From the NCBI RefSeq assembly GCF_017811175.1, contig NZ_JACWIJ010000002.1, forward strand, positions 2,914,001 through 2,978,000: 64,000 bases of DNA, read 5' to 3'. Made by a program: the position numbers and the translations under genes. How positions within the stretch are numbered: position 1 is the first letter of the stretch; each line of letters begins with the position of its first letter. The DNA is from Melaminivora jejuensis (GTDB lineage Bacteria; Pseudomonadota; Gammaproteobacteria; Burkholderiales; Burkholderiaceae_C). This document shows positions 1 through 64,000 of this stretch, in pieces. The notes beneath the pieces are model-generated. The model did not search any database. It saw nothing but the letters and a program-made list of their open reading frames with translations, and was not told the origin of the DNA.

Positions 1-265
1 GCTCGGCCTGCGCCTGCTCCGGATCGCGCGGCTCGTAGCCGGCATTGCGGATGGCGCGGCGTGCCAGCGCCGGCATGTCAGGCGCCTGCTGCGCGTCGTA
101 GCTGACCTGCACCGACTCGGTGGCCAGGTTCACCGCAGCCTCCTGCACACCCGGCACCTTGCGCAAGGCACGCTCCACGCGCGCCACGCAACTGGCGCAG
201 GTCATGCCGCCCACGCCTAGGTCGAGCGTGGCGGCAGCAAAGGGGGGGATGGGGGCAGTGCTCAT
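1..265 (-). CDS. copA: Copper-translocating P-type ATPase, N-terminal part (runs off window)
   Basis: Only the first 88 codons are in the window. They form one HMA metal-binding domain with the motif GMTCASC at about residues 20-26, followed by a ferredoxin-like fold ending in NAGYEPRD. This is the usual N-terminus of CopA/CtpA-type Cu(I) exporters of the inner membrane; the ATPase core would lie to the left of position 1. The ATG at 265 is placed where transcription should start from the MerR-type promoter just upstream (-10 TAAGGT at 277-272), so the mRNA may be leaderless. It is divergent from the copper chaperone gene copZ. The copper assignment rests on the CxxC motif, the CopZ neighbour and a CueR gene in the same window. 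Confidence 0.85.
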   Translation of the reverse strand, partial: MSTAPIPPFAAATLDLGVGGMTCASCVARVERALRKVPGVQEAAVNLATESVQVSYDAQQAPDMPALARRAIRNAGYEPRDPEQAQAE

Positions 266-271
266 GGCTGC

Positions 272-303
272 ACCTTAAACCTTGACAGCATGGCAATGTC
301 AAG
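272..303 (-). promoter_or_regulatory. MerR/CueR-type promoter and operator for copA
   Basis: On the minus strand TTGACA (302-297) and TAAGGT (277-272) are separated by 19 bp, the overlong spacer typical of MerR-family activated promoters. The spacer is covered by a perfect 7-bp dyad, CTTGACA (281-287) and TGTCAAG (297-303). CueR at 13916-14329 is the obvious candidate regulator. Confidence 0.7.
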
Positions 304-340
304 CCACCTGCGGCGCCGGCGGGTCGGCACTGGCGCCCGG

Positions 341-372
341 CTTGACATTGCCACCGTGTGAGGCTTCATGAT
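341..372 (+). promoter_or_regulatory. MerR/CueR-type promoter for copZ
   Basis: TTGACA (342-347) and CATGAT (367-372) are separated by 19 bp, and the spacer starts TTGCCACC, related to the copA operator. Transcription would start about 80 bp upstream of copZ. The two divergent copper promoters therefore share the same unusual geometry. Confidence 0.6.
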
Positions 373-459
373 GGTCATGTCGCTGGCAGTCGCCCGCACG
401 GCCAGGGCACTGTTTTTCTGCCTGATCCGACATCAACCCCCCGAAGAAAGGAATCCGCC

Positions 460-657
460 ATGCAATACCAGTTCAACGTCAAGGGCATGACCTGTGGCCA
501 CTGCGAGCGCGCCGTCGTCCACGCCGTGCGCGAGGTGGACACCGAGGCCATCGTGCGCGTCGATCTGGCCAGCGGCCAGGTCAGCGTCGAGAGCGACAAG
601 TCGCGCGACGCCATCGCCCAGGCCATCCGCGACGAGGGCTACGAAGTCGCCGCCTGA
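460..657 (+). CDS. copZ: Copper chaperone CopZ / heavy-metal-associated domain protein
   Basis: A 65-residue single HMA domain with the metal-binding motif MTCGHC at residues 10-15 and a C-terminal DEGYEVAA. Proteins of this size and motif carry Cu(I) in the cytoplasm and deliver it to CopA, which is encoded divergently 195 bp away. The ATG at 460 is preceded by AAGAAAGGAATCC, a fair ribosome binding site; an upstream in-frame extension to 358 crosses the promoter and is rejected. A strong intrinsic terminator follows at 674-711. Mercury or another soft metal is possible as ligand, but the CueR-like regulator in the window favours copper. Confidence 0.9.
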   Translation: MQYQFNVKGMTCGHCERAVVHAVREVDTEAIVRVDLASGQVSVESDKSRDAIAQAIRDEGYEVAA

Positions 658-673
658 GCGTCCAATGCCAAGG

Positions 674-711
674 AAAAACCGGTGCAGGCTTGCTGCCTTG
701 CACCGGTTTTT
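674..711. terminator. Bidirectional intrinsic terminator between copZ and soxB
   Basis: AAAAACCGGTGCA pairs with TGCACCGGTTTTT around a short loop. The stem is flanked by A and T runs, so it can end copZ on the plus strand and soxB on the minus strand. Confidence 0.8.
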
Positions 712-720
712 CATTCAAGA

Positions 721-770
721 ATGATAGCTGTCAGCGCTTTCCAGTATTGGGTTTGATGCCGATTTGACCC
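721..770 (+). repeat. Dispersed intergenic repeat, copy 1
   Basis: A degenerate copy of the family TAGCTGTCAGCGCTTG...AAGGGTTTGAGGC, here TAGCTGTCAGCGCTTTCC then GGGTTTGATGCCGATTTGA, between the terminator and the soxB stop. Confidence 0.6.
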
Positions 771-807
771 CAAATGCAATCCATTGCCGGGCGATTTTCG
801 GCTGCGA

Positions 808-2541
808 TCAGCCCGCCAGTCCCGGGTTGGGCACGGCGCCGGTCAGGCGCGGCATGTTGGCCTGGCGCGCCGTCACCTTGCCGCCCCGGCCCTTGAGCCA
901 CTGCTCGACCAGATCCCAGACCATGGGGTTGCCGGCCTTGGCGGCTTCCTCAGACACCGGCGCCCAGCCGGCCACCTTATAGGTCTTGTTCGGGTCGATC
1001 AGCTCGCCCTTGAGGCGCATGTTGGACACGCGCTTGCCCATGCTTTCGAGCGGGTTGAAGTCATAGGTCAGGCCGCCCACGCGCACCATGTCGCCGCCCT
1101 GCTGGTAGTAGGGGTCGGGGTTGAACAGGTTGTCCGCCACGTCCTCCATGACGGTCTTGACCATCTCGCCCTTCATGTCGGTCAGCGTGGCGTAGCTGTA
1201 GGTGGTGGCGGTCATGTCCATGACCCATTCGCGCGTGATGGCCTGGCCGGGCAGCAGCGTCGTGCCCCAGCGGAAACCCGGCGAGAAGGCCAGATCGGCG
1301 CCCTGCACCTCCATCAGCGCATCGACGATGAGCTGGTCGCCCGTGCCGTTGAAGTTGCCCCGGCGGTACAGCAGGCCCTCGGTGACGGCGAGCTGCTCGG
1401 ACAGCTTGGCCTCGTACGGCGCGCGCATCCGGGTGATGAGCGCGTCCATCTCCGGGTCTGCCGGCAGCATGTTGGAAAACACCGGCAGCAGCCTGTAGCG
1501 ATAGTCCGCCACCTGGCCGTCCTTGACCTGCAGATCCAGCACCGCCAGGAACTTGCCGTTGCTGCCGGCATTGGTCACCAGCGTCTGTCCGCCGGCATTC
1601 TTCACGACGCTGGCCACCGGCATCCCGTCGTGCGTGTGCCCGCCCAGGATGGCATCGATGCCGCGCACGCGGCTGGCCATCTTCAGATCCACGTCCATGC
1701 CGTTGTGGCTGAGCACGACCACGACCTTGGCCCCCTTGGCGCGCGCCTCGTCCACCACCTGCTGCATGTGCTCGTCCTGGATGCCGAACTCCCAGTCGGC
1801 GACCATCCAGCGCGGATTGGCGATCGGGGTGTAGGGAAAGGCCTGGCCGATCACGGCGCAGGGCACACCATTGATCTCGCGCATGGCGTAGTGCTTGAAC
1901 ACCGGATCGCCGAAATCGGTGGTCTTGATGTTCTGCGCGACGAAGTCGATCTTGCCGGCAAAGTCCTTCTCGACAATCTCCTGGACGCGCTCCATGCCCA
2001 GGGTGAACTCGAAGTGCCCGGTCATGACATCCACGCCCAGCAGTTTGCAGGCATCCACCATGTCCTGCCCCTTAGTCCACAGCGCCAGGCCGCTGCCCTG
2101 CCAGGTGTCGCCGCCATCGACCAGCAGGGCGCCGGGGCGGCTGGCGCGCAGGCGCTTGACCAGCGTGGCCAGGTGCGCGAAGCCGCCCACCTTGCCGTAG
2201 CGCTGCGCGGCCTGCTCGAAGTCCAGATAGGTCAGCGCGTGCGCCATGGCCGTGCCCGGCTGCACGCCCGCAGCCTTGAGCAGCTCGTCGCCCACCAGGT
2301 GCGGCAGGCGAGCGCGCATGTCGCCCACCCCCAGGTTGACGCTGGGTTCGCGAAAGTACAGCGGCCTGAGCTGCGCGTGGCAGTCGGTGAAGTGCAGGAA
2401 CGACACGTTGCCGAAGGCCGGGATGTCGTACAGCCCCTGGGCGGCCGTCTGGGCGCTGGCCTGGGCATAGGCGCCCAGGCCCAGGCCGGCCACACTGGCC
2501 GCACTCAGGACTTGCAGGAATTCGCGTTTGCTGAGATTCAT
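808..2541 (-). CDS. soxB: Thiosulfohydrolase SoxB
   Basis: A 577-residue protein that fits SoxB, the periplasmic dimanganese enzyme that hydrolyses sulfate from the SoxY-bound sulfur chain. Metallophosphatase motifs are visible in order: FTDCHAQ (about 51-57), DGGDTWQGS, SHNGMD and GGHTHDGMP, followed by the 5-nucleotidase-like C-terminal domain. The export signal begins MNLSKREFLQVLSAAS; it has KR where the Tat consensus has RR. The gene is last in the minus-strand run soxC-D-Y-Z-A-X-B and starts 23 bp after the soxX stop. A bidirectional terminator lies downstream. Length and motifs are normal for the family. Confidence 0.95.
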   Translation of the reverse strand: MNLSKREFLQVLSAASVAGLGLGAYAQASAQTAAQGLYDIPAFGNVSFLHFTDCHAQLRPLYFREPSVNLGVGDMRARLPHLVGDELLKAAGVQPGTAMAHALTYLDFEQAAQRYGKVGGFAHLATLVKRLRASRPGALLVDGGDTWQGSGLALWTKGQDMVDACKLLGVDVMTGHFEFTLGMERVQEIVEKDFAGKIDFVAQNIKTTDFGDPVFKHYAMREINGVPCAVIGQAFPYTPIANPRWMVADWEFGIQDEHMQQVVDEARAKGAKVVVVLSHNGMDVDLKMASRVRGIDAILGGHTHDGMPVASVVKNAGGQTLVTNAGSNGKFLAVLDLQVKDGQVADYRYRLLPVFSNMLPADPEMDALITRMRAPYEAKLSEQLAVTEGLLYRRGNFNGTGDQLIVDALMEVQGADLAFSPGFRWGTTLLPGQAITREWVMDMTATTYSYATLTDMKGEMVKTVMEDVADNLFNPDPYYQQGGDMVRVGGLTYDFNPLESMGKRVSNMRLKGELIDPNKTYKVAGWAPVSEEAAKAGNPMVWDLVEQWLKGRGGKVTARQANMPRLTGAVPNPGLAG

Positions 2542-2564
2542 GGATGCGCGCGCCTGGAGACGGG

Positions 2565-3248
2565 TTACTGGTTGACGGGAGAGGCGGGGTCGAGCAGCAG
2601 GGCCACGATGTCGGCAACCTGCTTTTCCGTCAGGATGCCCTTGTGGCCGGCACGCGGCATGTTGGAGCAGGCCGAATAGGCCTTGCTGTTCCAGATCTTG
2701 CCCCAGGTGTAGCGCACCATCTCGCGCGACTCGGCGGCATTCGGGTCTTTCACGCCACGCAGCTTGCCGTAGTTGTACAGACTGGGGCCGATGGTGCCGA
2801 AGGAGATTTCCTTCTTGTCGATCTGGTGGCAGTTGTAGCAATTGCCGCCATTGGGCGTGCCCGCCTTGTCCGTCCAGGTCATGCCTCGGCCACTTTGCGC
2901 CAGCGCCTCGCCGGCTTTCCAGTCGCCCAGGTACTTGCCATCGGCAGGCCACTTGATGGTCTGCATGTTGAGCGCCTCGATGCGCTTGGCGGTGGCCTCG
3001 TCCAGCGGCTGGCCGGACACGTCGGCGGCATTGCAGGCGCGCAGCGTCTCATCCTCGGCAAAGGCCTGCTGCACCTTGACGATGCCCTTGTCGTGAAAGG
3101 ATTCCTGGACGATTTTCTGCGTCAGCGCGTCGATCTCGGCAGCCGATGGCGTGCCGGCGCCACCGGAGCCTCCGGCACAGCCAGCCAGGGCGGCAGCAGC
3201 CAGCAGCGGCAGGGCCACGCGGGCGCCGCAGGAAATGTGCTTGTTCAT
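2565..3248 (-). CDS. soxX: Sulfur-oxidizing c-type cytochrome SoxX (lipoprotein form)
   Basis: A 227-residue monohaem cytochrome, partner of SoxA in the SoxAX complex that couples thiosulfate to the SoxY carrier. The N-terminus has a lipoprotein signal with lipobox LAGC (Cys24), so this SoxX is probably membrane-anchored. A long N-terminal extension precedes the cytochrome domain. The haem motif CYNCH is at 137-141 and a likely axial Met is in CSNMPR near 198. The start at 3248 follows an AGGAGAAACGA ribosome binding site. It lies 20 bp downstream of soxA. Confidence 0.93.
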   Translation of the reverse strand: MNKHISCGARVALPLLAAAALAGCAGGSGGAGTPSAAEIDALTQKIVQESFHDKGIVKVQQAFAEDETLRACNAADVSGQPLDEATAKRIEALNMQTIKWPADGKYLGDWKAGEALAQSGRGMTWTDKAGTPNGGNCYNCHQIDKKEISFGTIGPSLYNYGKLRGVKDPNAAESREMVRYTWGKIWNSKAYSACSNMPRAGHKGILTEKQVADIVALLLDPASPVNQ

Positions 3249-3268
3249 TCGTTTCTCCTGCGCAGCGC

Positions 3269-4092
3269 TCAGCGCTTGATGGTCGGCACGGCCGATTTGT
3301 CGCCCTTGGCATTCACGCCCAGGAACACGCCCAGGGCTACCGTGACATCGCTGGCGAAATCGGGCTCGGGGAAGCGCTGCTGACGGTAGCAGTCGTTCAG
3401 GCGGTGCTGCATGGTCCACATCTGGCCGTTGGACACGCGATACGCCGGCCAGGCGGCAAAGCCCACGCCGTCGCCGGGGTTCTTGGTCAGAAGCGGCAGA
3501 TCCTGCAGGCGGATGCGCTTGCCCTCCTCGCCGTGGCACGAGGCGCAGGCAAAGTCGTGTGCGCCGCCGCGCATGAAGAACAGGCGCTTGCCCACCTGGT
3601 ACATGGTGCGCTCCTGCGGGTGCGACTGCGGCAGGGCAAAAGACATGTCCTTGGACTGCGCGGCCACCCAGGTGGCCAGCGCCGTGGTGTTGGCGCGCTC
3701 GCCCTTGCCCCACTGACCTTTGATGATGTCCTGCGGGTCAATGCCCTGCAGGGTGCTCATGCAGGTCACCAGGCGCGACTCCAGATCCTGCACCTTGCCG
3801 GTGTCGGCGAAGTAGCGCGGCAACTGCACGAAGGCGCCCTTGACCACCCCGGGCCCAGGCCCAGGTCACATTGCTCCAGCGAGGCATTTTTCGGGCCGCG
3901 CTTCTTGCTCCACAACTCCTCGCCCTTGGCCTCGAACAGGTCGGCGGGGTTGCCGTCCTGCAGCATCTCGCGGTATTCCTCGATGGCTTCGATGGAGGTC
4001 TTTTGCGCCTGCGCCGGGCCAGCCAGGGCCATCAGGCCAGTGGCGGCGGCGGCAACGGCTAGCGCGGCGCTGTTTCTGCCTTTTAATCTCAT
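3269..4092 (-). CDS. soxA: Sulfur-oxidizing c-type cytochrome SoxA (single-base frameshift as read)
   Basis: SoxA, the catalytic subunit of SoxAX, split by a one-base deletion. The 5' part gives a signal peptide (MRLKGRNSAALAVAAAATG) and KNASLEQCDLGLGPG. The 3' part resumes as VKGAFVQLPRYFADTG to the end. Adding one G to the GGGG run (plus-strand C run 3847-3850) restores GPGVVKGAF and a 274-residue protein. The C-terminal domain has haem motif CASCH and the active-site cysteine in NDCYRQQRFPEPD. The N-terminal domain has Cys residues but no second CxxCH, so it is a monohaem form. Everything else is intact and the neighbours are a full sox operon, so a base-calling error is likelier than a dead gene. 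Confidence 0.88.
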
Positions 4093-4178
4093 GGTGCTTG
4101 TCTCCTTGTGGCGTGCAGAACAAAAAGGCAGCTGCCCGGCCACTCGGCACGGGCGCTGCCCTCAACCCGGCTGCCGGG

Positions 4179-4490
4179 TCAGGACACCGTGGCGGTGTCG
4201 GTGCGGCTCTCGCCCTTGTTGTCCTTCCAGGTCACGCTGATCTTGTCGCCGGCCTTGGCGCCCTTGACCACGAACTGCAAAAAAGGGTTCTTGGAGACTG
4301 CCGGCCCCCATTCGCAGGAGAAAACCTCCTTGTCGTTGAGCTTGGCGGTCACTTCCTGGATGTGCCAGGCCGGCACCAGGTTGCCGGACGCGTCCTTGCG
4401 CTGGCCGGATTCCATCTCGTGGCTCATCAGCACACGCACGGTGGTCTTGTCGCCCTGCGCCTGGGCGCGGATGCGCATCGGATCTGCCAT
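4179..4490 (-). CDS. soxZ: Thiosulfate oxidation carrier complex protein SoxZ
   Basis: A 103-residue all-beta protein starting MADPMRIRAQAQGDKTTVRV with HEMESGQRKD and WKDNKGE, typical of SoxZ. It forms the SoxYZ heterodimer that carries the sulfur intermediate on SoxY through the periplasm. It has no signal peptide and is expected to be co-exported with SoxY through the Tat pathway. It lies 51 bp downstream of soxY on the same strand. Confidence 0.95.
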   Translation of the reverse strand: MADPMRIRAQAQGDKTTVRVLMSHEMESGQRKDASGNLVPAWHIQEVTAKLNDKEVFSCEWGPAVSKNPFLQFVVKGAKAGDKISVTWKDNKGESRTDTATVS

Positions 4491-4541
4491 GTCTTTACTC
4501 CTGATCTCTGAAAACTTGCGGGTCGCTGCTCGGGCCGGCCA

Positions 4542-5000
4542 TCAGCCGCCGCAGCCGCCCAGGGTGACCTTGACTTCCTTCTTGGCGTAGTGCGCCTTGC
4601 CGTCGGCGGTGATGGCCACGGCATACACGTCGGACGACTCGCCCATCTTGGTGCGGGTGGCGAAGCTGGGCTCGACTTCCGGGCTGACCTTGAAGGCGGC
4701 CACCAGCGCATTGGGGTTCTTCTCGACCAACAGCACCAACTGCTTGACCTCGGGCAGGGTGCTGGCAATGGCCAGCGGCACGACGGCGCCGTTTTCGGCA
4801 ATGTCGGGTGCCGTCAGCGTTACGGCATCGCTGGCCTGGGGCGCACCACTGGCACCCAATGCCTTGAGGGCGTCATTGAGATTCTTGGCATCGAACGCCG
4901 CCTTGTTGAAGGCCAGGGCGTACTGTGGGAACAGGCCCGTGCCGGCCAGCAGACCGGCCACCACGGCGCCCTGCTTGAGAGTGTGTCTGCGTGTTTGCAT
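4542..5000 (-). CDS. soxY: Thiosulfate oxidation carrier protein SoxY
   Basis: A 152-residue protein with a twin-arginine signal (MQTRRHTLKQGAVVAG) and the diagnostic C-terminal swinging arm GGCGG (residues 148-152), whose cysteine holds the sulfur substrate. The mature part is the usual SoxY domain (PEVEPSFATRTKMGESSDVYA). The start at 5000 has AAGGAG upstream. Its partner SoxZ is encoded next. Confidence 0.96.
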   Translation of the reverse strand: MQTRRHTLKQGAVVAGLLAGTGLFPQYALAFNKAAFDAKNLNDALKALGASGAPQASDAVTLTAPDIAENGAVVPLAIASTLPEVKQLVLLVEKNPNALVAAFKVSPEVEPSFATRTKMGESSDVYAVAITADGKAHYAKKEVKVTLGGCGG

Positions 5001-5080
5001 GGGGTGGTTTCTCCTTACAGATGAAGCGTGCAAATTGGATGAAAAAGGCGGGAAAGAGGCTGGAAAAGGGCCGGCGGGCC

Positions 5081-6154
5081 TCACTTGGCTGCCCCATCCG
5101 CCAGCCAGGCCGCCATGGCCCGGGTATCTTCCTCCGGCAGCTCCTGCGGCGGCATAGGGGTTTCGTCCCACACGCCCGAGCCGCCGGATTTGATCTTGGA
5201 CTGCAGGTAGTCCACTTTGCCGGGGTATTTCCTGGCAATGTCGGCAAAGCCCGGGCCGACCAGCTTGCCCTCCATGTTGTGGCAGGCGGTGCAGGCGTGC
5301 TTTTGCGTCAGCGCGATGGCTGCCGCGTTCGGGCTGTCCTTGCGGGCATTGCCCACTACCTTGACCGGGCCGGCGGCGGAACCCAACGGCCCTTCGGGCT
5401 GCGTGGTATCGGAGCCACGCTGCGGGCCCACGGTGCGGTTTTGCTCGCGCAGGTTGCCGTGGTTGTTGCGTGCGTGCTCGGGCAGGCGCGAGGTGATGGT
5501 GGGCTGCGGCCCGCAGTTGCTCATGCAGGCCTTGGCCTGCACATCAGGCCTGGCCTGCGCATCCCTGAAATCCTTGCCGGGCCACAGCGCGTGTGCCGTA
5601 GTCATGCCATCCCTGTTGGGCATCCTCTTTTGCACCTCGGCGATGTTCTTGTCCGAGAGGGTGAAATCCTCGGGCACGACGTGCGCCAGGTTGAGCAAGA
5701 AGGCGGTGACGGCATAGACCTCGTCGGTCTTGAGCGACTTGGGCTTGTCCCAGGGCATGGCACGGTGGATGTAGTCCCACAGCGTGGACACCGTGGGCAC
5801 CTTCATCAGGCTGGTGCGCCCGGGGTAGTCGGCGCGCTTGAGCGTGGCCACCCGGCCGGTCTTGACATCCTCGGCGCTGGTGCCGCCCACCAGGGGCGTG
5901 AAGATGGAGTTGGCCTCGCCGAAAAAGCCGTGGCAGGTGGCGCAGCGCGCCTCCCAGATGTCCTGCCCGGCAGCCACGCTGCCGCTGCCCGGCGGCAGGC
6001 CCTTGAAGTCGGGCCGCACGTCGATGTCCCAGGCGGCGACCTCCTTGGGCGTGGCCGTGCGGCCAATGCCGGGAAATTTGTCCTGCGCCAGCACGGACGT
6101 ACTCAGGCAGACGGCGATCACCGCTGCCGCCAGCGGATCACGAAACCTGGACAT
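5081..6154 (-). CDS. soxD: SoxD, dihaem cytochrome c subunit of sulfane dehydrogenase SoxCD
   Basis: A 357-residue secreted cytochrome with two haem motifs, CATCH (71-75) and CTACH (288-292), joined by a linker rich in charged residues, the usual SoxD plan. It accepts electrons from the molybdoprotein SoxC during six-electron oxidation of SoxY-bound sulfane sulfur. The ATG at 6154 has GAGGT upstream and overlaps the end of soxC by 17 bp, indicating translational coupling. A GTG at 6166 is possible but lacks a better ribosome site. Confidence 0.93.
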   Translation of the reverse strand: MSRFRDPLAAAVIAVCLSTSVLAQDKFPGIGRTATPKEVAAWDIDVRPDFKGLPPGSGSVAAGQDIWEARCATCHGFFGEANSIFTPLVGGTSAEDVKTGRVATLKRADYPGRTSLMKVPTVSTLWDYIHRAMPWDKPKSLKTDEVYAVTAFLLNLAHVVPEDFTLSDKNIAEVQKRMPNRDGMTTAHALWPGKDFRDAQARPDVQAKACMSNCGPQPTITSRLPEHARNNHGNLREQNRTVGPQRGSDTTQPEGPLGSAAGPVKVVGNARKDSPNAAAIALTQKHACTACHNMEGKLVGPGFADIARKYPGKVDYLQSKIKSGGSGVWDETPMPPQELPEEDTRAMAAWLADGAAK

Positions 6155-7523
6155 TCTTGACCTCACCGTTTTCCTGCACCAGCCATGCCTGGATGGAGTT
6201 GTTGTGATAGATCGAGCGCGTGCCGCGCACGTCGCGCAACTGGCGCAGGCTGGGCTGCACGTAGCCGCTCTCGTCGGTGGCGCGGCTCATGACCATGGTC
6301 GGCCTGCCGTCCCAGACCCAGTCGATGTTGAAGCGCGTCAGGCAGCGATCGAGCACCGGGGTTTCCAGCCGCGCGGTGCGCCAGTTGCGCCCGCCATCGA
6401 CGGATACATCGACCTGCCTGACCTTGCCCCGGCCTGACCAGGCCAGGCCGCTGATGTTGTAGAAGCCCTTGTCCAGCAGCACCTGCCCGCCCGAGGGCGT
6501 GGTGATGACGCTCTTGCACTCCTGAATGCTGCTGTACTGGCGATGCGTGCCATCGGGCAGCAAATCGACGTAGTGGATGGCTTCGTCCTTGGTGGCCCAG
6601 GGCTGGTCGCCCAGTTCGATGCGGCGCAGGTATTTCACCCAGCTCACACCCTGCACGCCCGGCACCACCAGGCGCAGTGGATAGCCGTTTTCCGGACGCA
6701 GCATCTCGCCGTTCTGGCCGTAGGCGACCAGCACCTGGCCGCTGGTGACCAGGCTCATGGGGATGGTGCGCGTCATGGAGGAGCCATCTGCGCCCTCGGC
6801 CAGCACGAACTTGCCGCCCTTGAGATCGGCACCGGCCATCTCCAGCAGGGTGATGAGCGGCACGCCGGTGAACTCGCTGCACGACAACATGCCGTGCGAA
6901 TACTGCACCGTGGGCACGGCCACGTTGCCCCACTCCATGCCGGTGTTGGCCCCGCACTCGATGAAGTGAAAGCGCGACACGCTGGGCAGGCGCATCAGCT
7001 CGTCCATGGTGAAGACCTTGGGCGCCTTGACCATGCCATTGATCATCAGGCGGTGCTGCGCCGGATCGACATCCCACCAGCCCTGGTGGTGGCGCTCGAA
7101 GTGCAGGCCATTGGGCGTGACGATGCCGAACAGCGACTGCAGCGGCGCAAAGGACACCGAGGACTGGGTGGTCTGCGTCAGGCCCGGACTTGGACGGCGC
7201 TGCACGTTGGCTTCGTACCTGGACGGTAGACCGTAGCCATCGGTCACCACGGGCTGGCCCAGGCCGGTGCTGTGCGCAGGCAGGTTCAGGATGGCCGGAT
7301 CGCCCTCACCCACGTCGCGGGCGCCCTGCGCGGCGGCAGCGGCTGCGCCACCTGCAGCGGCGGCAGTGGCAAAGGCCTTGCGGATGAAGTCGCGCCGACC
7401 CTGCTTGCCTTCGGCAAAGACAGCGCGCACGCCTGCGGCATCAAGGAAGTTTTCCGGCGCCTTGCGCAGGCGCCCGCGCTCCATGCTGGCCGGAGCGGGC
7501 TGGGGCTGTATGTCCGTCATCAT
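6138..7523 (-). CDS. soxC: SoxC, molybdopterin sulfane dehydrogenase subunit
   Basis: A 461-residue sulfite-oxidase-family molybdoenzyme. A Tat signal (QGRRDFIRKAF, residues 41-51) follows an unusually long hydrophilic N-terminus. The Mo-ligand cysteine is in IECGANTG near residue 190, followed by WGNVAVPTVQY. The C-terminal dimerisation domain includes DVSVDGGRNW. With SoxD it oxidises the outer sulfur of the SoxY-bound intermediate. Presence of soxCD predicts complete oxidation of thiosulfate to sulfate without sulfur globules. It is the first gene of soxCDYZAXB. Two adjacent ATGs (7523, 7520) are possible starts and neither has a strong ribosome site. Confidence 0.94.
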   Translation of the reverse strand: MMTDIQPQPAPASMERGRLRKAPENFLDAAGVRAVFAEGKQGRRDFIRKAFATAAAAGGAAAAAAQGARDVGEGDPAILNLPAHSTGLGQPVVTDGYGLPSRYEANVQRRPSPGLTQTTQSSVSFAPLQSLFGIVTPNGLHFERHHQGWWDVDPAQHRLMINGMVKAPKVFTMDELMRLPSVSRFHFIECGANTGMEWGNVAVPTVQYSHGMLSCSEFTGVPLITLLEMAGADLKGGKFVLAEGADGSSMTRTIPMSLVTSGQVLVAYGQNGEMLRPENGYPLRLVVPGVQGVSWVKYLRRIELGDQPWATKDEAIHYVDLLPDGTHRQYSSIQECKSVITTPSGGQVLLDKGFYNISGLAWSGRGKVRQVDVSVDGGRNWRTARLETPVLDRCLTRFNIDWVWDGRPTMVMSRATDESGYVQPSLRQLRDVRGTRSIYHNNSIQAWLVQENGEVKNVQVS

Positions 7524-7667
7524 GCTTTATTGGTTATATGCACAATGACTTATGTTACGGCCTTTGATCCAGATCACTGCTGGGGTTAATACGCAGGCGC
7601 GCGCAAAAATCCGCCCCACCCTGGCTCGCCTCCATGCGCAGCCGCACCCTCCCGGCAGCTCGACTTA

Positions 7668-7828
7668 GAGCGTGTTTACGATCCCCGCGCGGGTGCGCGA
7701 GCGCGGCCTCGGGCGGTCTGCGGCGTTGCAAATCCTCGCGATAGCACGGGCTATCGCTGCGGTTTGCGCCTGGCAGCCCATCCCGATCCGCACCCGCGCC
7801 CCTGCGCGCGGAGATCGTAAACACGCTC
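7668..7828 (+). mobile_element. 161-bp MITE, copy A
   Basis: Perfect 16-bp terminal inverted repeats (GAGCGTGTTTACGATC / GATCGTAAACACGCTC) flanked by the direct repeat TTA (7665-7667 and 7829-7831). An internal palindrome GCGATAGC-ACGG-GCTATCGC is present. It carries no transposase. The right TTA is the stop codon of the cytochrome gene 7829-8170. Near-identical copies, all exactly 161 bp, lie at 16805, 37098, 43324 and 45611. Confidence 0.85.
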
Positions 7829-8170
7829 TTAGGGCGCGAAGCGATAGTGGTCGCGATTGAGCACGGCAGCGATAGCCGTGACCTCCTCCGGGAACAGGCC
7901 CAGACTCATCTGCGTGTTGCAGCCCTCGACCATGCCGCGCAGCTTGCCCGCGCTATCGATGCTGCCCCGGGGCCGATAGATGGCCTTGCCGTCGTCGGCC
8001 CACTTCATGGCATGGCACTGGTTGCACTTGTGCTCGGCGATCAATTGCTCGCCCAGCTTCAGATCGGCGTCCTTGAAGATGGCCGGAGCGGGCACCTGCG
8101 CCCAGGCGCCGGTGGCGGCCAGCGCGGCGGCCAGCAGCAGGTGCTGCGACCGGATGCGGAAGACTTGCAT
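7829..8170 (-). CDS. Small periplasmic c-type cytochrome of the sox cluster
   Basis: A 113-residue exported protein with signal peptide (ending GAWAQ) and one haem motif CNQCH at about residues 49-53. It is a class I cytochrome c and a candidate electron acceptor for Sox enzymes. It sits upstream of soxC on the same strand, but a MITE now separates the two genes. Its stop codon TAA coincides with the target-site duplication of that MITE. I do not recognise a specific Sox letter for it. Confidence 0.8.
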   Translation of the reverse strand: MQVFRIRSQHLLLAAALAATGAWAQVPAPAIFKDADLKLGEQLIAEHKCNQCHAMKWADDGKAIYRPRGSIDSAGKLRGMVEGCNTQMSLGLFPEEVTAIAAVLNRDHYRFAP

Positions 8171-8231
8171 GGAAACCTCCTTTTTCAGAACCCCCAGGCC
8201 GCTTCCCTGCCGGCCCTGGCGCGTCGCACGG

Positions 8232-8732
8232 CTATGGCGCTGCAGCGACTGCCTGGCGCGCCTGCTCCAGCCGGCGCTCCAGATAGCCGTGATAGAAATC
8301 CGGCGAACCGCCGATCAGCCGATCGGCCACCTCGGCACCGTCCCGGCCCAGGAACAGCACCGTCGGCGCCACCTTGACCTGCCAGGCGCGCACCAGCGCA
8401 TCGTGCGTGATGCCGGCGCCCTGCACCGTGCGCGTACCCTGTTCGCTGCGCATGTCCACCTGCACCACCGGTAGTCCCTCGCGCTCGCGCATGGGCGCAA
8501 GATAGTTGTTGCGCACCTCCTCGCACCAGGGGCAGCGGTGCAGGCTGACCATGACCACCAGCGGCTGCCTGCCGGCCAGGGCCTGGGCCAGTTCGTCGGG
8601 CAGCGAAACCGACAGCGGCAGCGTCCTGCCGGCGGCCCGCAGCGGCAGGCCGGCACCACCCAGCAGGGCAGCAGCGGCCAAGGCACTCCAGTGGCGCCGA
8701 CGCAGCGCAGGCAGGGACACTGGTGCGTTCAT
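8232..8732 (-). CDS. Exported thioredoxin-fold protein (SoxW/SoxS-like)
   Basis: A 166-residue protein with an N-terminal hydrophobic export segment and a thioredoxin fold: active site CPWC in VSLHRCPWCEEVRNN and the cis-proline loop VAPTVLFLG. In sox clusters such periplasmic thioredoxins (SoxS/SoxW) keep the SoxY cysteine in its active reduced state. The start overlaps the stop of the upstream metallo-hydrolase gene as ATGA, so the two are translationally coupled. The exact Sox letter is uncertain. Confidence 0.8.
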   Translation of the reverse strand: MNAPVSLPALRRRHWSALAAAALLGGAGLPLRAAGRTLPLSVSLPDELAQALAGRQPLVVMVSLHRCPWCEEVRNNYLAPMREREGLPVVQVDMRSEQGTRTVQGAGITHDALVRAWQVKVAPTVLFLGRDGAEVADRLIGGSPDFYHGYLERRLEQARQAVAAAP

Positions 8733-9694
8733 GGTGACTCGTGCTCCATCAGCAGATAGGTGTTGTAGGCATTCATGCGATTAGCGGCATTGAACAGCGG
8801 CAGATGCTCGAAGCGGCTCCAGTCGGCGGCCTCGTAGGCCTCATCGAAAGGCGTCATGTCGCGCGCAGCCTCGCCCATGGCCTGGCGCAGATGGATCAGG
8901 TAGTCGCGCGTGAGCTGGATGTCCTGGCGCGCCTCGGTGGATACCGGGCCATGGCCGGGCACGATGACCCGGGCGTCGAACTCCAGCAGCCGCTCCAGCG
9001 ACACGATCCAGTTGCGGCTGTCGGCCTGGCCGACGAAGGGGATGCGGCTGCGAAACACCAGATCGCCGGCATACAGCAGCCGGGCCTTGGGCACATGCAC
9101 CACCAGGTCTTCGGGCGTGTGCGCCGCACCCACCGGCTGCAGTACCAGCCGGGTGTCGCCCACTGTCAGCTCCTCGCGCGCCTTGATCCAGCGCGTGGCC
9201 GGCACCAGCCGGGTCTGCTCGTCGATCCAGGGGGCCAGTTCGTCGCGCGAGGCCTGCAGGCGCAGCCGTGCCGTGTCGGAATGCAGATATTCGCGTGCAC
9301 CCTGGTGGGCAATGATCTGCGCCCCCGCCTTCTCAAACACCTGCAGGCCGTAGATATGGTCAGCGTGGTAGTGGGTCAGCACCACATGCGAAACCTTTCT
9401 GGGCGTGACGCGGGCAATCTCGGCCAGCAGCCGCTCGGCCAGCCTGGGCGAACCCAGGGCATCGATCACCACCACCGATTCGGAGGTGACGATGAAGCCG
9501 GCGTTGGAGATGAAGTTCTGATTGTCCCGGGAGCCCAGCTCGGACAGGCCTTGCACATACCAGCAGCCGGGCGCCGCCTCCAGCGCCCGCATGGGCGGCT
9601 CGGCGGCCCAGAGCGCCGTGCTGCCCAGGCCGGCAGCGCCAGCCAGAGCGGCACTGCGCAGAAAAAATTGACGCCGATCAATTGCACGCTGCAT
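8729..9694 (-). CDS. SoxH-like MBL-fold hydrolase
   Basis: A 321-residue metallo-beta-lactamase-fold protein with Tat-type signal (DRRQFFLRSAALAGA), the metal motif HYHADH, a GDLVF segment and a downstream VPGHGPVS histidine. Related proteins are called SoxH or quinoprotein-relay hydrolases and accompany sox genes. The ATG at 9694 is chosen because GGGAG lies 5 bp upstream. It is divergent from the soxT-like transporter and coupled to the thioredoxin gene. Confidence 0.85.
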   Translation of the reverse strand: MQRAIDRRQFFLRSAALAGAAGLGSTALWAAEPPMRALEAAPGCWYVQGLSELGSRDNQNFISNAGFIVTSESVVVIDALGSPRLAERLLAEIARVTPRKVSHVVLTHYHADHIYGLQVFEKAGAQIIAHQGAREYLHSDTARLRLQASRDELAPWIDEQTRLVPATRWIKAREELTVGDTRLVLQPVGAAHTPEDLVVHVPKARLLYAGDLVFRSRIPFVGQADSRNWIVSLERLLEFDARVIVPGHGPVSTEARQDIQLTRDYLIHLRQAMGEAARDMTPFDEAYEAADWSRFEHLPLFNAANRMNAYNTYLLMEHESP

Positions 9695-9699
9695 ACCCA

Positions 9700-9738
9700 C
9701 TCCCTATTTATAAGCAAACGCTAAAGTAATTATCTGGA
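9700..9738. promoter_or_regulatory. Divergent promoter region of the soxH-like and soxT-like genes with candidate SoxR motif
   Basis: An AT-rich 39-bp gap in very GC-rich DNA. It contains TATAAGCAAACGC, closely matched by TATAAGCAGCCG on the minus strand upstream of soxE (13319-13334). A shared motif upstream of two sox transcription units suggests an operator for the ArsR-type SoxR. No footprint data; low confidence. Confidence 0.35.
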
Positions 9739-10824
9739 ATGACCCCTGACCTGACAACCATCGTCGAGCTGCGCGGCACGACGCCCGTCCTGGCCGCCGG
9801 TGGCGCAGCCATCGGGTTGCTGTTCGGCTTTTTTGCGCAGCGCTCGCGCTTTTGCCTGCGCGCCGCCGTCATCGACGTCTGGCGCGGTCGCTTCGGCGAG
9901 CGCCTGGGGGTCTGGCTGCTGGCCTTCGCCACCGCCGTGGTTGCCGTCCAGGCCCTGACGCTGGCCGGCTGGCTGGACGTGAGTGGCGCGCGGCAGATGT
10001 CCAACCGGGGCAGCCTGTCGGGCGCACTGCTTGGCGGCGCATTGTTCGGCATCGGCATGGTCATGACGCGCGGCTGTGCCAGCCGGCTGCTGATCCTGTC
10101 GGCCAACGGCAATCTGCGCGCCCTGCTGTCCGGCCTGGTGTTTGCCGTGACGGCGCAGGCGGCCCTGGGCGGTGCCCTGGAACCCTGGCGCACCGCAGTC
10201 GCCAGTTGGTGGCTGGTCGATGGCGGCAGCGCACGCAATCTGCTGGCGCGCCTGGGCCTGGACAGCGGTGCCGGCCTGGCCTTCGGACTGTTGTGGCTGG
10301 CCGGCGGCATATGGTTTTCGCTGCGCGCCGGCAACCGCATCTGGCTATGGGTGGGCGGCATCGGCACCGGCCTGGCCGTGGCGCTGGCCTGGTGGTTCAC
10401 CCATGCCGTATCCGTGGCCAGCTTCGACCCCGTGGCGGTCAATGGCCTGACCTTCAGCGGCCCCTCGGCACAGTGGCTGATGCGGGTGCTGCACAGCCCG
10501 GCGCCGGCCTTCGATTTCGATGCCGCCATGCTGCCTGCCGTGTTTGCCGGCTCGGCCCTGGGCGCGCTGGTCAGGCGCGAATTCAGGATCGAGGGTTTCC
10601 ACAACGGCCTGACCATGCTGCGCTACATCGCGGGCGCCGTGGCCATGGGTTTCGGCAGCGTGCTGGCCGGCGGCTGCGCCGTGGGCGCGGGCATGACCGG
10701 CGGCGCCATCTTCTCGCTCACCGCCTGGCTGGCCCTGGTGGGCATGTGGCTGGGCGGCGGCCTGATGGATAGGCTGCTGCCCGAGGCCCCGGCCAGCGCC
10801 GGCCCGGCCAGTTCGCCACGCTGA
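9739..10824 (+). CDS. YeeE/YedE-family sulfur-compound transporter (SoxT-like)
   Basis: A 361-residue polytopic membrane protein with about nine or ten hydrophobic segments and the conserved cysteines of the YeeE/YedE family: SRFCLR near residue 38, TRGCASR near 115 and GGCAVG near 314. Such proteins import thiosulfate or related sulfur species, and the sox-linked versions are called SoxT. It is the only plus-strand gene inside the sox cluster and is divergent from the SoxH-like gene. Confidence 0.88.
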   Translation: MTPDLTTIVELRGTTPVLAAGGAAIGLLFGFFAQRSRFCLRAAVIDVWRGRFGERLGVWLLAFATAVVAVQALTLAGWLDVSGARQMSNRGSLSGALLGGALFGIGMVMTRGCASRLLILSANGNLRALLSGLVFAVTAQAALGGALEPWRTAVASWWLVDGGSARNLLARLGLDSGAGLAFGLLWLAGGIWFSLRAGNRIWLWVGGIGTGLAVALAWWFTHAVSVASFDPVAVNGLTFSGPSAQWLMRVLHSPAPAFDFDAAMLPAVFAGSALGALVRREFRIEGFHNGLTMLRYIAGAVAMGFGSVLAGGCAVGAGMTGGAIFSLTAWLALVGMWLGGGLMDRLLPEAPASAGPASSPR

Positions 10825-10848
10825 AGCTGCCTGCCAGCCGACACCTGT

Positions 10849-11472
10849 CTATTTACCGCTCAGGTACTCGGACACCGCCGCCATCTCCAGCGGTGTCATC
10901 TTCTCGGCCACGGTGTGCATGACGGCGTTGTCGTTGGTGCGCTCGCGCTTGTTGAACAGCTTGAGCTGGCTCTCCAGATAGGCCGCGTGCTGGCCGGCCA
11001 GGCGCGGCAGGCTGTCGCTGCCGGCTCCAGCCTTGCCGTGGCAGGTGGCGCAGGCCGGCACGCCGCTGTACTTGTTGCCCTGGTGGTAGAGGTACTGGCC
11101 TACAGCCGCCAGCGGCGCATCCTTGGCTGCTTCCTGGTGCGGCGGGCGGCTGGCGTAGAACTGGCCCAGCGCCTGCATGTCCTCAGGCGCCAGGTTGGTC
11201 ACCATGCTGGCCATGGCCGTGCTCTTGCGCGCACCGCTCTTGAATTGTTCGAGCTGCTTGGCGATGTAGTCGGCGTTCTGCGCCGCCAGGCGCGGGAACA
11301 CCTCGCTGGCCGATTCGCCATCGGTGCCGTGGCATAGAAAGCACGAGCCGCCGATGATCTTGCGTGCGCGCGCCTGTGCGGCCTCGTCGGCCTGGGCCAG
11401 ACCCGGAGCCAGCACGCTGGCGCCCAGCGCAGCCCCCAGCAGGATGATGGACGTCCATTGCCGCACACGCAT
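10849..11472 (-). CDS. Dihaem cytochrome c4-type protein
   Basis: A 207-residue exported protein with two cytochrome c domains, haem motifs CFLCH and CATCH, and cleavage after GLAQA. It fits periplasmic cytochrome c4, which passes electrons to terminal oxidases, here probably from Sox or flavocytochrome c. The start at 11472 has GGGGAG upstream. It lies 120 bp downstream of soxF with a GC-rich hairpin between them, so it may be partly uncoupled from that transcript. Confidence 0.9.
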   Translation of the reverse strand: MRVRQWTSIILLGAALGASVLAPGLAQADEAAQARARKIIGGSCFLCHGTDGESASEVFPRLAAQNADYIAKQLEQFKSGARKSTAMASMVTNLAPEDMQALGQFYASRPPHQEAAKDAPLAAVGQYLYHQGNKYSGVPACATCHGKAGAGSDSLPRLAGQHAAYLESQLKLFNKRERTNDNAVMHTVAEKMTPLEMAAVSEYLSGK

Positions 11473-11520
11473 GATTGCTCCCCTCTTGTCCATTCGTTGT
11501 CTCAGCCAGAAAAAGGCAAG

Positions 11521-11543
11521 GAAAAGGGGCCAGCAGCGGCCCC
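11521..11543 (-). terminator. Weak intrinsic terminator or attenuator after soxF
   Basis: On the minus strand GGGGCC-GCTGCT-GGCCCC is followed by TTTTC. It sits between soxF and the cytochrome c4 gene. Confidence 0.45.
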
Positions 11544-11591
11544 GGAAAATCGATGGGCGGCAGGCGCGTGCCCGCCGCCCGGCACAGCGGC

Positions 11592-12884
11592 TCACATCAG
11601 GGAGTCGGCCCAGATGTTGTGCGCCCAGGCCATGGCATAGCGCCCTTCCAGTTCGCTGGCCGCAGCTGACACGCCGCCCGAGCCCGGCACGGCGAGCATG
11701 GTCTTTTTCTCGGCGTCGTAGCGATGCACGCTGGCCACGTGAACCACATCGGTGTCGCTCACGAAGCTGTAGCAGGTGTTGTTGTAGATCGGCAGCTTGC
11801 CCGGCTCGCGGCCCGACAGCAGGGCGACGATGGCAGCTGCGGCCACCTTGCCGTGCTGGTTGGCCATGTGGCCGGACTTGGGCATCAGCGGCGCGATCTG
11901 CAGCGCGTCGCCCAGCACATGGACGTTTCTGGCGGCGCTTGATTCCATGGTCAGCCAGTCCACCTCGCACCAGCGCTGGTTGGCCGTGGCCAGGCCGGCG
12001 CCATGCGCGATATCGCCGGCGCGCTGCGGCGGCACCACGTTCAGCACATCGGCCTTGACGTCATCGTTGAAGTCGAACTTCAGCGTATTGGTGGCCGCAT
12101 CGACATCGATGGTGCTGTGCTTGGGCCGGTACTCGATGATGCCCTGGTAGCGCTCGGCCCAGGCCTTCTTGAACAGCGGGCCCTTGGAGGTCACGTCATC
12201 GTTGGCGTCCAGGATCAGCACCTTGGAGCGCGGCTTGGCCGTCTTGAAGTAGTGCGCCACCTGGCAAGCGCGCTCGTACGGCCCGGGCGGGCAGCGATAC
12301 GGCGCCAGCGGAATGGACAGCGCATACACGCCGCCATCGGGCATGGCTTCGAGCTGGCGGCGCAGTGCCACGGTCTGCGCGCCGGCCTTCCAGGAGTGCA
12401 GCACCTTGTCCTGGGCGCCGGGCTTCTTCATGCCCGGCAGGGCATCCCACATGAAATCCACGCCGGGCGAGACCACCAGCCGGTCGTAGGACAGCGTGCT
12501 GCCGCCGGCCAGGCGCACCTGGCGCTTGTCCACGTCGATGGCGGCGGCGCTGTCGCGCACGATCTTCACGCCGTGGCGGCGCGTCAGATTGTCGTAGGAC
12601 ACGGTGATGTCGGCCATCTGCCTGCTGCCGCCCAGCACCAGGTTGGAGATCGGGCAGGAGATGAAGCTTGCATTGGGCTCGACCAGGGTGACCTCGATGC
12701 CCCCCTCAGACCACATGCGGATGTACTTGGCCGCCGTGGCGCCGCCATAGCCGCCCCCGATGACCACCACCTTGCCCCCGGCGCCGCCGGCGGCCCCCGT
12801 GGATGCGCAGCCGGCACTCAGGCCCAGAGCGCCAATGGCCGATGCAGCCGAGCCGGCGCGGATGAATTGACGACGATCCATCAT
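11592..12884 (-). CDS. soxF: Flavocytochrome c sulfide dehydrogenase, flavoprotein subunit (FccB/SoxF)
   Basis: A 430-residue FAD protein with Tat signal (MMDRRQFIRAGSAASA), Rossmann motif VVVIGGGYGGATAAKYI, and the two redox cysteines of the family in ISCPISN and NNTCYSF. It oxidises sulfide to sulfur or polysulfide and passes electrons to the small cytochrome encoded 17 bp upstream (soxE). The start at 12884 has GGGAG 8 bp upstream. Family length and the C-terminal FCSD domain are normal. Confidence 0.92.
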   Translation of the reverse strand: MMDRRQFIRAGSAASAIGALGLSAGCASTGAAGGAGGKVVVIGGGYGGATAAKYIRMWSEGGIEVTLVEPNASFISCPISNLVLGGSRQMADITVSYDNLTRRHGVKIVRDSAAAIDVDKRQVRLAGGSTLSYDRLVVSPGVDFMWDALPGMKKPGAQDKVLHSWKAGAQTVALRRQLEAMPDGGVYALSIPLAPYRCPPGPYERACQVAHYFKTAKPRSKVLILDANDDVTSKGPLFKKAWAERYQGIIEYRPKHSTIDVDAATNTLKFDFNDDVKADVLNVVPPQRAGDIAHGAGLATANQRWCEVDWLTMESSAARNVHVLGDALQIAPLMPKSGHMANQHGKVAAAAIVALLSGREPGKLPIYNNTCYSFVSDTDVVHVASVHRYDAEKKTMLAVPGSGGVSAAASELEGRYAMAWAHNIWADSLM

Positions 12885-12901
12885 GGTTGTGCTCCCTGTG
12901 C

Positions 12902-13210
12902 TCATTTCTTCTGTGCGGCAAACCAGCCGGCGATCGCGTCGAGCTGCTCGTCGCTGTAGCCCTTGCTGAGCTGGTGCATGATGGTGGCCGGCTTGGCGCC
13001 GCTCTTGAAGTCCTTGAGCTTCTTGACCATCTCGTCCTTGTTGACGCCAGCCAGCGGCTCGTTGCCCGGCTGTGCGCGTCCGGCAGTGCCGTGGCAGTTG
13101 GCGCAGGCCGCCGCCCAGCTGCGCACCTGCAGCGGATCGACCTGGGCGCTGGCACTGCCGGCCAGCGCCAGCAGGCCGGCGGCCAGGGTGGAGAGAGCGA
13201 GTTGTTTCAT
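12902..13210 (-). CDS. soxE: Cytochrome c subunit of flavocytochrome c (SoxE/FccA-like)
   Basis: A 102-residue exported monohaem cytochrome with signal peptide ending SASAQ and haem motif CANCH in AAACANCHGTAGR. MHQLSKGY carries a possible axial Met. It is encoded directly upstream of the flavoprotein subunit, so it is the expected electron acceptor of SoxF. The start is at 13210 after GGAGGCTCCAAG. Confidence 0.88.
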   Translation of the reverse strand: MKQLALSTLAAGLLALAGSASAQVDPLQVRSWAAACANCHGTAGRAQPGNEPLAGVNKDEMVKKLKDFKSGAKPATIMHQLSKGYSDEQLDAIAGWFAAQKK

Positions 13211-13318
13211 CTTGGAGCCTCCTGTGTTGTCGAGCCGCGATCTTGCCAGCCGCCGGCGCCTGCGGCGCCCGCAAGCCGCTGCGCCGGTCGCGGCGCGTGG
13301 CGGCGCTGTAAATCGTCG

Positions 13319-13334
13319 GCTGCTTATATAAACC
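13319..13334 (-). promoter_or_regulatory. Candidate SoxR operator upstream of soxE
   Basis: The plus strand has GGCTGCTTATATAAACC, the reverse of TTTATATAAGCAGCC. It matches the AT-rich motif between the soxH-like and soxT-like genes. It stands out as AT-rich in a GC-rich gap. Inference only. Confidence 0.35.
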
Positions 13335-13407
13335 CGGGCGATCATAGAACTGACGCCCGGCCAGCCATACCGGGGACTTACCCGCAACGCCTCAAGCCCT
13401 CAAGCCC

Positions 13408-13764
13408 TCAGGCCTCGTGCTGCGCCTGCAGCCCTGGCTGCGCCAGCGGCACGGCCCCTTGCGCCACCAGGGTACACACGGCGCGGCACAGCGGCGTGAC
13501 GTGCGGATTGGCGATGTGGTAGTAGATCTGCACTCCCTTGCGCCGCTTGCCCAGCACGCCGGCCCGGTACAGCGTATTCAGGTGCTGGCTCATGTTGGGC
13601 TGGGTAGTGGCCACCTCGGCCAGCAACTCGGTGACGTTCTTCTCGCCCTGACACAGGGCGCCGATGATCTTCAGCCGCATGGGAGCCGACATCAGGCGAA
13701 ACAGCTCGGCGGCGCGCTCCAGGACTTCGTCCGATTGCAGCGCAGTATCCGTGGGGGAGGCCAT
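13408..13764 (-). CDS. soxR: ArsR-family thiol-sensing repressor (SoxR/SqrR/BigR type)
   Basis: A 118-residue winged-helix regulator with the helix-turn-helix around TTQPNMSQHLNTLYRAGVL. Cysteines at 38 (ALCQGEKN) and 93/97 (PLCRAVC) match the pair that forms a polysulfide link in SqrR/BigR-type repressors. Next to a sox cluster it should derepress sox genes when thiosulfate or sulfide is present. It is divergent from cueR with a 151-bp gap. Confidence 0.87.
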   Translation of the reverse strand: MASPTDTALQSDEVLERAAELFRLMSAPMRLKIIGALCQGEKNVTELLAEVATTQPNMSQHLNTLYRAGVLGKRRKGVQIYYHIANPHVTPLCRAVCTLVAQGAVPLAQPGLQAQHEA

Positions 13765-13915
13765 GAGGAATCAAGCAAGCAGGAAAGCGGGAGAGGCACA
13801 AGGGTGGGGAAGCCGCAGTAGCCGTCTGCGGCAGGCCGGCGTCACTGTCAATCACTATCACTATGACACAGCGATAATTTGCCGCCCCGATCCTGCGCCC
13901 CCCGAGAGTGTGCCC

Positions 13916-14329
13916 ATGACCCAACCCTGCGAACACTGGCCCGTGGCCATCGGCGTGGCGGCTGCCCGCGCCGGGGTGTCGGCGCGCATGGTGCGGCACT
14001 ACGAAAGCCTGGGCCTGCTGGCGCCCGTGGCACGCACCGACAGCGGCTATCGCCAGTATGGCCAGGCCGACGTACACACCCTGCGCTTCATCCGCCGCGC
14101 GCGCGAGCTGGGCTTTTCGATGGACGAGATAGCCGCCCTGCTCGGGCTGTGGCAGGACAAGGCGCGCGCGAGCAGCCAGGTCAAGCAGATTGCGCAAAAG
14201 CACATCGCCGACCTGCACGAGCGTATCGCCGCCCTGCAGGCCATGCAGCGCAGCCTGCAGGCGCTGGTCGGCTGCTGCCAGGGCGACGAGCGGCCCGACT
14301 GCCCCATCCTGGACGATCTGGCAGGCTGA
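13916..14329 (+). CDS. cueR: MerR-family copper efflux regulator CueR
   Basis: A 137-residue MerR-family protein: N-terminal HTH (AIGVAAARAGVSARMVRHYE), the YRQYGQADVHTLRFI segment, a long dimerisation helix, and the Cu(I) loop with Cys121 and Cys129 in CQGDERPDCPILDDL, the spacing of eight seen in CueR. The two MerR-type promoters of copA and copZ at the left end of the window are its likely targets. The ATG at 13916 follows GAGAGTGTGCCC. The plus-strand GATAAT at 13873-13878 may be its -10 element. Confidence 0.88.
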   Translation: MTQPCEHWPVAIGVAAARAGVSARMVRHYESLGLLAPVARTDSGYRQYGQADVHTLRFIRRARELGFSMDEIAALLGLWQDKARASSQVKQIAQKHIADLHERIAALQAMQRSLQALVGCCQGDERPDCPILDDLAG

Positions 14330-14396
14330 ATAGCTATTATTTCAATAGCTATCATCGCTTGTTGGATAAGGGTTTGCGGCATTTTTCACTCATGAA
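14330..14396 (+). repeat. Dispersed intergenic repeat, copy 2
   Basis: TAGCTATCATCGCTTGTTGG, then AAGGGTTTGCGGC and TTTCACTCATG, preceded by a second partial TAGCTATTATTTCAA unit. Lies between cueR and the convergent oxygenase gene. Confidence 0.6.
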
Positions 14397-14410
14397 AACC
14401 GCCTTGAATT

Positions 14411-16770
14411 TCAGCCCAAGGCCAGCAAGTCGTCCTGCCAGCGCTGGCGCTGCTGCCGGCGCAGGGCCGGCAAGTCCTGCACCTTGCGGATGACCAGCCG
14501 GTAGGGCCGGCCTTGCCTGACGGTCTCGAAGCCGAACTGCGCCGTCGAAGCGTTCAGCTTGTCCTGCACATGGCTGCGCCGCATCTCGGCCAGCGCCAGG
14601 ATCAGCGGCTCGGCAGTGGGCGACTCGGCCCAGGCAATGGCCGGCTGGCAGTCGGCGCAGCAGCAGGCCCATTGCACTGCGTGGCTGCCGTGGTCGGCAT
14701 CGGATGGCATGGGCTGCGCCAGCGCGTCCTGCAGGGCGGCGCGCACATCGGCCAGCAATTGCCCAGCCTCGGCCAGGCTGGCGGCCAGCGGCTCAAGCGC
14801 CTGGGCCAGCGGGCGCAGGCTGGTCAGCGGATACAGCATGGGCGCGGCGCGCACCTGCTGCAGCAGCGCCCGCACCTGCGCCTCGGGCCGGGGGCGGCAC
14901 TGCATGGCCTGGGCCAGCTCGGCCACCTGCTGCAGCCGCCCAGGCAGATTGAGCTGGCGCCGCTGCGGTGTGCTGCGCTGCAACAAGACATCACGGCTCT
15001 GACACTGGCGCAGGCACGACTGCAGCAACACATCCAGCAGGGCTTCACCCAGACCGGCAGCGGCACAAGCCTGGATGAAAGCCGGCAGCGGCTGCGGCCA
15101 GGGAGCGCGGGCGGCGGCGCCCTGGCGGCTGAAGACCCAGCTCGCCGCATCCGCCTGCCGCCAGGCCTGCAGCAGCGCCTGCAGCCAGTCCGCGCCCCAG
15201 CGCCGGGCCAGGCAGGCCAGGGCCGGCGCATCGTCCGGCTGCCAGCCCGTCCAGTCAAAGGGTTCGCACAACTGCCGCGCCTTGTCCGCATCCGGCACGG
15301 CGCAGGCCAGCGTGGCGTAGGCAGCCCAATGGATGCGGGCGGCTTGGGCAGGAGCGTCCAGGCGCCGCGCCTTCTCCAGCAAGGTTCTCCACACCGGCTG
15401 CAGGCGCCGCATGAGCGCTGCCCCATCACCCGTGCGCGCCAGGGCCACGGCATCGGCCAGGGCCGCGTCGAACTCGGTCGTGAAGCGGTTGGCCTCGTGC
15501 GCCTGCTGCGTGTGCAGCACCAGCGCAGCACGGCGATACCAGTAATCCAGCGTCTCGCCGTAGTTGCCCATGTAGCCCTCGTACTCCTCGGCCACCAGGT
15601 AGTCCTCGCCGGTGTCGGTCAGGCATTCCACATCGCCCGGATCGACTGGCAGCTCGGCACGCTGCACCGGCTGGCCCTGGGCATCGATCCAGTAGTCCAG
15701 CACCATGTCCTCGTCGATCAGCTCCTGTGGCTCGGCGCCATCGCCGTCGTCATAGCCCTCGTCCTCGCCGTCATAGCGCCGACGATAGCCGCCGCTGCCA
15801 CTGCCGTCGGTCGTCCAGCTCTCGTGGATTTCGGCCAGCGCCAGGTGCATGTGCAGGCCCAGCTCCTGGGCTGCGGCGCGCAGGGCCTGGACGTGGCGGC
15901 GGTCGTCGCCCTTGAGCAGCTCCCAGCGCAGGCCGCGCTGGCTGTATTCGTGGTCGAGCAGCAGCACCCAGGGGCGGGCGCTGGGCTCGCCCTGCGGAAA
16001 GCAGCGCGCCCGCAGTGCCGCCAGCAGCGCCGCATCGACCGGGGCGGCGGGCAAGCCGGCATCGGCAGGCAGCACCAGGTCGAAGGTCAGCACCACGCGC
16101 CAGCCCTCCTCGACGGGCAGCACCTCATGCCGGCAATCGGCATAGAAGGCGCACCAGCGCAGCGCCTGGACGCGCAGATGCTGCGAGGCAAACAGCTCTT
16201 GCTGCCCACCGTGGTGCACGCGCAGGGCGCCGCCTATGTGCGCGCTCGGCCACACCAGCACCAGCGTGCCGACCATGCCGGAGTGTTTTTCCGTGTCCTG
16301 GTGCGGCTTGAAGAACTGCCCCGGGCCATAGACCAGCAGCTTGTGCGCGCGCAGCTCCAGCGCGCGCAGGCCCAGGGCGCGGGCCACTTGGGCCTGCAGG
16401 GCCGGCAGGGCGTCGCCGTGCCAACGCAGGGCCAGGGCGGCGGCATCGATCTCGCCGCTGTCGCGCACCCGGACATCGTGCAGCGTGGCCGCACGCAGGC
16501 CAAACGGCGCGGGCTGGCTGATGGCGTGCAGGGCGCGCGCCTGGGTGTCGTCCACCACTTGCGGCAACTCGCCATAGCCGGCCACCTGCACGGCCAGCGC
16601 CGTCAGCGGCAACTGGCCCTGGGCCTGAAAGGCCGGCTGGGGCGGGGGCCAGGCCGGGATTCAGGCTGGGCTGGCGTGCGGGATTTGCGCCCCTTGGCAG
16701 CAGGCGCCGGCCTGGCCAGGGCTTGCAGCGCCTGGAGAATGGGCGAGTCGGAGGCTGGATCGTCGGTCAT
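14411..16770 (-). CDS. 2OG-Fe(II) oxygenase domain protein, uncharacterised (single-base frameshift as read)
   Basis: A large protein of about 786 residues after correction. The N-terminal quarter has a prolyl-hydroxylase-like 2OG-Fe(II) dioxygenase core: LLVYGPGQFFKPHQDTEKHSG gives the His-x-Asp pair, HIGGALRVHH and the Arg of WRVVLTFDL follow. The rest is long, helical and rich in Leu, Ala, Trp and Gln with no domain I recognise; substrate unknown. The first 40 codons (MTDDPASDSPILQALQALA) are in another frame; one extra base in the G runs at 16639-16648 joins them as PGPPPQPAFQAQ. The nearest start in the long frame would be TTG at 16612. Probable homopolymer error. Confidence 0.7.
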
Positions 16771-16804
16771 GGTGGTTGCTCGCAGGAGTGGCACTGCTTC
16801 TTTA

Positions 16805-16965
16805 GAGCGTGTTTACGATCTCCGCGCGCAGGGGCGCGAGTGCGGATCGGGATGGGCTGCCAGGCGCAAACCGCAGCGATAGCCCGTGCTATCGCGAGGA
16901 TTTGCAACGCCGCAGACCGCCCGAGGCCGCGCTCGCGCACCCGCGCGGGGATCGTAAACACGCTC
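16805..16965 (-). mobile_element. 161-bp MITE, copy B
   Basis: Same element as copy A in the opposite orientation, with 16-bp terminal inverted repeats and TTA direct repeats at 16802-16804 and 16966-16968. This is the only copy not placed on a stop codon; it lies between the oxygenase start and the yghU-like gene. Confidence 0.85.
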
Positions 16966-17068
16966 TTAGGCCCGTATTGGGACAGACAGGCACGCAGGCC
17001 GGCACTGTGGCATGGTCTGGCATTTTGGATACCAAGCCCGCTGACACACGTTTCTCAGGATTTTGCGC

Positions 17069-17958
17069 ATGACCGACACCACCGCCAACACCGCCCCCTA
17101 CACCCCGCCCGCCATCTGGCAATGGAGCCCAGGCAACGGCGGGCGCTTTGCCAGCATCAACCGCCCCATCGCCGGCGCCACGCACGACAAGGAGCTGCCC
17201 GTGGGCCGCCATCCGCTGCAGCTGTACTCGCTGGGCACGCCCAACGGCGTCAAGGTCACGGTGATGCTGGAGGAATTGCTGGCGCTGGGCCACGCCGGCG
17301 CCGAGTACGACGCCTGGCTGATCCGCATCCACGAGGGCGAACAGTTCGGCAGCGGCTTCGTCGGCGTCAACCCCAACTCCAAGATCCCCGCCCTGCTCGA
17401 CCGCAGCCAGCCCGACGCGCCCATCCGCGTGTTCGAGTCCGGCGCCATCCTGGTTTATCTGGCGGAGAAATTCGGCGCCTTCCTGCCCACCGAACCGGCC
17501 CGGCGCGCCGAATGCCTGTCCTGGCTGTTCTGGCAGATGGGCAGCGCGCCTTTTCTGGGGGCGGCTTCGGGCATTTCTATGCCTATGCGCCCGTCAAGAT
17601 CGAATACGCCATCGACCGCTACGCCATGGAGGCCAAGCGCCAGATGGATGTGCTGAACCGCCGCCTGGCCGAGCACGAATACCTGGCCGGCAATGACTAC
17701 ACCGTGGCCGACATCGCCGCCTGGCCCTGGTACGGGCTACTGGCCAAGGGGCAGCTCTACGAGGCCGGCGAATTCCTGCAGGTGCAGGAGTACACCCACG
17801 TGCTGCGCTGGGCCGAGCAGATCGCCGCGCGCCCGGCAGTGCAGCGCGGGCGCCGCGTCAACCGCACCTTCGGCACGCCGGACAGCCAGCTGCACGAACG
17901 CCACGACGCCAGCGACTTCGACACCCGCACGCAGGACAAGCTCGCTCCCGGCGCCTGA
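17069..17958 (+). CDS. yghU: YghU-like glutathione S-transferase / disulfide reductase (single-base frameshift as read)
   Basis: After correction a 296-residue GST of the Nu/YghU class: thioredoxin-fold half with GTPNGVKVTVMLEELLA, NPNSKIPAL and FESGAILVYLAEKFG, then a helical C-terminal half with NDYTVADIAAWPW. The frame breaks at the G run 17557-17561 (TTTTCTGGGGGCGGC). One more G gives SAPFLGGGFGHFYAY and restores the rest. Family members reduce organic disulfides with glutathione in the cytoplasm. A second GST follows 45 bp downstream, likely the same operon. Confidence 0.85.
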
Positions 17959-18003
17959 GCAGCCCGCGCCCTTCAGCAACCACACCCAAGGAGATACCAA
18001 GCC

Positions 18004-18636
18004 ATGCTGACCCTGTACGACTGCGCCACCGCCCCCAGCCCACGGCGCGCACGCATCTTTCTGGCCGAAAAAGGTGTTCCCCACGATACGGTGCAGGTGG
18101 ATTTGCGCAGCGGCGAGCAACTCGGCGCGGCCTATCGCCAGATCAACCCGCAATGCACCGTGCCGGCACTGCGCACCGAGGACGGGTTGCTGCTGAGCGA
18201 CAACGCCGCCATTGCCGCTTATCTGGAGGCGCGCTACCCCGAGCCGCCGCTGCTGGGCAGCACGCCCGAGGAGAAGGCCGACATCGCCAGCTGGAACTGG
18301 CGCGCCGAGTTCGACGGCCTGCTGGCCGTGGCCGATGCGCTGCGCAACAGCTCGCCCGCCATGGCCGGGCGGGCCTTGCCGGGGGCCGTGAACTACGCGC
18401 AGATTCCGCAACTGGCCGAGCGCGGTCTGGCGCGCGTGGAGCAGTTCTTCGACACACTCGATGCACGCCTGCAAGGGCGCGACTTCATCGCCGGCGGGCG
18501 CTTCAGCGTGGCCGACATCACGGCGGTGGTCGTGGTGGACTTTGCCCGCATCGTCAAGAAAAAACCCCAGGAGCGGCACACGCACCTGCTGCGCTGGCGC
18601 TCCAGAATGGGGGAACGGCCATCCATGGCGCTGTGA
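18004..18636 (+). CDS. Glutathione S-transferase family protein
   Basis: A 210-residue cytosolic GST: N-terminal thioredoxin-like domain (MLTLYDCATAPSPRRARIFL, NPQCTVPAL, DNAAIAAYLE) and helical C-terminal domain with GGRFSVADITAVVVVDF. The start is supported by AAGGAG 10 bp upstream. It lies directly behind the yghU-like gene. Substrate not predictable from sequence. Confidence 0.88.
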   Translation: MLTLYDCATAPSPRRARIFLAEKGVPHDTVQVDLRSGEQLGAAYRQINPQCTVPALRTEDGLLLSDNAAIAAYLEARYPEPPLLGSTPEEKADIASWNWRAEFDGLLAVADALRNSSPAMAGRALPGAVNYAQIPQLAERGLARVEQFFDTLDARLQGRDFIAGGRFSVADITAVVVVDFARIVKKKPQERHTHLLRWRSRMGERPSMAL

Positions 18637-18639
18637 TGG

Positions 18640-18702
18640 TTTTCAGGTCAAATCGGCTGCAAATCCTTGTTGGGCAAGCGCTGACAGCTATCAAAACAGG
18701 AG
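18640..18702 (-). repeat. Dispersed intergenic repeat, copy 3
   Basis: Reverse-oriented copy (AAATCCTTGTTGGGCAAGCG, CTGACAGCTATCAAAA). It encodes the last residues (NSCFDSCQRLPNKDLQPI) of the AAA-ATPase/nuclease frame. Confidence 0.65.
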
Positions 18703-20411
18703 TTCTGCGGGGCTGATGCAGGCGGTGCGATGCCGTGCGCCGCGCCAGCGCCCAGCGGCTGGCCTGGCTGCGCACTCCCTCTCCCCCCTCGGGGGAGAGG
18801 GTGGCCGCTGGATGATTTGCACGCACGCCACTGGGCGCACTCCCTCTCCCCCCTCGGGGGAGAGGGAGTCGGAAAGGTCAGCGTATCGAATGCCACGATG
18901 TTGCGGCTCTCGCGGCTGAACTCCACGCCCACCAGGTGCACCGGCCCGCTGGCGCGGTATTTGTCGGCATAGTTTTTCTGCTGCAGCTGCTCGATGGCCC
19001 GCCCTTCAGGCACCAGCTCCACGACCTTGAACTCGAACAGCCAGGTCTGCCCCAGCCAGCGCAGCGCCATGTCGATGCGGCCTTGGTTGGTGGCGTCCTC
19101 CAGCACCATGTCCAGCCCCAGCGCAGCAAAGTAGCTGTAGAAGACGCTGGCCCAGTAGCCCTCGTATTGGGCAATGGGGTTGCCCCGGTACCAGTCGTGC
19201 GGGATGCTGGCAAAGAAGCTGTGCAGCAGCTGGTGGATGCCCGCCAGGTCGCCCGCCTGCAGCAGCCGGTACATCTGCAAGACGCTGCGCGCCGGCCCGT
19301 CCTGGTCGCCGCACAGCACGGCCAGCAGGCTGGTGTTCAGGCTGGTCTTGACCTCCAGGTTGGGGTAGCGCAGGTGCAGCCCGATGCGCCCGGGCAGCTG
19401 CTCGGCCCGATCCACCGTCAGATAGCCCGACTGGAACAGCAGCGCTTCGGTGGAGATGTTGTCCACCTCGAAGGACGACAGCAGCGAGGAGAACTCGAAG
19501 ACGCTCTCCAGCGCCGGCGTGAACTGGCGCCGCCGCGTGAGCAGCTTGACCAAAAAGGTGGGCGTGCCGCTTTCAAACCAGTAGGGCCGAAACTCCCGGT
19601 GGCTGAACAGCAGCAGCACATCGAAGGGGTTGTAGACCGACTCGCCGCGCCAGTTGTAGCCGTTGTACCAGCGGCGGATCTCATCGCGATCCAGCCCGGG
19701 CAGCTCGGGCGCGAACACGGTGTCGATGTCGTGCTCGGCGTAGCCGCAAATGGCCGAGTAGCGCGGATCGAGTGTGATGTCCTGCAGGTTGTTCAGGCCC
19801 GAGAAGATGCTCACCTTGCTGAACTTGGACACGCCCGTCAGCAAGGCAAAGCGGATATGCGCGTCGCTGTCCTTGATGACGGAATAAAAGTCCTTGAGCA
19901 CCTCGCGCAGCTGCAGCGCCACGTCCTGGTCTTCAATGCGGTCGAGGACGGGCTTGTCGTATTCGTCGATCAGCACCACCACGCGCTGGCCGGTCTGCTC
20001 GGCCAGGCGCAGGATCAGGCGCTTGAAGCGACTGCGCGCATCAGGATACTCGGCGGGCAGCTCGTGGCGCGCCTCGAAGGTGCCCAGCTGCTCGTCCAGG
20101 CTGGCGCGCAAGTCCTCCACGCTGCCCAGCAAGCCACCGCCAAAGCTGAAGCGCAGCACCGGGTACTTGACTGACCAATCCCAGTGCTGCTCGGCGTGCA
20201 ACCCCTCGAACAGCGCCCGGTTACCCTCGAACAGCTCTTTCAGGGTGTCCAGGAACAGGCTCTTGCCGAAGCGCCTCGGACGCGACAGGAAAAAGTACGA
20301 GCCTTGCGCTATCAGCCGCAGCGCAATCGGCGTCTTGTCCACGTAGTAACAGTCCTTGGCACGGATCTTGGCCAGGGTCTGGATGCCGATGGGGAGTTGT
20401 TTGCGGGCCAT
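18648..20411 (-). CDS. AAA-ATPase-like / PD-(D/E)XK nuclease protein (DUF1703-type), C-terminus run into repeats
   Basis: A 587-residue protein starting MARKQLPIGIQTLAKI. The N-terminal AAA-ATPase-like domain has the P-loop variant SRPRRFGKSLF and a Walker B/sensor segment VVLIDEYDKPVL. The C-terminal half contains a PD-(D/E)XK-type core, GRIDMALRW then TWLFEFKVVE. Proteins of this kind are common, multi-copy and of unknown role; some authors suspect selfish or defence functions. After VAFDTLTF, where homologues usually end, the frame continues for about 70 residues through two REP palindromes and a dispersed repeat, so the native stop appears lost. The ATG at 20411 has no clear ribosome site; an upstream start at 20450 is less like the family. 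Confidence 0.8.
   Translation of the reverse strand: MARKQLPIGIQTLAKIRAKDCYYVDKTPIALRLIAQGSYFFLSRPRRFGKSLFLDTLKELFEGNRALFEGLHAEQHWDWSVKYPVLRFSFGGGLLGSVEDLRASLDEQLGTFEARHELPAEYPDARSRFKRLILRLAEQTGQRVVVLIDEYDKPVLDRIEDQDVALQLREVLKDFYSVIKDSDAHIRFALLTGVSKFSKVSIFSGLNNLQDITLDPRYSAICGYAEHDIDTVFAPELPGLDRDEIRRWYNGYNWRGESVYNPFDVLLLFSHREFRPYWFESGTPTFLVKLLTRRRQFTPALESVFEFSSLLSSFEVDNISTEALLFQSGYLTVDRAEQLPGRIGLHLRYPNLEVKTSLNTSLLAVLCGDQDGPARSVLQMYRLLQAGDLAGIHQLLHSFFASIPHDWYRGNPIAQYEGYWASVFYSYFAALGLDMVLEDATNQGRIDMALRWLGQTWLFEFKVVELVPEGRAIEQLQQKNYADKYRASGPVHLVGVEFSRESRNIVAFDTLTFPTPSPPRGERECAQWRACKSSSGHPLPRGGRGSAQPGQPLGAGAAHGIAPPASAPQNSCFDSCQRLPNKDLQPI
18777..18801. repeat. REP-like palindrome, copy 1
   Basis: CCCTCTCCCC...GGGGGAGAGGG hairpin. 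Two further copies are at 18840 and 25416. Confidence 0.6.
18840..18868. repeat. REP-like palindrome, copy 2
   Basis: CTCCCTCTCCCC...GGGGAGAGGGAG hairpin, 39 bp from copy 1. Confidence 0.6.
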
Positions 20412-20448
20412 CGCGGCATTGTAGGAACACGTCCTGCGCAGCCCTGCC

Positions 20449-20512
20449 ATGGTTTCAGTGAAAACTGCCCAAAACCTTTGCCCATCAAGCGCTATCAGCT
20501 CCTTTTTTAGTA
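20449..20512 (-). repeat. Dispersed intergenic repeat, copy 4
   Basis: Reverse-oriented copy (GAAAACTGCCCAAAACCTTTG, CATCAAGCGCTATCAGC) between the AAA-ATPase gene and the tetR gene. Confidence 0.55.
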
Positions 20513-21236
20513 GCTCTCAGGAACTTTCCAGCACTTTTTGCCGGCGCCGGCACCACCACCCCGCGCAGCAGCGTCTCGATGCACTGCTGGGCGATCTCCT
20601 CGGGGCTGTAGCTGCCCTGGGTCTGGTACCAGCGCCCGATCCAGCTCAGGGCGCCGGCGATGACGAAGGCCGTCATCTTCGGGTCGCACGGATGCAGCAA
20701 GCCCTCTTGCACGCCCTGGGCCACCAGGCGGCGAAACGCCAGGTCGATCTCGGACTTGAGCCGGCGCAGCTCGGTGCGCGCCGGCTCGGGCACTTCCTCG
20801 TCGCCTACGCGGATCAGGCACATGCCAAAGGGCTGCATGACGATGTCGGCATAGACCTGCATGCACGCGCGCAACTGCTCTAGCGCATTGCCGCCAGCGG
20901 CGCGCGAGGCCTCGATGCCGGCCAGCGTCATGTCCAGGCCCTTGCTGACGCAGGCCAGCAATATCTCGTCCTTGTTCTTGACGTAGTAGTACAGCGTGGG
21001 CTTGCTCACGTGCAGCCGCGCGGCGATGTCGTCCAGCGACGTGGCGTGAAAGCCGCGCTCGTTGAACAGCTCGGCAGCCGTAGTCAGCACGGCGTTGCGC
21101 TTGGCCTCGCGCTGGCGCTGGCGGTCGCCCGCCCCCACCCAGGGCGAGGGGCAGGGGCGGGAACACGCTTGCGCGCCGGTGCCTGGCTTGCCGGCGTGCC
21201 GCCGCCGGAGGATGAGCGCGAAGAAGTCGAAGCCAT
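20485..21236 (-). CDS. TetR/AcrR-family regulator of the liv/acyl-CoA genes (possible single-base frameshift)
   Basis: A TetR-family repressor with N-terminal HTH (AVLTTAAELFNERGFHATSLDDIAARLHVSKPTLYYYVKNK) and a C-terminal ligand domain. The continuous frame begins only at a GTG (21138) without a ribosome site. An ATG at 21236 opens a coding-like extension (MASTSSRSSSGGGTP...APRPG) in the neighbouring frame, and one extra G in the runs at 21132-21140 joins them. It is divergent from livG and lies 131 bp away, with the dyad GTTTAC-N6-GTAAAC at 21315-21332 between. It therefore probably represses the downstream transporter and acyl-CoA genes. Confidence 0.8.
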
Positions 21237-21314
21237 AGGGTAACCATTGGTGTCCGGGTAAATCCCGATATCGGCACTGTGCCGCAAGCTCAAGAATCTA
21301 CTCAAGAGTAACCA

Positions 21315-21332
21315 GTTTACGCACCAGTAAAC
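21315..21332. promoter_or_regulatory. Candidate TetR operator upstream of livG
   Basis: Perfect inverted repeat GTTTAC-GCACCA-GTAAAC in the divergent gap between tetR and livG, of the size expected for a TetR-family dimer site. Confidence 0.5.
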
Positions 21333-21367
21333 ATCCGGTGGTTGCGAAGAAACCCGTAGAGGACACC

Positions 21368-22258
21368 ATGGAGACAAGCCCCGGGCGCGGCACACAGGCA
21401 GCCGCGCCGCCATTGCTGCAAGTCGATGGCGTGACGCTGGCCTTTGGCGGCGTGCGCGCGCTCTCGGGCGTGGGTTTTGGCGTGCAGCAAGGCTCGATCA
21501 CCGCTGTCATCGGCCCCAACGGCGCGGGCAAGACCTCGCTGTTCAACACCATCTCGGGCTTTTACCGCCCCACGACCGGCAGCATCCGTTTCCGTGGCCA
21601 GGACATCACCCGCACCCCGCCGCCCGAGCGCGCCCGGCTGGGCTTGGCGCGCAGCTTCCAGAACATCGCCCTGTTTCGCGGCATGACGGTGCTGGACAAC
21701 ATCAAGCTGGGCCGCCACGCCCACCTGAAGACCAATGTGCTGGACGCCCTGCTGTACCTGGGCCGCGCCCGGCGCGAGGAGGCCGAACTGCGCCGCGACA
21801 TCGAGGAGCGCATCATCGATTTCCTGGAGATCGACCACATCCGCCACGCGCCTGTCGCCGCCCTGCCCTACGGCCTGCAAAAGCGCGTCGAGATGGCCCG
21901 GGCGCTGGCCATGCAGCCTGAAATCCTGATGCTCGACGAGCCCGTGGCCGGCATGAACCGCGAGGAGACCGAGGACATGGCGCGCTTCATCCTGGACGTG
22001 CGCGCCGAGTGGGGCGCCACCGTGCTGATGGTCGAGCACGACATGGGCATGGTCATGGATTTGTCGGATCACGTGGTGGTGCTGAACTTCGGCCAGGTCA
22101 TCGCCCAGGGCACGCCGGGGCAGGTGCAGGCCGACCCCGAGGTGGCGCGCGCCTACCTCGGCTCGGGCGACGTGGGCGAGCTGCGCGCCAAGCTGCAGGC
22201 CGCCGCCGGGCGCGCGCCGCAGCCACAGACAACCGCAGCTGCACGGGTGGCCGCATGA
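21368..22258 (+). CDS. livG: ABC transporter ATP-binding protein, LivG type
   Basis: A 296-residue ATPase with Walker A GPNGAGKTS, LivG-type signature ALPYGLQKRVEMARALA and Walker B ILMLDEPVAGMN. It is one of two ATPases of a branched-chain-amino-acid-type (HAAT family) importer. The ATG at 21368 is preceded by GAGGACACC. The stop overlaps the livH start. The association with an acyl-CoA ligase and enoyl-CoA hydratase suggests that the substrate may be an organic or aromatic acid rather than an amino acid. Confidence 0.9.
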   Translation: METSPGRGTQAAAPPLLQVDGVTLAFGGVRALSGVGFGVQQGSITAVIGPNGAGKTSLFNTISGFYRPTTGSIRFRGQDITRTPPPERARLGLARSFQNIALFRGMTVLDNIKLGRHAHLKTNVLDALLYLGRARREEAELRRDIEERIIDFLEIDHIRHAPVAALPYGLQKRVEMARALAMQPEILMLDEPVAGMNREETEDMARFILDVRAEWGATVLMVEHDMGMVMDLSDHVVVLNFGQVIAQGTPGQVQADPEVARAYLGSGDVGELRAKLQAAAGRAPQPQTTAAARVAA

Positions 22259-23136
22259 TGGATTGGGCCTACCTGTTCGAGATCAGTCTCACGGGCATCG
22301 CCAGCGGCGGCCTGTACGCGCTGGCCGCGCTGGCCTTCGTCATGGTCTACAAGGCCACGCGAGTGGTCAACATCGCCATCGGTGAGATGCTGATGGCCGG
22401 CAGCTACCTGTTCTTCACCTTCGCCGCCATGTGGGCGCTGCCGCTGTGGCTGGCCATCCCCGCTGCCGTGCTGGCCAGTGGCCTGCTGGGCGCCATCATC
22501 GAGCGCACCATGATCCGCCCGCTGCTGGGCGAGCCGCCGATCTCGGCCTTCATGGTCACCGTGGGCCTGGGCTCCATCCTGGTGGGGCTGGTGGAGATGA
22601 TCTGGAGCGCCGATCAGCGCCGCCTGCCGGACTTCATGCCCACCAAGCCCATCATGATCGGCGAGGCCTTTCTGGCGCCCAAGGTCTTCTGGGGCGCGGT
22701 CATCGCTGCCGTGTTCATCGCCGCAGTGCTGTTGGTGTTTCGCCACTGGCGCGGCGGCGTCGCGCTGCGCGCCACGGCCAGCGACCAGGGGGCGGCGTAC
22801 TCGGTGGGCATCAACGTGCCGCGCGTGTTCTCGCTGGCCTGGGTGGCCTCGGCCATGCTGGCCGCCGTGTCGGGGATCATCGTCGGCTCCATCGGCGGCA
22901 TCTCCTCGTCGATGGGCGTGTTCGGCCTGTCGGTGCTGGTGGTGGTCATCGTTGGCGGCCTGGACAGCGTGCTGGGCGCACTGGTTGCGGGCGTCTTGGT
23001 CGGCCTGGTCGAGGCGCTGGCCGGGGCCTACCTGGGCGGCGAATACAAGCTGCTGGCAACCTTCATCGTGCTGGTGGCCATCCTGATGGCGCGGCCCTAT
23101 GGCCTGTTTGGCACACGCGAAATCGAGAGGCTGTAG
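22255..23136 (+). CDS. livH: Branched-chain-type ABC transporter permease, LivH type
   Basis: A 293-residue inner-membrane permease with eight or so hydrophobic segments and the family start SLTGIASGGLYALAALAFVMVYKATRVVNIAIGEM. It overlaps livG (ATGA) and is followed immediately by livM. It pairs with LivM to form the channel. Confidence 0.92.
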   Translation: MMDWAYLFEISLTGIASGGLYALAALAFVMVYKATRVVNIAIGEMLMAGSYLFFTFAAMWALPLWLAIPAAVLASGLLGAIIERTMIRPLLGEPPISAFMVTVGLGSILVGLVEMIWSADQRRLPDFMPTKPIMIGEAFLAPKVFWGAVIAAVFIAAVLLVFRHWRGGVALRATASDQGAAYSVGINVPRVFSLAWVASAMLAAVSGIIVGSIGGISSSMGVFGLSVLVVVIVGGLDSVLGALVAGVLVGLVEALAGAYLGGEYKLLATFIVLVAILMARPYGLFGTREIERL

Positions 23137-24174
23137 ATGCGCATCGGAACCTTCAAGGAAAGCTACGCCAGCGACGCTGCGCTGTTCGACTCGCGCACGC
23201 AGCACGTCTGGCTGGGCATCGCCGCTGCGCTGCTGCTGGCCTTTCCCTTCGTCGCCAGCGACTACTGGCTGTACCTGGCCTGCCTGATCGCCATCAACGT
23301 GGCCAGCAGCACGGGCCTGAACATCCTGACCGGCTACACCGGCCTGGTCAGCCTGGGCCAGGCGGCCTTCATGGGGTTGGGCGCCTATACGGTAGCGATA
23401 CTGCAGGCGCGCTGGGGCACGCCGCTGCTGTTCAATTTGCTCGCCGGCGGCTTTGTCGCCATGCTGGGCGGCATGGTGGTGGGCATCCCGTCGCTGCGCG
23501 TCAAGGGGCTGTATCTGGCCATCGTGACCATTGCCGCATCCTTCATCGCGCATTTTTTCTTCGCTAACCTGAAGATCACCGGCGGCACGGCCGGCCTGTC
23601 CATGCAGCCGGGGCAGGTGCTGGGCGTGGTGCTCGACACCTCGTTTCGCCTGTACTGGCTGATCGTGCCCATCACCGTGCTGATGCTGCTGGGCGCGGCC
23701 AACCTGTTTCGCACGCGCATCGGCCGCGCCTTCATCGCCATTCGCGACCGCGACATCTCGGCCGAGGTGCTGGGCATCCCGCTGCTGCAATACAAGCTCT
23801 TGAGTTTTGGCCTGTCGTCGTTCTACGCCGGCGTGGCGGGCGGGCTGTGGGCGTATTTCTTCCGCGTGGTCACGCCCGAGAGTTTTCCGCTGTCCATGTC
23901 CATCTTCTTCCTGGCGGCCATCATCGTCGGCGGCATGGGCTCGATTCTGGGCGGCGTTCTGGGCGCGGTCTTCATGACGCTGGTGCCCGAGGTGCTCAAG
24001 CTCATCGTCGATGTGCTGCCCGGCAGCGCCGATCTCACCGTCTTCCTCTCGCCCGTGCGGCTGGTCATCTTCGGCGCGCTGATCGTCGGCTTCCTGGTCT
24101 TCGAGCCCCTGGGCCTGGCCGAGATGTGGCGACGCACGCGGCGCTTCTTCCACCTGTGGCCCTTCCGTAACTGA
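23137..24174 (+). CDS. livM: Branched-chain-type ABC transporter permease, LivM type
   Basis: A 345-residue permease containing the LivM hallmark GLNILTGYTGLVSLGQAAFMGLGAY and the EAA-like segment FIAIRDRDISAEVLGI. It starts at the base after the livH TAG. Together with LivH, LivG, LivF and the binding protein it makes a complete importer. Confidence 0.92.
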   Translation: MRIGTFKESYASDAALFDSRTQHVWLGIAAALLLAFPFVASDYWLYLACLIAINVASSTGLNILTGYTGLVSLGQAAFMGLGAYTVAILQARWGTPLLFNLLAGGFVAMLGGMVVGIPSLRVKGLYLAIVTIAASFIAHFFFANLKITGGTAGLSMQPGQVLGVVLDTSFRLYWLIVPITVLMLLGAANLFRTRIGRAFIAIRDRDISAEVLGIPLLQYKLLSFGLSSFYAGVAGGLWAYFFRVVTPESFPLSMSIFFLAAIIVGGMGSILGGVLGAVFMTLVPEVLKLIVDVLPGSADLTVFLSPVRLVIFGALIVGFLVFEPLGLAEMWRRTRRFFHLWPFRN

Positions 24175-24218
24175 CGCAATCTGCGCAACCGACCCCACCC
24201 ACCAACCAGGAGACAGAC

Positions 24219-25406
24219 ATGGCACAGCACCCCCTTTCCGCCCGCCGCCGCAGCTTGATGCTTGCGGCTGCCGCCACCGGCGCCGCCGCCCTCGCCCAGC
24301 CCCTGTCGGTGCTGGCGCAGGGGGCCGAGGAGATCGTCATCGGCGGCTCCATCCCCATGACGGGCGTGTTCGCCTTTGCCGGCGTGGGCATCAACGCCGG
24401 CATCCAGGACTACGTCAAGATCGTCAACGACGCCGGCGGTATCGCCGGGCGCAAGGTGAAATACGTGCCCGAGGACACGGGCTACAAGGTCGATGTGTCG
24501 GTGGCCGCGTTCAAGAAGATCACCAGCCAGAACAAGGTCAACCTGTACTACGGCGACTCCACCGGCTTTGCCAAGACCATCAACCCCGAGCTGGACCGCA
24601 ACGGCAACATCCTGATGGCCGGTGCCTCGTTCGCCACCGAGCTGAACGACCCAAAGAAGTACCCGCACCAGTTCCTGGTCGGGCCGGACTACACCGAGAT
24701 GTTCGGCATCCTGCTCAAGCACATCGCCAAGGAGAAGCCCGGCGCCAAGGTGGCCTTCGTCTATTCCGACTCCGAGTTCGGGCGCGACCCCATCGACTCC
24801 AGTGAGGCGCTGGCGAAAAAGCTCGGCCTGTCGGTGCCTGTCAAGATCATGACGCCCGCGGGCAGCGTGGACGTGTCCACCGAAGTCATCAAGCTGCGCC
24901 GCGCCGCGCCCGACTACACCATCTTCCACGGCTACATCCTGGCGCCGATTCCCGAATTCATCACCCAGGGCAAGCAGCAGGGCATGACCAGCAAGTGGAT
25001 GGGCACCTTCTGGACTATGGACAGCTCCACCGTCATGAAGATGGGCCCGGATGGCGACGGCTTCATGGGCGTGATGCCGTTTCGCTACTACTACGACACG
25101 GAAAAAGCCCCCATGCTGGAAAAGATCCGCGCCATGCGCCCGGAGTACCAGAGCACGGCCTACACCCAGGGCTTCATCGCCACCATGCTGTTCCTGGAGT
25201 CGGCCAAGCGCTGCCTGGAGGCGAACAAGCCACTCACGGGCGACAACCTGAAGAGCGCGCTCAACAGCATCAAGGACTTCGACACCGGCGGGCTGATCGG
25301 CGTGCCGATCACGATTTCCGGCAACTCCATCCCCGTGGGCCGCGTGTACCGCGCCGACATGAAGGCGCAGAAGATGGTTGCGGCATCGGACTGGATCAAG
25401 CTCTGA
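24219..25406 (+). CDS. Periplasmic substrate-binding protein of the liv-type ABC transporter
   Basis: A 395-residue binding protein of the Leu/Ile/Val family (type 1 periplasmic fold). Export signal ARRRSLMLAAAATGAAALAQP; mature part begins GAEEIVIGGSIPMTGVFAFAG. Ligand motifs YYGDSTGFAKTI and VYSDSEFGRDPI are visible. The ribosome site is AGGAGACAGAC. It lies between livM and livF, followed by a REP-like hairpin. The ligand is unknown and may be a carboxylic or aromatic acid given the catabolic neighbours. Confidence 0.88.
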   Translation: MAQHPLSARRRSLMLAAAATGAAALAQPLSVLAQGAEEIVIGGSIPMTGVFAFAGVGINAGIQDYVKIVNDAGGIAGRKVKYVPEDTGYKVDVSVAAFKKITSQNKVNLYYGDSTGFAKTINPELDRNGNILMAGASFATELNDPKKYPHQFLVGPDYTEMFGILLKHIAKEKPGAKVAFVYSDSEFGRDPIDSSEALAKKLGLSVPVKIMTPAGSVDVSTEVIKLRRAAPDYTIFHGYILAPIPEFITQGKQQGMTSKWMGTFWTMDSSTVMKMGPDGDGFMGVMPFRYYYDTEKAPMLEKIRAMRPEYQSTAYTQGFIATMLFLESAKRCLEANKPLTGDNLKSALNSIKDFDTGGLIGVPITISGNSIPVGRVYRADMKAQKMVAASDWIKL

Positions 25407-25415
25407 CCCGCCTTT

Positions 25416-25443
25416 CTCCCTCTCCCCCTCGGGGGAGAGGGAG
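25416..25443. repeat. REP-like palindrome, copy 3, between binding protein and livF
   Basis: CTCCCTCTCCCC...GGGGAGAGGGAG, nearly identical to the palindromes at 18777 and 18840. Its position after the binding-protein gene would suit stabilising that part of the operon mRNA. Confidence 0.6.
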
Positions 25444-25470
25444 CAGGAGCCGTCCGCATCCATCGTCGCC

Positions 25471-26288
<818 letters not shown>

Positions 26289-26292
<4 letters not shown>

Positions 26293-28097
26293 CCCAACTC
26301 CCCGAACTCACCCTGCCGCAAATGCTGCGCCAGCGCGCGCAGCACGATGCCGACCGCGTCGCCATCCGGCAAAAGGACTTCGGCATCTGGAAGCCTTTTA
26401 CCTGGGGCGACTACTACCGCCGCGCCAGCCACTTCGGCCAGGGCCTGCTCGAACTCGGCCTGCCCGCCGGCGGCCATGTCGGCGTGATTGCCGAAAACCG
26501 CATCGAGTGGGTCATCGCGCAAATGGGCGCGGGCCTGGTCGGCGGCATCACCGTGGGCGTGTATCCGACCAGCCCCACGCCGGAAGTCGCCTACGTGGTC
26601 GGCCACGCCGACATCGACATCATGGTCTGCGAAGACCAGGAGCAGACCGACAAGGTGCTCGAAGCGCTGGATCAGCTGCCGCGCCTGAAGAAAATCATCG
26701 TCATGGAGACCAAGGGCCTGCGCAGCTTTGCGCCCGAGCAGCGCGCCCTGATCGTGCCCTTTGCCGAAGTGGAAAAAATGGGCCAGGCCGTACACAGCCA
26801 GGCGCGCATCGACGAGCTGCTGGCGCGGCAAAAGTTGGATGACATCGGCCTGATGATCTACACCTCCGGCTCCACCGGCGCGCCCAAGGGCGCGATGATC
26901 TCGTGGCGCAACATGCGCGGCGTGGTGCCGGGCATTGCCGAGCGGCTGCACCTGTCCAGCGGCGCCTCGCATCTGTCGTACCTGCCGCTGTGCCACGTGG
27001 CCGAGCAGATGCTGACCACCTTCGTGCCGCTCTACTTGGGCGCCACCGTCAACTTCGGCGAGTCCATCCGCACCGTGCAGGAAGACTTGCGCGAAGTCGC
27101 GCCCAGCATGTTCCTGGGCGTGCCGCGCATCTGGGAAAAACTCCACTCCTCCATCACCATCAAGATGCAGGAAACCGGACGCCTGCGCCGCGCGCTGTAC
27201 GAGCGCGCCCTGGCCGCCTGCGCCCCGCTGGCCGACAAGCCGCGCCAAGAGTGGAGCCTGGCCGAGCGCGCCAGCTACGGCGCGCACTACTGGCTGATAC
27301 TGCGCGCGCTGCAAAACTTCATCGGCCTGCGCCGCGCGCGCGTGGCGCTCACGGGCGCGGCGCCGATCGCGCCCGAGGTGGTGCGCTTTTTCCGCACGCT
27401 GGGCGTGCCCCTGATCGAGGTCTATGGCCTGACCGAGTCCAGCGGCATGGTCACCGGCCACCACTTGTCGCACGTCACCCCCGGCACCGTCGGCCCGGTG
27501 ACCGAGGGCGTGCGCTACCGGCTGGCGCCCGACACGGGCGAATTCCAGATTCAGGGCGAGATGGTCTTTGCCGGCTACTACAAGAACCCCGAGGCCACGG
27601 CGCAAACCATCCAGGACGGCTGGCTGCACACCGGCGACGTGGTGCGCGAGGAGGCCGGCGGCCAGCTCAAGATCGTCGATCGCCTCAAGGACATCATGAT
27701 CACCGCCGGCGGCAAGAACCTGACGCCCACCGAGATCGAGGGCGCCATGAAGGCCAGCCCCTTCATCAAGGAATGCATCGTCATTGCCGACGGGCGCAAG
27801 TTCGTCTCGGCTCTGGTGCAGATCGACCTGGAGACCGTGGGCAAGTGGGCCGAGGCGCGGCGCATCGCCTTCACGCATTTCCGCTCCCTGGTCGAGACGC
27901 CCGAGGTGCGCGAGCTGATCGAGGGCGAGATCGCCGCCGGCAATGCGCGCCTGGCGCAGGTGGCGCACATCCGCAAGTTCCACCTACTCACCAAGGAGCT
28001 GGATCACGACGACGGCGAAGTCACCGCCACCATGAAGGTGCGCCGCTCCAGCATCTACAAGACCTATGCCCGGGAGATCGAGGCGCTTTATGCATGA
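26289..28097 (+). CDS. AMP-dependent acyl-CoA synthetase (long-chain fatty-acid-CoA ligase family)
   Basis: A 602-residue adenylate-forming enzyme: P-loop YTSGSTGAPKGAM, LSYLPLCHVAEQ, VYGLTESSG, WLHTGDVV and the hinge RLKDIMITAGGKNLTP. It activates a carboxylic acid to its CoA thioester. GTG at 26289 is the start: it overlaps the livF stop as GTGA and AAGAGG lies 8 bp upstream. The coupling to the transporter suggests that the imported acid is the substrate. Confidence 0.88.
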
Positions 28098-28146
28098 AAT
28101 CAGCCTCAAACCCTTGACTGACAAGCGCTGACAGCTATCAATAATG
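28094..28146 (-). repeat. Dispersed intergenic repeat, copy 5
   Basis: Reverse-oriented, close to consensus: GAAATCAGCCTCAAACCCTTG then CAAGCGCTGACAGCTATCAA. Confidence 0.7.
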
Positions 28147-28159
28147 GAGCAAACCAACC

Positions 28160-28993
28160 ATGCCTGAAACCTCTGGCGCAACCGGCATGACGGCGGCAAC
28201 GGCAGCAGCAGTTGCCGCCGCCGCCCCACTGCTCGTCGAGCGCCAGGGCGCCATCGCCACCCTGACCTTCAACCGCCCCGAGGCCCTGAACGCGCTGGAC
28301 GTGGCCACGGCCCAGGCGCTGCTGGCGGCGCTGCAAGGCCTGGCTCGGGACGGCGGCGTGCGCGCCGTGCTGCTCAGGGGCGCAGGGCGGGCCTTCGTCG
28401 CCGGCGGCGACCTGGCCACGTTGCGCGCCGACCCGGTGCAGGGTGCGCGCGCGCTGCTGGAGCCGCTGAACGCGGCGCTGCTGGTGCTGCAGCAGCTCGA
28501 CGCCCCGGTCATCGCCCAGGTACACGGCGCGGCAGCCGGCGCCGGCCTGTCGCTGATGTTGATGTGCGACTTCGTGCTGGCCGCCGAAGGCACCAAGTTC
28601 AACCTGGCCTACATCAATCTGGGAACCAGCTGCGACGTCGGCGCCTCCTGGGCGCTGCCGCGCCTGGTGGGCCTGCGCCAGGCGCTGGAGATCGCCCTGC
28701 TGGGCGAGACCTTCGCCGCCGACGACGCGCTGCGCCTGGGCCTGGTCAACCGCGTGCTGCCCGCCGCCGAGCTGGACACCGCCGCGCGCGCCTTCGCCGA
28801 GCGCATCGCCAGCGGCCCCACCGTGGCCTATGGCCACATGCGCCGCCTGATGCGCACCAGCCTGGATCGCGACCTGGCCGCCCAGCTGGCCGCCGAGGCC
28901 CAGTCCTTCGACGCCTGCGCCCGCACGGCCGACCTGCGCGAGGGCATCGAGGCCTTTTTCGCCAAGCGGGCGCCGCAGTTCAAGGGCCGCTGA
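28160..28993 (+). CDS. Enoyl-CoA hydratase/isomerase family protein
   Basis: A 277-residue crotonase-fold protein. Oxyanion-hole segments are LRGAGRAFVAGGDL and QVHGAAAGAGLSLMLMCDF. It starts with a low-complexity Ala/Thr-rich stretch. It follows the ligase after a 62-bp gap holding a dispersed repeat, so it probably acts on the same CoA ester. Convergent with the next gene. Confidence 0.85.
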   Translation: MPETSGATGMTAATAAAVAAAAPLLVERQGAIATLTFNRPEALNALDVATAQALLAALQGLARDGGVRAVLLRGAGRAFVAGGDLATLRADPVQGARALLEPLNAALLVLQQLDAPVIAQVHGAAAGAGLSLMLMCDFVLAAEGTKFNLAYINLGTSCDVGASWALPRLVGLRQALEIALLGETFAADDALRLGLVNRVLPAAELDTAARAFAERIASGPTVAYGHMRRLMRTSLDRDLAAQLAAEAQSFDACARTADLREGIEAFFAKRAPQFKGR

Positions 28994-29020
28994 CCGGCCC
29001 CTCTTCCCCGCAAAGGGGCA

Positions 29021-29932
29021 TCAGCCGCCAGCCTCGCGCGTGGCCGCTTCCATGCGTGCGATCTCGGCGCGCGCCTCGTCCCCTTCGGGGATGGCGCGGC
29101 CCGAATCGCGCCACTGCACCGCCGCCTTGAAGCCTTCCGCCTGCGCATAGCGGCGGAACCACAGCCCTTCGGGGTTGTGCCGCGTGATGCCGTCGAACAC
29201 CGTGGCCAGCATCTGGCCCTGCTCCAGCCCCGCGTTCAGCATGAACTGGTTCACCACCAGCTTGTGCATGGCCAGATGGCCGCGCGGCACGCCAGCGATG
29301 CGATCGGCCAGCCGCATGGTGGCGGCTTCCAGCTCGGCCTCATCGACCGCATAGTTGGCCAGGCCCCAGTCGGCGGCCTGGGCGCCGCTGATCACGTCGC
29401 CGGTGAACATCATCTGCTTGGCGCGCAGCGGGCCCAGGCGGTGCGCCCACATGGCCGTGGTGGGACAACCCCATACCCGCGTGGGCATGTAGCCGATACG
29501 CGCGTTCGTAGCCATCACCAGCAGGTCGCAGCACAGCGCAATGTCGCTGCCACCGGCTACGGCGGCGCCGTGCACCTTGGCGATGGTCGGCTTGCTGCAG
29601 CGCCACAGGCTCATGAAATCTTCCGTATTGCGCTTCATGAAGGCGTAGTCCTCCATGGGGTCCCACGGATATTTTTCCTGTTGGCAGGGGTGCTCGATCT
29701 TCTGCTCGGCCGTATAAGCCAAGTCGTAGCCGCCGCAAAAACCCTTGCCCGCACCTTCCACCACGATGACGTGGATGTCCGGGTTGTCCTGCGCCCATTC
29801 CACCGCTTGGCGGATCTCGCGCGGGGTCTCATCGTTGATGGCGTTGAGCCGCTCGGGCCGGTTGAGCAGCAGTCTGGCCACTCGCGGGTTGCGTGCGTCT
29901 GCTTCGATCTGGAGTGTGGTGTAGCGCGGCAT
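29021..29932 (-). CDS. Crotonase / enoyl-CoA hydratase family protein
   Basis: A 303-residue crotonase with [16 protein letters not shown] and [19 protein letters not shown] forming the oxyanion hole, and an insertion ([17 protein letters not shown]) that separates it from ordinary short-chain hydratases. It is divergent from a TetR gene, with two identical-type operators between. Likely co-regulated with the acyl-CoA synthetase beyond the regulator. Exact reaction unknown. Confidence 0.83.
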
Positions 29933-30006
29933 GGTTGGCCTCCTTGGCTTCGTTGTCTAGACAGGACTGCCCACGGCGTCACCGCTGCACGGAAGCACGT
30001 ATTTGG

Positions 30007-30022
30007 CAGTCAGTGTTGACTG
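30007..30022. promoter_or_regulatory. TetR operator 1 (crotonase/tetR gap)
   Basis: CAGTCA-GTGT-TGACTG: 6-bp arms identical to operator 2, which is centred 34 bp away. Confidence 0.7.
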
Positions 30023-30040
30023 TATTTATAAAAACTCCTA

Positions 30041-30056
30041 CAGTCAACATTGACTG
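30041..30056. promoter_or_regulatory. TetR operator 2 (crotonase/tetR gap)
   Basis: CAGTCA-ACAT-TGACTG, same arms as operator 1. The pair probably binds the TetR protein encoded at 30083 and controls both divergent units. Confidence 0.7.
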
Positions 30057-30082
30057 TCAATCAAACGACTGAAAGCCCTTCT

Positions 30083-30715
30083 ATGTCTACAAAGGGAATG
30101 TCCACCGAAGCCCCTAACCAGCGGGAGCAGCAAAAGCTGGCCACGCGCGTGCGCATCCTGTCGGCCGCCATGGGTTGCCTGATCGACCTGGGCGTGGCAC
30201 GTACCACCACGCTGGAAGTACAACGGCGCGCCGAGGTCAGTCGCGGCGCGCTGCTGCACCACTTTCCCACGCATGCCGACCTGATGGATGCGCTGATCGA
30301 AACCATCGTGGCGCGCAATGAGCAGGCCGTATCAAAACGGCTGCGACGCAAGAGCGGGGCTGCCGATCCGTTAGAGCGCGCCATCCACATCCTGGTCGAC
30401 AGCATGAAAGAGCCCTCCTTCCTCGCCGAGATCGAGCTATGGGTCGTCGCCCGCACCGATAGCGAGCTGCGCGCGACCCTGGTGGAGGCCGAGCGCCGCG
30501 CGCTGCACGACCGCAAGCGCGTGCTGGACGACATCTTCGCGCCCCTGCGGGACGCGCCGGCCTACGAGCTGGTGGTCAACACCAGCCTGGAGTTCGTGCG
30601 CGGCCTGGCCGTCTCGGGCATTTTGCGCAGCAACCCGCAGTCCACTGCCACGCTGGTGCAGCAGTGGATCTGGGCAACCAGGCAACTTCTGCCTCTTGAT
30701 CCCGCCATTCCCTGA
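30083..30715 (+). CDS. TetR-family transcriptional regulator
   Basis: A 210-residue regulator with HTH TRVRILSAAMGCLIDLGVARTTTLEVQRRAEVSRGALLHHFP and a TetR C-terminal ligand domain. The ATG at 30083 is preferred over the TTG at 30050, which lies inside operator 2. It is autoregulated in all likelihood, given the paired operators. The next gene on the same strand is an acyl-CoA synthetase, and the divergent gene is a crotonase, so an acyl-CoA or free acid is the probable inducer. Confidence 0.87.
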   Translation: MSTKGMSTEAPNQREQQKLATRVRILSAAMGCLIDLGVARTTTLEVQRRAEVSRGALLHHFPTHADLMDALIETIVARNEQAVSKRLRRKSGAADPLERAIHILVDSMKEPSFLAEIELWVVARTDSELRATLVEAERRALHDRKRVLDDIFAPLRDAPAYELVVNTSLEFVRGLAVSGILRSNPQSTATLVQQWIWATRQLLPLDPAIP

Positions 30716-30740
30716 TCTGACATAAAAAAGGAGACTCCTC

Positions 30741-32372
30741 ATGGCCCTTCCCCCAACGCCGCTACAGCACTCGTACTGGCCCGCCGACCGCTCGCGGCCC
30801 CTGCTCGAGAAAACCGAGGGCCAGGCCCTGCGCGAAGCAGCCCAGCAGGCACCGCACGTCTGGGCCTTGGTGGAAAAGCTGCCCGCCGCCTGGGCGTCCC
30901 TCACGGCGGCCGACAGCACGCAGCGCCGCTGGACCTATGCCGATCTGTACCGGGATGCCGTGGCCTGCGCGCACTGGCTGCTGCAGCGCTTCGAGCCTGG
31001 ACAGCGCATCTGCGTGTGGGCACCCAACGTGCCGGAGTGGGTGGTGCTGCAGTACGGCGCCTCGCTGGCGGGACTGGTGCTGGTCACGGCCAACCCGGCT
31101 CTGCGCTCGCAGGAGTTGCAGTACGTGCTGGAGAAGTCACGCGCCTGCGCCCTGTTCCACATCGACCAGTTCCGAGGCTCCGACATGGCGGCCATGGCGG
31201 GTGCCCTGGCACGCCCCGGACTGGCCGTGGTGACATTTTCCGGCTGGCTCGCCCAGGTGCGGGCCTGCCCCGCCGACGCCGCGCTGGCGCCGGTGGATCC
31301 GCGTGGTCCGGCACAGATCCAGTACACCTCTGGCACCACTGGCGAGCCCAAGGGGGCGCTGCTGCACCACATGGGGCTGGTGACCAACGCCAGCTACGTG
31401 GCCGCGCGCGCCGGGCAGGGACAGGAGGTCTACATCTGCCCCATGCCGCTGTTCCACACCGCTGGCTCGGTGATGAGCGTGCTGGGCTGCGTGAACACGC
31501 TGTCCACCCTGGTGCTGGTGGCAGTGTTCGACCCCGACCTGGTGTTGCAGGCCATCCAGGACGAGCGCGGCACCCACATTGGCGCGGTGCCCACCATGCT
31601 GCTGGCCCTGCTGGAGCAGCGAAAAGCCAAGAGCTATGACATCTCCAGCTTGGCGCAGGCACTGTCCGGCGGCGCACCGGTTCCCGCAGCACTGACCGAA
31701 CGGGTGCGCCGTGAGCTGGGCTGCGACCTGGTCACGGTTTACGGTCAGACAGAACTCAGCCCCATCGTCTGCCAGACCTCCCCTAAGGACAGCTTGCAGG
31801 ACAAGGCCCAGACCGCCGGCCAGCCGCTGTGGAATGTGGAGGTGCGCATTGCCGACCCCGACGGCGCAGTGCTGCCCATCGGCCAAGAAGGAGAAATCCA
31901 GGCCCGCGGCTACCAGACCATGCTCGAATACTACGGCCAGCCCGAGGCGACCCGACAAACCCTGCTGGCAGACGGCTGGCTGCGCACTGGCGACCTGGGC
32001 GTCATGGACGAAAGAGGCTACTGCCGTGTCACCGGCCGGCTCAAGGACATGGTCATCCGCGGCGGAGAGAACATCTATCCGGCCCAGGTGGAGACAGCGC
32101 TCATGAAGCACGAGGCCGTGGCCGACGTGGCGGTCTTCGGCATCCCCGATGCGCATTGGGGCGAACAGGTGGCCGCGGCCGTGCGACTGCGCCCGGACGC
32201 CCCGGCCTGCAGCGCCGAACAGCTGCGCCAACACTGCCGCCAGCACATCGCGCCGCACAAGGCGCCGGAGCACTGGTTCGTCTGCGACGCCTTTCCACTG
32301 ACCGGCTCCGGCAAGGTACAGAAATTCCGTCTGAGGGAACTGGCGCGCCAGGGCGACCTGCAGCGCCTTTGA
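30741..32372 (+). CDS. AMP-dependent acyl-CoA synthetase
   Basis: A 543-residue adenylate-forming enzyme with P-loop YTSGTTGEPKGAL, CPMPLFHTAGS, TVYGQTELSP, WLRTGDLGVMD and the catalytic C-terminal Lys in TGSGKVQKFRL. It follows tetR after 25 bp with an AAGGAGACTCCTC ribosome site. It activates an unidentified carboxylic acid. Confidence 0.9.
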   Translation: MALPPTPLQHSYWPADRSRPLLEKTEGQALREAAQQAPHVWALVEKLPAAWASLTAADSTQRRWTYADLYRDAVACAHWLLQRFEPGQRICVWAPNVPEWVVLQYGASLAGLVLVTANPALRSQELQYVLEKSRACALFHIDQFRGSDMAAMAGALARPGLAVVTFSGWLAQVRACPADAALAPVDPRGPAQIQYTSGTTGEPKGALLHHMGLVTNASYVAARAGQGQEVYICPMPLFHTAGSVMSVLGCVNTLSTLVLVAVFDPDLVLQAIQDERGTHIGAVPTMLLALLEQRKAKSYDISSLAQALSGGAPVPAALTERVRRELGCDLVTVYGQTELSPIVCQTSPKDSLQDKAQTAGQPLWNVEVRIADPDGAVLPIGQEGEIQARGYQTMLEYYGQPEATRQTLLADGWLRTGDLGVMDERGYCRVTGRLKDMVIRGGENIYPAQVETALMKHEAVADVAVFGIPDAHWGEQVAAAVRLRPDAPACSAEQLRQHCRQHIAPHKAPEHWFVCDAFPLTGSGKVQKFRLRELARQGDLQRL

Positions 32373-32394
32373 GCGCGTAGCTGCTCACAACGAA

Positions 32395-32418
32395 ACAGCC
32401 GCCTGTCCAGGCGGCTGT
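32395..32418. terminator. Terminator-like hairpin between convergent genes
   Basis: Perfect 10-bp stem ACAGCCGCCT-GTCC-AGGCGGCTGT between the acyl-CoA synthetase and the DUF3297 gene. Only short T tracts follow. Confidence 0.6.
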
Positions 32419-32420
32419 CG

Positions 32421-32681
32421 TCATTTATAGAACGCCTCCACGCTGCCTTTCAGCGTAATCAAGAGCGGTTGCCCGCGCCGGTCTAGCGTCTTGCCCGCGG
32501 GCACCTTGATCCAGCCCTCGCTCACGCAGTACTCCTGCACGTCGAAGCGCTCCTTGCCGTTGAAACGGATGCCGATCTCCACCGGCTGGGCAAAGACAGC
32601 GGCGGCGTGGTGCGGGCTGCGCGGATCGATCGACAGGCGGTCGGGCAGGGGCAGCAGGGCGTCGGACGTGGGTGTGCTCAT
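32421..32681 (-). CDS. DUF3297 family protein
   Basis: An 86-residue protein with the family core DRLSIDPRSPHH, GIRFNGKERFDVQEYCVSEGWIKV and a C-terminal LKGSVEAFYK. Function unknown. A single gene, convergent with the acyl-CoA synthetase. Confidence 0.85.
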   Translation of the reverse strand: MSTPTSDALLPLPDRLSIDPRSPHHAAAVFAQPVEIGIRFNGKERFDVQEYCVSEGWIKVPAGKTLDRRGQPLLITLKGSVEAFYK

Positions 32682-32767
32682 GGGATGTGCGCTGCAGGGC
32701 AGCAGCAGTGAAGTGAAGTGGTGAAGGAAAAACGGCTGGCGATTATCGGCCAGAGTTGCTTTTGCTC

Positions 32768-32827
32768 ATTTTTCAATAGCTGCTTGCGCTTTTCCAGCAA
32801 GGGTTTCAAGCCTTTTTGGCCATGAAA
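32768..32827 (+). repeat. Dispersed intergenic repeat, copy 6
   Basis: AATAGCTGCTTGCGCTTTTCC then AGCAAGGGTTTCAAGCC, in a gene-free stretch of 506 bp (32682-33187) that also holds origin-like module 1. Confidence 0.6.
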
Positions 32828-32844
32828 CCGCAAAAAATCTAGCC

Positions 32845-33042
32845 TGTGGATAAACCTGAGCAGGGTTGCAGGACAAGCCCATGGTTATCCACAGGACGGG
32901 CGCATCTGCGCCCTTTGTCCCCAAAACCGGGCGCCGCCGCACTGCCCCCGGCCCCCAGCCTTTTGGTGGGTACAAGTATTTGAAACAAAAAAGAATTCCT
33001 GACTTATCCACAGGACGGGGCTGACTCTACTACGACTACTAA
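32845..33042 (+). other. Origin-like module 1: DnaA boxes, GC-rich link and DnaA-trio-like triplets
   Basis: Consensus DnaA boxes at 32845-32853 (TGTGGATAA, reverse), 32885-32893 and 33004-33012 (TTATCCACA), and a weak box TTGTCCCCA at 32915-32923. After the last box comes GC-rich GGACGGGGC, then triplets TAC TAC GAC TAC TAA at 33028-33042. The complementary strand reads GAT GAT CTG-type trios as in the bacterial basal unwinding system. Module 2 at 37372-37569 has the same spacings. No dnaA gene is in the window. Confidence 0.5.
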
Positions 33043-33128
33043 TCTGACATAGTGAAGTCAATGGATAGTGGTGGTAGTGGCGCAGCACCCCGCACTGCAG
33101 ACATCCGACAGACGAAACTCGACAGGCG

Positions 33129-33152
33129 AAAAAAAGCGCCCTGGCGGGCGCT
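33129..33152 (-). terminator. Intrinsic terminator of the SpmAB-like gene
   Basis: On the minus strand AGCGCCC-GCCA-GGGCGCT is followed by seven T residues, 36 bp after the stop codon of the gene ending at 33188. Confidence 0.75.
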
Positions 33153-33187
33153 GTCGTCAAAAAGAGGGAAAGAGGGCAGGAAAGAAT

Positions 33188-34441
33188 TCAGCGCAGCAGC
33201 GCGTAGCCCACGCCGATGGCTGCCAGCACGCCCACGGCATCGGCCAGTAGGGCGCAGGCCAGGGCGTGGCGGGTGTTCTTCACGCCGACGCTGCCGAAGT
33301 ACACGGCCAGCACGTAAAAAGTGGTCTCGGTCGAGCCCTGGATGATGGCCGCCAGCCGCGCCGGGAAGGAGTCCACGCCATGCGCCTGCATGACATCGAC
33401 CATCAGCGCCCGCGCGCCCGAGCCCGACAGCACCTTCATCAGCCCCACCGGCAGCGCCGGCAAAAAGCCCGTATCCAGCCCCAGCGCCGCCACGCCGCGC
33501 CCGACCACGGCCAGGATGGCGTCCATGCAGCCGGCGGCGCGGAACACCCCGATAGCCGCCAGGATGGCCACCAGATAGGGAATGATCTGCACCGCCACGC
33601 CAAAGCCGTCCTTGGCGCCTTCGACGAAGGCGTCATAGACGTTGATGCGCCGCCAGGCGCCAGCCAGCACGAACATGAGCACCACCGCCAGGATGGCTGC
33701 CGCGCCCACGCTGCCGGTGATGCGCGCGGCCTGCTCGGCCGGCATCCGGGCCAACAGCGCCAGCACGCCAGCCAGCAGCGCGGCGATGGCAGCGAGCACC
33801 AGCAACGCGCGCGGGCGCAGCAGCGGCAGGCGCTGCAGCCAGGCCACGGCCAGCACTGCCGACAGCAGCGAGATCGCCGTGGCCAGCAGGGTCGGCAGGA
33901 AGATGTCCGCCGCGTTGAAGCCCGCGCCCAGGCCCTGCTGCACGGCCACGCTCTGGCGCATGGCGATCACCGAGGTCGGGATCAGCGTCAGCCCGGCGGT
34001 GTTCATGACGACGAACATGATCTGCGCGTCGCTGGCCGTGCCCTCGCTCTCGCGGTTGAGCGTCTGCAGCTCGCGCATGGCCGCCAGGCCCATGGGGGTG
34101 GCGGCGTTGTCCAGGCCCAGCAGGTTGGCCGAGACGTTCATGGTCATCGCGCCCTGCGCCGGATGCCCCGCCGGCACGCCGGGAAAGAGGCGCACCAATA
34201 GCGGCGAGGCCAAGCGCGCCAGCCACTGCACCATGCCGGCGGCCTCGCCCACGCGCATCAGGCCCAGCCACAGCGCCATGATGCCGGCCAGGCCCAGCGA
34301 GATCTCGAAGCCCGAGCGCGCACCGTCGAACAGCGCTTTCAGGAGCGCGCCGAAGATGTCCGCCTCGCCCAGCGCGGCGCGCACCGCAGCGGTGGCGATG
34401 CCGACGGCCAGCAGGCCGACCCAGACCCAGTTCATGGCCAT
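33188..34441 (-). CDS. Nucleoside-recognition (Gate) domain membrane protein, SpmA-SpmB fusion type
   Basis: A 417-residue membrane protein with about ten hydrophobic segments in two similar halves. The first half has the SpmA-like MTMNVSANLLGLDNAATPMGL. The second has SpmB-like PVGLMKVLSGSGARALMVD and GSTETTFYVLAVYFGSVGV. In spore formers the two halves are separate genes; fused forms are frequent in proteobacteria with unknown transport function. ATG 34441 has AAGGAAGG 6 bp upstream. Confidence 0.85.
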   Translation of the reverse strand: MAMNWVWVGLLAVGIATAAVRAALGEADIFGALLKALFDGARSGFEISLGLAGIMALWLGLMRVGEAAGMVQWLARLASPLLVRLFPGVPAGHPAQGAMTMNVSANLLGLDNAATPMGLAAMRELQTLNRESEGTASDAQIMFVVMNTAGLTLIPTSVIAMRQSVAVQQGLGAGFNAADIFLPTLLATAISLLSAVLAVAWLQRLPLLRPRALLVLAAIAALLAGVLALLARMPAEQAARITGSVGAAAILAVVLMFVLAGAWRRINVYDAFVEGAKDGFGVAVQIIPYLVAILAAIGVFRAAGCMDAILAVVGRGVAALGLDTGFLPALPVGLMKVLSGSGARALMVDVMQAHGVDSFPARLAAIIQGSTETTFYVLAVYFGSVGVKNTRHALACALLADAVGVLAAIGVGYALLR

Positions 34442-34490
34442 GCCAGGCCTTCCTTTCTTGCCGGTTTGTCCGGATCAGGGCGCTGCAGGC

Positions 34491-35495
34491 TCAGAACGGC
34501 GCATCGTCGTCGGCCACGTCGGCCACGTCGGCTGCATGGGCCGCATCGGGCACTGCGGCGCCTGGCTGCCCAGCGGATGCCGCCGCGCCGGCCCGCGCCG
34601 GCATGGCGGCGCTGCGCCCCTCGCCGCCCAGGGCCTGCACCAGCTCGGCCAGCAGGCGGGACAACTCGCCGGTGGCGATGGCCACGTCGGCGTCGAAGCC
34701 GCCGTCCTCGTCCTGGCCGTCGAGCACCGCATCCAGCAGCGCCACCTTCTTGAGCTGCAGCCCTTCGGTCAGCACGAAGGACACCCGGTCGTCCCAGCTC
34801 AATGCCAGGCGCGTGGGCAGCTTGCCGGCGTCGATGTGCGCGCGCACCTCGTCGATGTCCAGCGGGTGGCGGGCGTAGCGCACCACGGCCTTGTCCTCGG
34901 CCGCGCTCTTGAGCTCGCACTCGCGCTCGATGGCAAAGCCGGCGGGCGCCTCGTGCTCGCGCAGCCACTGCGCCATGGCGGCCTGTGGGCTGATCTGCGT
35001 GTCGATCAGCGCCAGCGCCAGGCCGGGCAAGGCTTCGACCAGGGCGCTGCTGATCTCGTCGGCGCGGCTCTGGCTGGCGGCATCGACCACCAGGGTGCGC
35101 GCCTCGCGGTCGATCCAGACCCAGGCGCCACCCTGTTTGGTGAAGGCCAGCGGCAACAAGTCCAGCCTGGCCTCGTCCTTGAGTTCGCGCGACTCTTTCT
35201 TGCCGGGCTTTCTGCCGGTTTCCTGCTCGATGCGCTCGGCCTTTTCCTGCACCTTGCGCGCCAGCACGCTGGCCGGCAGCACCTTGGCCTCGCTATGCCA
35301 GCGCAGCATCCACTGGCCGGCCACGCTCTCGGCCAGCGGGCCATGCGCCTCGCCGCGCGGCGGCACCCAGCCGGCGCTGCGCTCCTGGGTGGCGCCGCAG
35401 GTGGTGAAGGGGGTTTTCGCCAGGGCGTCTTCCAGGGCCGTCAGATCGGGCTGCCAGCCTGGGGCGATGCGATAGGCGATGAGATTCTTGAACAC
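34491..35495 (-). CDS. rdgC: Recombination-associated protein RdgC
   Basis: A 334-residue protein matching RdgC, a ring-shaped DNA-binding dimer that limits RecA filament formation. It starts VFKNLIAYRIAPGW and has GWVPPR, a long charged RKVQEKAERIEQETGRKPGKKESRELKDE helix and the C-terminal DDRVSFVLTEGLQLKKVALLD. Start codon GTG at 35495, supported by GGAAGGCA 8 bp upstream; the ATG at 35567 lies inside a dispersed repeat and is rejected. The C-terminal 40 residues are Ala/Asp-rich. Confidence 0.93.
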   Translation of the reverse strand: MFKNLIAYRIAPGWQPDLTALEDALAKTPFTTCGATQERSAGWVPPRGEAHGPLAESVAGQWMLRWHSEAKVLPASVLARKVQEKAERIEQETGRKPGKKESRELKDEARLDLLPLAFTKQGGAWVWIDREARTLVVDAASQSRADEISSALVEALPGLALALIDTQISPQAAMAQWLREHEAPAGFAIERECELKSAAEDKAVVRYARHPLDIDEVRAHIDAGKLPTRLALSWDDRVSFVLTEGLQLKKVALLDAVLDGQDEDGGFDADVAIATGELSRLLAELVQALGGEGRSAAMPARAGAAASAGQPGAAVPDAAHAADVADVADDDAPF

Positions 35496-35517
35496 TGCAA
35501 TACTGCCTTCCAATCTA

Positions 35518-35567
35518 AAAAGATAGCTGCCAGCGCTTGCCAGACAAGGGTTTGAGGCTGATTTCAT
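35518..35567 (+). repeat. Dispersed intergenic repeat, copy 7 (near consensus)
   Basis: GATAGCTGCCAGCGCTTGCC, ACAAGGGTTTGAGGC and TGATTTCATG, directly upstream of rdgC. Confidence 0.75.
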
Positions 35568-35698
35568 GCCAAAAACACTTGGAATACGCGCCAGCGCGCC
35601 GCAACTTTACACACGCGCAGCATTGCCACACGCGGGCGACACACCGGCGGCGCACACTGACTTCCATCGCAACCCACCACCTGGAAAGAAGGACAGCC

Positions 35699-36334
35699 AT
35701 GAACCGCAACCACACCACCCGTTCCGCCCGCTCCACCCTCATTGCCGGCGCCTGCGCCGCGCTGCTGGCGCTGGCCGGCGCTACCGCCGCCGTGGCGCAG
35801 CAGCCCGACAACTCGCTTGCCGCAGCCCTGGCCAACGCCACGGCCAGCGCGCGGCACGACGCAGGCAACGCCCACGCCGGGCACGCCGAGCACGCCCAGT
35901 GGCGCAACATGACGCCCGAGCAGCGCCAGCAGGCCCGCCAGCAGCGCCACGAGCGCCGCACCGCCGCGCTCAAGCAAAAACTGGCCATCACGCCCGAGCA
36001 GGAAAACGCCTGGGCCAGCTTCCAGCAGGCCATGCAGCCGGATGCACAGGCCTGGGCGCCCGGCCCGCGCCAGGACTGGAAGCAGCTCAGCACGCCCGAG
36101 CGCATCGACCGGATGCGCGAGCTGCGCGTCCAGCGCGCGGCCGAGCAGGATCGCCGGGGCGAGGCCATCAAGGCCTTCTACGCCGCGCTGCAGCCCGAGC
36201 AGCAAAAGACCTTCGATGCCGAGGGCGCACGCATGATGAGCCGCTTCGGCAAGGGCGGCCACGGTATGCACGCCATGCACGGCCAGCAGCACGGCAAGCA
36301 CCACGCCGGCCCGGGCCAGGCTGCACAGCAGTAA
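35699..36334 (+). CDS. Spy/CpxP-family periplasmic protein (LTXXQ-like)
   Basis: A 211-residue exported protein with signal peptide (ending TAAVAQ) and a helical, Gln/Arg/His-rich mature part: MTPEQRQQARQQRHERRTAALKQKL and LQPEQQKTFDAEGARMM are LTXXQ-type repeats of the Spy/CpxP family. It ends in a His/Gly-rich metal-binding-like tail (GHGMHAMHGQQHGKHH). Likely an envelope-stress chaperone or metal-responsive protein. AAGGA precedes the ATG. Confidence 0.83.
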   Translation: MNRNHTTRSARSTLIAGACAALLALAGATAAVAQQPDNSLAAALANATASARHDAGNAHAGHAEHAQWRNMTPEQRQQARQQRHERRTAALKQKLAITPEQENAWASFQQAMQPDAQAWAPGPRQDWKQLSTPERIDRMRELRVQRAAEQDRRGEAIKAFYAALQPEQQKTFDAEGARMMSRFGKGGHGMHAMHGQQHGKHHAGPGQAAQQ

Positions 36335-36464
36335 GCACAGCCGCTCATCGCCCAACTCCAGCCAGCGCCGGGCCACTGGCGCGGCGTTGCGGTGGCGGAC
36401 TACAGGGTGCGCCAGGAGGCGGCCCCTACAGTGGCGGCACATTTGTGCCACCCCTGACTCCACC

Positions 36465-37097
36465 ATGCCCCTGCCTGCCCTGCATCTCTCGCGCCGCCCG
36501 ACCGCCCTCCCTGGCGTGGGCGGCGCAGTCGTTTGTGCCCTGCTCCTGGCCAGCCCGCCGCTGCTGGCCCAGGTGCCCCAGCCGGCTGCCAGTCCTTCGG
36601 CGGCGGCTGACAGGATGGCAGACACGCCGGCCATCTATGTCCAGGCCGGTCGCGCACGCGGCGGCACCGATGCGCTGACCCTGGGCGCCACGCTGCCCTG
36701 GCAGGGTTTTCGGCGCCAGTTGTGGGGCGGCGAGCTGCGCGGGCACTGGGATTTCTACGTCAGCCGCTGGTCGTTCGACGCCGCGCCCGGCGGCAGTGGC
36801 CACAGCACGCTGCTGGGCATCACGCCGGTGCTGCGCCTGACGCCCGACCAGGGCCGCTCGGCCTTTTTTGTCGAGGCCGGCATCGGCGCGACCCTGGCCG
36901 ACAAGCGCTATCAGACGCCCGAGCGCGAATTCAGCACGCGCTTCAACTTCGCCTCGCACCTGGGCGCCGGCCTGCGCCTGGGGGCGCGCCGCCAGCACGA
37001 GCTGGCGCTGCGCGTGCAGCACGTCTCCAACGCCGGCATCAAGCACCCCAATCCAGGCAACAACTTCGTGCAGCTGCGCTATGCGCTGCACTTCTGA
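36465..37097 (+). CDS. pagL: Lipid A 3-O-deacylase PagL-like outer-membrane protein
   Basis: A 210-residue protein with signal peptide and an eight-strand beta-barrel pattern. It contains the PagL catalytic His-x-Ser motif in RVQHVSNAGIKHPNPGNNFVQL and ends in an outer-membrane-type aromatic terminus (YALHF). PagL removes the 3-O acyl chain of lipid A in the outer membrane. The stop codon TGA is duplicated as the target site of MITE copy C. The start ATG at 36465 is chosen for the signal peptide; the ribosome site is weak. Confidence 0.83.
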   Translation: MPLPALHLSRRPTALPGVGGAVVCALLLASPPLLAQVPQPAASPSAAADRMADTPAIYVQAGRARGGTDALTLGATLPWQGFRRQLWGGELRGHWDFYVSRWSFDAAPGGSGHSTLLGITPVLRLTPDQGRSAFFVEAGIGATLADKRYQTPEREFSTRFNFASHLGAGLRLGARRQHELALRVQHVSNAGIKHPNPGNNFVQLRYALHF

Positions 37098-37258
37098 GAG
37101 CGTGTTTACGATCCCCGCGCGGGTGCGCGGGCGCGGCCTCGGGCGGTCTGCGGCGTTGCAAATCCTCGCGATAGCACGGGCTATCGCTGTGGTTTGCGCC
37201 TGGCAACCCATCCCGATCCGCACCCGCGCCCCTGCGCGCGGAGATCGTAAACACGCTC
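37098..37258 (+). mobile_element. 161-bp MITE, copy C
   Basis: Same 161-bp element as copy A, orientation plus. Flanked by TGA at 37095-37097 and 37259-37261; the left TGA is the pagL stop codon. Confidence 0.85.
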
Positions 37259-37371
37259 TGAGGTGCGTCATGCATCGTGCGTCCTGCGCTTTGCGTGAAC
37301 CGCCGCCGGCCCTGCGGCGCACAACGCAAGACGCTCATCGCACAACCTTCCAGGACGCCGTGCGCCACGGC

Positions 37372-37569
37372 TGTGGATAAATCTGGGGAGGCGTTTTTTG
37401 CAAGTTTCCACTTATCCACAGCCCCGGCCCGCCGGCGCAAGTTGTGCCCAAACCGCAAGCAGCGCGAAAGCATGGTCGGGCACAGCCTGGCAGGTGGCGC
37501 AAGTGCGCGCCAGCATTGCCATAAAAGCACTTGTCCACAGCGCCGGCGCGGCCCTACTACTACCACTAT
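37372..37569 (+). other. Origin-like module 2: DnaA boxes, GC-rich link and DnaA-trio-like triplets
   Basis: DnaA boxes at 37372-37380 (TGTGGATAA, reverse), 37412-37420 (TTATCCACA) and 37531-37539 (TTGTCCACA), plus a weak box TTGTGCCCA at 37442-37450. Then GC-rich CGCCGGCGCGGCCC and triplets TAC TAC TAC CAC TAT at 37555-37569, followed by AT-rich GTATTGATAAAG. Box positions relative to the first box are 0, 40, 70, 159 and triplets at 183, identical to module 1, although the intervening sequence differs. It lies in the gene-free stretch 37262-37725. Confidence 0.5.
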
Positions 37570-37655
37570 GTATTGATAAAGCCTTGAATGAATAACAAGG
37601 CGCAGCGCAAGGTGCGCCGCGCAGCGGTCGCACAGCGCTGCACTGCCAACAAAAA

Positions 37656-37709
37656 TTGATAGCTGGAGACGCTTGCCTGGCAAGGGTTTCAGGCAGTTTT
37701 CATGGAAAA
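37656..37709 (+). repeat. Dispersed intergenic repeat, copy 8
   Basis: GATAGCTGGAGACGCTTGCC, GGCAAGGGTTTCAGGC and TTTTCATGGAAAAC just upstream of the SLC13-type gene. Confidence 0.7.
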
Positions 37710-37725
37710 CAGGAGGAGGCCGGCC

Positions 37726-39527
37726 ATGACCTTGCAGATCGCCCTCGTGCTGGGCATCGCCGCCGTGGCGATGTACCTGTTCATCAGCGAGCGCCTGCGC
37801 ATGGACGTGGTGGCGCTGCTGGTGCTGGTCAGCCTGACGCTGCTGGGCCTGGTGACGCCCGCCGAGGCGCTGAGCGGTTTCTCCAACGAGGCCACCATCA
37901 CCGTGGCCGCCATGTTCATCCTGGCCGCCGGCATCGAGAGCACCGGCGCGCTGTCGGCCGTGGGACGGCTGCTGGGCAAGAGCCACTCGCCCACGGCCTT
38001 CTTGCTGATGCTGTTCGGCCTGATGGCGCTGATTGCGCCCTTCGTCAACAACACGGCGGTGGTGGCAGTGTTCATCCCCATCGTGATGAATGCCAGCATG
38101 AGCATCGGCATGGCGCCGACCAAGGCGCTGATTCCGCTGTCCTATGTCGCGCAGATGGCCGGCGTGTGTACGCTGATCGGCACCTCCACCAACCTGATCG
38201 TCAACTCGGTGGCCCAGGACTTGGGCCACCGGGGCTTTTCCATGTTCGAGTTCTTGCCGCTGGGGCTGATCTGCTTTGCGGCGGGCTGCCTGTACCTGCT
38301 GACGCTGGGGCGCTGGCTGCTGCCCAGCCAGGGCCAGTCCGACCTGCCGACAGTGCAGGAGTCGGGCCACTACGTGACCGAACTGCTGGTGGGCGAGGAC
38401 TCGCCGGCGCTGGGCCAGACGCTGGAGCAGGCCGACATCGCCCAGCAGCACAAGGTCTATGTGCTGCAGTTGTGGCGCGGCGAACAGCGCCTGTGGTGGC
38501 CCAAGTCGGAAAAGCTCCAGCCCGGCGACGTGCTGCTGGTGCGCGGGCGCTGGTCGAACCTGGACAGGCTGCGCCAGGACTTGAAGCTGCACTACCAGGC
38601 CCAGGCGCGCCCGCGTGGCCGGACGCCGGCACCGGCGCCGGATGCGGCGGCTGAGGCCGAACAGGACAAGCAGCTCATGGTCGAGGTCATGGTGCCGCCC
38701 AACTCCCCCTGCTCGGGCGCAGCATCCAGGTGGTTGACCGGCGCCTGCCCCGCCACAACGCCATCCTGGGCATCCAGCGGCGCGGCCAGGTCATCCGCGA
38801 GCACCTGGATGGCGTGCGCCTGCGCGTGGGCGACATCCTGCTGGTGCTGATGCGCGAGGCCGAGGTCGGGCGGCTGCGCAACAGCAACTCCATCATCGTG
38901 CTGTCCGAGCGCGCCGCGCCTCAGGCCCAGGACTGGCGCGCGCCGTTTGCGCTGCTGGTCATGGCGGCGGTGGTGGCCAGCGCTGCGCTGGGGCTGGTCA
39001 GCATTTCGATCGCCGCGCTGGCCGGCGCCGTGGCGCTGGTGCTGGCGCGCTGCATCGATGTGGACAACCTCTACGACGCCATCGACGGGCGCATCCTGCT
39101 GCTCATGGCAGGGTTGCTGCCGCTGGGCACGGCGGTGAACAACAGCGGTGCGGCGCAGTTCATCGTCGAGCACACCATCGGCCTGGCCAGCGGCTGGGGG
39201 CCGCACGTGGTGTTGGCAGTGCTGTACCTGATGGCGCTGCTGCTGGGCGAGATGATGAGCAACGCGGCGGCGGCGGTGCTGCTCACGCCGATTGCGATCT
39301 CCACGGCCCGGCTGGTGGAGGCGGATGCCACGCCGTTTCTGATCGCGGTGACGTTCTCGGCCTCGACCAGCTTTCTGACGCCGGTGGGCTACCAGACCAA
39401 CACCATGGTCTATAGCGCCGGCGGCTACAAGTTCTCGGACTTCCTGAAGGTGGGCGCGCCGCTGAACCTGATCTTCTGGATCGCCGGGGTGGTCTTCATC
39501 CCGCTGCTGTGGCCCTTCAATCCATGA
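37726..39527 (+). CDS. SLC13/DASS-type permease with TrkA-C domains (single-base frameshift as read)
   Basis: About 600 residues after correction. Membrane segments at both ends (PFVNNTAVVAVFIPI and LIGTSTNLIVNS in the first half; LLPLGTAVNNSGAAQF and TSFLTPVGYQTNTMVYSAGG in the second) flank two cytosolic TrkA-C (RCK-C) domains. This is the plan of bacterial SLC13-like sulfate/dicarboxylate carriers. The frame breaks at the C run 38705-38709 inside the second RCK-C domain; one more C gives NSPLLGRSIQVVDRR. AGGAGG precedes the ATG at 37726. In an organism with sox genes, sulfate is an attractive substrate, but the sequence does not decide. Confidence 0.85.
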
Positions 39528-42500
39528 ACAGGCCGGGCTGCTCGTGCAGCAGGCGTTCGAGCTGATCCACCGGCAGCGGGCGGCTGAACAGATAGCCCTG
39601 GAACTGCGTGCAGCCGGCGTCCACCAGCCAGTCGCGCTGCTCGGGCGTCTCCACGCCCTCGGCCACGGCCTGCAAGTCCAGGCTGGCAGCCAGGGCGATG
39701 ATGGTCTTGACGATGGCCGCGTCGTTGGCGTCCTGCATCAGGTCGCGCACGAAGCTCTGGTCGATCTTGAGCTGCGCCAGCGGCATCCGCTTGAGGTAGG
39801 CCAGCGAGGAGTAGCCAGTGCCGAAGTCGTCCAGCGAAAAGCCCACGCCATGCGCGCGCAGCGCCTCCATGGTGGCGATGGTGGACTGCATGTCCTCGAC
39901 CAGCAGGCTCTCGGTCAGCTCCAGCTTGAGTTGGCGTGCCGGCGCGCCGGTCTCGCGCAGCACGCCCACCACCTCGTCGATGAAGCCGGCGTCGCGAAAC
40001 TGGCGCGAGCTGACGTTCACGGCCATGGTCAGGTGCGCCAGCGCCGGCTGGCGCTGCCAGGCGGCCAGCAGCGCGCAGGCGGTGCGCAGCACCCAGCGCC
40101 CCAGCGGCAGTATCAGGCCGGTCTCCTCGGCCAGCGGGATGAAGACGGCCGGCGAGACCATGCCCCGGCGTGGGTGCGCCCAGCGCGCCAGGGCCTCGGC
40201 GCCGACGATGTCGCCGGCGTCGTTGACCACCGGCTGGTACATCAGCAGGAATTCGCCCTGCGCCAGCGCCTCGCGCAGCTCGGCCTCCAGCTGGGCGCGC
40301 TCGGCCACGGCGTGCTGCATGGCCGGGTCGAAAAAGCGCAGCGTGTTGCGCCCGGCCTTCTTGGCGCCGTACATGGCCATGTCGGCCTGCTTGAGCACAT
40401 CGCCCACGGTGGTCAGGGTGCTGTCGAACAACGCAATGCCGATGCTGGGCGTGCTGCGCACCTGGTAGCCGCCGGCCAGCGCGTAGGGTGCGCCCAGCAC
40501 CTTGAGCACGCGCTCGCCCAGCGCGCGCGCGGCCTGCTCGCGCTGCGCCGCGCTGGCGCCCAGGCCCTGCACCAGCACCACGAATTCATCGCCACCCAGG
40601 CGTGCCACCACGGCGGCGCCCTGCGTGCAGCCCAGCAGGCGCTGGCCGACGATCTGCAGCAACTGGTCGCCCTTGTCGTGGCCCAGGGTGTCGTTGAGCG
40701 TCTTGAAGTTGTCCAGGTCGATGAACAGCAGCGCGCCGCCGCTGCCGCTGTGGCGCGCCGCCAGCAGCGCATCGCCCATGTGTTCGAGCAGTTGCAGCCG
40801 GTTGGGCAGGCCGGTGAGCGTGTCGAAGAAGGCCAGGCGCTGGATCTCGCGCTCGCTGGCCTTGCGCTCGCTGATGTCGGTGCAGATGGCCAGCACCGAC
40901 TCGGGCTGGCCGTGCTCGTCGCGCACCAGCGTCCAGCGGCCCTCCATCTCCAGCCGGCGGCCATTGCGGTGGTGCTGGGTGAGCTCGCCGCTCCAGTCGC
41001 CGTCGCGCAGCAGCGCTTGCATGGCGCGGTCGAAGGGCTGCCTGTCGTGGTACAGGAAGTCGGTGATGCTGCGGCCCAGCACCTCGTCGCTGCGCCAGCC
41101 GTACAGGCGCTCGGCGCCGTGGTTCCAGTAGGTCACGCGCTGGTGCATGTCGCGCACCACGATGGCGTCGCGCGCCTCGTCCAGCAGCGAGGCCTGGTGC
41201 TGGATGTGCGCATCCGACTGCTGGCGCTGCAACTCGGCGCTGGCGCGCGCGGCGAAGATCTGCAGCATGTGGACGATGAACTGCGAGTGCTCCAGCGGCT
41301 CGGTGAAGGCCACGAACAGCAGGCCCAGCAGCCGGCCATCGCTGTCCGTGAGCTGCTGGCCGACGTAGCTGCGCGCGCCGCTGGCCTGCAGGATGGGCGC
41401 GCGCGGGTACAGCTGCGCCGCGTGGTCGGCGACCACGAACTGGCGGTGCCTGAGCAGGTGCTGGCTGGGCGTGCCCTCCAGCAGATATTCGCCATTGGCC
41501 TGCACCTGGCCCTGGCTGACGTAGGACAGGGTGCGGATGCGCGCCGGCGCGCCGGCGGCCACGGGCAGCAGCCGGGCCATGCAGGCCACCTGGGCGCCCA
41601 GGGCCTGCGCCATGTCCTCGGCCAGCTGGTCGAAGAACTGCTTGCCCACGTGCGCCGACACGGCCGAGGCCACCTTGAGCAGCGCTGCCTGCAGGCGCTG
41701 CTGCTCGGCGCGCGTGCGCAGGTTCTGGATACCGTAGGACACGTCGGCAGCCAGGGTCTCCAGCAGGTGGGTTTCCTCGGCGCCGATGTGCAGCACCTGC
41801 GGCGCATACAGGTACAGCAGGCCGAAGGTGTGGTCGGCGGTCTTGAGCGGCAGGCAGACCACGGCGTGCAGGCCCAGGCGGGCCAGCACGGCGGCGCACG
41901 GGTGGAAGCCCTCGCCGGCGCCCAGGTCGCGCACGATCACGGTCTGGCCGCTGCGCGCTGCCTTGCCGGCAGGGCCGTGGCCTTCGTGGCGTGCGTGCGA
42001 CCAGGTCAGCTCGGCGTCGTCCAGGTGCTCGCCATGCTGGCCGGCGCGGGCCAGCACCTGGATGCTCTTGGCCTCGTCATTGCGCACCATGCCGATCCAG
42101 CCCAGCACGTAGCCGCCGATGTCCACCGTCATGCTGCACACGGCGTCCAGGAATTCCTGCTCGTGCGTGGCGCGCAGCAGCATCTGGCTGCAGGCGCTGA
42201 GCATCCGCCGGGCGCGGTTGACGCGCTGCAGCTCGGCTTCCATGCGCAGGCGTTCGCTGATGTCGCTGGCCAGCACCTGCCAGGCCGGTTGGCCCTCGAA
42301 CAGGGTTTCGCCCAGCACGGCCTGCATGTCCACGCCTGCGCCATCGCGGCGCGCATGGCGCCACTGCACCGGGGTGCGGCTGCGCCCGGCGCGGGCCACG
42401 GCGGCGGCCACCTCGCCGCGCTGCGCCGGCGGCCACAGGGCGTGCATGGTCAGGGCCAGCAGCTCGCCCTCGCTCCAGCCGTAGTGCCGGGCCATGGCGT

Positions 42501-43092
42501 GGTTGACGGCCAGCAGGCGCAGACTGCCCTGTTCGCACACCCACATGGGCTGGGCGTGCCTGGCAAACAGCGCGCGGTATTGCTGCTCGGAGGCGCGCAG
42601 ACGCTCGTCCATGCGGCGCAGCTCGACCATTGCGGCCAGCGAGCCGGCCAGCAGATGGATGTGCTCCAGGTGCTGGTCAGCCACGTGGCGCTCGGGCTCG
42701 GCCCACAGGTGCAGCATCCCCAGCGTGCTGCCCGAGGCCTGCAGCGGCATCCGGATGTGGTCGCGCTGCGGCGCGCCGTGGGTGCCGCGACAGTCGTGGA
42801 CGTTGGCCAGTGCCGCATCGAGCGGCTGGCCGGCGCTGAACTGCCGCACCGTGCCGGCGTACAGCTCGATGCGCGCGGCCTGGGCAGCGGTCAGCTCCAG
42901 CACCACCTGGACGGCCTGCTGCAGGGCTTGCTCCAGGCTTTGCGTGCGCGTGCTGATCAGTTGCTGCACCTGCAGCAGCAGAGCATGGGCGCGCGCTTCC
43001 TCCAGCGCCTGGCGCGCCAGACGCGCATCCAGCTCGTCGGGGGTCTGGGGCTGCGCGCCGCTGGGTGCTGTGGAGGTGTGCGGGCTCTTCAT
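39517..43092 (-). CDS. Multidomain GAF/PAS sensor with GGDEF and EAL domains
   Basis: A 1191-residue cytoplasmic signalling protein. Order from sequence: GAF-like (about 40-165), PAS (170-290), GAF (310-460), GAF (480-620), PAS (640-755), GGDEF (765-925) and EAL (935-1185). Both output motifs are intact: GGDEF near residue 832 and EAL in GAEALARW near 963, with DDFGTGYSSL and the loop AEGVETPEQ. It could therefore both make and degrade cyclic di-GMP. No membrane segment. It overlaps the end of the convergent permease gene by 11 bp. Confidence 0.92.
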   Translation of the reverse strand: MKSPHTSTAPSGAQPQTPDELDARLARQALEEARAHALLLQVQQLISTRTQSLEQALQQAVQVVLELTAAQAARIELYAGTVRQFSAGQPLDAALANVHDCRGTHGAPQRDHIRMPLQASGSTLGMLHLWAEPERHVADQHLEHIHLLAGSLAAMVELRRMDERLRASEQQYRALFARHAQPMWVCEQGSLRLLAVNHAMARHYGWSEGELLALTMHALWPPAQRGEVAAAVARAGRSRTPVQWRHARRDGAGVDMQAVLGETLFEGQPAWQVLASDISERLRMEAELQRVNRARRMLSACSQMLLRATHEQEFLDAVCSMTVDIGGYVLGWIGMVRNDEAKSIQVLARAGQHGEHLDDAELTWSHARHEGHGPAGKAARSGQTVIVRDLGAGEGFHPCAAVLARLGLHAVVCLPLKTADHTFGLLYLYAPQVLHIGAEETHLLETLAADVSYGIQNLRTRAEQQRLQAALLKVASAVSAHVGKQFFDQLAEDMAQALGAQVACMARLLPVAAGAPARIRTLSYVSQGQVQANGEYLLEGTPSQHLLRHRQFVVADHAAQLYPRAPILQASGARSYVGQQLTDSDGRLLGLLFVAFTEPLEHSQFIVHMLQIFAARASAELQRQQSDAHIQHQASLLDEARDAIVVRDMHQRVTYWNHGAERLYGWRSDEVLGRSITDFLYHDRQPFDRAMQALLRDGDWSGELTQHHRNGRRLEMEGRWTLVRDEHGQPESVLAICTDISERKASEREIQRLAFFDTLTGLPNRLQLLEHMGDALLAARHSGSGGALLFIDLDNFKTLNDTLGHDKGDQLLQIVGQRLLGCTQGAAVVARLGGDEFVVLVQGLGASAAQREQAARALGERVLKVLGAPYALAGGYQVRSTPSIGIALFDSTLTTVGDVLKQADMAMYGAKKAGRNTLRFFDPAMQHAVAERAQLEAELREALAQGEFLLMYQPVVNDAGDIVGAEALARWAHPRRGMVSPAVFIPLAEETGLILPLGRWVLRTACALLAAWQRQPALAHLTMAVNVSSRQFRDAGFIDEVVGVLRETGAPARQLKLELTESLLVEDMQSTIATMEALRAHGVGFSLDDFGTGYSSLAYLKRMPLAQLKIDQSFVRDLMQDANDAAIVKTIIALAASLDLQAVAEGVETPEQRDWLVDAGCTQFQGYLFSRPLPVDQLERLLHEQPGLFMD

Positions 43093-43323
43093 GCCTGCGG
43101 CCCGGCGCCTGCCAACCCTTGCTGCCGGCGCTGCAGCAGCGCCAGCGTGCCGCGCCTGCTGGGCGCCAGCACGGCAGCGGGCAGGCGCCTGGGGATGTGG
43201 TCGGAAGGGTGCGCAACTGCATGACGTTGACAGGAAAACGCGGCTGGCCCGGGGCTGCGGATGCTGCAGGAGGCGAAAACGGAATCCTACACCCTGCGGC
43301 CAGCGCCCCGGCCTGGGCTCTCA

Positions 43324-43484
43324 GAGCGTGTTTACGATCCCCGCGCGGGTGCGCGAGCGCGGCCTCGGGCGGTCTGCGGCGTTGCAAATCCTCGCGATAG
43401 CACGGGCTATCGCTGCGGTTTGCGCCTGGCAACCCATCCCGATCCGCACCGGCGCCCCTGCGCGCGGAGATCGTAAACACGCTC
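43324..43484 (+). mobile_element. 161-bp MITE, copy D
   Basis: Same element, orientation plus, flanked by TCA at 43321-43323 and 43485-43487. The right TCA is the stop codon of aroG on the minus strand. The rest of the gap 43093-43323 shows nothing recognisable. Confidence 0.85.
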
Positions 43485-44564
<1,080 letters not shown>

Positions 44565-44594
44565 GGGCGTTGTGGGGGAGGTTGTGCGATGGGT

Positions 44595-44615
44595 GTTGTG
44601 CGTTGTGCGTTGTGC
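44595..44615 (+). repeat. Short tandem repeat upstream of aroG
   Basis: Three perfect tandem GTTGTGC units, with a fourth unit at 44581-44587, in the aroG upstream region. Confidence 0.6.
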
Positions 44616-44700
44616 GGTGGGGAGGATTTTCGTCCAGCGCCGTGCAGATGGCCGTGCGTCCCGCGTCCGTCCACGCACAGCGCCTGACGCCCAACGCCCC

Positions 44701-45209
44701 TCAGGGCCGGCGAAAGCGCGCGTTCTGCTTCGCCCAATAGCGCGATTGCAGATGATCCAGCCGCACCGTGCCGCCACTGGAGGGCGCATGGACGAAGCGC
44801 CCCTGGCCGACATAGATGCCGGCGTGCGTGGCCGCGCCCCGGCCAAAGACCACCAGGTCGCCGGTGCGCAGCTCGCCGGCAGCGACCGGCGCGCCAAAGC
44901 CGCTGAGCTGGGCCACGGTGCGCGGCGGCGCCACGCCGGCATTGCTGGCATAGACGTAGCCGATCAGGCCGCTGCAGTCGAAGCCCCCTTCGGGGTGTTG
45001 CCGCCGTAGCGGTACGGCGTGCCGACCAGGCCGAGGGCGTGGATGGCGATGTCGCTGGACTGCTGGGCCGACAGACGCGAATACGCCGGCGCCCGGCTGG
45101 CGCTGGCCCGGCCCGGCGATGGCGGCGAGGCGCAGCCGGCCAGCAGCGCGGCAGCGGCCAAGGCCCAGGCGGCGGAGCGGGGGATGCGGACACGAAGCAA
45201 GTGGCCCAT
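44701..45209 (-). CDS. NlpC/P60-family lipoprotein peptidase (single-base frameshift as read)
   Basis: After correction a 169-residue lipoprotein: signal with lipobox LAGC, then an NlpC/P60 cysteine-peptidase domain. The corrected frame reads GTPYRYGGNTPEGGFDCSGL, giving the catalytic Cys, and continues to THAGIYVGQGRFVHAPSSGG with the catalytic His. As read, the frame is lost between the C/G runs at 44984-44995, just before the catalytic Cys; one more base repairs it. The family cleaves peptidoglycan stem peptides. Confidence 0.82.
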
Positions 45210-45263
45210 GGGGCCGCAGGGTAGCAGCAGCGTCGTTTCATGGCGCTGCCGCTGCTTCGGAAA

Positions 45264-45321
45264 TTTCAATGAAAAACGCCGCAAACCCTTGTGCAGCAAG
45301 CGGCGATAGCTATGTTTTCAG
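45264..45321 (-). repeat. Dispersed intergenic repeat, copy 9
   Basis: Reverse-oriented copy (GCCGCAAACCCTTGTGCAGC, AAGCGGCGATAGCTATG) upstream of the NlpC/P60 gene. Confidence 0.65.
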
Positions 45322-45348
45322 TAGCCTGCCAAGGCTATTGGCGGTGCC

Positions 45349-45546
45349 TCAGAACTTGTCCATGTTGGTGCCACGGCGCTCCATGGGCTGGTTGTCGCTG
45401 CCGATGTTGCTCTCCAAGTCGCGGCGCTGGGCGGACTGCTTGTTGCTGGTCTGCAGGATCTCGTCCTGCTCCAGGCGCTCGGTCTCGCGGCCCTTGCCGG
45501 TAGTGTCGTCCACGTCCTTGTCGGTGTCGGTGTTCTGCGGGTGCAT
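45349..45546 (-). CDS. Small hydrophilic protein of unknown function
   Basis: A 65-residue, highly charged protein (MHPQNTDTDKDVDDTTGKG...) with no hydrophobic segment, probably disordered. I do not recognise a family. It is supported as a gene by a good AAGGAG ribosome site 6 bp before the ATG and by its position between unrelated genes. The hypothetical protein at 48809 has a similar disordered character. Confidence 0.6.
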   Translation of the reverse strand: MHPQNTDTDKDVDDTTGKGRETERLEQDEILQTSNKQSAQRRDLESNIGSDNQPMERRGTNMDKF

Positions 45547-45610
45547 GGCGTGCTCCTTGGGTGGTGGTGATGGATGGGGCGCCGGGGCGCGACCTCTCGA
45601 ACAGGCCTCA

Positions 45611-45771
45611 GAGCGTGTTTACGATCTCCGCGCGCAGGGGCGCGGGTGCGGATCGGGATGGGCTGCCAGGCGCAAACCGCAGCGATAGCCCGTGCTATCG
45701 CGAGGATTTGCAACGCCGCAGACCGCCCGAGGCCGCGCTCGCGCACCCGCGCGGGGACCGTAAACACGCTC
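45611..45771 (-). mobile_element. 161-bp MITE, copy E
   Basis: Same element in reverse orientation, with one substitution in the right terminal repeat (GACCGTAAACACGCTC). Flanked by TCA at 45608-45610 and 45772-45774; the right TCA is the stop codon of the PPOX-fold gene. Confidence 0.85.
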
Positions 45772-46287
45772 TCAGAGATCGAACTCGCGGTGCTCGCCCA
45801 GCTCCTTGGGCCGCTCGCCGGTCATGGCGGCGGTGGCCAGCTTGTAGAGCTGGGTCAGCTTGCTGTCCTGCACGTCCCAGTACTCGGCGTGCTGGATGTT
45901 GACGGCCAGCAGCACCAGGTTGGGATCGCCCGGGCCGTCCGGGAACCAGGCCTTGGCCATGGGCGTCCACAGCTCCTCCTTGCGCGCTGCATCCTCTATG
46001 AAGGCGGCTGTGCCGGAGATCGACACGTAGCAGTCCTCCTTGGGATTGGCGTAGCTCAGTGCCACCTGGCTGTCGGCGGCCAGGCGCTCGTGCAGTTCGC
46101 TGCCGCGCGGGATGAAGAAATGCAACTGCGCCTGCGCGGCGATGTCCTGGTCGAGCGTGGTCAGCGGGTGCGCGTGCAACATGCCCTGGGCATCGCGGTG
46201 CGTCAACATGCCGAAGCGGATGTCTTTGATGCGCGCAAACAGCGCCTCGCGGTCGGCTTGGCTGTCGGAGTGGTGGTCGGTGGCCAT
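45772..46287 (-). CDS. Pyridoxamine 5'-phosphate oxidase-fold (general stress) protein
   Basis: A 171-residue protein of the split-barrel FMN-binding family often called general stress protein 26: IKDIRFGMLTHRDAQGMLHAHPLTT, HFFIPRGSELHERLAADSQVALSYANP and VNIQHAEYWDVQDSK. Likely binds a flavin; physiological role unknown. Stop codon coincides with the MITE E target duplication. Confidence 0.85.
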   Translation of the reverse strand: MATDHHSDSQADREALFARIKDIRFGMLTHRDAQGMLHAHPLTTLDQDIAAQAQLHFFIPRGSELHERLAADSQVALSYANPKEDCYVSISGTAAFIEDAARKEELWTPMAKAWFPDGPGDPNLVLLAVNIQHAEYWDVQDSKLTQLYKLATAAMTGERPKELGEHREFDL

Positions 46288-46396
46288 GTGGTTGGTCTCC
46301 TGGCAAGAAAGCGTGAGAGATCACTCTATGGGCGCACCGGCGCGGGCCGGGTCGGTGCGCCGCCAGCGCGGCTGTGGGGGCTGTCTGACGCGGACT

Positions 46397-48559
46397 TCAG
46401 CCGCGCTGCAGCGCAAACGGCGGCAGGCCGGCCAGCAGGCGCTGGCCATAGCCGGTGCGCACCAGGCGCTTGTCGTAGCAATAGACGTGGGCGCGGTCGT
46501 CCTCGGTGCGGATGGCCCGGCCCACCCACTGCGCCAGCCGGATGGCGGTGGCCGGCACCACCAGTTCGGAGAACGGGTCGCGCCCGGCCGCGCGCAACCA
46601 CTCGGCGCGCGCCTCGCCCACCGGGTCATCGGGCGGGGCAAAGGGCAGCTTGGTGATGAACAGCGATTCGCACAGCTGCCCGGGCAGATCCAGCCCTTCG
46701 CCAAAGGACTGCATCCCGAAGATGATGGACGGCTGGCCAGCCGCCACCTGCTGGCGGTGGCGCGCCAGCAGCTCGCGCCGGGGCAGTTGGCCCTGCACCA
46801 GCACGCTGGCGCGCAGCACGGTGGGCAGCTCATCGACCGCGCGGCGCATCTGCTCGCGCGAGGTGAACAGCACCAGCGCGCCGGCCTCGACCAGGGCCAG
46901 GTCGGTCAGCAGCGCGTCCACCATCTCGGCGGTGAACTGCTGCACGTCGCGCGGCTCGGCGCGGGTCTCGCGCGCCACCAGCGTGCCCTGGCGGGCGTAG
47001 TCGAAGGGGCTGTCCACGGCCAGGGTCTGCACGGCAGGATCGCCCGCCAGGCCGGCCTCGCGCAGAAAGAAGTCGAACTGCCCGCAACTGGCCAGCGTGG
47101 CCGAGGTCAGCACCGCGCCGCGCACCTGCGCCCACAGGTGCTGGCGCAGCGCATGGCCGGGCAGCACCGGCGAGGCATGGGCGCGCAGGGTGATGTAGTC
47201 GCCCTCGACCGCCTGGGTGAACCACTTGGCCGCCGGCACCGCGCCTTCGGGCGCGTCCTGCAGCAGCAGCTGGGCGCAGGCGTACACGCCATCCAGGCGC
47301 GGCGCCAGCGTGCCGACCTGGGCATACAGCTGCGACAGGCGGCGCGACTCGTCCGGGTTGTCGCGCATGGCCGTGCGCAGCGCCTTGGAAATCGCCCGCA
47401 GCGCGGCGGCAAAGCCCTCGGCGTGCTGCACGACCTGCTGGAAGGGTTCGGCCAGCGCCTCAGGCAGCACGCCGCCGGCCACGCGCGTGCGCGCCGGCTG
47501 GCCGGCAGCGCTGCCAAAGCGCGGCGCAGCCTTGAGGGCGCTGCCATAGACATCCGCCACCAGCCGCGCCGCATCCTGCAGCGCCGCGCGCAGCCGGGCC
47601 GAGTGGTTGGGGATGTCGGCGATCTCCTCCACTTCCAGCGCCTGGCCGATGCGCAGCGCGCGGCTGGCCAGCTTGTCGATCCAGGCCAGGCGCGACAGGT
47701 CGGCTTCGCAGGCGAACTGCGACAGCGCCGTGCCCGGCAGGTGGTGTGCCTCATCGACGATCAAGAGGCAGTTGTCCAGCTCGGGCAGCAGCCGCGCGCC
47801 GATGGACGACAGCAGCAGGTCGTGGTTGGCCACGATGACCTGGGCGGCCACCAGTTCGCGGCGCCGATCGTAGTAGGTGCAGCGCGAGAACAGCGGGCAG
47901 TGCTTGCCGGTACACGAATGCGCTTCGGCGGCCACGGGCGACCAGGCCTCCGGCTCGGGCGGCGTGGCCAGGGTGTCGCGGTCGCCGTCCCACTCGCCCG
48001 AGGACAGGGCATCGGCCATGCTGGCGTAGAACTGCACGCGCGAGAGCTGCGCCTGGCGCGTAGCCGGCTGAGCCGATTCGGCTGGGCCGAACAGGTCGTC
48101 CGTGCCGCTCCACTCGTCATCGTCGTCGCTGCCGCCACCGGCCAGGCGCTCCAGCTTGAGCTTGCAGACATAGCGCCCGCGCCCCTTGGCCAGGGCAAAG
48201 CGCACGGGCTGCTGCAGGTGCTCGGCCAGCGCCGGCAAGTCCTTGTGAACCAGTTGCTCCTGCAGCGCCACGGTTGCCGTGGAGATCAGCACCCGCGTGC
48301 CGCGTGCCAGTGCCAGCGCCACGGCGGGCGCGCTGTAGGCCAGCGACTTGCCCACGCCGGTGCCGGCCTGGATGACGGCGATGGCGCGCTGCGGCTCGTG
48401 CGCCTCGTCCTCGGCCTTGCCCAGCTCGGCGCCGGCAAAGGTCTGCGCCACCTGCTCGGCCATGCGCCGCTGGCCCTCGCGCGCGCGAAAGCCGGCGCTG
48501 GCTTGCACCACTGCCTCGAAGCTGTGCAAGGCCTCATCGGCCCATTGCTGCGTGGACAT
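46397..48559 (-). CDS. dinG: ATP-dependent DNA helicase DinG
   Basis: A 720-residue XPD-like helicase. Walker A QAGTGVGKSLAY, iron-sulfur cysteines in GRYVCKLKL and HSCTGKHCPLFSRC, DEAH box IVDEAHHLPG, and the late motif QWVGRAIRTEDDRA. It unwinds R-loops, D-loops and G4 structures. The start at 48559 (MSTQQWADEALHSFE) is by family similarity; a GTG at 48613 gives a longer form. Neither has a clear ribosome site. Confidence 0.92.
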   Translation of the reverse strand: MSTQQWADEALHSFEAVVQASAGFRAREGQRRMAEQVAQTFAGAELGKAEDEAHEPQRAIAVIQAGTGVGKSLAYSAPAVALALARGTRVLISTATVALQEQLVHKDLPALAEHLQQPVRFALAKGRGRYVCKLKLERLAGGGSDDDDEWSGTDDLFGPAESAQPATRQAQLSRVQFYASMADALSSGEWDGDRDTLATPPEPEAWSPVAAEAHSCTGKHCPLFSRCTYYDRRRELVAAQVIVANHDLLLSSIGARLLPELDNCLLIVDEAHHLPGTALSQFACEADLSRLAWIDKLASRALRIGQALEVEEIADIPNHSARLRAALQDAARLVADVYGSALKAAPRFGSAAGQPARTRVAGGVLPEALAEPFQQVVQHAEGFAAALRAISKALRTAMRDNPDESRRLSQLYAQVGTLAPRLDGVYACAQLLLQDAPEGAVPAAKWFTQAVEGDYITLRAHASPVLPGHALRQHLWAQVRGAVLTSATLASCGQFDFFLREAGLAGDPAVQTLAVDSPFDYARQGTLVARETRAEPRDVQQFTAEMVDALLTDLALVEAGALVLFTSREQMRRAVDELPTVLRASVLVQGQLPRRELLARHRQQVAAGQPSIIFGMQSFGEGLDLPGQLCESLFITKLPFAPPDDPVGEARAEWLRAAGRDPFSELVVPATAIRLAQWVGRAIRTEDDRAHVYCYDKRLVRTGYGQRLLAGLPPFALQRG

Positions 48560-48808
48560 GGGGGAAGGGGGTGGGCCGGGAAACAGGCCGGCGGGGCTGG
48601 AGGGGGAAGGCACGATGGCGGGGAAAGGGTGGCTGCTTGGCGCAGCGCCTTACTGTGTTTTCATCCAGGATGGTAATCCAGCGCGGCAAGCCTGTGGCCG
48701 CTGGGGACTATGCCAGCAGCCGGCGCAGGCCTACGCCATGCCTGGGGGCGGGAGGTGAGCATCGACCGTCGCCCCATGCCTTGCACAGCAGCAAAAGAGA
48801 GGTTTCCC

Positions 48809-49108
48809 ATGTCTGCCGACCGCCCTGCCCCGCCCGTGCCCACCTCGCCCCAGGATCGCGATCCGCCCGGCAGGCTCGCCGATGTGCGCGGCATCGACCT
48901 GAACGCCCCGGCCAAGCCCGACGCCCCGGCCACCGAACCGCACCTGCCGCACGAGCGCGACCAGAACAAGGACATGACCGGCGGCCAGCCCGATGCCCAG
49001 GTGCAGCAGGGCTGGCGCGACGTGCAGCGCGGCCTGCAGGACACCGACGAGGAATTGCGCGCGCACAGCGTTGGCAAGCCGACCGTTCCCAGCAAGCAGA
49101 AAAAATGA
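48809..49108 (+). CDS. Small Pro/Asp-rich hypothetical protein
   Basis: A 99-residue hydrophilic protein (MSADRPAPPVPTSPQDRD...), rich in Pro, Asp, Gln and Lys, with no domain I recognise; probably disordered. AGAGAGG precedes the ATG at 48809. Confidence 0.6.
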   Translation: MSADRPAPPVPTSPQDRDPPGRLADVRGIDLNAPAKPDAPATEPHLPHERDQNKDMTGGQPDAQVQQGWRDVQRGLQDTDEELRAHSVGKPTVPSKQKK

Positions 49109-49112
49109 TTTC

Positions 49113-49170
49113 TTGATAGCTGCCAGCGCTTGCCAGGCAAGGGTTTGGGCCGGATTTGGCTCAAATTTCT
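49113..49170 (+). repeat. Dispersed intergenic repeat, copy 10 (near consensus)
   Basis: GATAGCTGCCAGCGCTTGCC, GGCAAGGGTTTGGGCC and GGATTTGGCTC between convergent small genes. Confidence 0.75.
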
Positions 49171-49520
49171 GCTGCCCTTCGTGCTGCTGCCGGGGCTGGC
49201 TGGCAGGGCTGGCACTGCACATCGGCGCCGGTCTTGCGGCGCAGCCGGGCCAGCGCCACCTGCACCTGGGCGTCCGGCGCCGCAGCGGTCACCAGCAGCA
49301 GCTCGGGCGAGTCGCCCGCCTGCGCCGCCGCCACCCAGCAGCGGCGCTGGATCAGCAGCCCTGCGTGCGCCAGTGCCCGCACCGCCGTGGCCTCGCACAG
49401 CCCCGCCGGGGCGCGCAGGTGCCACAACTGGGGCAACAGGGGCGGCAGCGCTAGCTGCGCCACGGCAGCCGGCACCTGCGTTGACGTCTGTTCTTCTTCC
49501 ACGAATGGATCAGCCAGCAT
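49161..49520 (-). CDS. Small ACT-like protein behind an attenuator-type leader (hypothetical)
   Basis: A 119-residue protein. Residues from about 36 show a pattern like the ACT fold (beta-alpha-beta-beta-alpha-beta): QLWHLRAPAGL, CEATAVRALAHAGL, IQRRCWVAAAQ, DSPELLLVTAA, PDAQVQVALARLRRKTG and ADVQCQ. It resembles regulatory subunits such as IlvM in size, but no catalytic partner gene lies beside it. AAGGAG precedes the ATG at 49520. A terminator and a Thr-rich leader frame lie upstream, which fits amino-acid-controlled attenuation. The family call is tentative. Confidence 0.55.
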   Translation of the reverse strand: MLADPFVEEEQTSTQVPAAVAQLALPPLLPQLWHLRAPAGLCEATAVRALAHAGLLIQRRCWVAAAQAGDSPELLLVTAAAPDAQVQVALARLRRKTGADVQCQPCQPAPAAARRAAEI

Positions 49521-49552
49521 GGAAACTCTCCTTGTTCAACAAAAAGCCCAAT

Positions 49553-49577
49553 AAAAAAACCCGGCGGGCCGGGCTGG
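49553..49577 (-). terminator. Intrinsic terminator/attenuator upstream of the ACT-like gene
   Basis: On the minus strand AGCCCGG-CCCG-CCGGG is followed by seven T residues, 33 bp before the ATG of the ACT-like gene. A second perfect hairpin, GTGGCCGC-AGCG-GCGGCCAC, lies just upstream of it (49614-49633). Confidence 0.75.
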
Positions 49578-49644
49578 GTTTCTTCATTCGTGGGGGAGAG
49601 AAGGAAAGTCACCAGTGGCCGCCGCTGCGGCCACCCCACGCGCG

Positions 49645-49758
49645 TCAGGGGGCCGCGGTGGTCATGGTGGTAATCATCATGCGTGTGTGCTGCCCACGGG
49701 CGCCACGGCACGCGCCGCAGGCGGCACGAGGAGTGGACAGGGACAGCAGACACGGCAT
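49645..49758 (-). CDS. Candidate Thr/Ile-rich leader peptide of an attenuator
   Basis: A 37-codon frame ending in HTRMMITTMTTAAP and a TGA, placed directly before the GTGGCCGC hairpin and the terminator. The block ITTMTT recalls the regulatory codons of thr/ilv leaders. A shorter version starting at the internal MMITT is possible. No clear ribosome site is visible for either start, so expression is uncertain. Confidence 0.4.
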   Translation of the reverse strand: MPCLLSLSTPRAACGACRGARGQHTRMMITTMTTAAP

Positions 49759-49802
49759 GGCGTGCAGTTTACCGCAGTGCAACATGACAGGATGTTGCTT
49801 CT

Positions 49803-49855
49803 AAAAATATAGCTTAAATCGCTTGTTGGGTAAGAGTTTTAGGCGATTTTCATTC
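49803..49855 (+). repeat. Dispersed intergenic repeat, copy 11
   Basis: TATAGCTTAAATCGCTTGTTGG, TAAGAGTTTTAGGC and GATTTTCATTC overlapping the end of the osmC gene. Confidence 0.6.
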
Positions 49856-50293
49856 CTGATTCTTCAGGCTGGCCTGCAACACGATTTCCGGCACGGCGGC
49901 CAGCGCCCTGGACAGCGGGCAGTTGCGCTTGGCGTCTTCGGCGATCTGCTGGAACTGCTGCTCGCCGATGCCCGGAATCTGCGCCTCCAGGATGAGCGTG
50001 ATGCGGTCGATCCTGAAGCCCTCGCCCTCCTTGGCCAGGCGCACGCGCGCCATGGTGTCCAGCGTGCAGGTGGCAAAGCCGGCCTTCTCGCAGGCAAAGG
50101 ACACGGCCATGGTGAAGCACGCCGCGTGGGCTGCGCCCAGGATTTCCTCGGGGTTGGTGCCCTTGCGGTCGTCGCCAAAGCGGCTGGCAAAGCCGTAGGG
50201 GTATTTTTGCAATGCGCCGGTCTCGGTGCTGACCTGGCCCTGGCCTGCCTTGCCGGCGCCTTCCCAGTGGACGGAGGCGGATTTCTCGCTCAT
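49850..50293 (-). CDS. osmC: OsmC/Ohr-family peroxiredoxin
   Basis: A 147-residue OsmC-type protein with the two redox cysteines in HAACFTMAVSF and RNCPLSRAL, and GTNPEEILGAAHA. It reduces organic hydroperoxides in the cytoplasm. The start at 50293 has AGGAGCCAGCA upstream. OsmC versus OhrA subtype is not certain. Confidence 0.88.
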   Translation of the reverse strand: MSEKSASVHWEGAGKAGQGQVSTETGALQKYPYGFASRFGDDRKGTNPEEILGAAHAACFTMAVSFACEKAGFATCTLDTMARVRLAKEGEGFRIDRITLILEAQIPGIGEQQFQQIAEDAKRNCPLSRALAAVPEIVLQASLKNQE

Positions 50294-50438
50294 GTTGCTG
50301 GCTCCTGTGTAGCGCTTGGAACGCGGGGGAATGCCCGGGCGCAGGCGTGCGCCCGGCTGGAGCGGCAATCTCAGCACCGGCTGGTGGAGCGCCCTGTCGG
50401 TCTGCGCTGGCAGCCCTGTCAGGCGCTACAGTCGGCGC

Positions 50439-50789
50439 ATGTCCGACAGCTCCCGCCCTGCCTCGCCCGTCCCTCCCGCCGCCGACTGCGCCGCTGACCT
50501 TGCCGCGCTGCTGGCCCGCCGTCTGCGCATCCATGGCCGGGTGCAGGGCGTGTACTACCGCCAGTCCACCGTCGAGACGGCCCGGCGCCTGGGCCTGTGC
50601 GGCTGGGTGCGCAACCGCAGCGACGGCACGGTAGAGGCGCTGGTCGTCGGCGCCGGCCCTGCCGTGCAGGAGCTAATCGCCTGGGCGCATCAAGGCCCCA
50701 GCGCAGCGCGCGTGGAGCGCGTGCAGGTGCAGGAAGAAGGCCTGCCCGTGCCTGCACCGCAGGGCTTCGTGCAGGGCGAGACGCTTTGA
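50439..50789 (+). CDS. acyP: Acylphosphatase
   Basis: A 116-residue protein whose last 90 residues are an acylphosphatase: [42 protein letters not shown] contains the catalytic Arg and Asn. An N-terminal Pro/Ala-rich tail of about 25 residues is extra. It hydrolyses acylphosphates such as carbamoyl phosphate. The last 18 bp before the next, convergent gene carry no visible terminator. Confidence 0.87.
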
Positions 50790-50807
50790 CGGCGGCTTGA
50801 CGGCGCT

Positions 50808-51461
50808 TCAGCCGCCTGGCTCTGTGCTGCCTTGGCCGATCTGGCGCATGGCCGCCGCCAGCGCCTGATTGCCGCCGAGTTCGAGCTGGGCGATGGCGCC
50901 GTCCCGGTCTTCGGCGCTGCGGTTCTGGCTCAGCTTGCGCTTGCCCTCGATGCGCGTGATGGCGACCTCGATGCCGACGATGGCGCCCAGCATGTCCTGC
51001 AGATAGCCGCGCGGCGCATCGCCCATCCTCCAGGGCGCTGGCTCGCTGGCCTCGTGCGTGCGCGTCAGCCGCGCCACCACGCCGCGCACGTGGCGCTCGT
51101 CGTCATGCACCGTGAGCTGGCCGTGGATGTGGACGGCCTCGTAATTCCAGGTCGGCACGGCGCGGTGCGTGGCTTGCTTGCTGGGGTACCAGTTGGGCGA
51201 GATGTAGCCCTGCGCGCCGCGAAACACCACCAGCACCGGCTGGCTGCCGCCTGGCGGCACCTCGCGCCACAGCGCATTGGCGCGTGCCACGTGGGCCACC
51301 AGCGTGCCGCTCGGGCCGCGCCCGGCGTCCAGCAAAAAGGGTAGGTGGTCGGCATCCAGACCCTGTGCGCCGGCGCGGCACAGCAGGCCCAGCGGGTGCG
51401 CGCGGATCAGACGGTGCAGCTCCTCGGGGCGCTGTTCGGCGAAATGCTGGGGCAGGTACAT
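50808..51461 (-). CDS. paiB: FMN-binding negative transcriptional regulator, PaiB family
   Basis: A 217-residue PaiB-type split-barrel protein: MYLPQHFAEQRPEELHRLI, DHLPFLLD, HVARANALWRE, GYISPNWYPSK, VPTWNYEAVHIHG and GIEVAITRIEGKRKLSQNR. Family members bind flavin or haem; PaiB of Bacillus affects protease and sporulation genes, so the regulatory label is inherited. Single gene. Confidence 0.87.
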   Translation of the reverse strand: MYLPQHFAEQRPEELHRLIRAHPLGLLCRAGAQGLDADHLPFLLDAGRGPSGTLVAHVARANALWREVPPGGSQPVLVVFRGAQGYISPNWYPSKQATHRAVPTWNYEAVHIHGQLTVHDDERHVRGVVARLTRTHEASEPAPWRMGDAPRGYLQDMLGAIVGIEVAITRIEGKRKLSQNRSAEDRDGAIAQLELGGNQALAAAMRQIGQGSTEPGG

Positions 51462-51584
51462 GGCGGGGCCTTGGGGTTGGGACGAGTGGCGCGGTGGAGC
51501 TGGAGGTGCTGCAGGTGCTGGAGCGGGCGGCTGGCTGACCCGGTGCGCGGCAAGCCCCGCTGTTCAGGCCGGGGAAGGATAGCG

Positions 51585-52920
51585 CGGACGGCATAGCCGT
51601 CCTCAAACAACTGTATATTTAGCCAGCCATGCAACGCCTGCAAGCCTTCAAATACGAACTGCGCCCAGACGGCCAGCCAGAGCGGCAAATGCGCCGCTTC
51701 GCTGGCTCCTGCTGCTTCGTGTTCAACAAGGCGCTGGCGTTGCAAAAAGAACGCTACGCGCGTGGCGAGAAGAAGCTCGGCTACGCCGGCCTGTGCAAGC
51801 TGCTCACCGAGTGGCGCAACGGTGCGGATACGACATGGCTCTCTGATGCGCCGGTTCACCCGTTGCAGCAGACGCTCAAGGACTTGGAGCGGGCCTACCA
51901 GAATTTCTTCGCCAAACGTGCTGCCTTCCCGAAGTTCAAGAAGAAGGGCCAGCGGGACAGCTTTCGCTACCCCGACGCCAAGCAGATCAAGCTCGACCAA
52001 GCGAGCAGCCGCATCTTCCTGCCCAAGCTGGGCTGGCTGCGCTATCGGCAAAGCCGCGAGGTGCTGGGCGCGGTGAAAAATATCACTGTGAGCCAGTCGT
52101 GCGGCAAGTGGTTCGTGAGCATCCAGACCGAGCGGGAAGTCGAACAACCCATCCCCCAGGCCAGCACCGCCATCGGCATAGACGTAGGGGTGGCCCGCTT
52201 CGCCACCTTCAGCGACGGCTCCTATCTGGAGCCGCTGGCGAGCTTTAAGAAGCATGAAGCCCGCTTGCGTAGATACCAGCGGGCCATGAGCCGCAAGACC
52301 AAATTCAGCAGTAACTGGAAAAAGGCCAAGGCCCGCGTCCAGCGCATTCACACCCGCATTGGCAACGCCCGGCGCGACTACCTGCACAAAGCCACGACAG
52401 CCATCAGCCAAAACCACGCGATGGTGTGCATCGAGGACTTGCAGGTGAGGAGCATGTCCAAGTCAGCCAAGGGCAGCGCCGAGCAGCCAGGCAACAACGT
52501 GCGGGCCAAGTCCGGCCTGAACAAAAGCATCCTCGACCAGGGCTGGTACGAGTTCCGGCGGCAGTTGGAATACAAGCTGGCCTGGACTGGGGGAATGCTG
52601 ATTGCCGTGCCGCCGCACAACACCAGCAGAACCTGCCCCGAGTGCGGCTGCGTGAGCGCGGACAACCGCAGGGCGCAGGCCGTGTTCAGGTGCATCGAAT
52701 GCGGGTGCGAAGGCAACGCCGATCACATCGGCGCGATCAACATACTGGCGCGGGGACACCGCGTAGCAGCCTGTGGAGAGGACGTCAGCCGTGCAAGGCC
52801 CGCAAGGGCCAAGCGTGCAGCCTCGGTGAAGCAGGAACCCGCCGAGGCGATTGGTTCAGGCGATGAGTCTGTAATGGGCGCGGTAGGAATCCCACGCCTT
52901 TAGGCGGGGGAGGATGTCAA
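51585..52920 (+). mobile_element. IS200/IS605-type element carrying only tnpB
   Basis: A left palindrome GGACGGC-ATA-GCCGTCC (about 51583-51600) lies 5' of tnpB. A right-end hairpin (CCCACGCC-TTTA-GGCGGGGG) followed by AGGATGTCAA ends at 52920, the arrangement of IS605-type right ends. No tnpA is present, so it could only move if TnpA is supplied elsewhere. Ends are approximate. Confidence 0.6.
51629..52903 (+). CDS. tnpB: RNA-guided endonuclease TnpB (IS605 OrfB family)
   Basis: A 424-residue TnpB: N-terminal OrfB_HTH (MQRLQAFKYELRPDGQPERQMRRFAGSCCFVFNKAL), RuvC-like nuclease with Asp in IGIDVGVARF, Glu in VCIEDLQVRSM and Asp in NADHIGAINIL, and a zinc finger CPECG...CIECG. The three catalytic acids appear intact. 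The 3' end of the gene and the right-end hairpin should encode the omegaRNA; the guide would be the flanking DNA from 52921 (GGATCGGATGCCTGATCGGA). Confidence 0.9.
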   Translation: MQRLQAFKYELRPDGQPERQMRRFAGSCCFVFNKALALQKERYARGEKKLGYAGLCKLLTEWRNGADTTWLSDAPVHPLQQTLKDLERAYQNFFAKRAAFPKFKKKGQRDSFRYPDAKQIKLDQASSRIFLPKLGWLRYRQSREVLGAVKNITVSQSCGKWFVSIQTEREVEQPIPQASTAIGIDVGVARFATFSDGSYLEPLASFKKHEARLRRYQRAMSRKTKFSSNWKKAKARVQRIHTRIGNARRDYLHKATTAISQNHAMVCIEDLQVRSMSKSAKGSAEQPGNNVRAKSGLNKSILDQGWYEFRRQLEYKLAWTGGMLIAVPPHNTSRTCPECGCVSADNRRAQAVFRCIECGCEGNADHIGAINILARGHRVAACGEDVSRARPARAKRAASVKQEPAEAIGSGDESVMGAVGIPRL

Positions 52921-52947
52921 GGATCGGATGCCTGATCGGAGGCGGCA

Positions 52948-53360
52948 TCAGCTGCGGGCCGGCATCCGCGCCCCGTAGGCGCACCAGCCTGGGCGCGGGC
53001 TTTTTTGCTGCGGGTGCAGGCGGCAGGTTTCGGGCCGGCGCTCATAGACCGTGCAGCGGCGCGTGAGCGCATCCAGGAACTGGCAGTCGCCATTGGCGCG
53101 CCGTGCCAGGGTGAAGAGCTGGTTTTTCGCATTGAAGTGGTCGATCAGCCGTGCCTTGGCCAGGCGCCGGGCGATCAGACGCGGCTCGAAGTTGTCCGCT
53201 TCAAAGGCCTCAACCAGGCCCAGGCGCACCAGGTCGGACAGTTGCACTTCGAGCGGCATGGTGCAGCAGTTGGCGTTGCAGGACGCGCACAGACCGGCGC
53301 GGTGGCGCGTCCAGGTGTCGCAGTGGTCGATGTCGGCGAGAGGGATGGTGCGGGGGGCAT
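52948..53360 (-). CDS. YkgJ-type cysteine-cluster protein (single-base frameshift as read)
   Basis: After correction a 137-residue protein with the CxxCxxxCC cluster HRAGLCASCNANCCTMPLEV and later DCQFLD, CTVYERRPETCRLHP. The frame that carries the cluster has no ATG. One more base in the G run 53352-53357 joins it to the ATG at 53360 and gives MPPRTIPLADIDHCDTW, a normal start. It probably binds zinc or an iron-sulfur cluster; function unknown. It is divergent from cas3. Confidence 0.82.
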
Positions 53361-53511
53361 GGGAGGCGGATTGTGGAGGGTTTGCCCGCTCCGCAGATTT
53401 CGATTTATTCCGATCAGGGACAAGAAAGCTGCGGATATTGCCTGCGAAAGGTAGGAAAAGTCATAGATTGGCCTGGTCTCTCGACTATCCATCCACCATG
53501 CAGGAGTCACC

Positions 53512-55769
53512 TTGCCCGCATTGACACCTATCGCCCACGCGGCCCGCGATGCAAGCGGCCAATGGCGCGCACCGCACGATCTGGTTGACCACTCCTATGA
53601 GGTGGGCGAGCTTGCCGCCGTTTTTGCCCGTGACTTCGGTCCTCAATGGGCACGCCTGGCAGGCCGCTGGCACGACCTGGGCAAATTCCGCTTGCGTTTT
53701 CAACACTACATCCGGTTGGTCAGCGGCTTTCAGGCGGACGCCCACATCAAGGGCGAGGCCGGCAAGGCGCCGCATTCGACAGCGGGCGCTGTGCTGGCCA
53801 TCGATCGTTTCGGTGCCGCAGGCCGTGTGCTGGCGTATGTGATCGCCGGTCACCACGCCGGACTCGCCGACTGGTTCGGCAGCCTGGACGCACGCCTGTC
53901 CGACCCCAGAAGCCGCGAGGAGCTGGACGAATCGCTGGCTGCTCAGCCACCTGCCGATCTTCTGGACACACAAAACTTCAAGCCTGACCTGCAGCACGTG
54001 CCCGGCGGCAGCGAGGGTTTTGCCTTGTGGGTACGAATGCTGTTTTCCGCGCTGGTCGATGCCGACTTCCTTGATACCGAGCGCTACATGGATCCCGAGC
54101 AATTCGCGCGGCGCAACACCTGGCCATCACTGCAGGAGCTGGCGCCGCAGTTCGATGCGCACATGGCAAAGCTGGCTGCGACTGCCGCCGCGACGCCCGT
54201 CAATGCGTTGCGCGGCTACATCCTGCGCCAGTGTCGTGCCGCCGCGTTGCTGGAACCGGGGCTGTTTTCGCTCACCGTGCCTACCGGAGGTGGCAAGACG
54301 CTGTCCGGCATGGCGTTTGCCATGGAGCACGCGCATCGCCATGGCAAGCGGCGCGTCATCCACGTCATTCCCTACACCAGCATCATCGAGCAGACGGTCG
54401 GGATCTTCCGGAGCATCTTCGGTGACGCCGTGATCGAGCACCACAGCAACGCCGAGAGCGCTGCGGACGATGAAACGGCGGCCTCGCGCCTGGCCAGTGA
54501 GAACTGGGATGCGCCCATCATCGTCACGACGAGCGTGCAGTTTTTTGAGTCGCTGTTCGCGGCGCGCACGTCGCGCTGCCGCAAACTGCACAACATCGTG
54601 CATTCCATCGTCGTGCTGGACGAGGCGCAACTGCTGCCGCCGCAGTTCTTGCAGCCTATTTTGGACGTGCTGCGGCTGCTGGTGCGCCACTACGGCGTCA
54701 CCGTGGTCTTGTCCACCGCGACCCAGCCCGCGCTGAACACGCGCAGCTATTTCGACCCCAGGCAGAACGTGCGCGGGCTGGACAGCGATGGCTTGTCGGT
54801 GCGTGAGATCATTGACGATCCTGATGCGCTATACGCCCGGCTGGAGCGCGTACGGGTGCGCCTGCCTGCCGATTGGCACCAGCCGACCGGGTGGCCTGAA
54901 CTGGCTAAAGAGCTTGCCACGCATGCCTCCTGCCTGGCCGTCGTCAACACCCGCGACGACGCTCGCGCGCTCTGGCAGACCATGCCGGCGGGCACGCTGC
55001 ACCTGTCCGCGCTCATGTGCGGCGCGCACCGCTCGCAGCTCATACAGGACATCAAGCAGCGGCTCGCTGCGGGCGTGCCCACCCGCATCATCAGCACACA
55101 GCTCATCGAGGCTGGGGTCGATATCAGCGTTCCTGTGGTGTACCGGGCGCTGGCCGGGCTGGACTCCATCGCCCAGGCGGCCGGCCGATGCAACCGCGAG
55201 GGGAATTGGAGGGTTTGGGCGAGGTGGTGGTGTTCGTGCCGCCCAGACCAGCGCCGTCAGGTCTGCTGCGGCTGGGGGAGGACGCCTGCCGCAGCGTCCT
55301 GCGTGATGGGCAGGGCAGGCCATTGGCGCGCGAGCGCTTTTCCGCCTATTTCGAGCGGCTGTACTACGGCTGCGATCTCGACAAGGCGGGCATCTGTTCA
55401 CTCCTGCAGGCGCAGGGCAACGAGCTGGCTGTGGGCTTTCGCACGGCGGCCGAAAAGTTCCGCCTGATCGACGACGAAGATAGCCTGCCCATCGTCGTGC
55501 GCTACCGCGGCAAGGACGGTCAGGACAAGAGCATCGACCAGTGGCTCGCCCTGCTGCGCCGCGACGGCCCGCAGCGCTGGCTGATGCGCAAGCTGCAGCG
55601 CTACACCGTCACGCTGCACCAGAAGAAGGCATTGGCATTGCTAGTCCAGGGCGACATCGAGGAACTCATGCCCGGCCTGTTCGTCCAGGTCAGCGACCTG
55701 CTCTACGACCCAGACCTGGGCCTCCTGCCGGATGGGAAGGCGCAGCGCAGCGAGAGCTATGTCACATGA
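53512..55769 (+). CDS. cas3: CRISPR-associated helicase/nuclease Cas3, type I-C (single-base frameshift as read)
   Basis: After correction a 752-residue Cas3: HD nuclease domain first (His27 in VDHSYEVGE, His54-Asp55 in GRWHDLGKF, later AGHHAGL), then SF2 helicase with Walker A VPTGGGKTLSG near residue 260 and DEAQ box near 370 (VVLDEAQLLPP). It degrades DNA recruited by Cascade. The frame breaks at the G run 55200-55203, inside AAGRCNREG(G)ELEGLGEVVVF, the late helicase motif. One more G restores the C-terminal 190 residues. Start TTG with AGGAG 7 bp upstream. Confidence 0.93.
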
Positions 55770-55795
55770 AAAACAGCCGGGGATGAATCCCCGGC
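55770..55795 (-). terminator. Intrinsic terminator of the CreR-like RNA
   Basis: Perfect 8-bp stem GCCGGGGA-TTCA-TCCCCGGC followed on the minus strand by TGTTTTT. The T tract is on the minus strand only, so it ends a leftward transcript, not cas3. Confidence 0.8.
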
Positions 55796-55868
55796 CGCCT
55801 GGAGCTTCAGGCCAGCGTGACCTTGGGCCTGTCTAAGTTTCAATCCGCACGGCTGGCCGCGTCGCGCC
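55770..55868 (-). ncRNA. CreR-like crRNA analogue predicted to repress the cas operon
   Basis: On the minus strand a 32-nt degenerate type I-C repeat (55868-55837) folds as CGCGG-CCAG-CCGTG and ends CGGATTGAAAC, the 11-nt handle that Cas5c leaves on I-C crRNAs. A -10 box TACAAT (55874-55869), with CTGAAA 16 bp further upstream, would start transcription near 55862. The guide that follows begins TTAGACAGGCCCAAGG and runs into an intrinsic terminator. Its first 16 nt match the cas5c promoter at 55924-55909 in 14 positions. The mismatches are at guide positions 6 and 15; position 6 is not read by type I effectors. The genomic TTC PAM is directly adjacent. There is no second repeat, so it is a solo mini-CRISPR. 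Precedent: CreR/CreA-type guides in other CRISPR systems. Confidence 0.68.
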
Positions 55869-55905
55869 ATTGTAAGAGGCAAGAGCATTTTTTCAGGGTA
55901 AGTCA

Positions 55906-55937
55906 CTACATTGGGCCTTTCTAAGAAATAGAATAAT
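55906..55937 (+). promoter_or_regulatory. Candidate cas5-cas8-cas7 promoter overlapped by the CreR target
   Basis: AT-rich stretch 30 bp before cas5c. The -10 candidates are TAGAAT (55929-55934, with CTACAT 17 bp upstream) and AATAAT (55932-55937). The CreR protospacer (55924-55909) and its PAM (minus strand TTC, 55927-55925) lie in the -35/spacer region. A bound Cascade would cover the promoter. Confidence 0.5.
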
Positions 55938-55966
55938 CGCTACAGGTTTTGCGTTGGGAGGTTGTC

Positions 55967-56632
55967 TTGAAGACCTACTGTCTGGAACTGTCCGGCCCCT
56001 GGGCCTGCTTTACGCGGCCTGAGATGAAAGTAGAGCGCGTGAGTTATGACGTGATGACGCCTTCGGCCGCGCGCGCCTGCTTCGAGGCTGTTTTATGGAA
56101 GCCGGCGATTCGCTGGCATGTGTACCGGATCGAAGTGTTGCGGCCCATCCGCTGGATCAATCTGCGGCGCAACGAGGTGGCCAGCGTTGTCTCCACGCGC
56201 AACGTCGAGTCTGCCATGAGGGCGGGCAAGGGCTCCTTGGGGCTTACCGTCGAAGACGATCGCCAGCAGCGTGCCGGCCTGCTTCTGCGCGATGTAGCCT
56301 ACCGCGTCCATGCTGGGCTGGAGTTCCTGCAGGAACGCGACGCGGGCGCCCATGCCGTCAAGTACCACGAGATGTTCGAGCGGCGTGCGCGCAAGGGACA
56401 GTGCGTCAACCAGCCCTACCTGGGTTGCCGTGAGTTCGCCGCAGCTTTTCGCCTGGTGGACGATCCGCAGGCTGAAGCAGCCCCCATCCCGGATACGCGC
56501 GACCTGGGCTACTTGCTGCACGATCTGGATTTCTCCAACCCCGACAGCCCGCAGCCGCGCTTTTTCCGCGCCCAGCTCAACGCTGGTGTCGTCGAGGTGC
56601 CCCACTGGGGCAGCCAGGAGGTGCGCGCATGA
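55967..56632 (+). CDS. cas5c: Type I-C Cascade subunit and pre-crRNA endonuclease Cas5c
   Basis: A 221-residue Cas5d/Cas5c beginning with TTG (55967), five bases after GGGAGG. Family start KTYCLELSGPWACFTRPEMKVERVSYDVMTPSAARACFEAVLWKPAIRWHV is intact. In type I-C it replaces Cas6, cutting pre-crRNA at the repeat hairpin, and stays bound to the 5' handle. Its gene overlaps cas8c as ATGA. It lies behind the promoter apparently targeted by the CreR-like RNA. Confidence 0.95.
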   Translation: MKTYCLELSGPWACFTRPEMKVERVSYDVMTPSAARACFEAVLWKPAIRWHVYRIEVLRPIRWINLRRNEVASVVSTRNVESAMRAGKGSLGLTVEDDRQQRAGLLLRDVAYRVHAGLEFLQERDAGAHAVKYHEMFERRARKGQCVNQPYLGCREFAAAFRLVDDPQAEAAPIPDTRDLGYLLHDLDFSNPDSPQPRFFRAQLNAGVVEVPHWGSQEVRA

Positions 56633-58398
56633 TTCTCCAGGCCCTGGACGCCTATTACCGGCGCAAGCAGGCAGACCCTGACCCAGCCCAGCGGCTTCCA
56701 GCCGAAGGGCTGGAGGACAAGGAGATTCCCTTCATCCTGGAAATCGATGCCCAGGGGCGCTTGGGGAACGTGGTTGACACCTGCAGTGTCGAGGGCAAAA
56801 AGCGGATCGGCCAGCGTTTCCTGGTGCCGCAGGGCGTCAAGAAGACTTCAGGCGTCGCTGCCAATCTGCTATGGGACAGTGCCGAATACGTGCTGGGCAC
56901 CCCTGACCCCAGGAAGCTTGAGGACAGCCGTCAGAAAGGCAAGGAGGGTGAATATCGGGCGCGCCTGCTGGAGATGCGCGCGGCCTTCCGAGCTCGAATC
57001 GCCGAACTGCCTGAGGGCGTTCAGGATGACGCCGGGGTGCGCGCGGTGTTGGCGTTTCTCGATGGCCTGGACTTGGAGGCATTGCAACATCTACCCGCGC
57101 TGGCGGATATCCAGGCGGCCAACCCTGTGTTGAGTTTTCGCCTGGAGGGCGAGTTGGCGCTGGTCTGCCAGCGTGAAGCCGTCGCCCATGCCGTCCTCGC
57201 GCAAAGCGAAGGGCCACCGGATGGCGTCTGCCTGGTGCGGGGCGAAACTGCGGCCATTGAGCGTTTGCACCCGGCCATCAAGGGGGTCTGGGGGGCGCAG
57301 ACCTCCGGGGCCAACATCGTCTCGTTCAATCTCGACGCCTTCAACTCTTACGGCAAGTCGCAGGGCGCCAATGCGCCGCTGGGCAAGGCGGCCACCTTTG
57401 CCTACACCACGGCGCTCAACCACCTGTTGGCGCGCGACTCGCGCCAGCGCATCCAGGTGGGCGATGCTTCGACGGTTTTCTGGGCCGAAGCGCCGCACGA
57501 CCTGGAAACCGCCCTGCCCGACCTGTTCGGCGAGCCAGCCAGGGACGATCCAGACCGCAATGTCCAGGCCGTCGAGGCGCTGTACCGCACAGTCCACACC
57601 GGCCAGTTCGCCCAGGGCGGGCCTGACACGCGCTTTCACGTGCTGGGCCTGGCACCGAACGCAGCGCGCATCAGCATCCGTTTCTGGGAGACAGCCACCG
57701 CTGCGGAGCTGGCGCTCCGCATCCGGCAGCATTTTGACGACCTGCAAGTCGTACACGCCGAGCACGAAGCGCGGTATTTGTCTCTGTTTCGCACACTGAC
57801 GGCCGTGGCGCTGCAAGGCAAGGTGGAGAACATCCCGTCGCGGCTGGGCGGCGACGTCCTGCGCTCCATCCTGGAGGGCTTGCCTTATCCAGTCCAGTGG
57901 CTGAACCTGGCCGTCCTGCGCTGCCGTGCCGAGCAAAAGGTGACTTACGCGCGCGCGGCCGCCATCAAGGCCTGCCTCAATCGTTTCATCCGTTCTCGCA
58001 AAAGCCTCGACAAGGAGTTGCTGCCCATGCTCGACCCGTCCAACGCCCATCCGGCCTACCGGCTCGGTCGGCTGTTTGCCACCCTGGAAAAAATTCAGGA
58101 AGAAGCTAGCCCAGGGCTCAACGCCACCATCCGCGACCGCTTTTACGGCGCCGCTTCGAGCACGCCGGTCGCTGTGTTCACCACGCTGCTGCGGCTGAAG
58201 AACCATCACCTGGGCAAGCTGAACCCCGGCCGCGCGGCGCAGATGGAAAAACTGATAGGCGACATCCTCGGCGAAGTGGCTGAATTTCCTGCGCGCCTGA
58301 GGCTGCCTGATCAAGGACTTTTCGCGCTGGGCTACTACCACCAGCGCCAGGCCTTCTTCACCAAGACCGAAACCAGGAACCAGGAGGATTCCCAATGA
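56629..58398 (+). CDS. cas8c: Type I-C Cascade large subunit Cas8c (Csd1)
   Basis: A 589-residue Csd1/Cas8c starting [14 protein letters not shown] with [43 protein letters not shown] and [13 protein letters not shown] at the C-terminus. It recognises the PAM (TTC in I-C) and holds the complex on target. In I-C loci an internal start can also give a Cas11-like product; I did not identify one. Overlaps cas5c and cas7c by 4 bp each. Confidence 0.95.
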
Positions 58399-59381
58399 GT
58401 CTCGCCCGACGCTACGACTTCGTCCTTGTCTTCGATGTGAAGGACGGCAACCCCAACGGCGACCCGGATGCGGGCAATATGCCGCGCCTGGATGCCGAGA
58501 CCGGGCACGGTCTGGTCACCGACGTGGCGCTCAAGCGCAAGGTACGCAATTTCGTCGCCCTGGTGAAAGACCAGGAGCCGCGCGAACCTGCCGCCGGGGA
58601 AAAGCGCTTCGAGATCTATGTGCGTGAAAAGGCCATCCTGAACCAGCAGCATGAGCGTGCCTATTCGGCGCTGAATATGGCCGTAGCGCCCGAGGAGCAA
58701 GCGCCAGCAGCTACAGAAAGCGAAGCGCCCGACACCAAGAAGAAAAAGCCTGCCAAGGACAAGCGCAAGGGCAGCGCCGACGAAGTGTTCCAGGCGCGCC
58801 AGTGGATGTGCCAGAACTTCTTCGACGTGCGTACTTTCGGCGCCGTGATGTCCACGGGCGTCAATTGCGGCCAAGTGCGCGGCCCGGTGCAGTTGACTTT
58901 CGCGCGTTCGGTCGAGCCCATCGTGGCGCTGGAGCACTCCATCACCCGCATGGCTGTGGCCACCGAAGCCGAAGCGGAAAAGCAGCAAGGCGACAACCGC
59001 ACCATGGGCCGCAAGCACACCGTGCCCTATGGCCTGTATGTGGCGCATGGCTTCGTCTCCTCCTTCCTCGCCAGGCAGACCGGCTTTGGCCCGGACGATC
59101 TGGAACTGCTGTGGCAGGCACTCGGCCAGATGTTCGAGCACGACCGCTCGGCCGCGCGCGGCGAGATGGCGACGCGCGGGCTGTACGTCTTCGAGCACGA
59201 GAGCGAACTGGGCAACGCGCCGGCACATGCGCTGTTCGACCGCCTGAAGGTCGCACCGCGCGAGGCGGGTCAGGTGGCACGCGGCTTTGATGCCTACGAG
59301 GTGGCGTTCGATGGGGAGAGTCTGGCGCCTGGCGAGCGAGTGCAGGCGGCGCCTGGCGTCACATTGCGTCGGCTTTGCTGA
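58395..59381 (+). CDS. cas7c: Type I-C Cascade backbone subunit Cas7c (Csd2)
   Basis: A 328-residue RAMP protein with the family start [27 protein letters not shown] and [26 protein letters not shown]. Multiple copies coat the crRNA spacer. Residues 95-125 are a Lys/Ala/Glu-rich insertion ([17 protein letters not shown]) longer than in many homologues. Overlaps cas8c (ATGA); an unrelated gene follows after 14 bp in the place where cas4 is expected. Confidence 0.95.
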
Positions 59382-59395
59382 CGGGAGGGCCGGCC

Positions 59396-60268
59396 ATGAA
59401 AGTGCTGCCCACTGATTTCGAAGGCCAGTCCATCCGCCGCATCTATGACGAGGCCACCGAGACCTGGTGGTTCTCCGTGATTGACATCGTGCAGGTGCTG
59501 ACCGGTACGACCAATGCGCGCAGGTATTGGTCAGACCTCAAGCGCAAACTGGCGCGCGAGGCCGGGTCGGAGCAACCGTACGCGGAAATCGTACAGTTGA
59601 AACTCACGGCGCCGGACGGCAGGAAACGCGAGACCGACTGCGCCAAGGCGGCAACGCTGCTGCGCATCGTCCAGTCCATCCCCAGCCCCAAAGCCGAGCC
59701 CATCAAGCTCTGGCTTGCCAAGGTCGGCTACGAGCGCATGCAGGAGATCACCGACCCGGCCCTGTCGCTGGAGCGCGCCCGCCAGACCTGGCAGCAGCAG
59801 GGCCGCAGCGACAAGTGGATCCAGCAGCGCATGACCGGGCAGGAGACGCGCAACAAGCTCACCGACTACTGGAGCGAACACGGCATCCAGCAGGGGCGCG
59901 AGTTCGCCATCCTCACCAACCTGATCCACCAGGAATGGTCGGGCCTGTCCGTGGCCGAGCACAAACAGACCAAGGGCCTGACCAGCCATAACCTGCGCGA
60001 CCACATGAGCGAGGCCGAGCTCATCTTCACCGCGCTGGCCGAGCTGTCCACCCGCCAGATCGCCGAGCGCCAGCAGGCCACCGGCATGGCCGAGAACAAG
60101 ACCGCCGCGCAGGCCGGCGGGCGCATTGCCGGCCAGGCGCGCCAGCAACTGGAGAGCCAGACCGGCCAGCCGGTGGTGTCTGCATCGAACTACCTGCCGC
60201 CTGATGTCCAGCCCCCGGCCCGCCTGCCGCGCAAGCCCGCGCCCAAAGGCGGCAAGCGCCAGGGCTGA
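59396..60268 (+). CDS. DinD/BRO-like (KilA-type antirepressor) protein inserted in the cas operon
   Basis: A 290-residue protein with an N-terminal BRO/Bro-N-like domain (GQSIRRIYDEATETWWFSVIDIVQVLTGTTNARRYWSDLKRKL) and a C-terminal half as in DNA-damage-inducible protein D (ITDPALSLERARQTWQQQGRSDKWIQQRMTGQETRNKLTDYW, HNLRDHMSEAELIFTALAELSTRQIA). It is not a known Cas protein. It sits in phase between cas7c and cas4, with a good GGAGG site, 14 bp after cas7c and 3 bp before cas4, so it is co-expressed with the adaptation genes. Confidence 0.85.
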   Translation: MKVLPTDFEGQSIRRIYDEATETWWFSVIDIVQVLTGTTNARRYWSDLKRKLAREAGSEQPYAEIVQLKLTAPDGRKRETDCAKAATLLRIVQSIPSPKAEPIKLWLAKVGYERMQEITDPALSLERARQTWQQQGRSDKWIQQRMTGQETRNKLTDYWSEHGIQQGREFAILTNLIHQEWSGLSVAEHKQTKGLTSHNLRDHMSEAELIFTALAELSTRQIAERQQATGMAENKTAAQAGGRIAGQARQQLESQTGQPVVSASNYLPPDVQPPARLPRKPAPKGGKRQG

Positions 60269-60271
60269 GCC

Positions 60272-60913
60272 ATGGCCGAGACGCCCGACCCCATTCCCCT
60301 GTCGGCGCTGCAACACTGGTGCTACTGCCCGCGCCAGTGCGGCCTGATCCATCTGGAGCAGGCCTTCGACGACAACCTGCACACCCTGCGTGGCCAAGCC
60401 ATGCACGCGCGCACCGACCAGCCCGGCGTCGAGACGGCCCGTGGCGTGCGTGTGGAGCGCGCGCTGCCGCTGTGGCATGACGTGCTGGGGTTGGTGGGCA
60501 AGTCCGACGTGGTCGAATTTTTGCCCGGTGGCGCGCCCTACCCGGTCGAATACAAGCACGGCAGCCGCCACAAGGCGGCCGACATCGCCGCCTGCGACGA
60601 CCTGCAGCTGGCTGCGCAGGCGCTGTGCCTGGAACACATGACCGGCCAGCCCGTACCCGAGGGTGCGCTGTACTACGCCAGCTCGCGCCGGCGCCGGGTG
60701 GTGGTCATCCATGCCGAATTGCGCGCCCAGGTCGTCGATACCGCGCAGGCCATCCGCCAGATGCTGGCCAGTGGCGAGTTGCCACCGCCGCTGGCAGGCG
60801 AGCAGGCGACGCGGCGCTGCAAGGGCTGCTCGCTCATCGACCGCTGCCAGCCGCTGGCCACGCACGCCGGCCTGGATGCTGCCCGCCAGACGCTGTTCGA
60901 CCCCGACGCATAA
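60272..60913 (+). CDS. cas4: CRISPR-associated exonuclease Cas4
   Basis: A 213-residue RecB-like nuclease with iron-sulfur cysteines (WCYCPRQCGLIH at residues 16-27 and CKGCSLIDRC near 190) and the nuclease core VEFLPGGAPYPVEYKHG then AALDDLQLAAQ-like CDDLQLAAQAL. With Cas1-Cas2 it trims prespacers and enforces the PAM. It starts 3 bp after the DinD-like gene. Confidence 0.93.
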   Translation: MAETPDPIPLSALQHWCYCPRQCGLIHLEQAFDDNLHTLRGQAMHARTDQPGVETARGVRVERALPLWHDVLGLVGKSDVVEFLPGGAPYPVEYKHGSRHKAADIAACDDLQLAAQALCLEHMTGQPVPEGALYYASSRRRRVVVIHAELRAQVVDTAQAIRQMLASGELPPPLAGEQATRRCKGCSLIDRCQPLATHAGLDAARQTLFDPDA

Positions 60914-60941
60914 CGCCGCCGCCCCGGCGCAGGAGACCGGC

Positions 60942-61970
60942 ATGCAACTGCTCAACACTCTGTACGTCACCCTGGAGGGCGCCTGGCTGCGGCTGGACAA
61001 CGACACGCTGCGCGTGGAGGTCGAGCGCGAGACGCGGCTGCGCGTGCCGCTGCACCACCTGAGCGCAGTGGTCTGCTTTGGTCACGTCGGCCTGTCCGCG
61101 CCGCTGATGCACCGGCTGGCCGACGAGGGCATTGCCCTGGTGCTGCTGGACGACAACGGCCGCTACAAGGCGCGCCTGGAGGGCGCGATGAGCGGCAACG
61201 TGCTGCTGCGCCAGGCGCAGTTCCAGCGATTGGCGGACGCGGCCTTCACGCTGGACACGGCGCGCGCCTGCGTGGCCGGTAAGGTCAAGAACTGCCGACA
61301 GGTTTTACAGCGCGGCGCGCGCGAGGCCAAGACGGAAGCCGAGGCCGCCGCGCTGGCCCGTTTGGCCGACGACCTGGCGGCCAGTCTGCGCGCCCTGCCC
61401 GCTGCCGGCAGCCTGGACGGCCTGCGCGGCGTGGAGGGCGAAGCCGCGCGGCAGTATTTCAGCGGCCTGAATCTGCTGGTGCGTCCCGACCAGCGCGCCA
61501 CCTTCGCCATGGACGGTCGCACCCGTCGCCCGCCGCGTGACCGCTTCAACGCTCTGCTGTCTTTTTTGTACGCCATGTGGATGAACGATTGCCGCAGTGC
61601 GCTGGAGGCGGCTGGGCTGGATCCGCAGGCGGGCTTTTTGCACGCACTGCGCCCGGGCCGGGCTGCCCTGGCCCTGGACTTGATGGAGGAATTTCGCCCC
61701 TGGGCCGATCGCCTGGCGCTCACCCTCATCAACCGCGGCCAGTTGAACGACCATGATTTCGCGATGCGCGAGGGCGGCGCCGTAGCGCTTGCGCCAGACG
61801 CGCGCAAGGCCGTGGTCGTCGCCTTCCAGGAGCGCAAGAAGGACGAGATCAGCCATCCGCTGCTGGCGCAGACGCTGCCCTTGGGGCTGGTGCCATTGGT
61901 GCAGGCCCGGCTGATGGCGCGCGCCGTGCGCGACAGCGCCGCGCCGTACATCCCATTTGTGCCCAAATAG
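60942..61970 (+). CDS. cas1: CRISPR-associated endonuclease/integrase Cas1
   Basis: A 342-residue type I-C Cas1. Catalytic metal ligands are in GVEGEAARQYF (Glu), FLHALRPGRAALALDLMEEFRP (His and Asp/Glu). The start MQLLNTLYVTLEGAWLRLDNDTLRVE is typical for I-C. It integrates spacers with Cas2. ATG at 60942 with AGGAGACCGGC upstream. Confidence 0.96.
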   Translation: MQLLNTLYVTLEGAWLRLDNDTLRVEVERETRLRVPLHHLSAVVCFGHVGLSAPLMHRLADEGIALVLLDDNGRYKARLEGAMSGNVLLRQAQFQRLADAAFTLDTARACVAGKVKNCRQVLQRGAREAKTEAEAAALARLADDLAASLRALPAAGSLDGLRGVEGEAARQYFSGLNLLVRPDQRATFAMDGRTRRPPRDRFNALLSFLYAMWMNDCRSALEAAGLDPQAGFLHALRPGRAALALDLMEEFRPWADRLALTLINRGQLNDHDFAMREGGAVALAPDARKAVVVAFQERKKDEISHPLLAQTLPLGLVPLVQARLMARAVRDSAAPYIPFVPK

Positions 61971-61979
61971 GAGGCAGCC

Positions 61980-62270
61980 GTGCTGGTGCTGGTTTGCTAC
62001 GACGTCAATACCGAAACCAAGGCCGGTCGCCGCCGCCTGCGCCGCGTCGCCAAAGTGTGCGAGAGCACGGGACAGCGGGTGCAGAAGTCGGTGTTCGAGT
62101 GTCAGGTGGATGTGGCGCGGTTCGAAGAACTGGAGCGCCGGCTGCTGGCGGAAATCGATCCTGCGCAGGACTGCCTGCGGATGTATCGCATTCCTGGTAC
62201 TCGAGGGTTTGAGGTACTGGAGCATGGCACATTCAAGGCAACCGATTTCGATGGGCCGCTTGTGCTTTGA
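61980..62270 (+). CDS. cas2: CRISPR-associated endoribonuclease/adaptation protein Cas2
   Basis: A 96-residue Cas2 with the ferredoxin-like start [41 protein letters not shown] and the usual length. GTG start, with GGAGGCAGCC directly upstream. It is the last cas gene; the leader and array follow. Confidence 0.95.
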
Positions 62271-62488
62271 ACAACTGCAAGACCTTGCTGAACTGCGTGC
62301 TATGGTGGCTGCCGCGAACCCCAAGCGGTGGCCGCCATCGTGGCAGGTTCGCGCTCTCCCCAAGTCTTTGATAACAATGGTTTTTCTTGTTTTTCGACAT
62401 CCGCCTCGGTCATGTTCCGCAGTATCTGCAGGAGCTTCGCGCGTGGAGGAAGAAAAAGCCTTGAAAAACAAGGAGTTGCCGAGGAAGG
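62271..62488 (+). promoter_or_regulatory. CRISPR leader
   Basis: A 218-bp non-coding stretch between cas2 and the first repeat. It has an AT-rich core TTTGATAACAATGG then TTTTTCTTGTTTTTCG (about 62368-62400) expected to hold the pre-crRNA promoter. The last bases before repeat 1 are AGTTGCCGAGGAAGG. Confidence 0.7.
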
Positions 62489-64000
62489 GTTCGCTCGTCA
62501 GAAATGACGGGCGTGGATTGAAACAGGTGCGCGTCCATCGCCTGGCGCATCAGCCGCTGTTCGCTCGTCAGAAATGACGGGCGTGGATTGAAACAACGCC
62601 TACGTGCGCAGCCGGCGCGCCACCGCGCGTTCGCTCGTCAGAAATGACGGGCGTGGATTGAAACGCGCTCGCGCTCCTGCCGCTCTTCGGCGCGCTTGGG
62701 TTCGCTCGTCAGAAATGACGGGCGTGGATTGAAACAGACGCAAGCAAAAAGATCAAACAAGCCCTGGACAGTTCGCTCGTCAGAAATGACGGGCGTGGAT
62801 TGAAACACGCCAGTGCGCCAGCGAATGCGGATCGAGGTCTTGTTCGCTCGTCAGAAATGACGGGCGTGGATTGAAACGGCTCAGGGATGGCCGATGTGTC
62901 GCGCTTGGCAAGTTCGCTCGTCAGAAATGACGGGCGTGGATTGAAACTATGCCGGGATGATCTGGGGCGAGGTGGCGCAGTGTTCGCTCGTCAGAAATGA
63001 CGGGCGTGGATTGAAACCGAATTTCACCGTACCAACCGGGAGCCGACTGTCGTTCGCTCGTCAGAAATGACGGGCGTGGATTGAAACAGCGGCTCCAGCT
63101 TGGTCTTGGTGTAAGTCCACTGGTTCGCTCGTCAGAAATGACGGGCGTGGATTGAAACAGGCCCTTGATGCACACGGCCAGGACAGCCGGCGGTTCGCTC
63201 GTCAGAAATGACGGGCGTGGATTGAAACCATGTGCTCGATGTGCGTCTGTAGGGCGTCGGCGTGTTCGCTCGTCAGAAATGACGGGCGTGGATTGAAACA
63301 CTGGTCGGCTTGTCGGACTTGATCGACTCTGCGCGTTCGCTCGTCAGAAATGACGGGCGTGGATTGAAACATGGCGAACGGCGTGAACTTCATGTCCGCA
63401 CCGGTTCGCTCGTCAGAAATGACGGGCGTGGATTGAAACATGTCCGCACCGATGATGGCGACCTTCCCGGACGTTCGCTCGTCAGAAATGACGGGCGTGG
63501 ATTGAAACAGTCGGTCTTGCAAAAAGGGCCGCCCGAAGGCAGGTTCGCTCGTCAGAAATGACGGGCGTGGATTGAAACGTCTGGAACATGCTCACCACCT
63601 GAGCAGCGGTCGTTCGCTCGTCAGAAATGACGGGCGTGGATTGAAACATGACCTTGTCCATGCTCATCGTCATGGCTGATGCGGTTCGCTCGTCAGAAAT
63701 GACGGGCGTGGATTGAAACCAATCCTTGAATGGGATGGATGGCGCCGAAGCGCAGTTCGCTCGTCAGAAATGACGGGCGTGGATTGAAACCTCGATGGCA
63801 AGGGCGGCTGTTTCGATCTCGCCAGTTCGCTCGTCAGAAATGACGGGCGTGGATTGAAACATGCCCCACTGCATCGACTGCAGGCACACCGCGAGTTCGC
63901 TCGTCAGAAATGACGGGCGTGGATTGAAACGCGAATCTCGAAGCCGAACTGGCGCAGCAGTTGGCGTTCGCTCGTCAGAAATGACGGGCGTGGATTGAAA
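62489..64000 (+). CRISPR. Type I-C CRISPR array, 22 repeats in window, continuing beyond it
   Basis: Repeats are 36 nt: GTTCGCTCGTCAGAAATG then ACGGGCGTGGATTGAAAC. I saw no variation among the 22; the last lacks one base at the window edge. Twenty-one spacers of 33-36 nt lie between. The repeat folds as an 8-bp stem (CGCTCGTC-AGAAAT-GACGGGCG, one U.G pair), leaving an 11-nt handle TGGATTGAAAC. The leader is at the cas2 side, so spacer 1 at 62525 is newest. Spacers 13 and 14 overlap in source sequence and reveal a TTC PAM. The uniform repeats suggest an active array. Confidence 0.98.

Follow-up and report, generated by a model that had tools for sequence, protein, structure and literature searches.

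The last 10.5 kb of the window (the whole stretch of 64 kb that was analysed) contain a type I-C CRISPR-Cas system with the gene set cas3, cas5c, cas8c, cas7, cas4, cas1 and cas2 and a CRISPR array, all of them present and cas3 being frameshifted:

53512..55769, plus strand: cas3, frame shifted near 55200; the first part matches Cas3c to residue 566
55967..56632, plus strand: cas5c, inferred TTG start, Shine-Dalgarno-like GGGAGG at 55956-55961
56629..58398, plus strand: cas8c
58395..59381, plus strand: cas7
60272..60913, plus strand: cas4
60939..61970, plus strand: cas1
61980..62270, plus strand: cas2
62489..64000, plus strand: CRISPR array, 36-nt repeat with the 3' end TGGATTGAAAC, reaching the window end

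From the cas3 stop (55769) to the TTG start of cas5c (55967), the gap measures 197 nt. The frameshift near 55200 adjoins a short G run and may reflect either a true loss of Cas3 or a sequencing error. Within the cas operon, a Bro-N domain protein (59399-60268; PADLOC candidate PDC-S13, E 2e-118) is situated between cas7 and cas4, and a TnpB-like gene (51629-52903; OrfB_IS605, Cas12f1-like TNB domain) is found upstream of the CRISPR locus.

The gap between cas3 and cas5c contains, on the minus strand, a crRNA-like element outside the array, referred to as creR in the following:

55891..55896, minus strand: creR -35, CTGAAA (consensus promoter scan)
55869..55874, minus strand: creR -10, TACAAT (sequence and consensus promoter scan)
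55837..55868, minus strand: degenerate solitary repeat of 32 nt, ending in a crRNA 5' handle
55837-55847, minus strand: crRNA 5' handle CGGATTGAAAC, the final 11 nt of the degenerate repeat
55821..55836, minus strand: guide TTAGACAGGCCCAAGG, directly after the handle
55770..55795, minus strand: terminator-like hairpin with T tract (sequence and fold)

The promoter (CTGAAA-16-TACAAT) is sigma-70-like, agrees with the consensus at 9 of 12 positions and is the sole promoter match returned by the consensus scan in 55740-56000 (shuffles: 0.1 matches on average). The sequence-only reading had described TACAAT, repeat, guide and terminator-like hairpin on this strand, and all four were recovered at the positions it had given; some of its wording has to be modified. 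The handle that it called the exact I-C handle is present and is that of the effector, but it is identical to the array repeat end of the same genome at 10 of 11 nt only. Concerning the degenerate repeat, the handle is convincing, whereas the body is scarcely like the array repeat and a 5-bp stem beside the handle is no better than in shuffles (p 0.19). The intrinsic terminator is apparent in sequence and fold, as a GC-rich hairpin (55776-55795) followed by TGTTTTT on the minus strand, but was not reported by the automatic scan. From these parts, an RNA of about 90 nt would be expected, extending from about 55862 to 55770.

A second stretch resembling the guide lies on the same strand, its end 72 nt upstream of the guide, and adjoins a -10-like hexamer in front of cas5c:

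55909..55927, minus strand: target, TTC and protospacer TTAGAAAGGCCCAATG, the guide match behind a PAM
55925-55927, minus strand: PAM TTC
55909-55924, minus strand: protospacer TTAGAAAGGCCCAATG
55929..55934, plus strand: cas5c -10-like TAGAAT, read from sequence, beginning 1 nt past the PAM

Guide and target are identical at positions 1-5, 7-14 and 16, which bears out the earlier claim of a TTC-preceded match at the cas5c promoter and leaves position 6 as the only mismatch within the first 14 positions, as in the seed pairing of CreA. The complementarity is thus limited and situated behind a PAM at the predicted promoter of an effector gene, this promoter being a -10-like element, not a mapped one; the consensus scan reported no plus-strand promoter at TAGAAT or for cas5c. 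From the end of TAGAAT to the cas5c start codon there are 32 nt, and from the PAM-side end of the target to the first aligned Cas5c codon 45 nt, with comparable target-to-Cas5c distances in two related loci (L009, 33 nt; L138, 50 nt). No ORF of at least 25 codons is located between target and cas5c in the window, and neither a toxin RNA nor a toxin protein, as in CreTA or CrePA, was found there behind the target. Allowing up to two mismatches, TTAGAAAGGCCCAA occurs in the 64 kb only at the guide and target places (expected 0.11), and TTCTTAGANAGGCCCAA occurs in the 3.75-Mb genome only at the target and, without PAM, at the guide; a second such target is absent in the whole-genome search.

For comparison with other type I-C systems, Cas5c loci were taken from the window's family (51 of 399 genomes match; 42 of these, own genome included, were examined, namely all at E 1e-43 or better), from named genomes (80 loci kept of at least 588 encoding a relative), from the order (46 of 399 genomes match; 29 loci examined) and from the class (36 of 369 genomes match; 26 loci examined). 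These 177 loci were reduced to 165 by dropping 12 that were duplicates or had less than 150 nt upstream; weak class matches (L183-L185) and Cas5c places without a fetched locus were left out of the scan. Ectopic handles, defined as GGATTGAAAC at 9/10 or better, ending in GAAAC and at most 500 nt upstream of cas5c, were found at 36 sites in 35 of the 165 distinct loci; in the other 130 loci, the vicinity of cas5c lacks such a handle. Of 30 ectopic repeats, 17 form a stem of 5-7 bp directly before the 11-nt handle or one base off it, and only 7 of the 30 beat shuffles (p < 0.05).

The first 14 nt behind each handle were compared with all places within 500 nt, leaving positions 6 and 12 unscored and demanding no PAM. 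A partner of 11 or 12/12 exists for 23 of the 36 handles, and it is preceded by TTC in 21 of these 23, by TTT in one and by GTT in one, TTC making up 1.8% of the trinucleotides in the searched regions. Foreign guides placed in other handle loci reached such a partner in 6 of 1224 trials. With TTC required, 28 handles reach at least 9/12 and 24 at least 10/12, and foreign guides in the 35 handle loci matched at 12/12 behind TTC once in 1224 trials. The 26 class-level loci, fetched after the rule had been fixed, contributed 7 handle sites and 4 new TTC pairs of at least 10/12. No TTC partner of at least 9/12 was found for eight of the 36 handles (L086, L095, L127, L135, L148, L172, L179 and the second site of L158). 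Among these, L086 and L179 have partners with another PAM (TTT and GTT, respectively), L172, like L033, forms a pair from a variant of the handle (12/12 behind TTC in L172), the L148 handle has no partner, and the handles of L095, L127, L135 and the second L158 site look like chance handles. Low-scoring matches in L005 and L091 were discarded as noise, and a handle at the very edge of L035, seen in one scan, was absent in a rescan with a narrower margin.

The 24 TTC pairs of at least 10/12 comprise 24 different 14-mer guides, with a median identity between loci of 4/14; among 276 comparisons, at least 10 identical positions occur in only 3, and never more than 11. Since the guides differ and each has its own matching target, guide and target co-vary. 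Homologous loci in which guide and promoter sequences change independently had been named in the sequence-only reading as the observation that would speak against it, and the survey returned the opposite. The mismatches within these pairs are periodic: position 6 is mismatched in 14 and position 12 in 19 of the 24, compared with 14 of 288 cells at the other twelve positions (Fisher p 3e-23), a low rate that is owed in part to the selection threshold. Positions 6 and 12 were unscored in the selection, and their freedom to mismatch is therefore not an effect of it. Further out, positions 18, 19 and 20 are mismatched in 17, 19 and 18 of the 24 pairs. When all 14 positions were scored without a PAM (119 loci including duplicates, 21 handle sites), 14 partners of at least 11/14 were obtained, 13 of them with TTC, and the mismatch pattern was the same. 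Mismatches at positions 6 and 12 are a known hallmark of pairing by Cascade: the rule measured for CreA of Halobacterium hubeiense requires pairing at 1-5 and 7-11, leaves 6 and 12 dispensable and has TTC as PAM (PMC8501985). By eye, guide and target of L100 and L142 align better with one target base missing at or near position 6 and positions 11-12, as if a bulge at the unpaired position were tolerated.

This pattern bears on two explanations that do without a guide acting through Cascade. Short direct repeats are frequent beside promoters, and the similar stretches could accordingly be an ordinary repeat of this kind, a protein operator or a duplication, with no guide RNA involved. Such an origin is very improbable, because 21 of the 23 best pairs consist of one copy after a handle and one after TTC, because the mismatches fall mostly on positions 6 and 12, and because all 24 guides differ, whereas an operator bound by a protein should be conserved in sequence across loci; chance and direct-repeat explanations of the pairs were also rejected on account of the foreign-guide controls. 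Even less credible is an action of the RNA in trans, as an antisense to the cas5c leader: a transcript spanning the target could base-pair with the guide region, but a cas5c mRNA started from the -10-like element would lack the target, which is located further upstream, and antisense pairing would neither spare positions 6 and 12 nor require TTC.

Concerning the position of the targets, the 16 nt past the PAM were searched, by means of -10 weights, for the highest-scoring -10-like hexamer in 24 pairs of at least 9/12. Its mean score is 4.95, compared with 1.84 (sd 2.2) for places drawn at random from the stretch 20-330 nt ahead of cas5c in these loci. Resolved by position, the score peaks with 4.77 at 0-8 nt beyond the PAM, so that in most pairs the guide would lie over the -35/spacer region of a promoter-like site; poor scores are found in L036 (0.6) and L138 (1.2). 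The arrangement of L062 is different by eye, with a TTGACA/TACATT-like site ahead of the target and the guide situated downstream in the cas5c leader. The guides of both L062 and L086 are co-directional with cas5c and downstream of their own targets, the PAM of L086 being TTT, and in these two loci guide and cas5c may share one self-repressed promoter.

In the window, autorepression of cas5c of the CreR type is the best reading, since no ORF of at least 25 codons separates the target from cas5c, and the absence of any small protein there (see below) implies that the guide should brake cas5c directly. The sequence-only reading had proposed such an autorepression, and the co-variation of guides and targets adds support at the level of sequence. 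We consider it probable, at somewhat under nine in ten, that the cas3-cas5c gap of the window encodes a CreR-type RNA that represses cas5c via Cascade. The minus-strand RNA of about 90 nt with its one degenerate repeat would be transcribed and then cut, presumably by Cas5c as the I-C repeat nuclease (crRNA is processed by Cas5 in type I-C; PMC10651486), and the resulting crRNA-like guide with the usual 5' handle would be loaded into I-C Cascade. The complex would read TTC and pair with 13 of the first 14 nt at the cas5c promoter, position 6 (in relatives also position 12) remaining unpaired. As pairing ends after about 16 nt, it would be too short for an attack by Cas3, and Cascade would occupy the promoter and block RNA polymerase, its supply thereby limiting its own synthesis. 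The gene behind the target would be cas5c with the genes after it, and creR itself might also be affected. The brake would be lifted by competition from array crRNAs or by loss or blockage of Cascade; these release signals (crRNA abundance, anti-CRISPRs) are carried over by analogy from known CreR systems.

The module could also be a dead remnant, once functional and now decaying along with cas3, for which the frameshift near 55200 and the degenerate body of the repeat might be taken as signs. Guide and target, however, match at 12/12 pairing positions, and promoter-like site and handle are intact; moreover, repression is independent of Cas3, and the frameshift, lying beside a short G run, could have arisen in sequencing, which makes decay an improbable explanation.

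CreR RNAs of types I-B, I-E and V-A are described as crRNA-like RNAs that autorepress the effector genes (Liu et al. 2023; PMC13131331, PMC12737573). With these, the window shares a predicted crRNA-like RNA, limited complementarity to a cas promoter and the autorepression of effector genes, the last as predicted here; it differs by belonging to type I-C, with the target at cas5c behind cas3, and related I-C loci differ by bearing the same kind of guide ahead of a small membrane protein. CreA of Haloarcula hispanica and Halobacterium hubeiense resembles the window in the TTC PAM and in the dispensable positions 6 and 12, and that of H. hispanica also in having a single repeat followed by a terminator; as described there, CreA represses a tRNA-sequestering toxin RNA, whereas the target in the window precedes cas5c (PMC8501985). 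Repression of opaD by I-C Cascade lacking Cas3 is reported for a TTC site that covers the -10 of this gene, and the PAMs used for the I-C system of Neisseria lactamica, TTC and TTT, are consistent with the TTT of L086 (PMC10865793). In type I-B, a shortened spacer is reported to give repression without interference (PMC10989794). Type I-C is listed among the most common subtypes (PMC7684278). No title or abstract in the literature searched describes such guides in type I-C; predictions of CreR or of standalone repeats may include I-C cases.

Type II-A Cas9 is reportedly autorepressed by a natural guide, tracr-L (Workman et al. 2021). The likeness to the window consists in an effector that represses its own promoter through a natural guide; the type II-A system uses Cas9 and a form of the tracrRNA, whereas the window would use a crRNA-like guide and Cascade. 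For type I loci, Shmakov et al. (2023, NAR) reportedly describe standalone repeats whose spacers match promoters of cas or cargo genes, and the I-C cases presented here may overlap with these regulators.

In related loci, an ORF of about 40-60 codons is common behind the target. Its product has the consensus LLRELRLMxxQPxxRFYAAWLLVL (also LLRELRLMxxQPxxRFYAxW) and a hydrophobic stretch; 19 residues with a Kyte-Doolittle mean of at least 1.6 are found in 29 of 32 aligned sequences. A profile search (A3) of the six-frame ORFs of the 165 loci (26,870 ORFs) identified the protein in the cas3-cas5c gap of 17 loci with E < 0.01 (L014, L017, L020, L023, L048, L060, L078, L100, L131, L132, L133, L140, L145, L158, L164, L166 and L179), the next match having E 0.42. 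Each of the 17 also has an ectopic handle; handle-less loci gave no match with E < 0.01. The profile was built mostly from these loci or near relatives, such that the independent points are the absence from loci without a handle, the four loci fetched after the profile had been made (L158, L164, L166 and L179) and a search of 399 family genomes. The latter, scoring at most 16 candidates per genome, gave four strong matches (E 4e-17 or better), all in guide-bearing gaps, and eight weaker ones (E 1.6e-5 or weaker) in frames of 178-1372 codons with one exception of 86 codons. A database search returned 54 relatives, including proteins of Inhella inkyongensis and Aquincola tertiaricarbonis, with no Pfam domain and, where named, annotated as hypothetical or uncharacterized. 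Small hydrophobic ORFs of weaker likeness were assigned by eye in L123, L124, L031 and L142. The small ORF is directed away from cas5c in L164 and L166 (and, by eye, in L123); in most other loci, it ends 7-84 nt before the aligned cas5c start in the same direction, and, given this closeness, one promoter probably serves both. The window lacks the small membrane protein.

The gap itself varies with the module. The median distance between cas3 and cas5c is 27 nt in loci without guide (n=132; tail to 806; L033 and L172, with their variant handle, and L148 are counted here), 340 nt in loci with guide and small protein (n=20) and 283 nt in loci with guide and no small protein assigned (n=9), the last group being mixed, as, by eye, the target is followed by a lipoprotein-like ORF in L141 and by a small hydrophobic one in L174; four loci gave no distance. 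At a junction that is mostly short, the module thus appears as a cassette that separates the Cascade genes from cas3. Among ten close relatives, cas3 and cas5c are 11-15 nt apart in eight, and about 790 nt of other DNA lie between them in two; the module is present in the close relative L048. On a Cas5c tree (162 rows, quick method; L033 and L172 entered as guide-less), the guide-less label has to change at least 24 times, against a mean of 27.9 in shuffles, and well-supported branches force 17 of these changes; some of the loci in the tree come from MAGs of several phyla, which may have been wrongly assigned. This scatter fits frequent, undated gain and loss of the cassette. A plasmid search with the gap DNA gave no match.

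Because the small protein is first behind the target in many relatives and points outward in L123, L164 and L166, control of cas5c is not the common denominator of the family, and the small protein, which was encountered solely next to such guides, is a candidate for a toxin guarded by CRISPR. It might be argued that the window, too, is a toxin unit of the CreTA or CrePA kind, in which Cascade silences a toxin promoter and control of cas5c is secondary or absent. The membrane protein of 40-60 aa does follow the target in the 17 loci, all with an ectopic handle, the four strong matches among the 399 family genomes are four such gaps, and where the protein is directed outward the target would control it alone. 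In the window, however, TAGAAT lies 32 nt before the cas5c start with no ORF of at least 25 codons and no room for a toxin RNA, L009 and L138 are arranged likewise, and the small protein is itself a candidate toxin only; for the window we therefore hold a toxin unit to be unlikely and retain direct autorepression of cas5c. For the family as a whole, the module looks partly like a CRISPR-repressed toxin module, of which the window would be the form without small protein. Whether there is an exchangeable I-C cassette, consisting of guide, target and often a small toxin or alarm protein that Cascade keeps off, with the window as its protein-less CreR brake, appears to us evenly balanced. Such a cassette would release the toxin or alarm protein when Cascade fails or is inhibited; where the small protein is read ahead of cas5c, the same event would also raise Cascade, and one cassette would shift between addiction module and autoregulator.

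If autorepression holds, type I-C regulates itself via its own effector, and CreR is extended to another subtype. The cassette would also supply natural I-C guides that should repress without cutting, and the natural pairs, in which the rule of the sixth and twelfth base is displayed by evolution alone, would amount to an in vivo record, ready for use, of how Cascade pairs in the seed. The small membrane protein, as a new candidate for a CRISPR-guarded toxin, would allow a direct test of how cells respond to anti-CRISPRs.

In CrePA, a crRNA-like RNA directs the effector to silence a protein gene, an arrangement that the I-C loci with the small protein resemble; CreP is described as typically having a KilA-N domain, whereas the I-C protein is a membrane peptide of 40-60 aa without Pfam family (Shu et al. 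2025; PMC12737573). In L078, the frame of the small protein is seemingly interrupted, with guide and target kept, and in L179 the target ahead of the protein has the PAM GTT. By eye, an inverted repeat that may terminate transcription lies between the small ORF and cas5c in L140 and L179. In the gap of L141, an ORF whose signal is lipoprotein-like (ALVSC) replaces the small membrane protein that is usual there.
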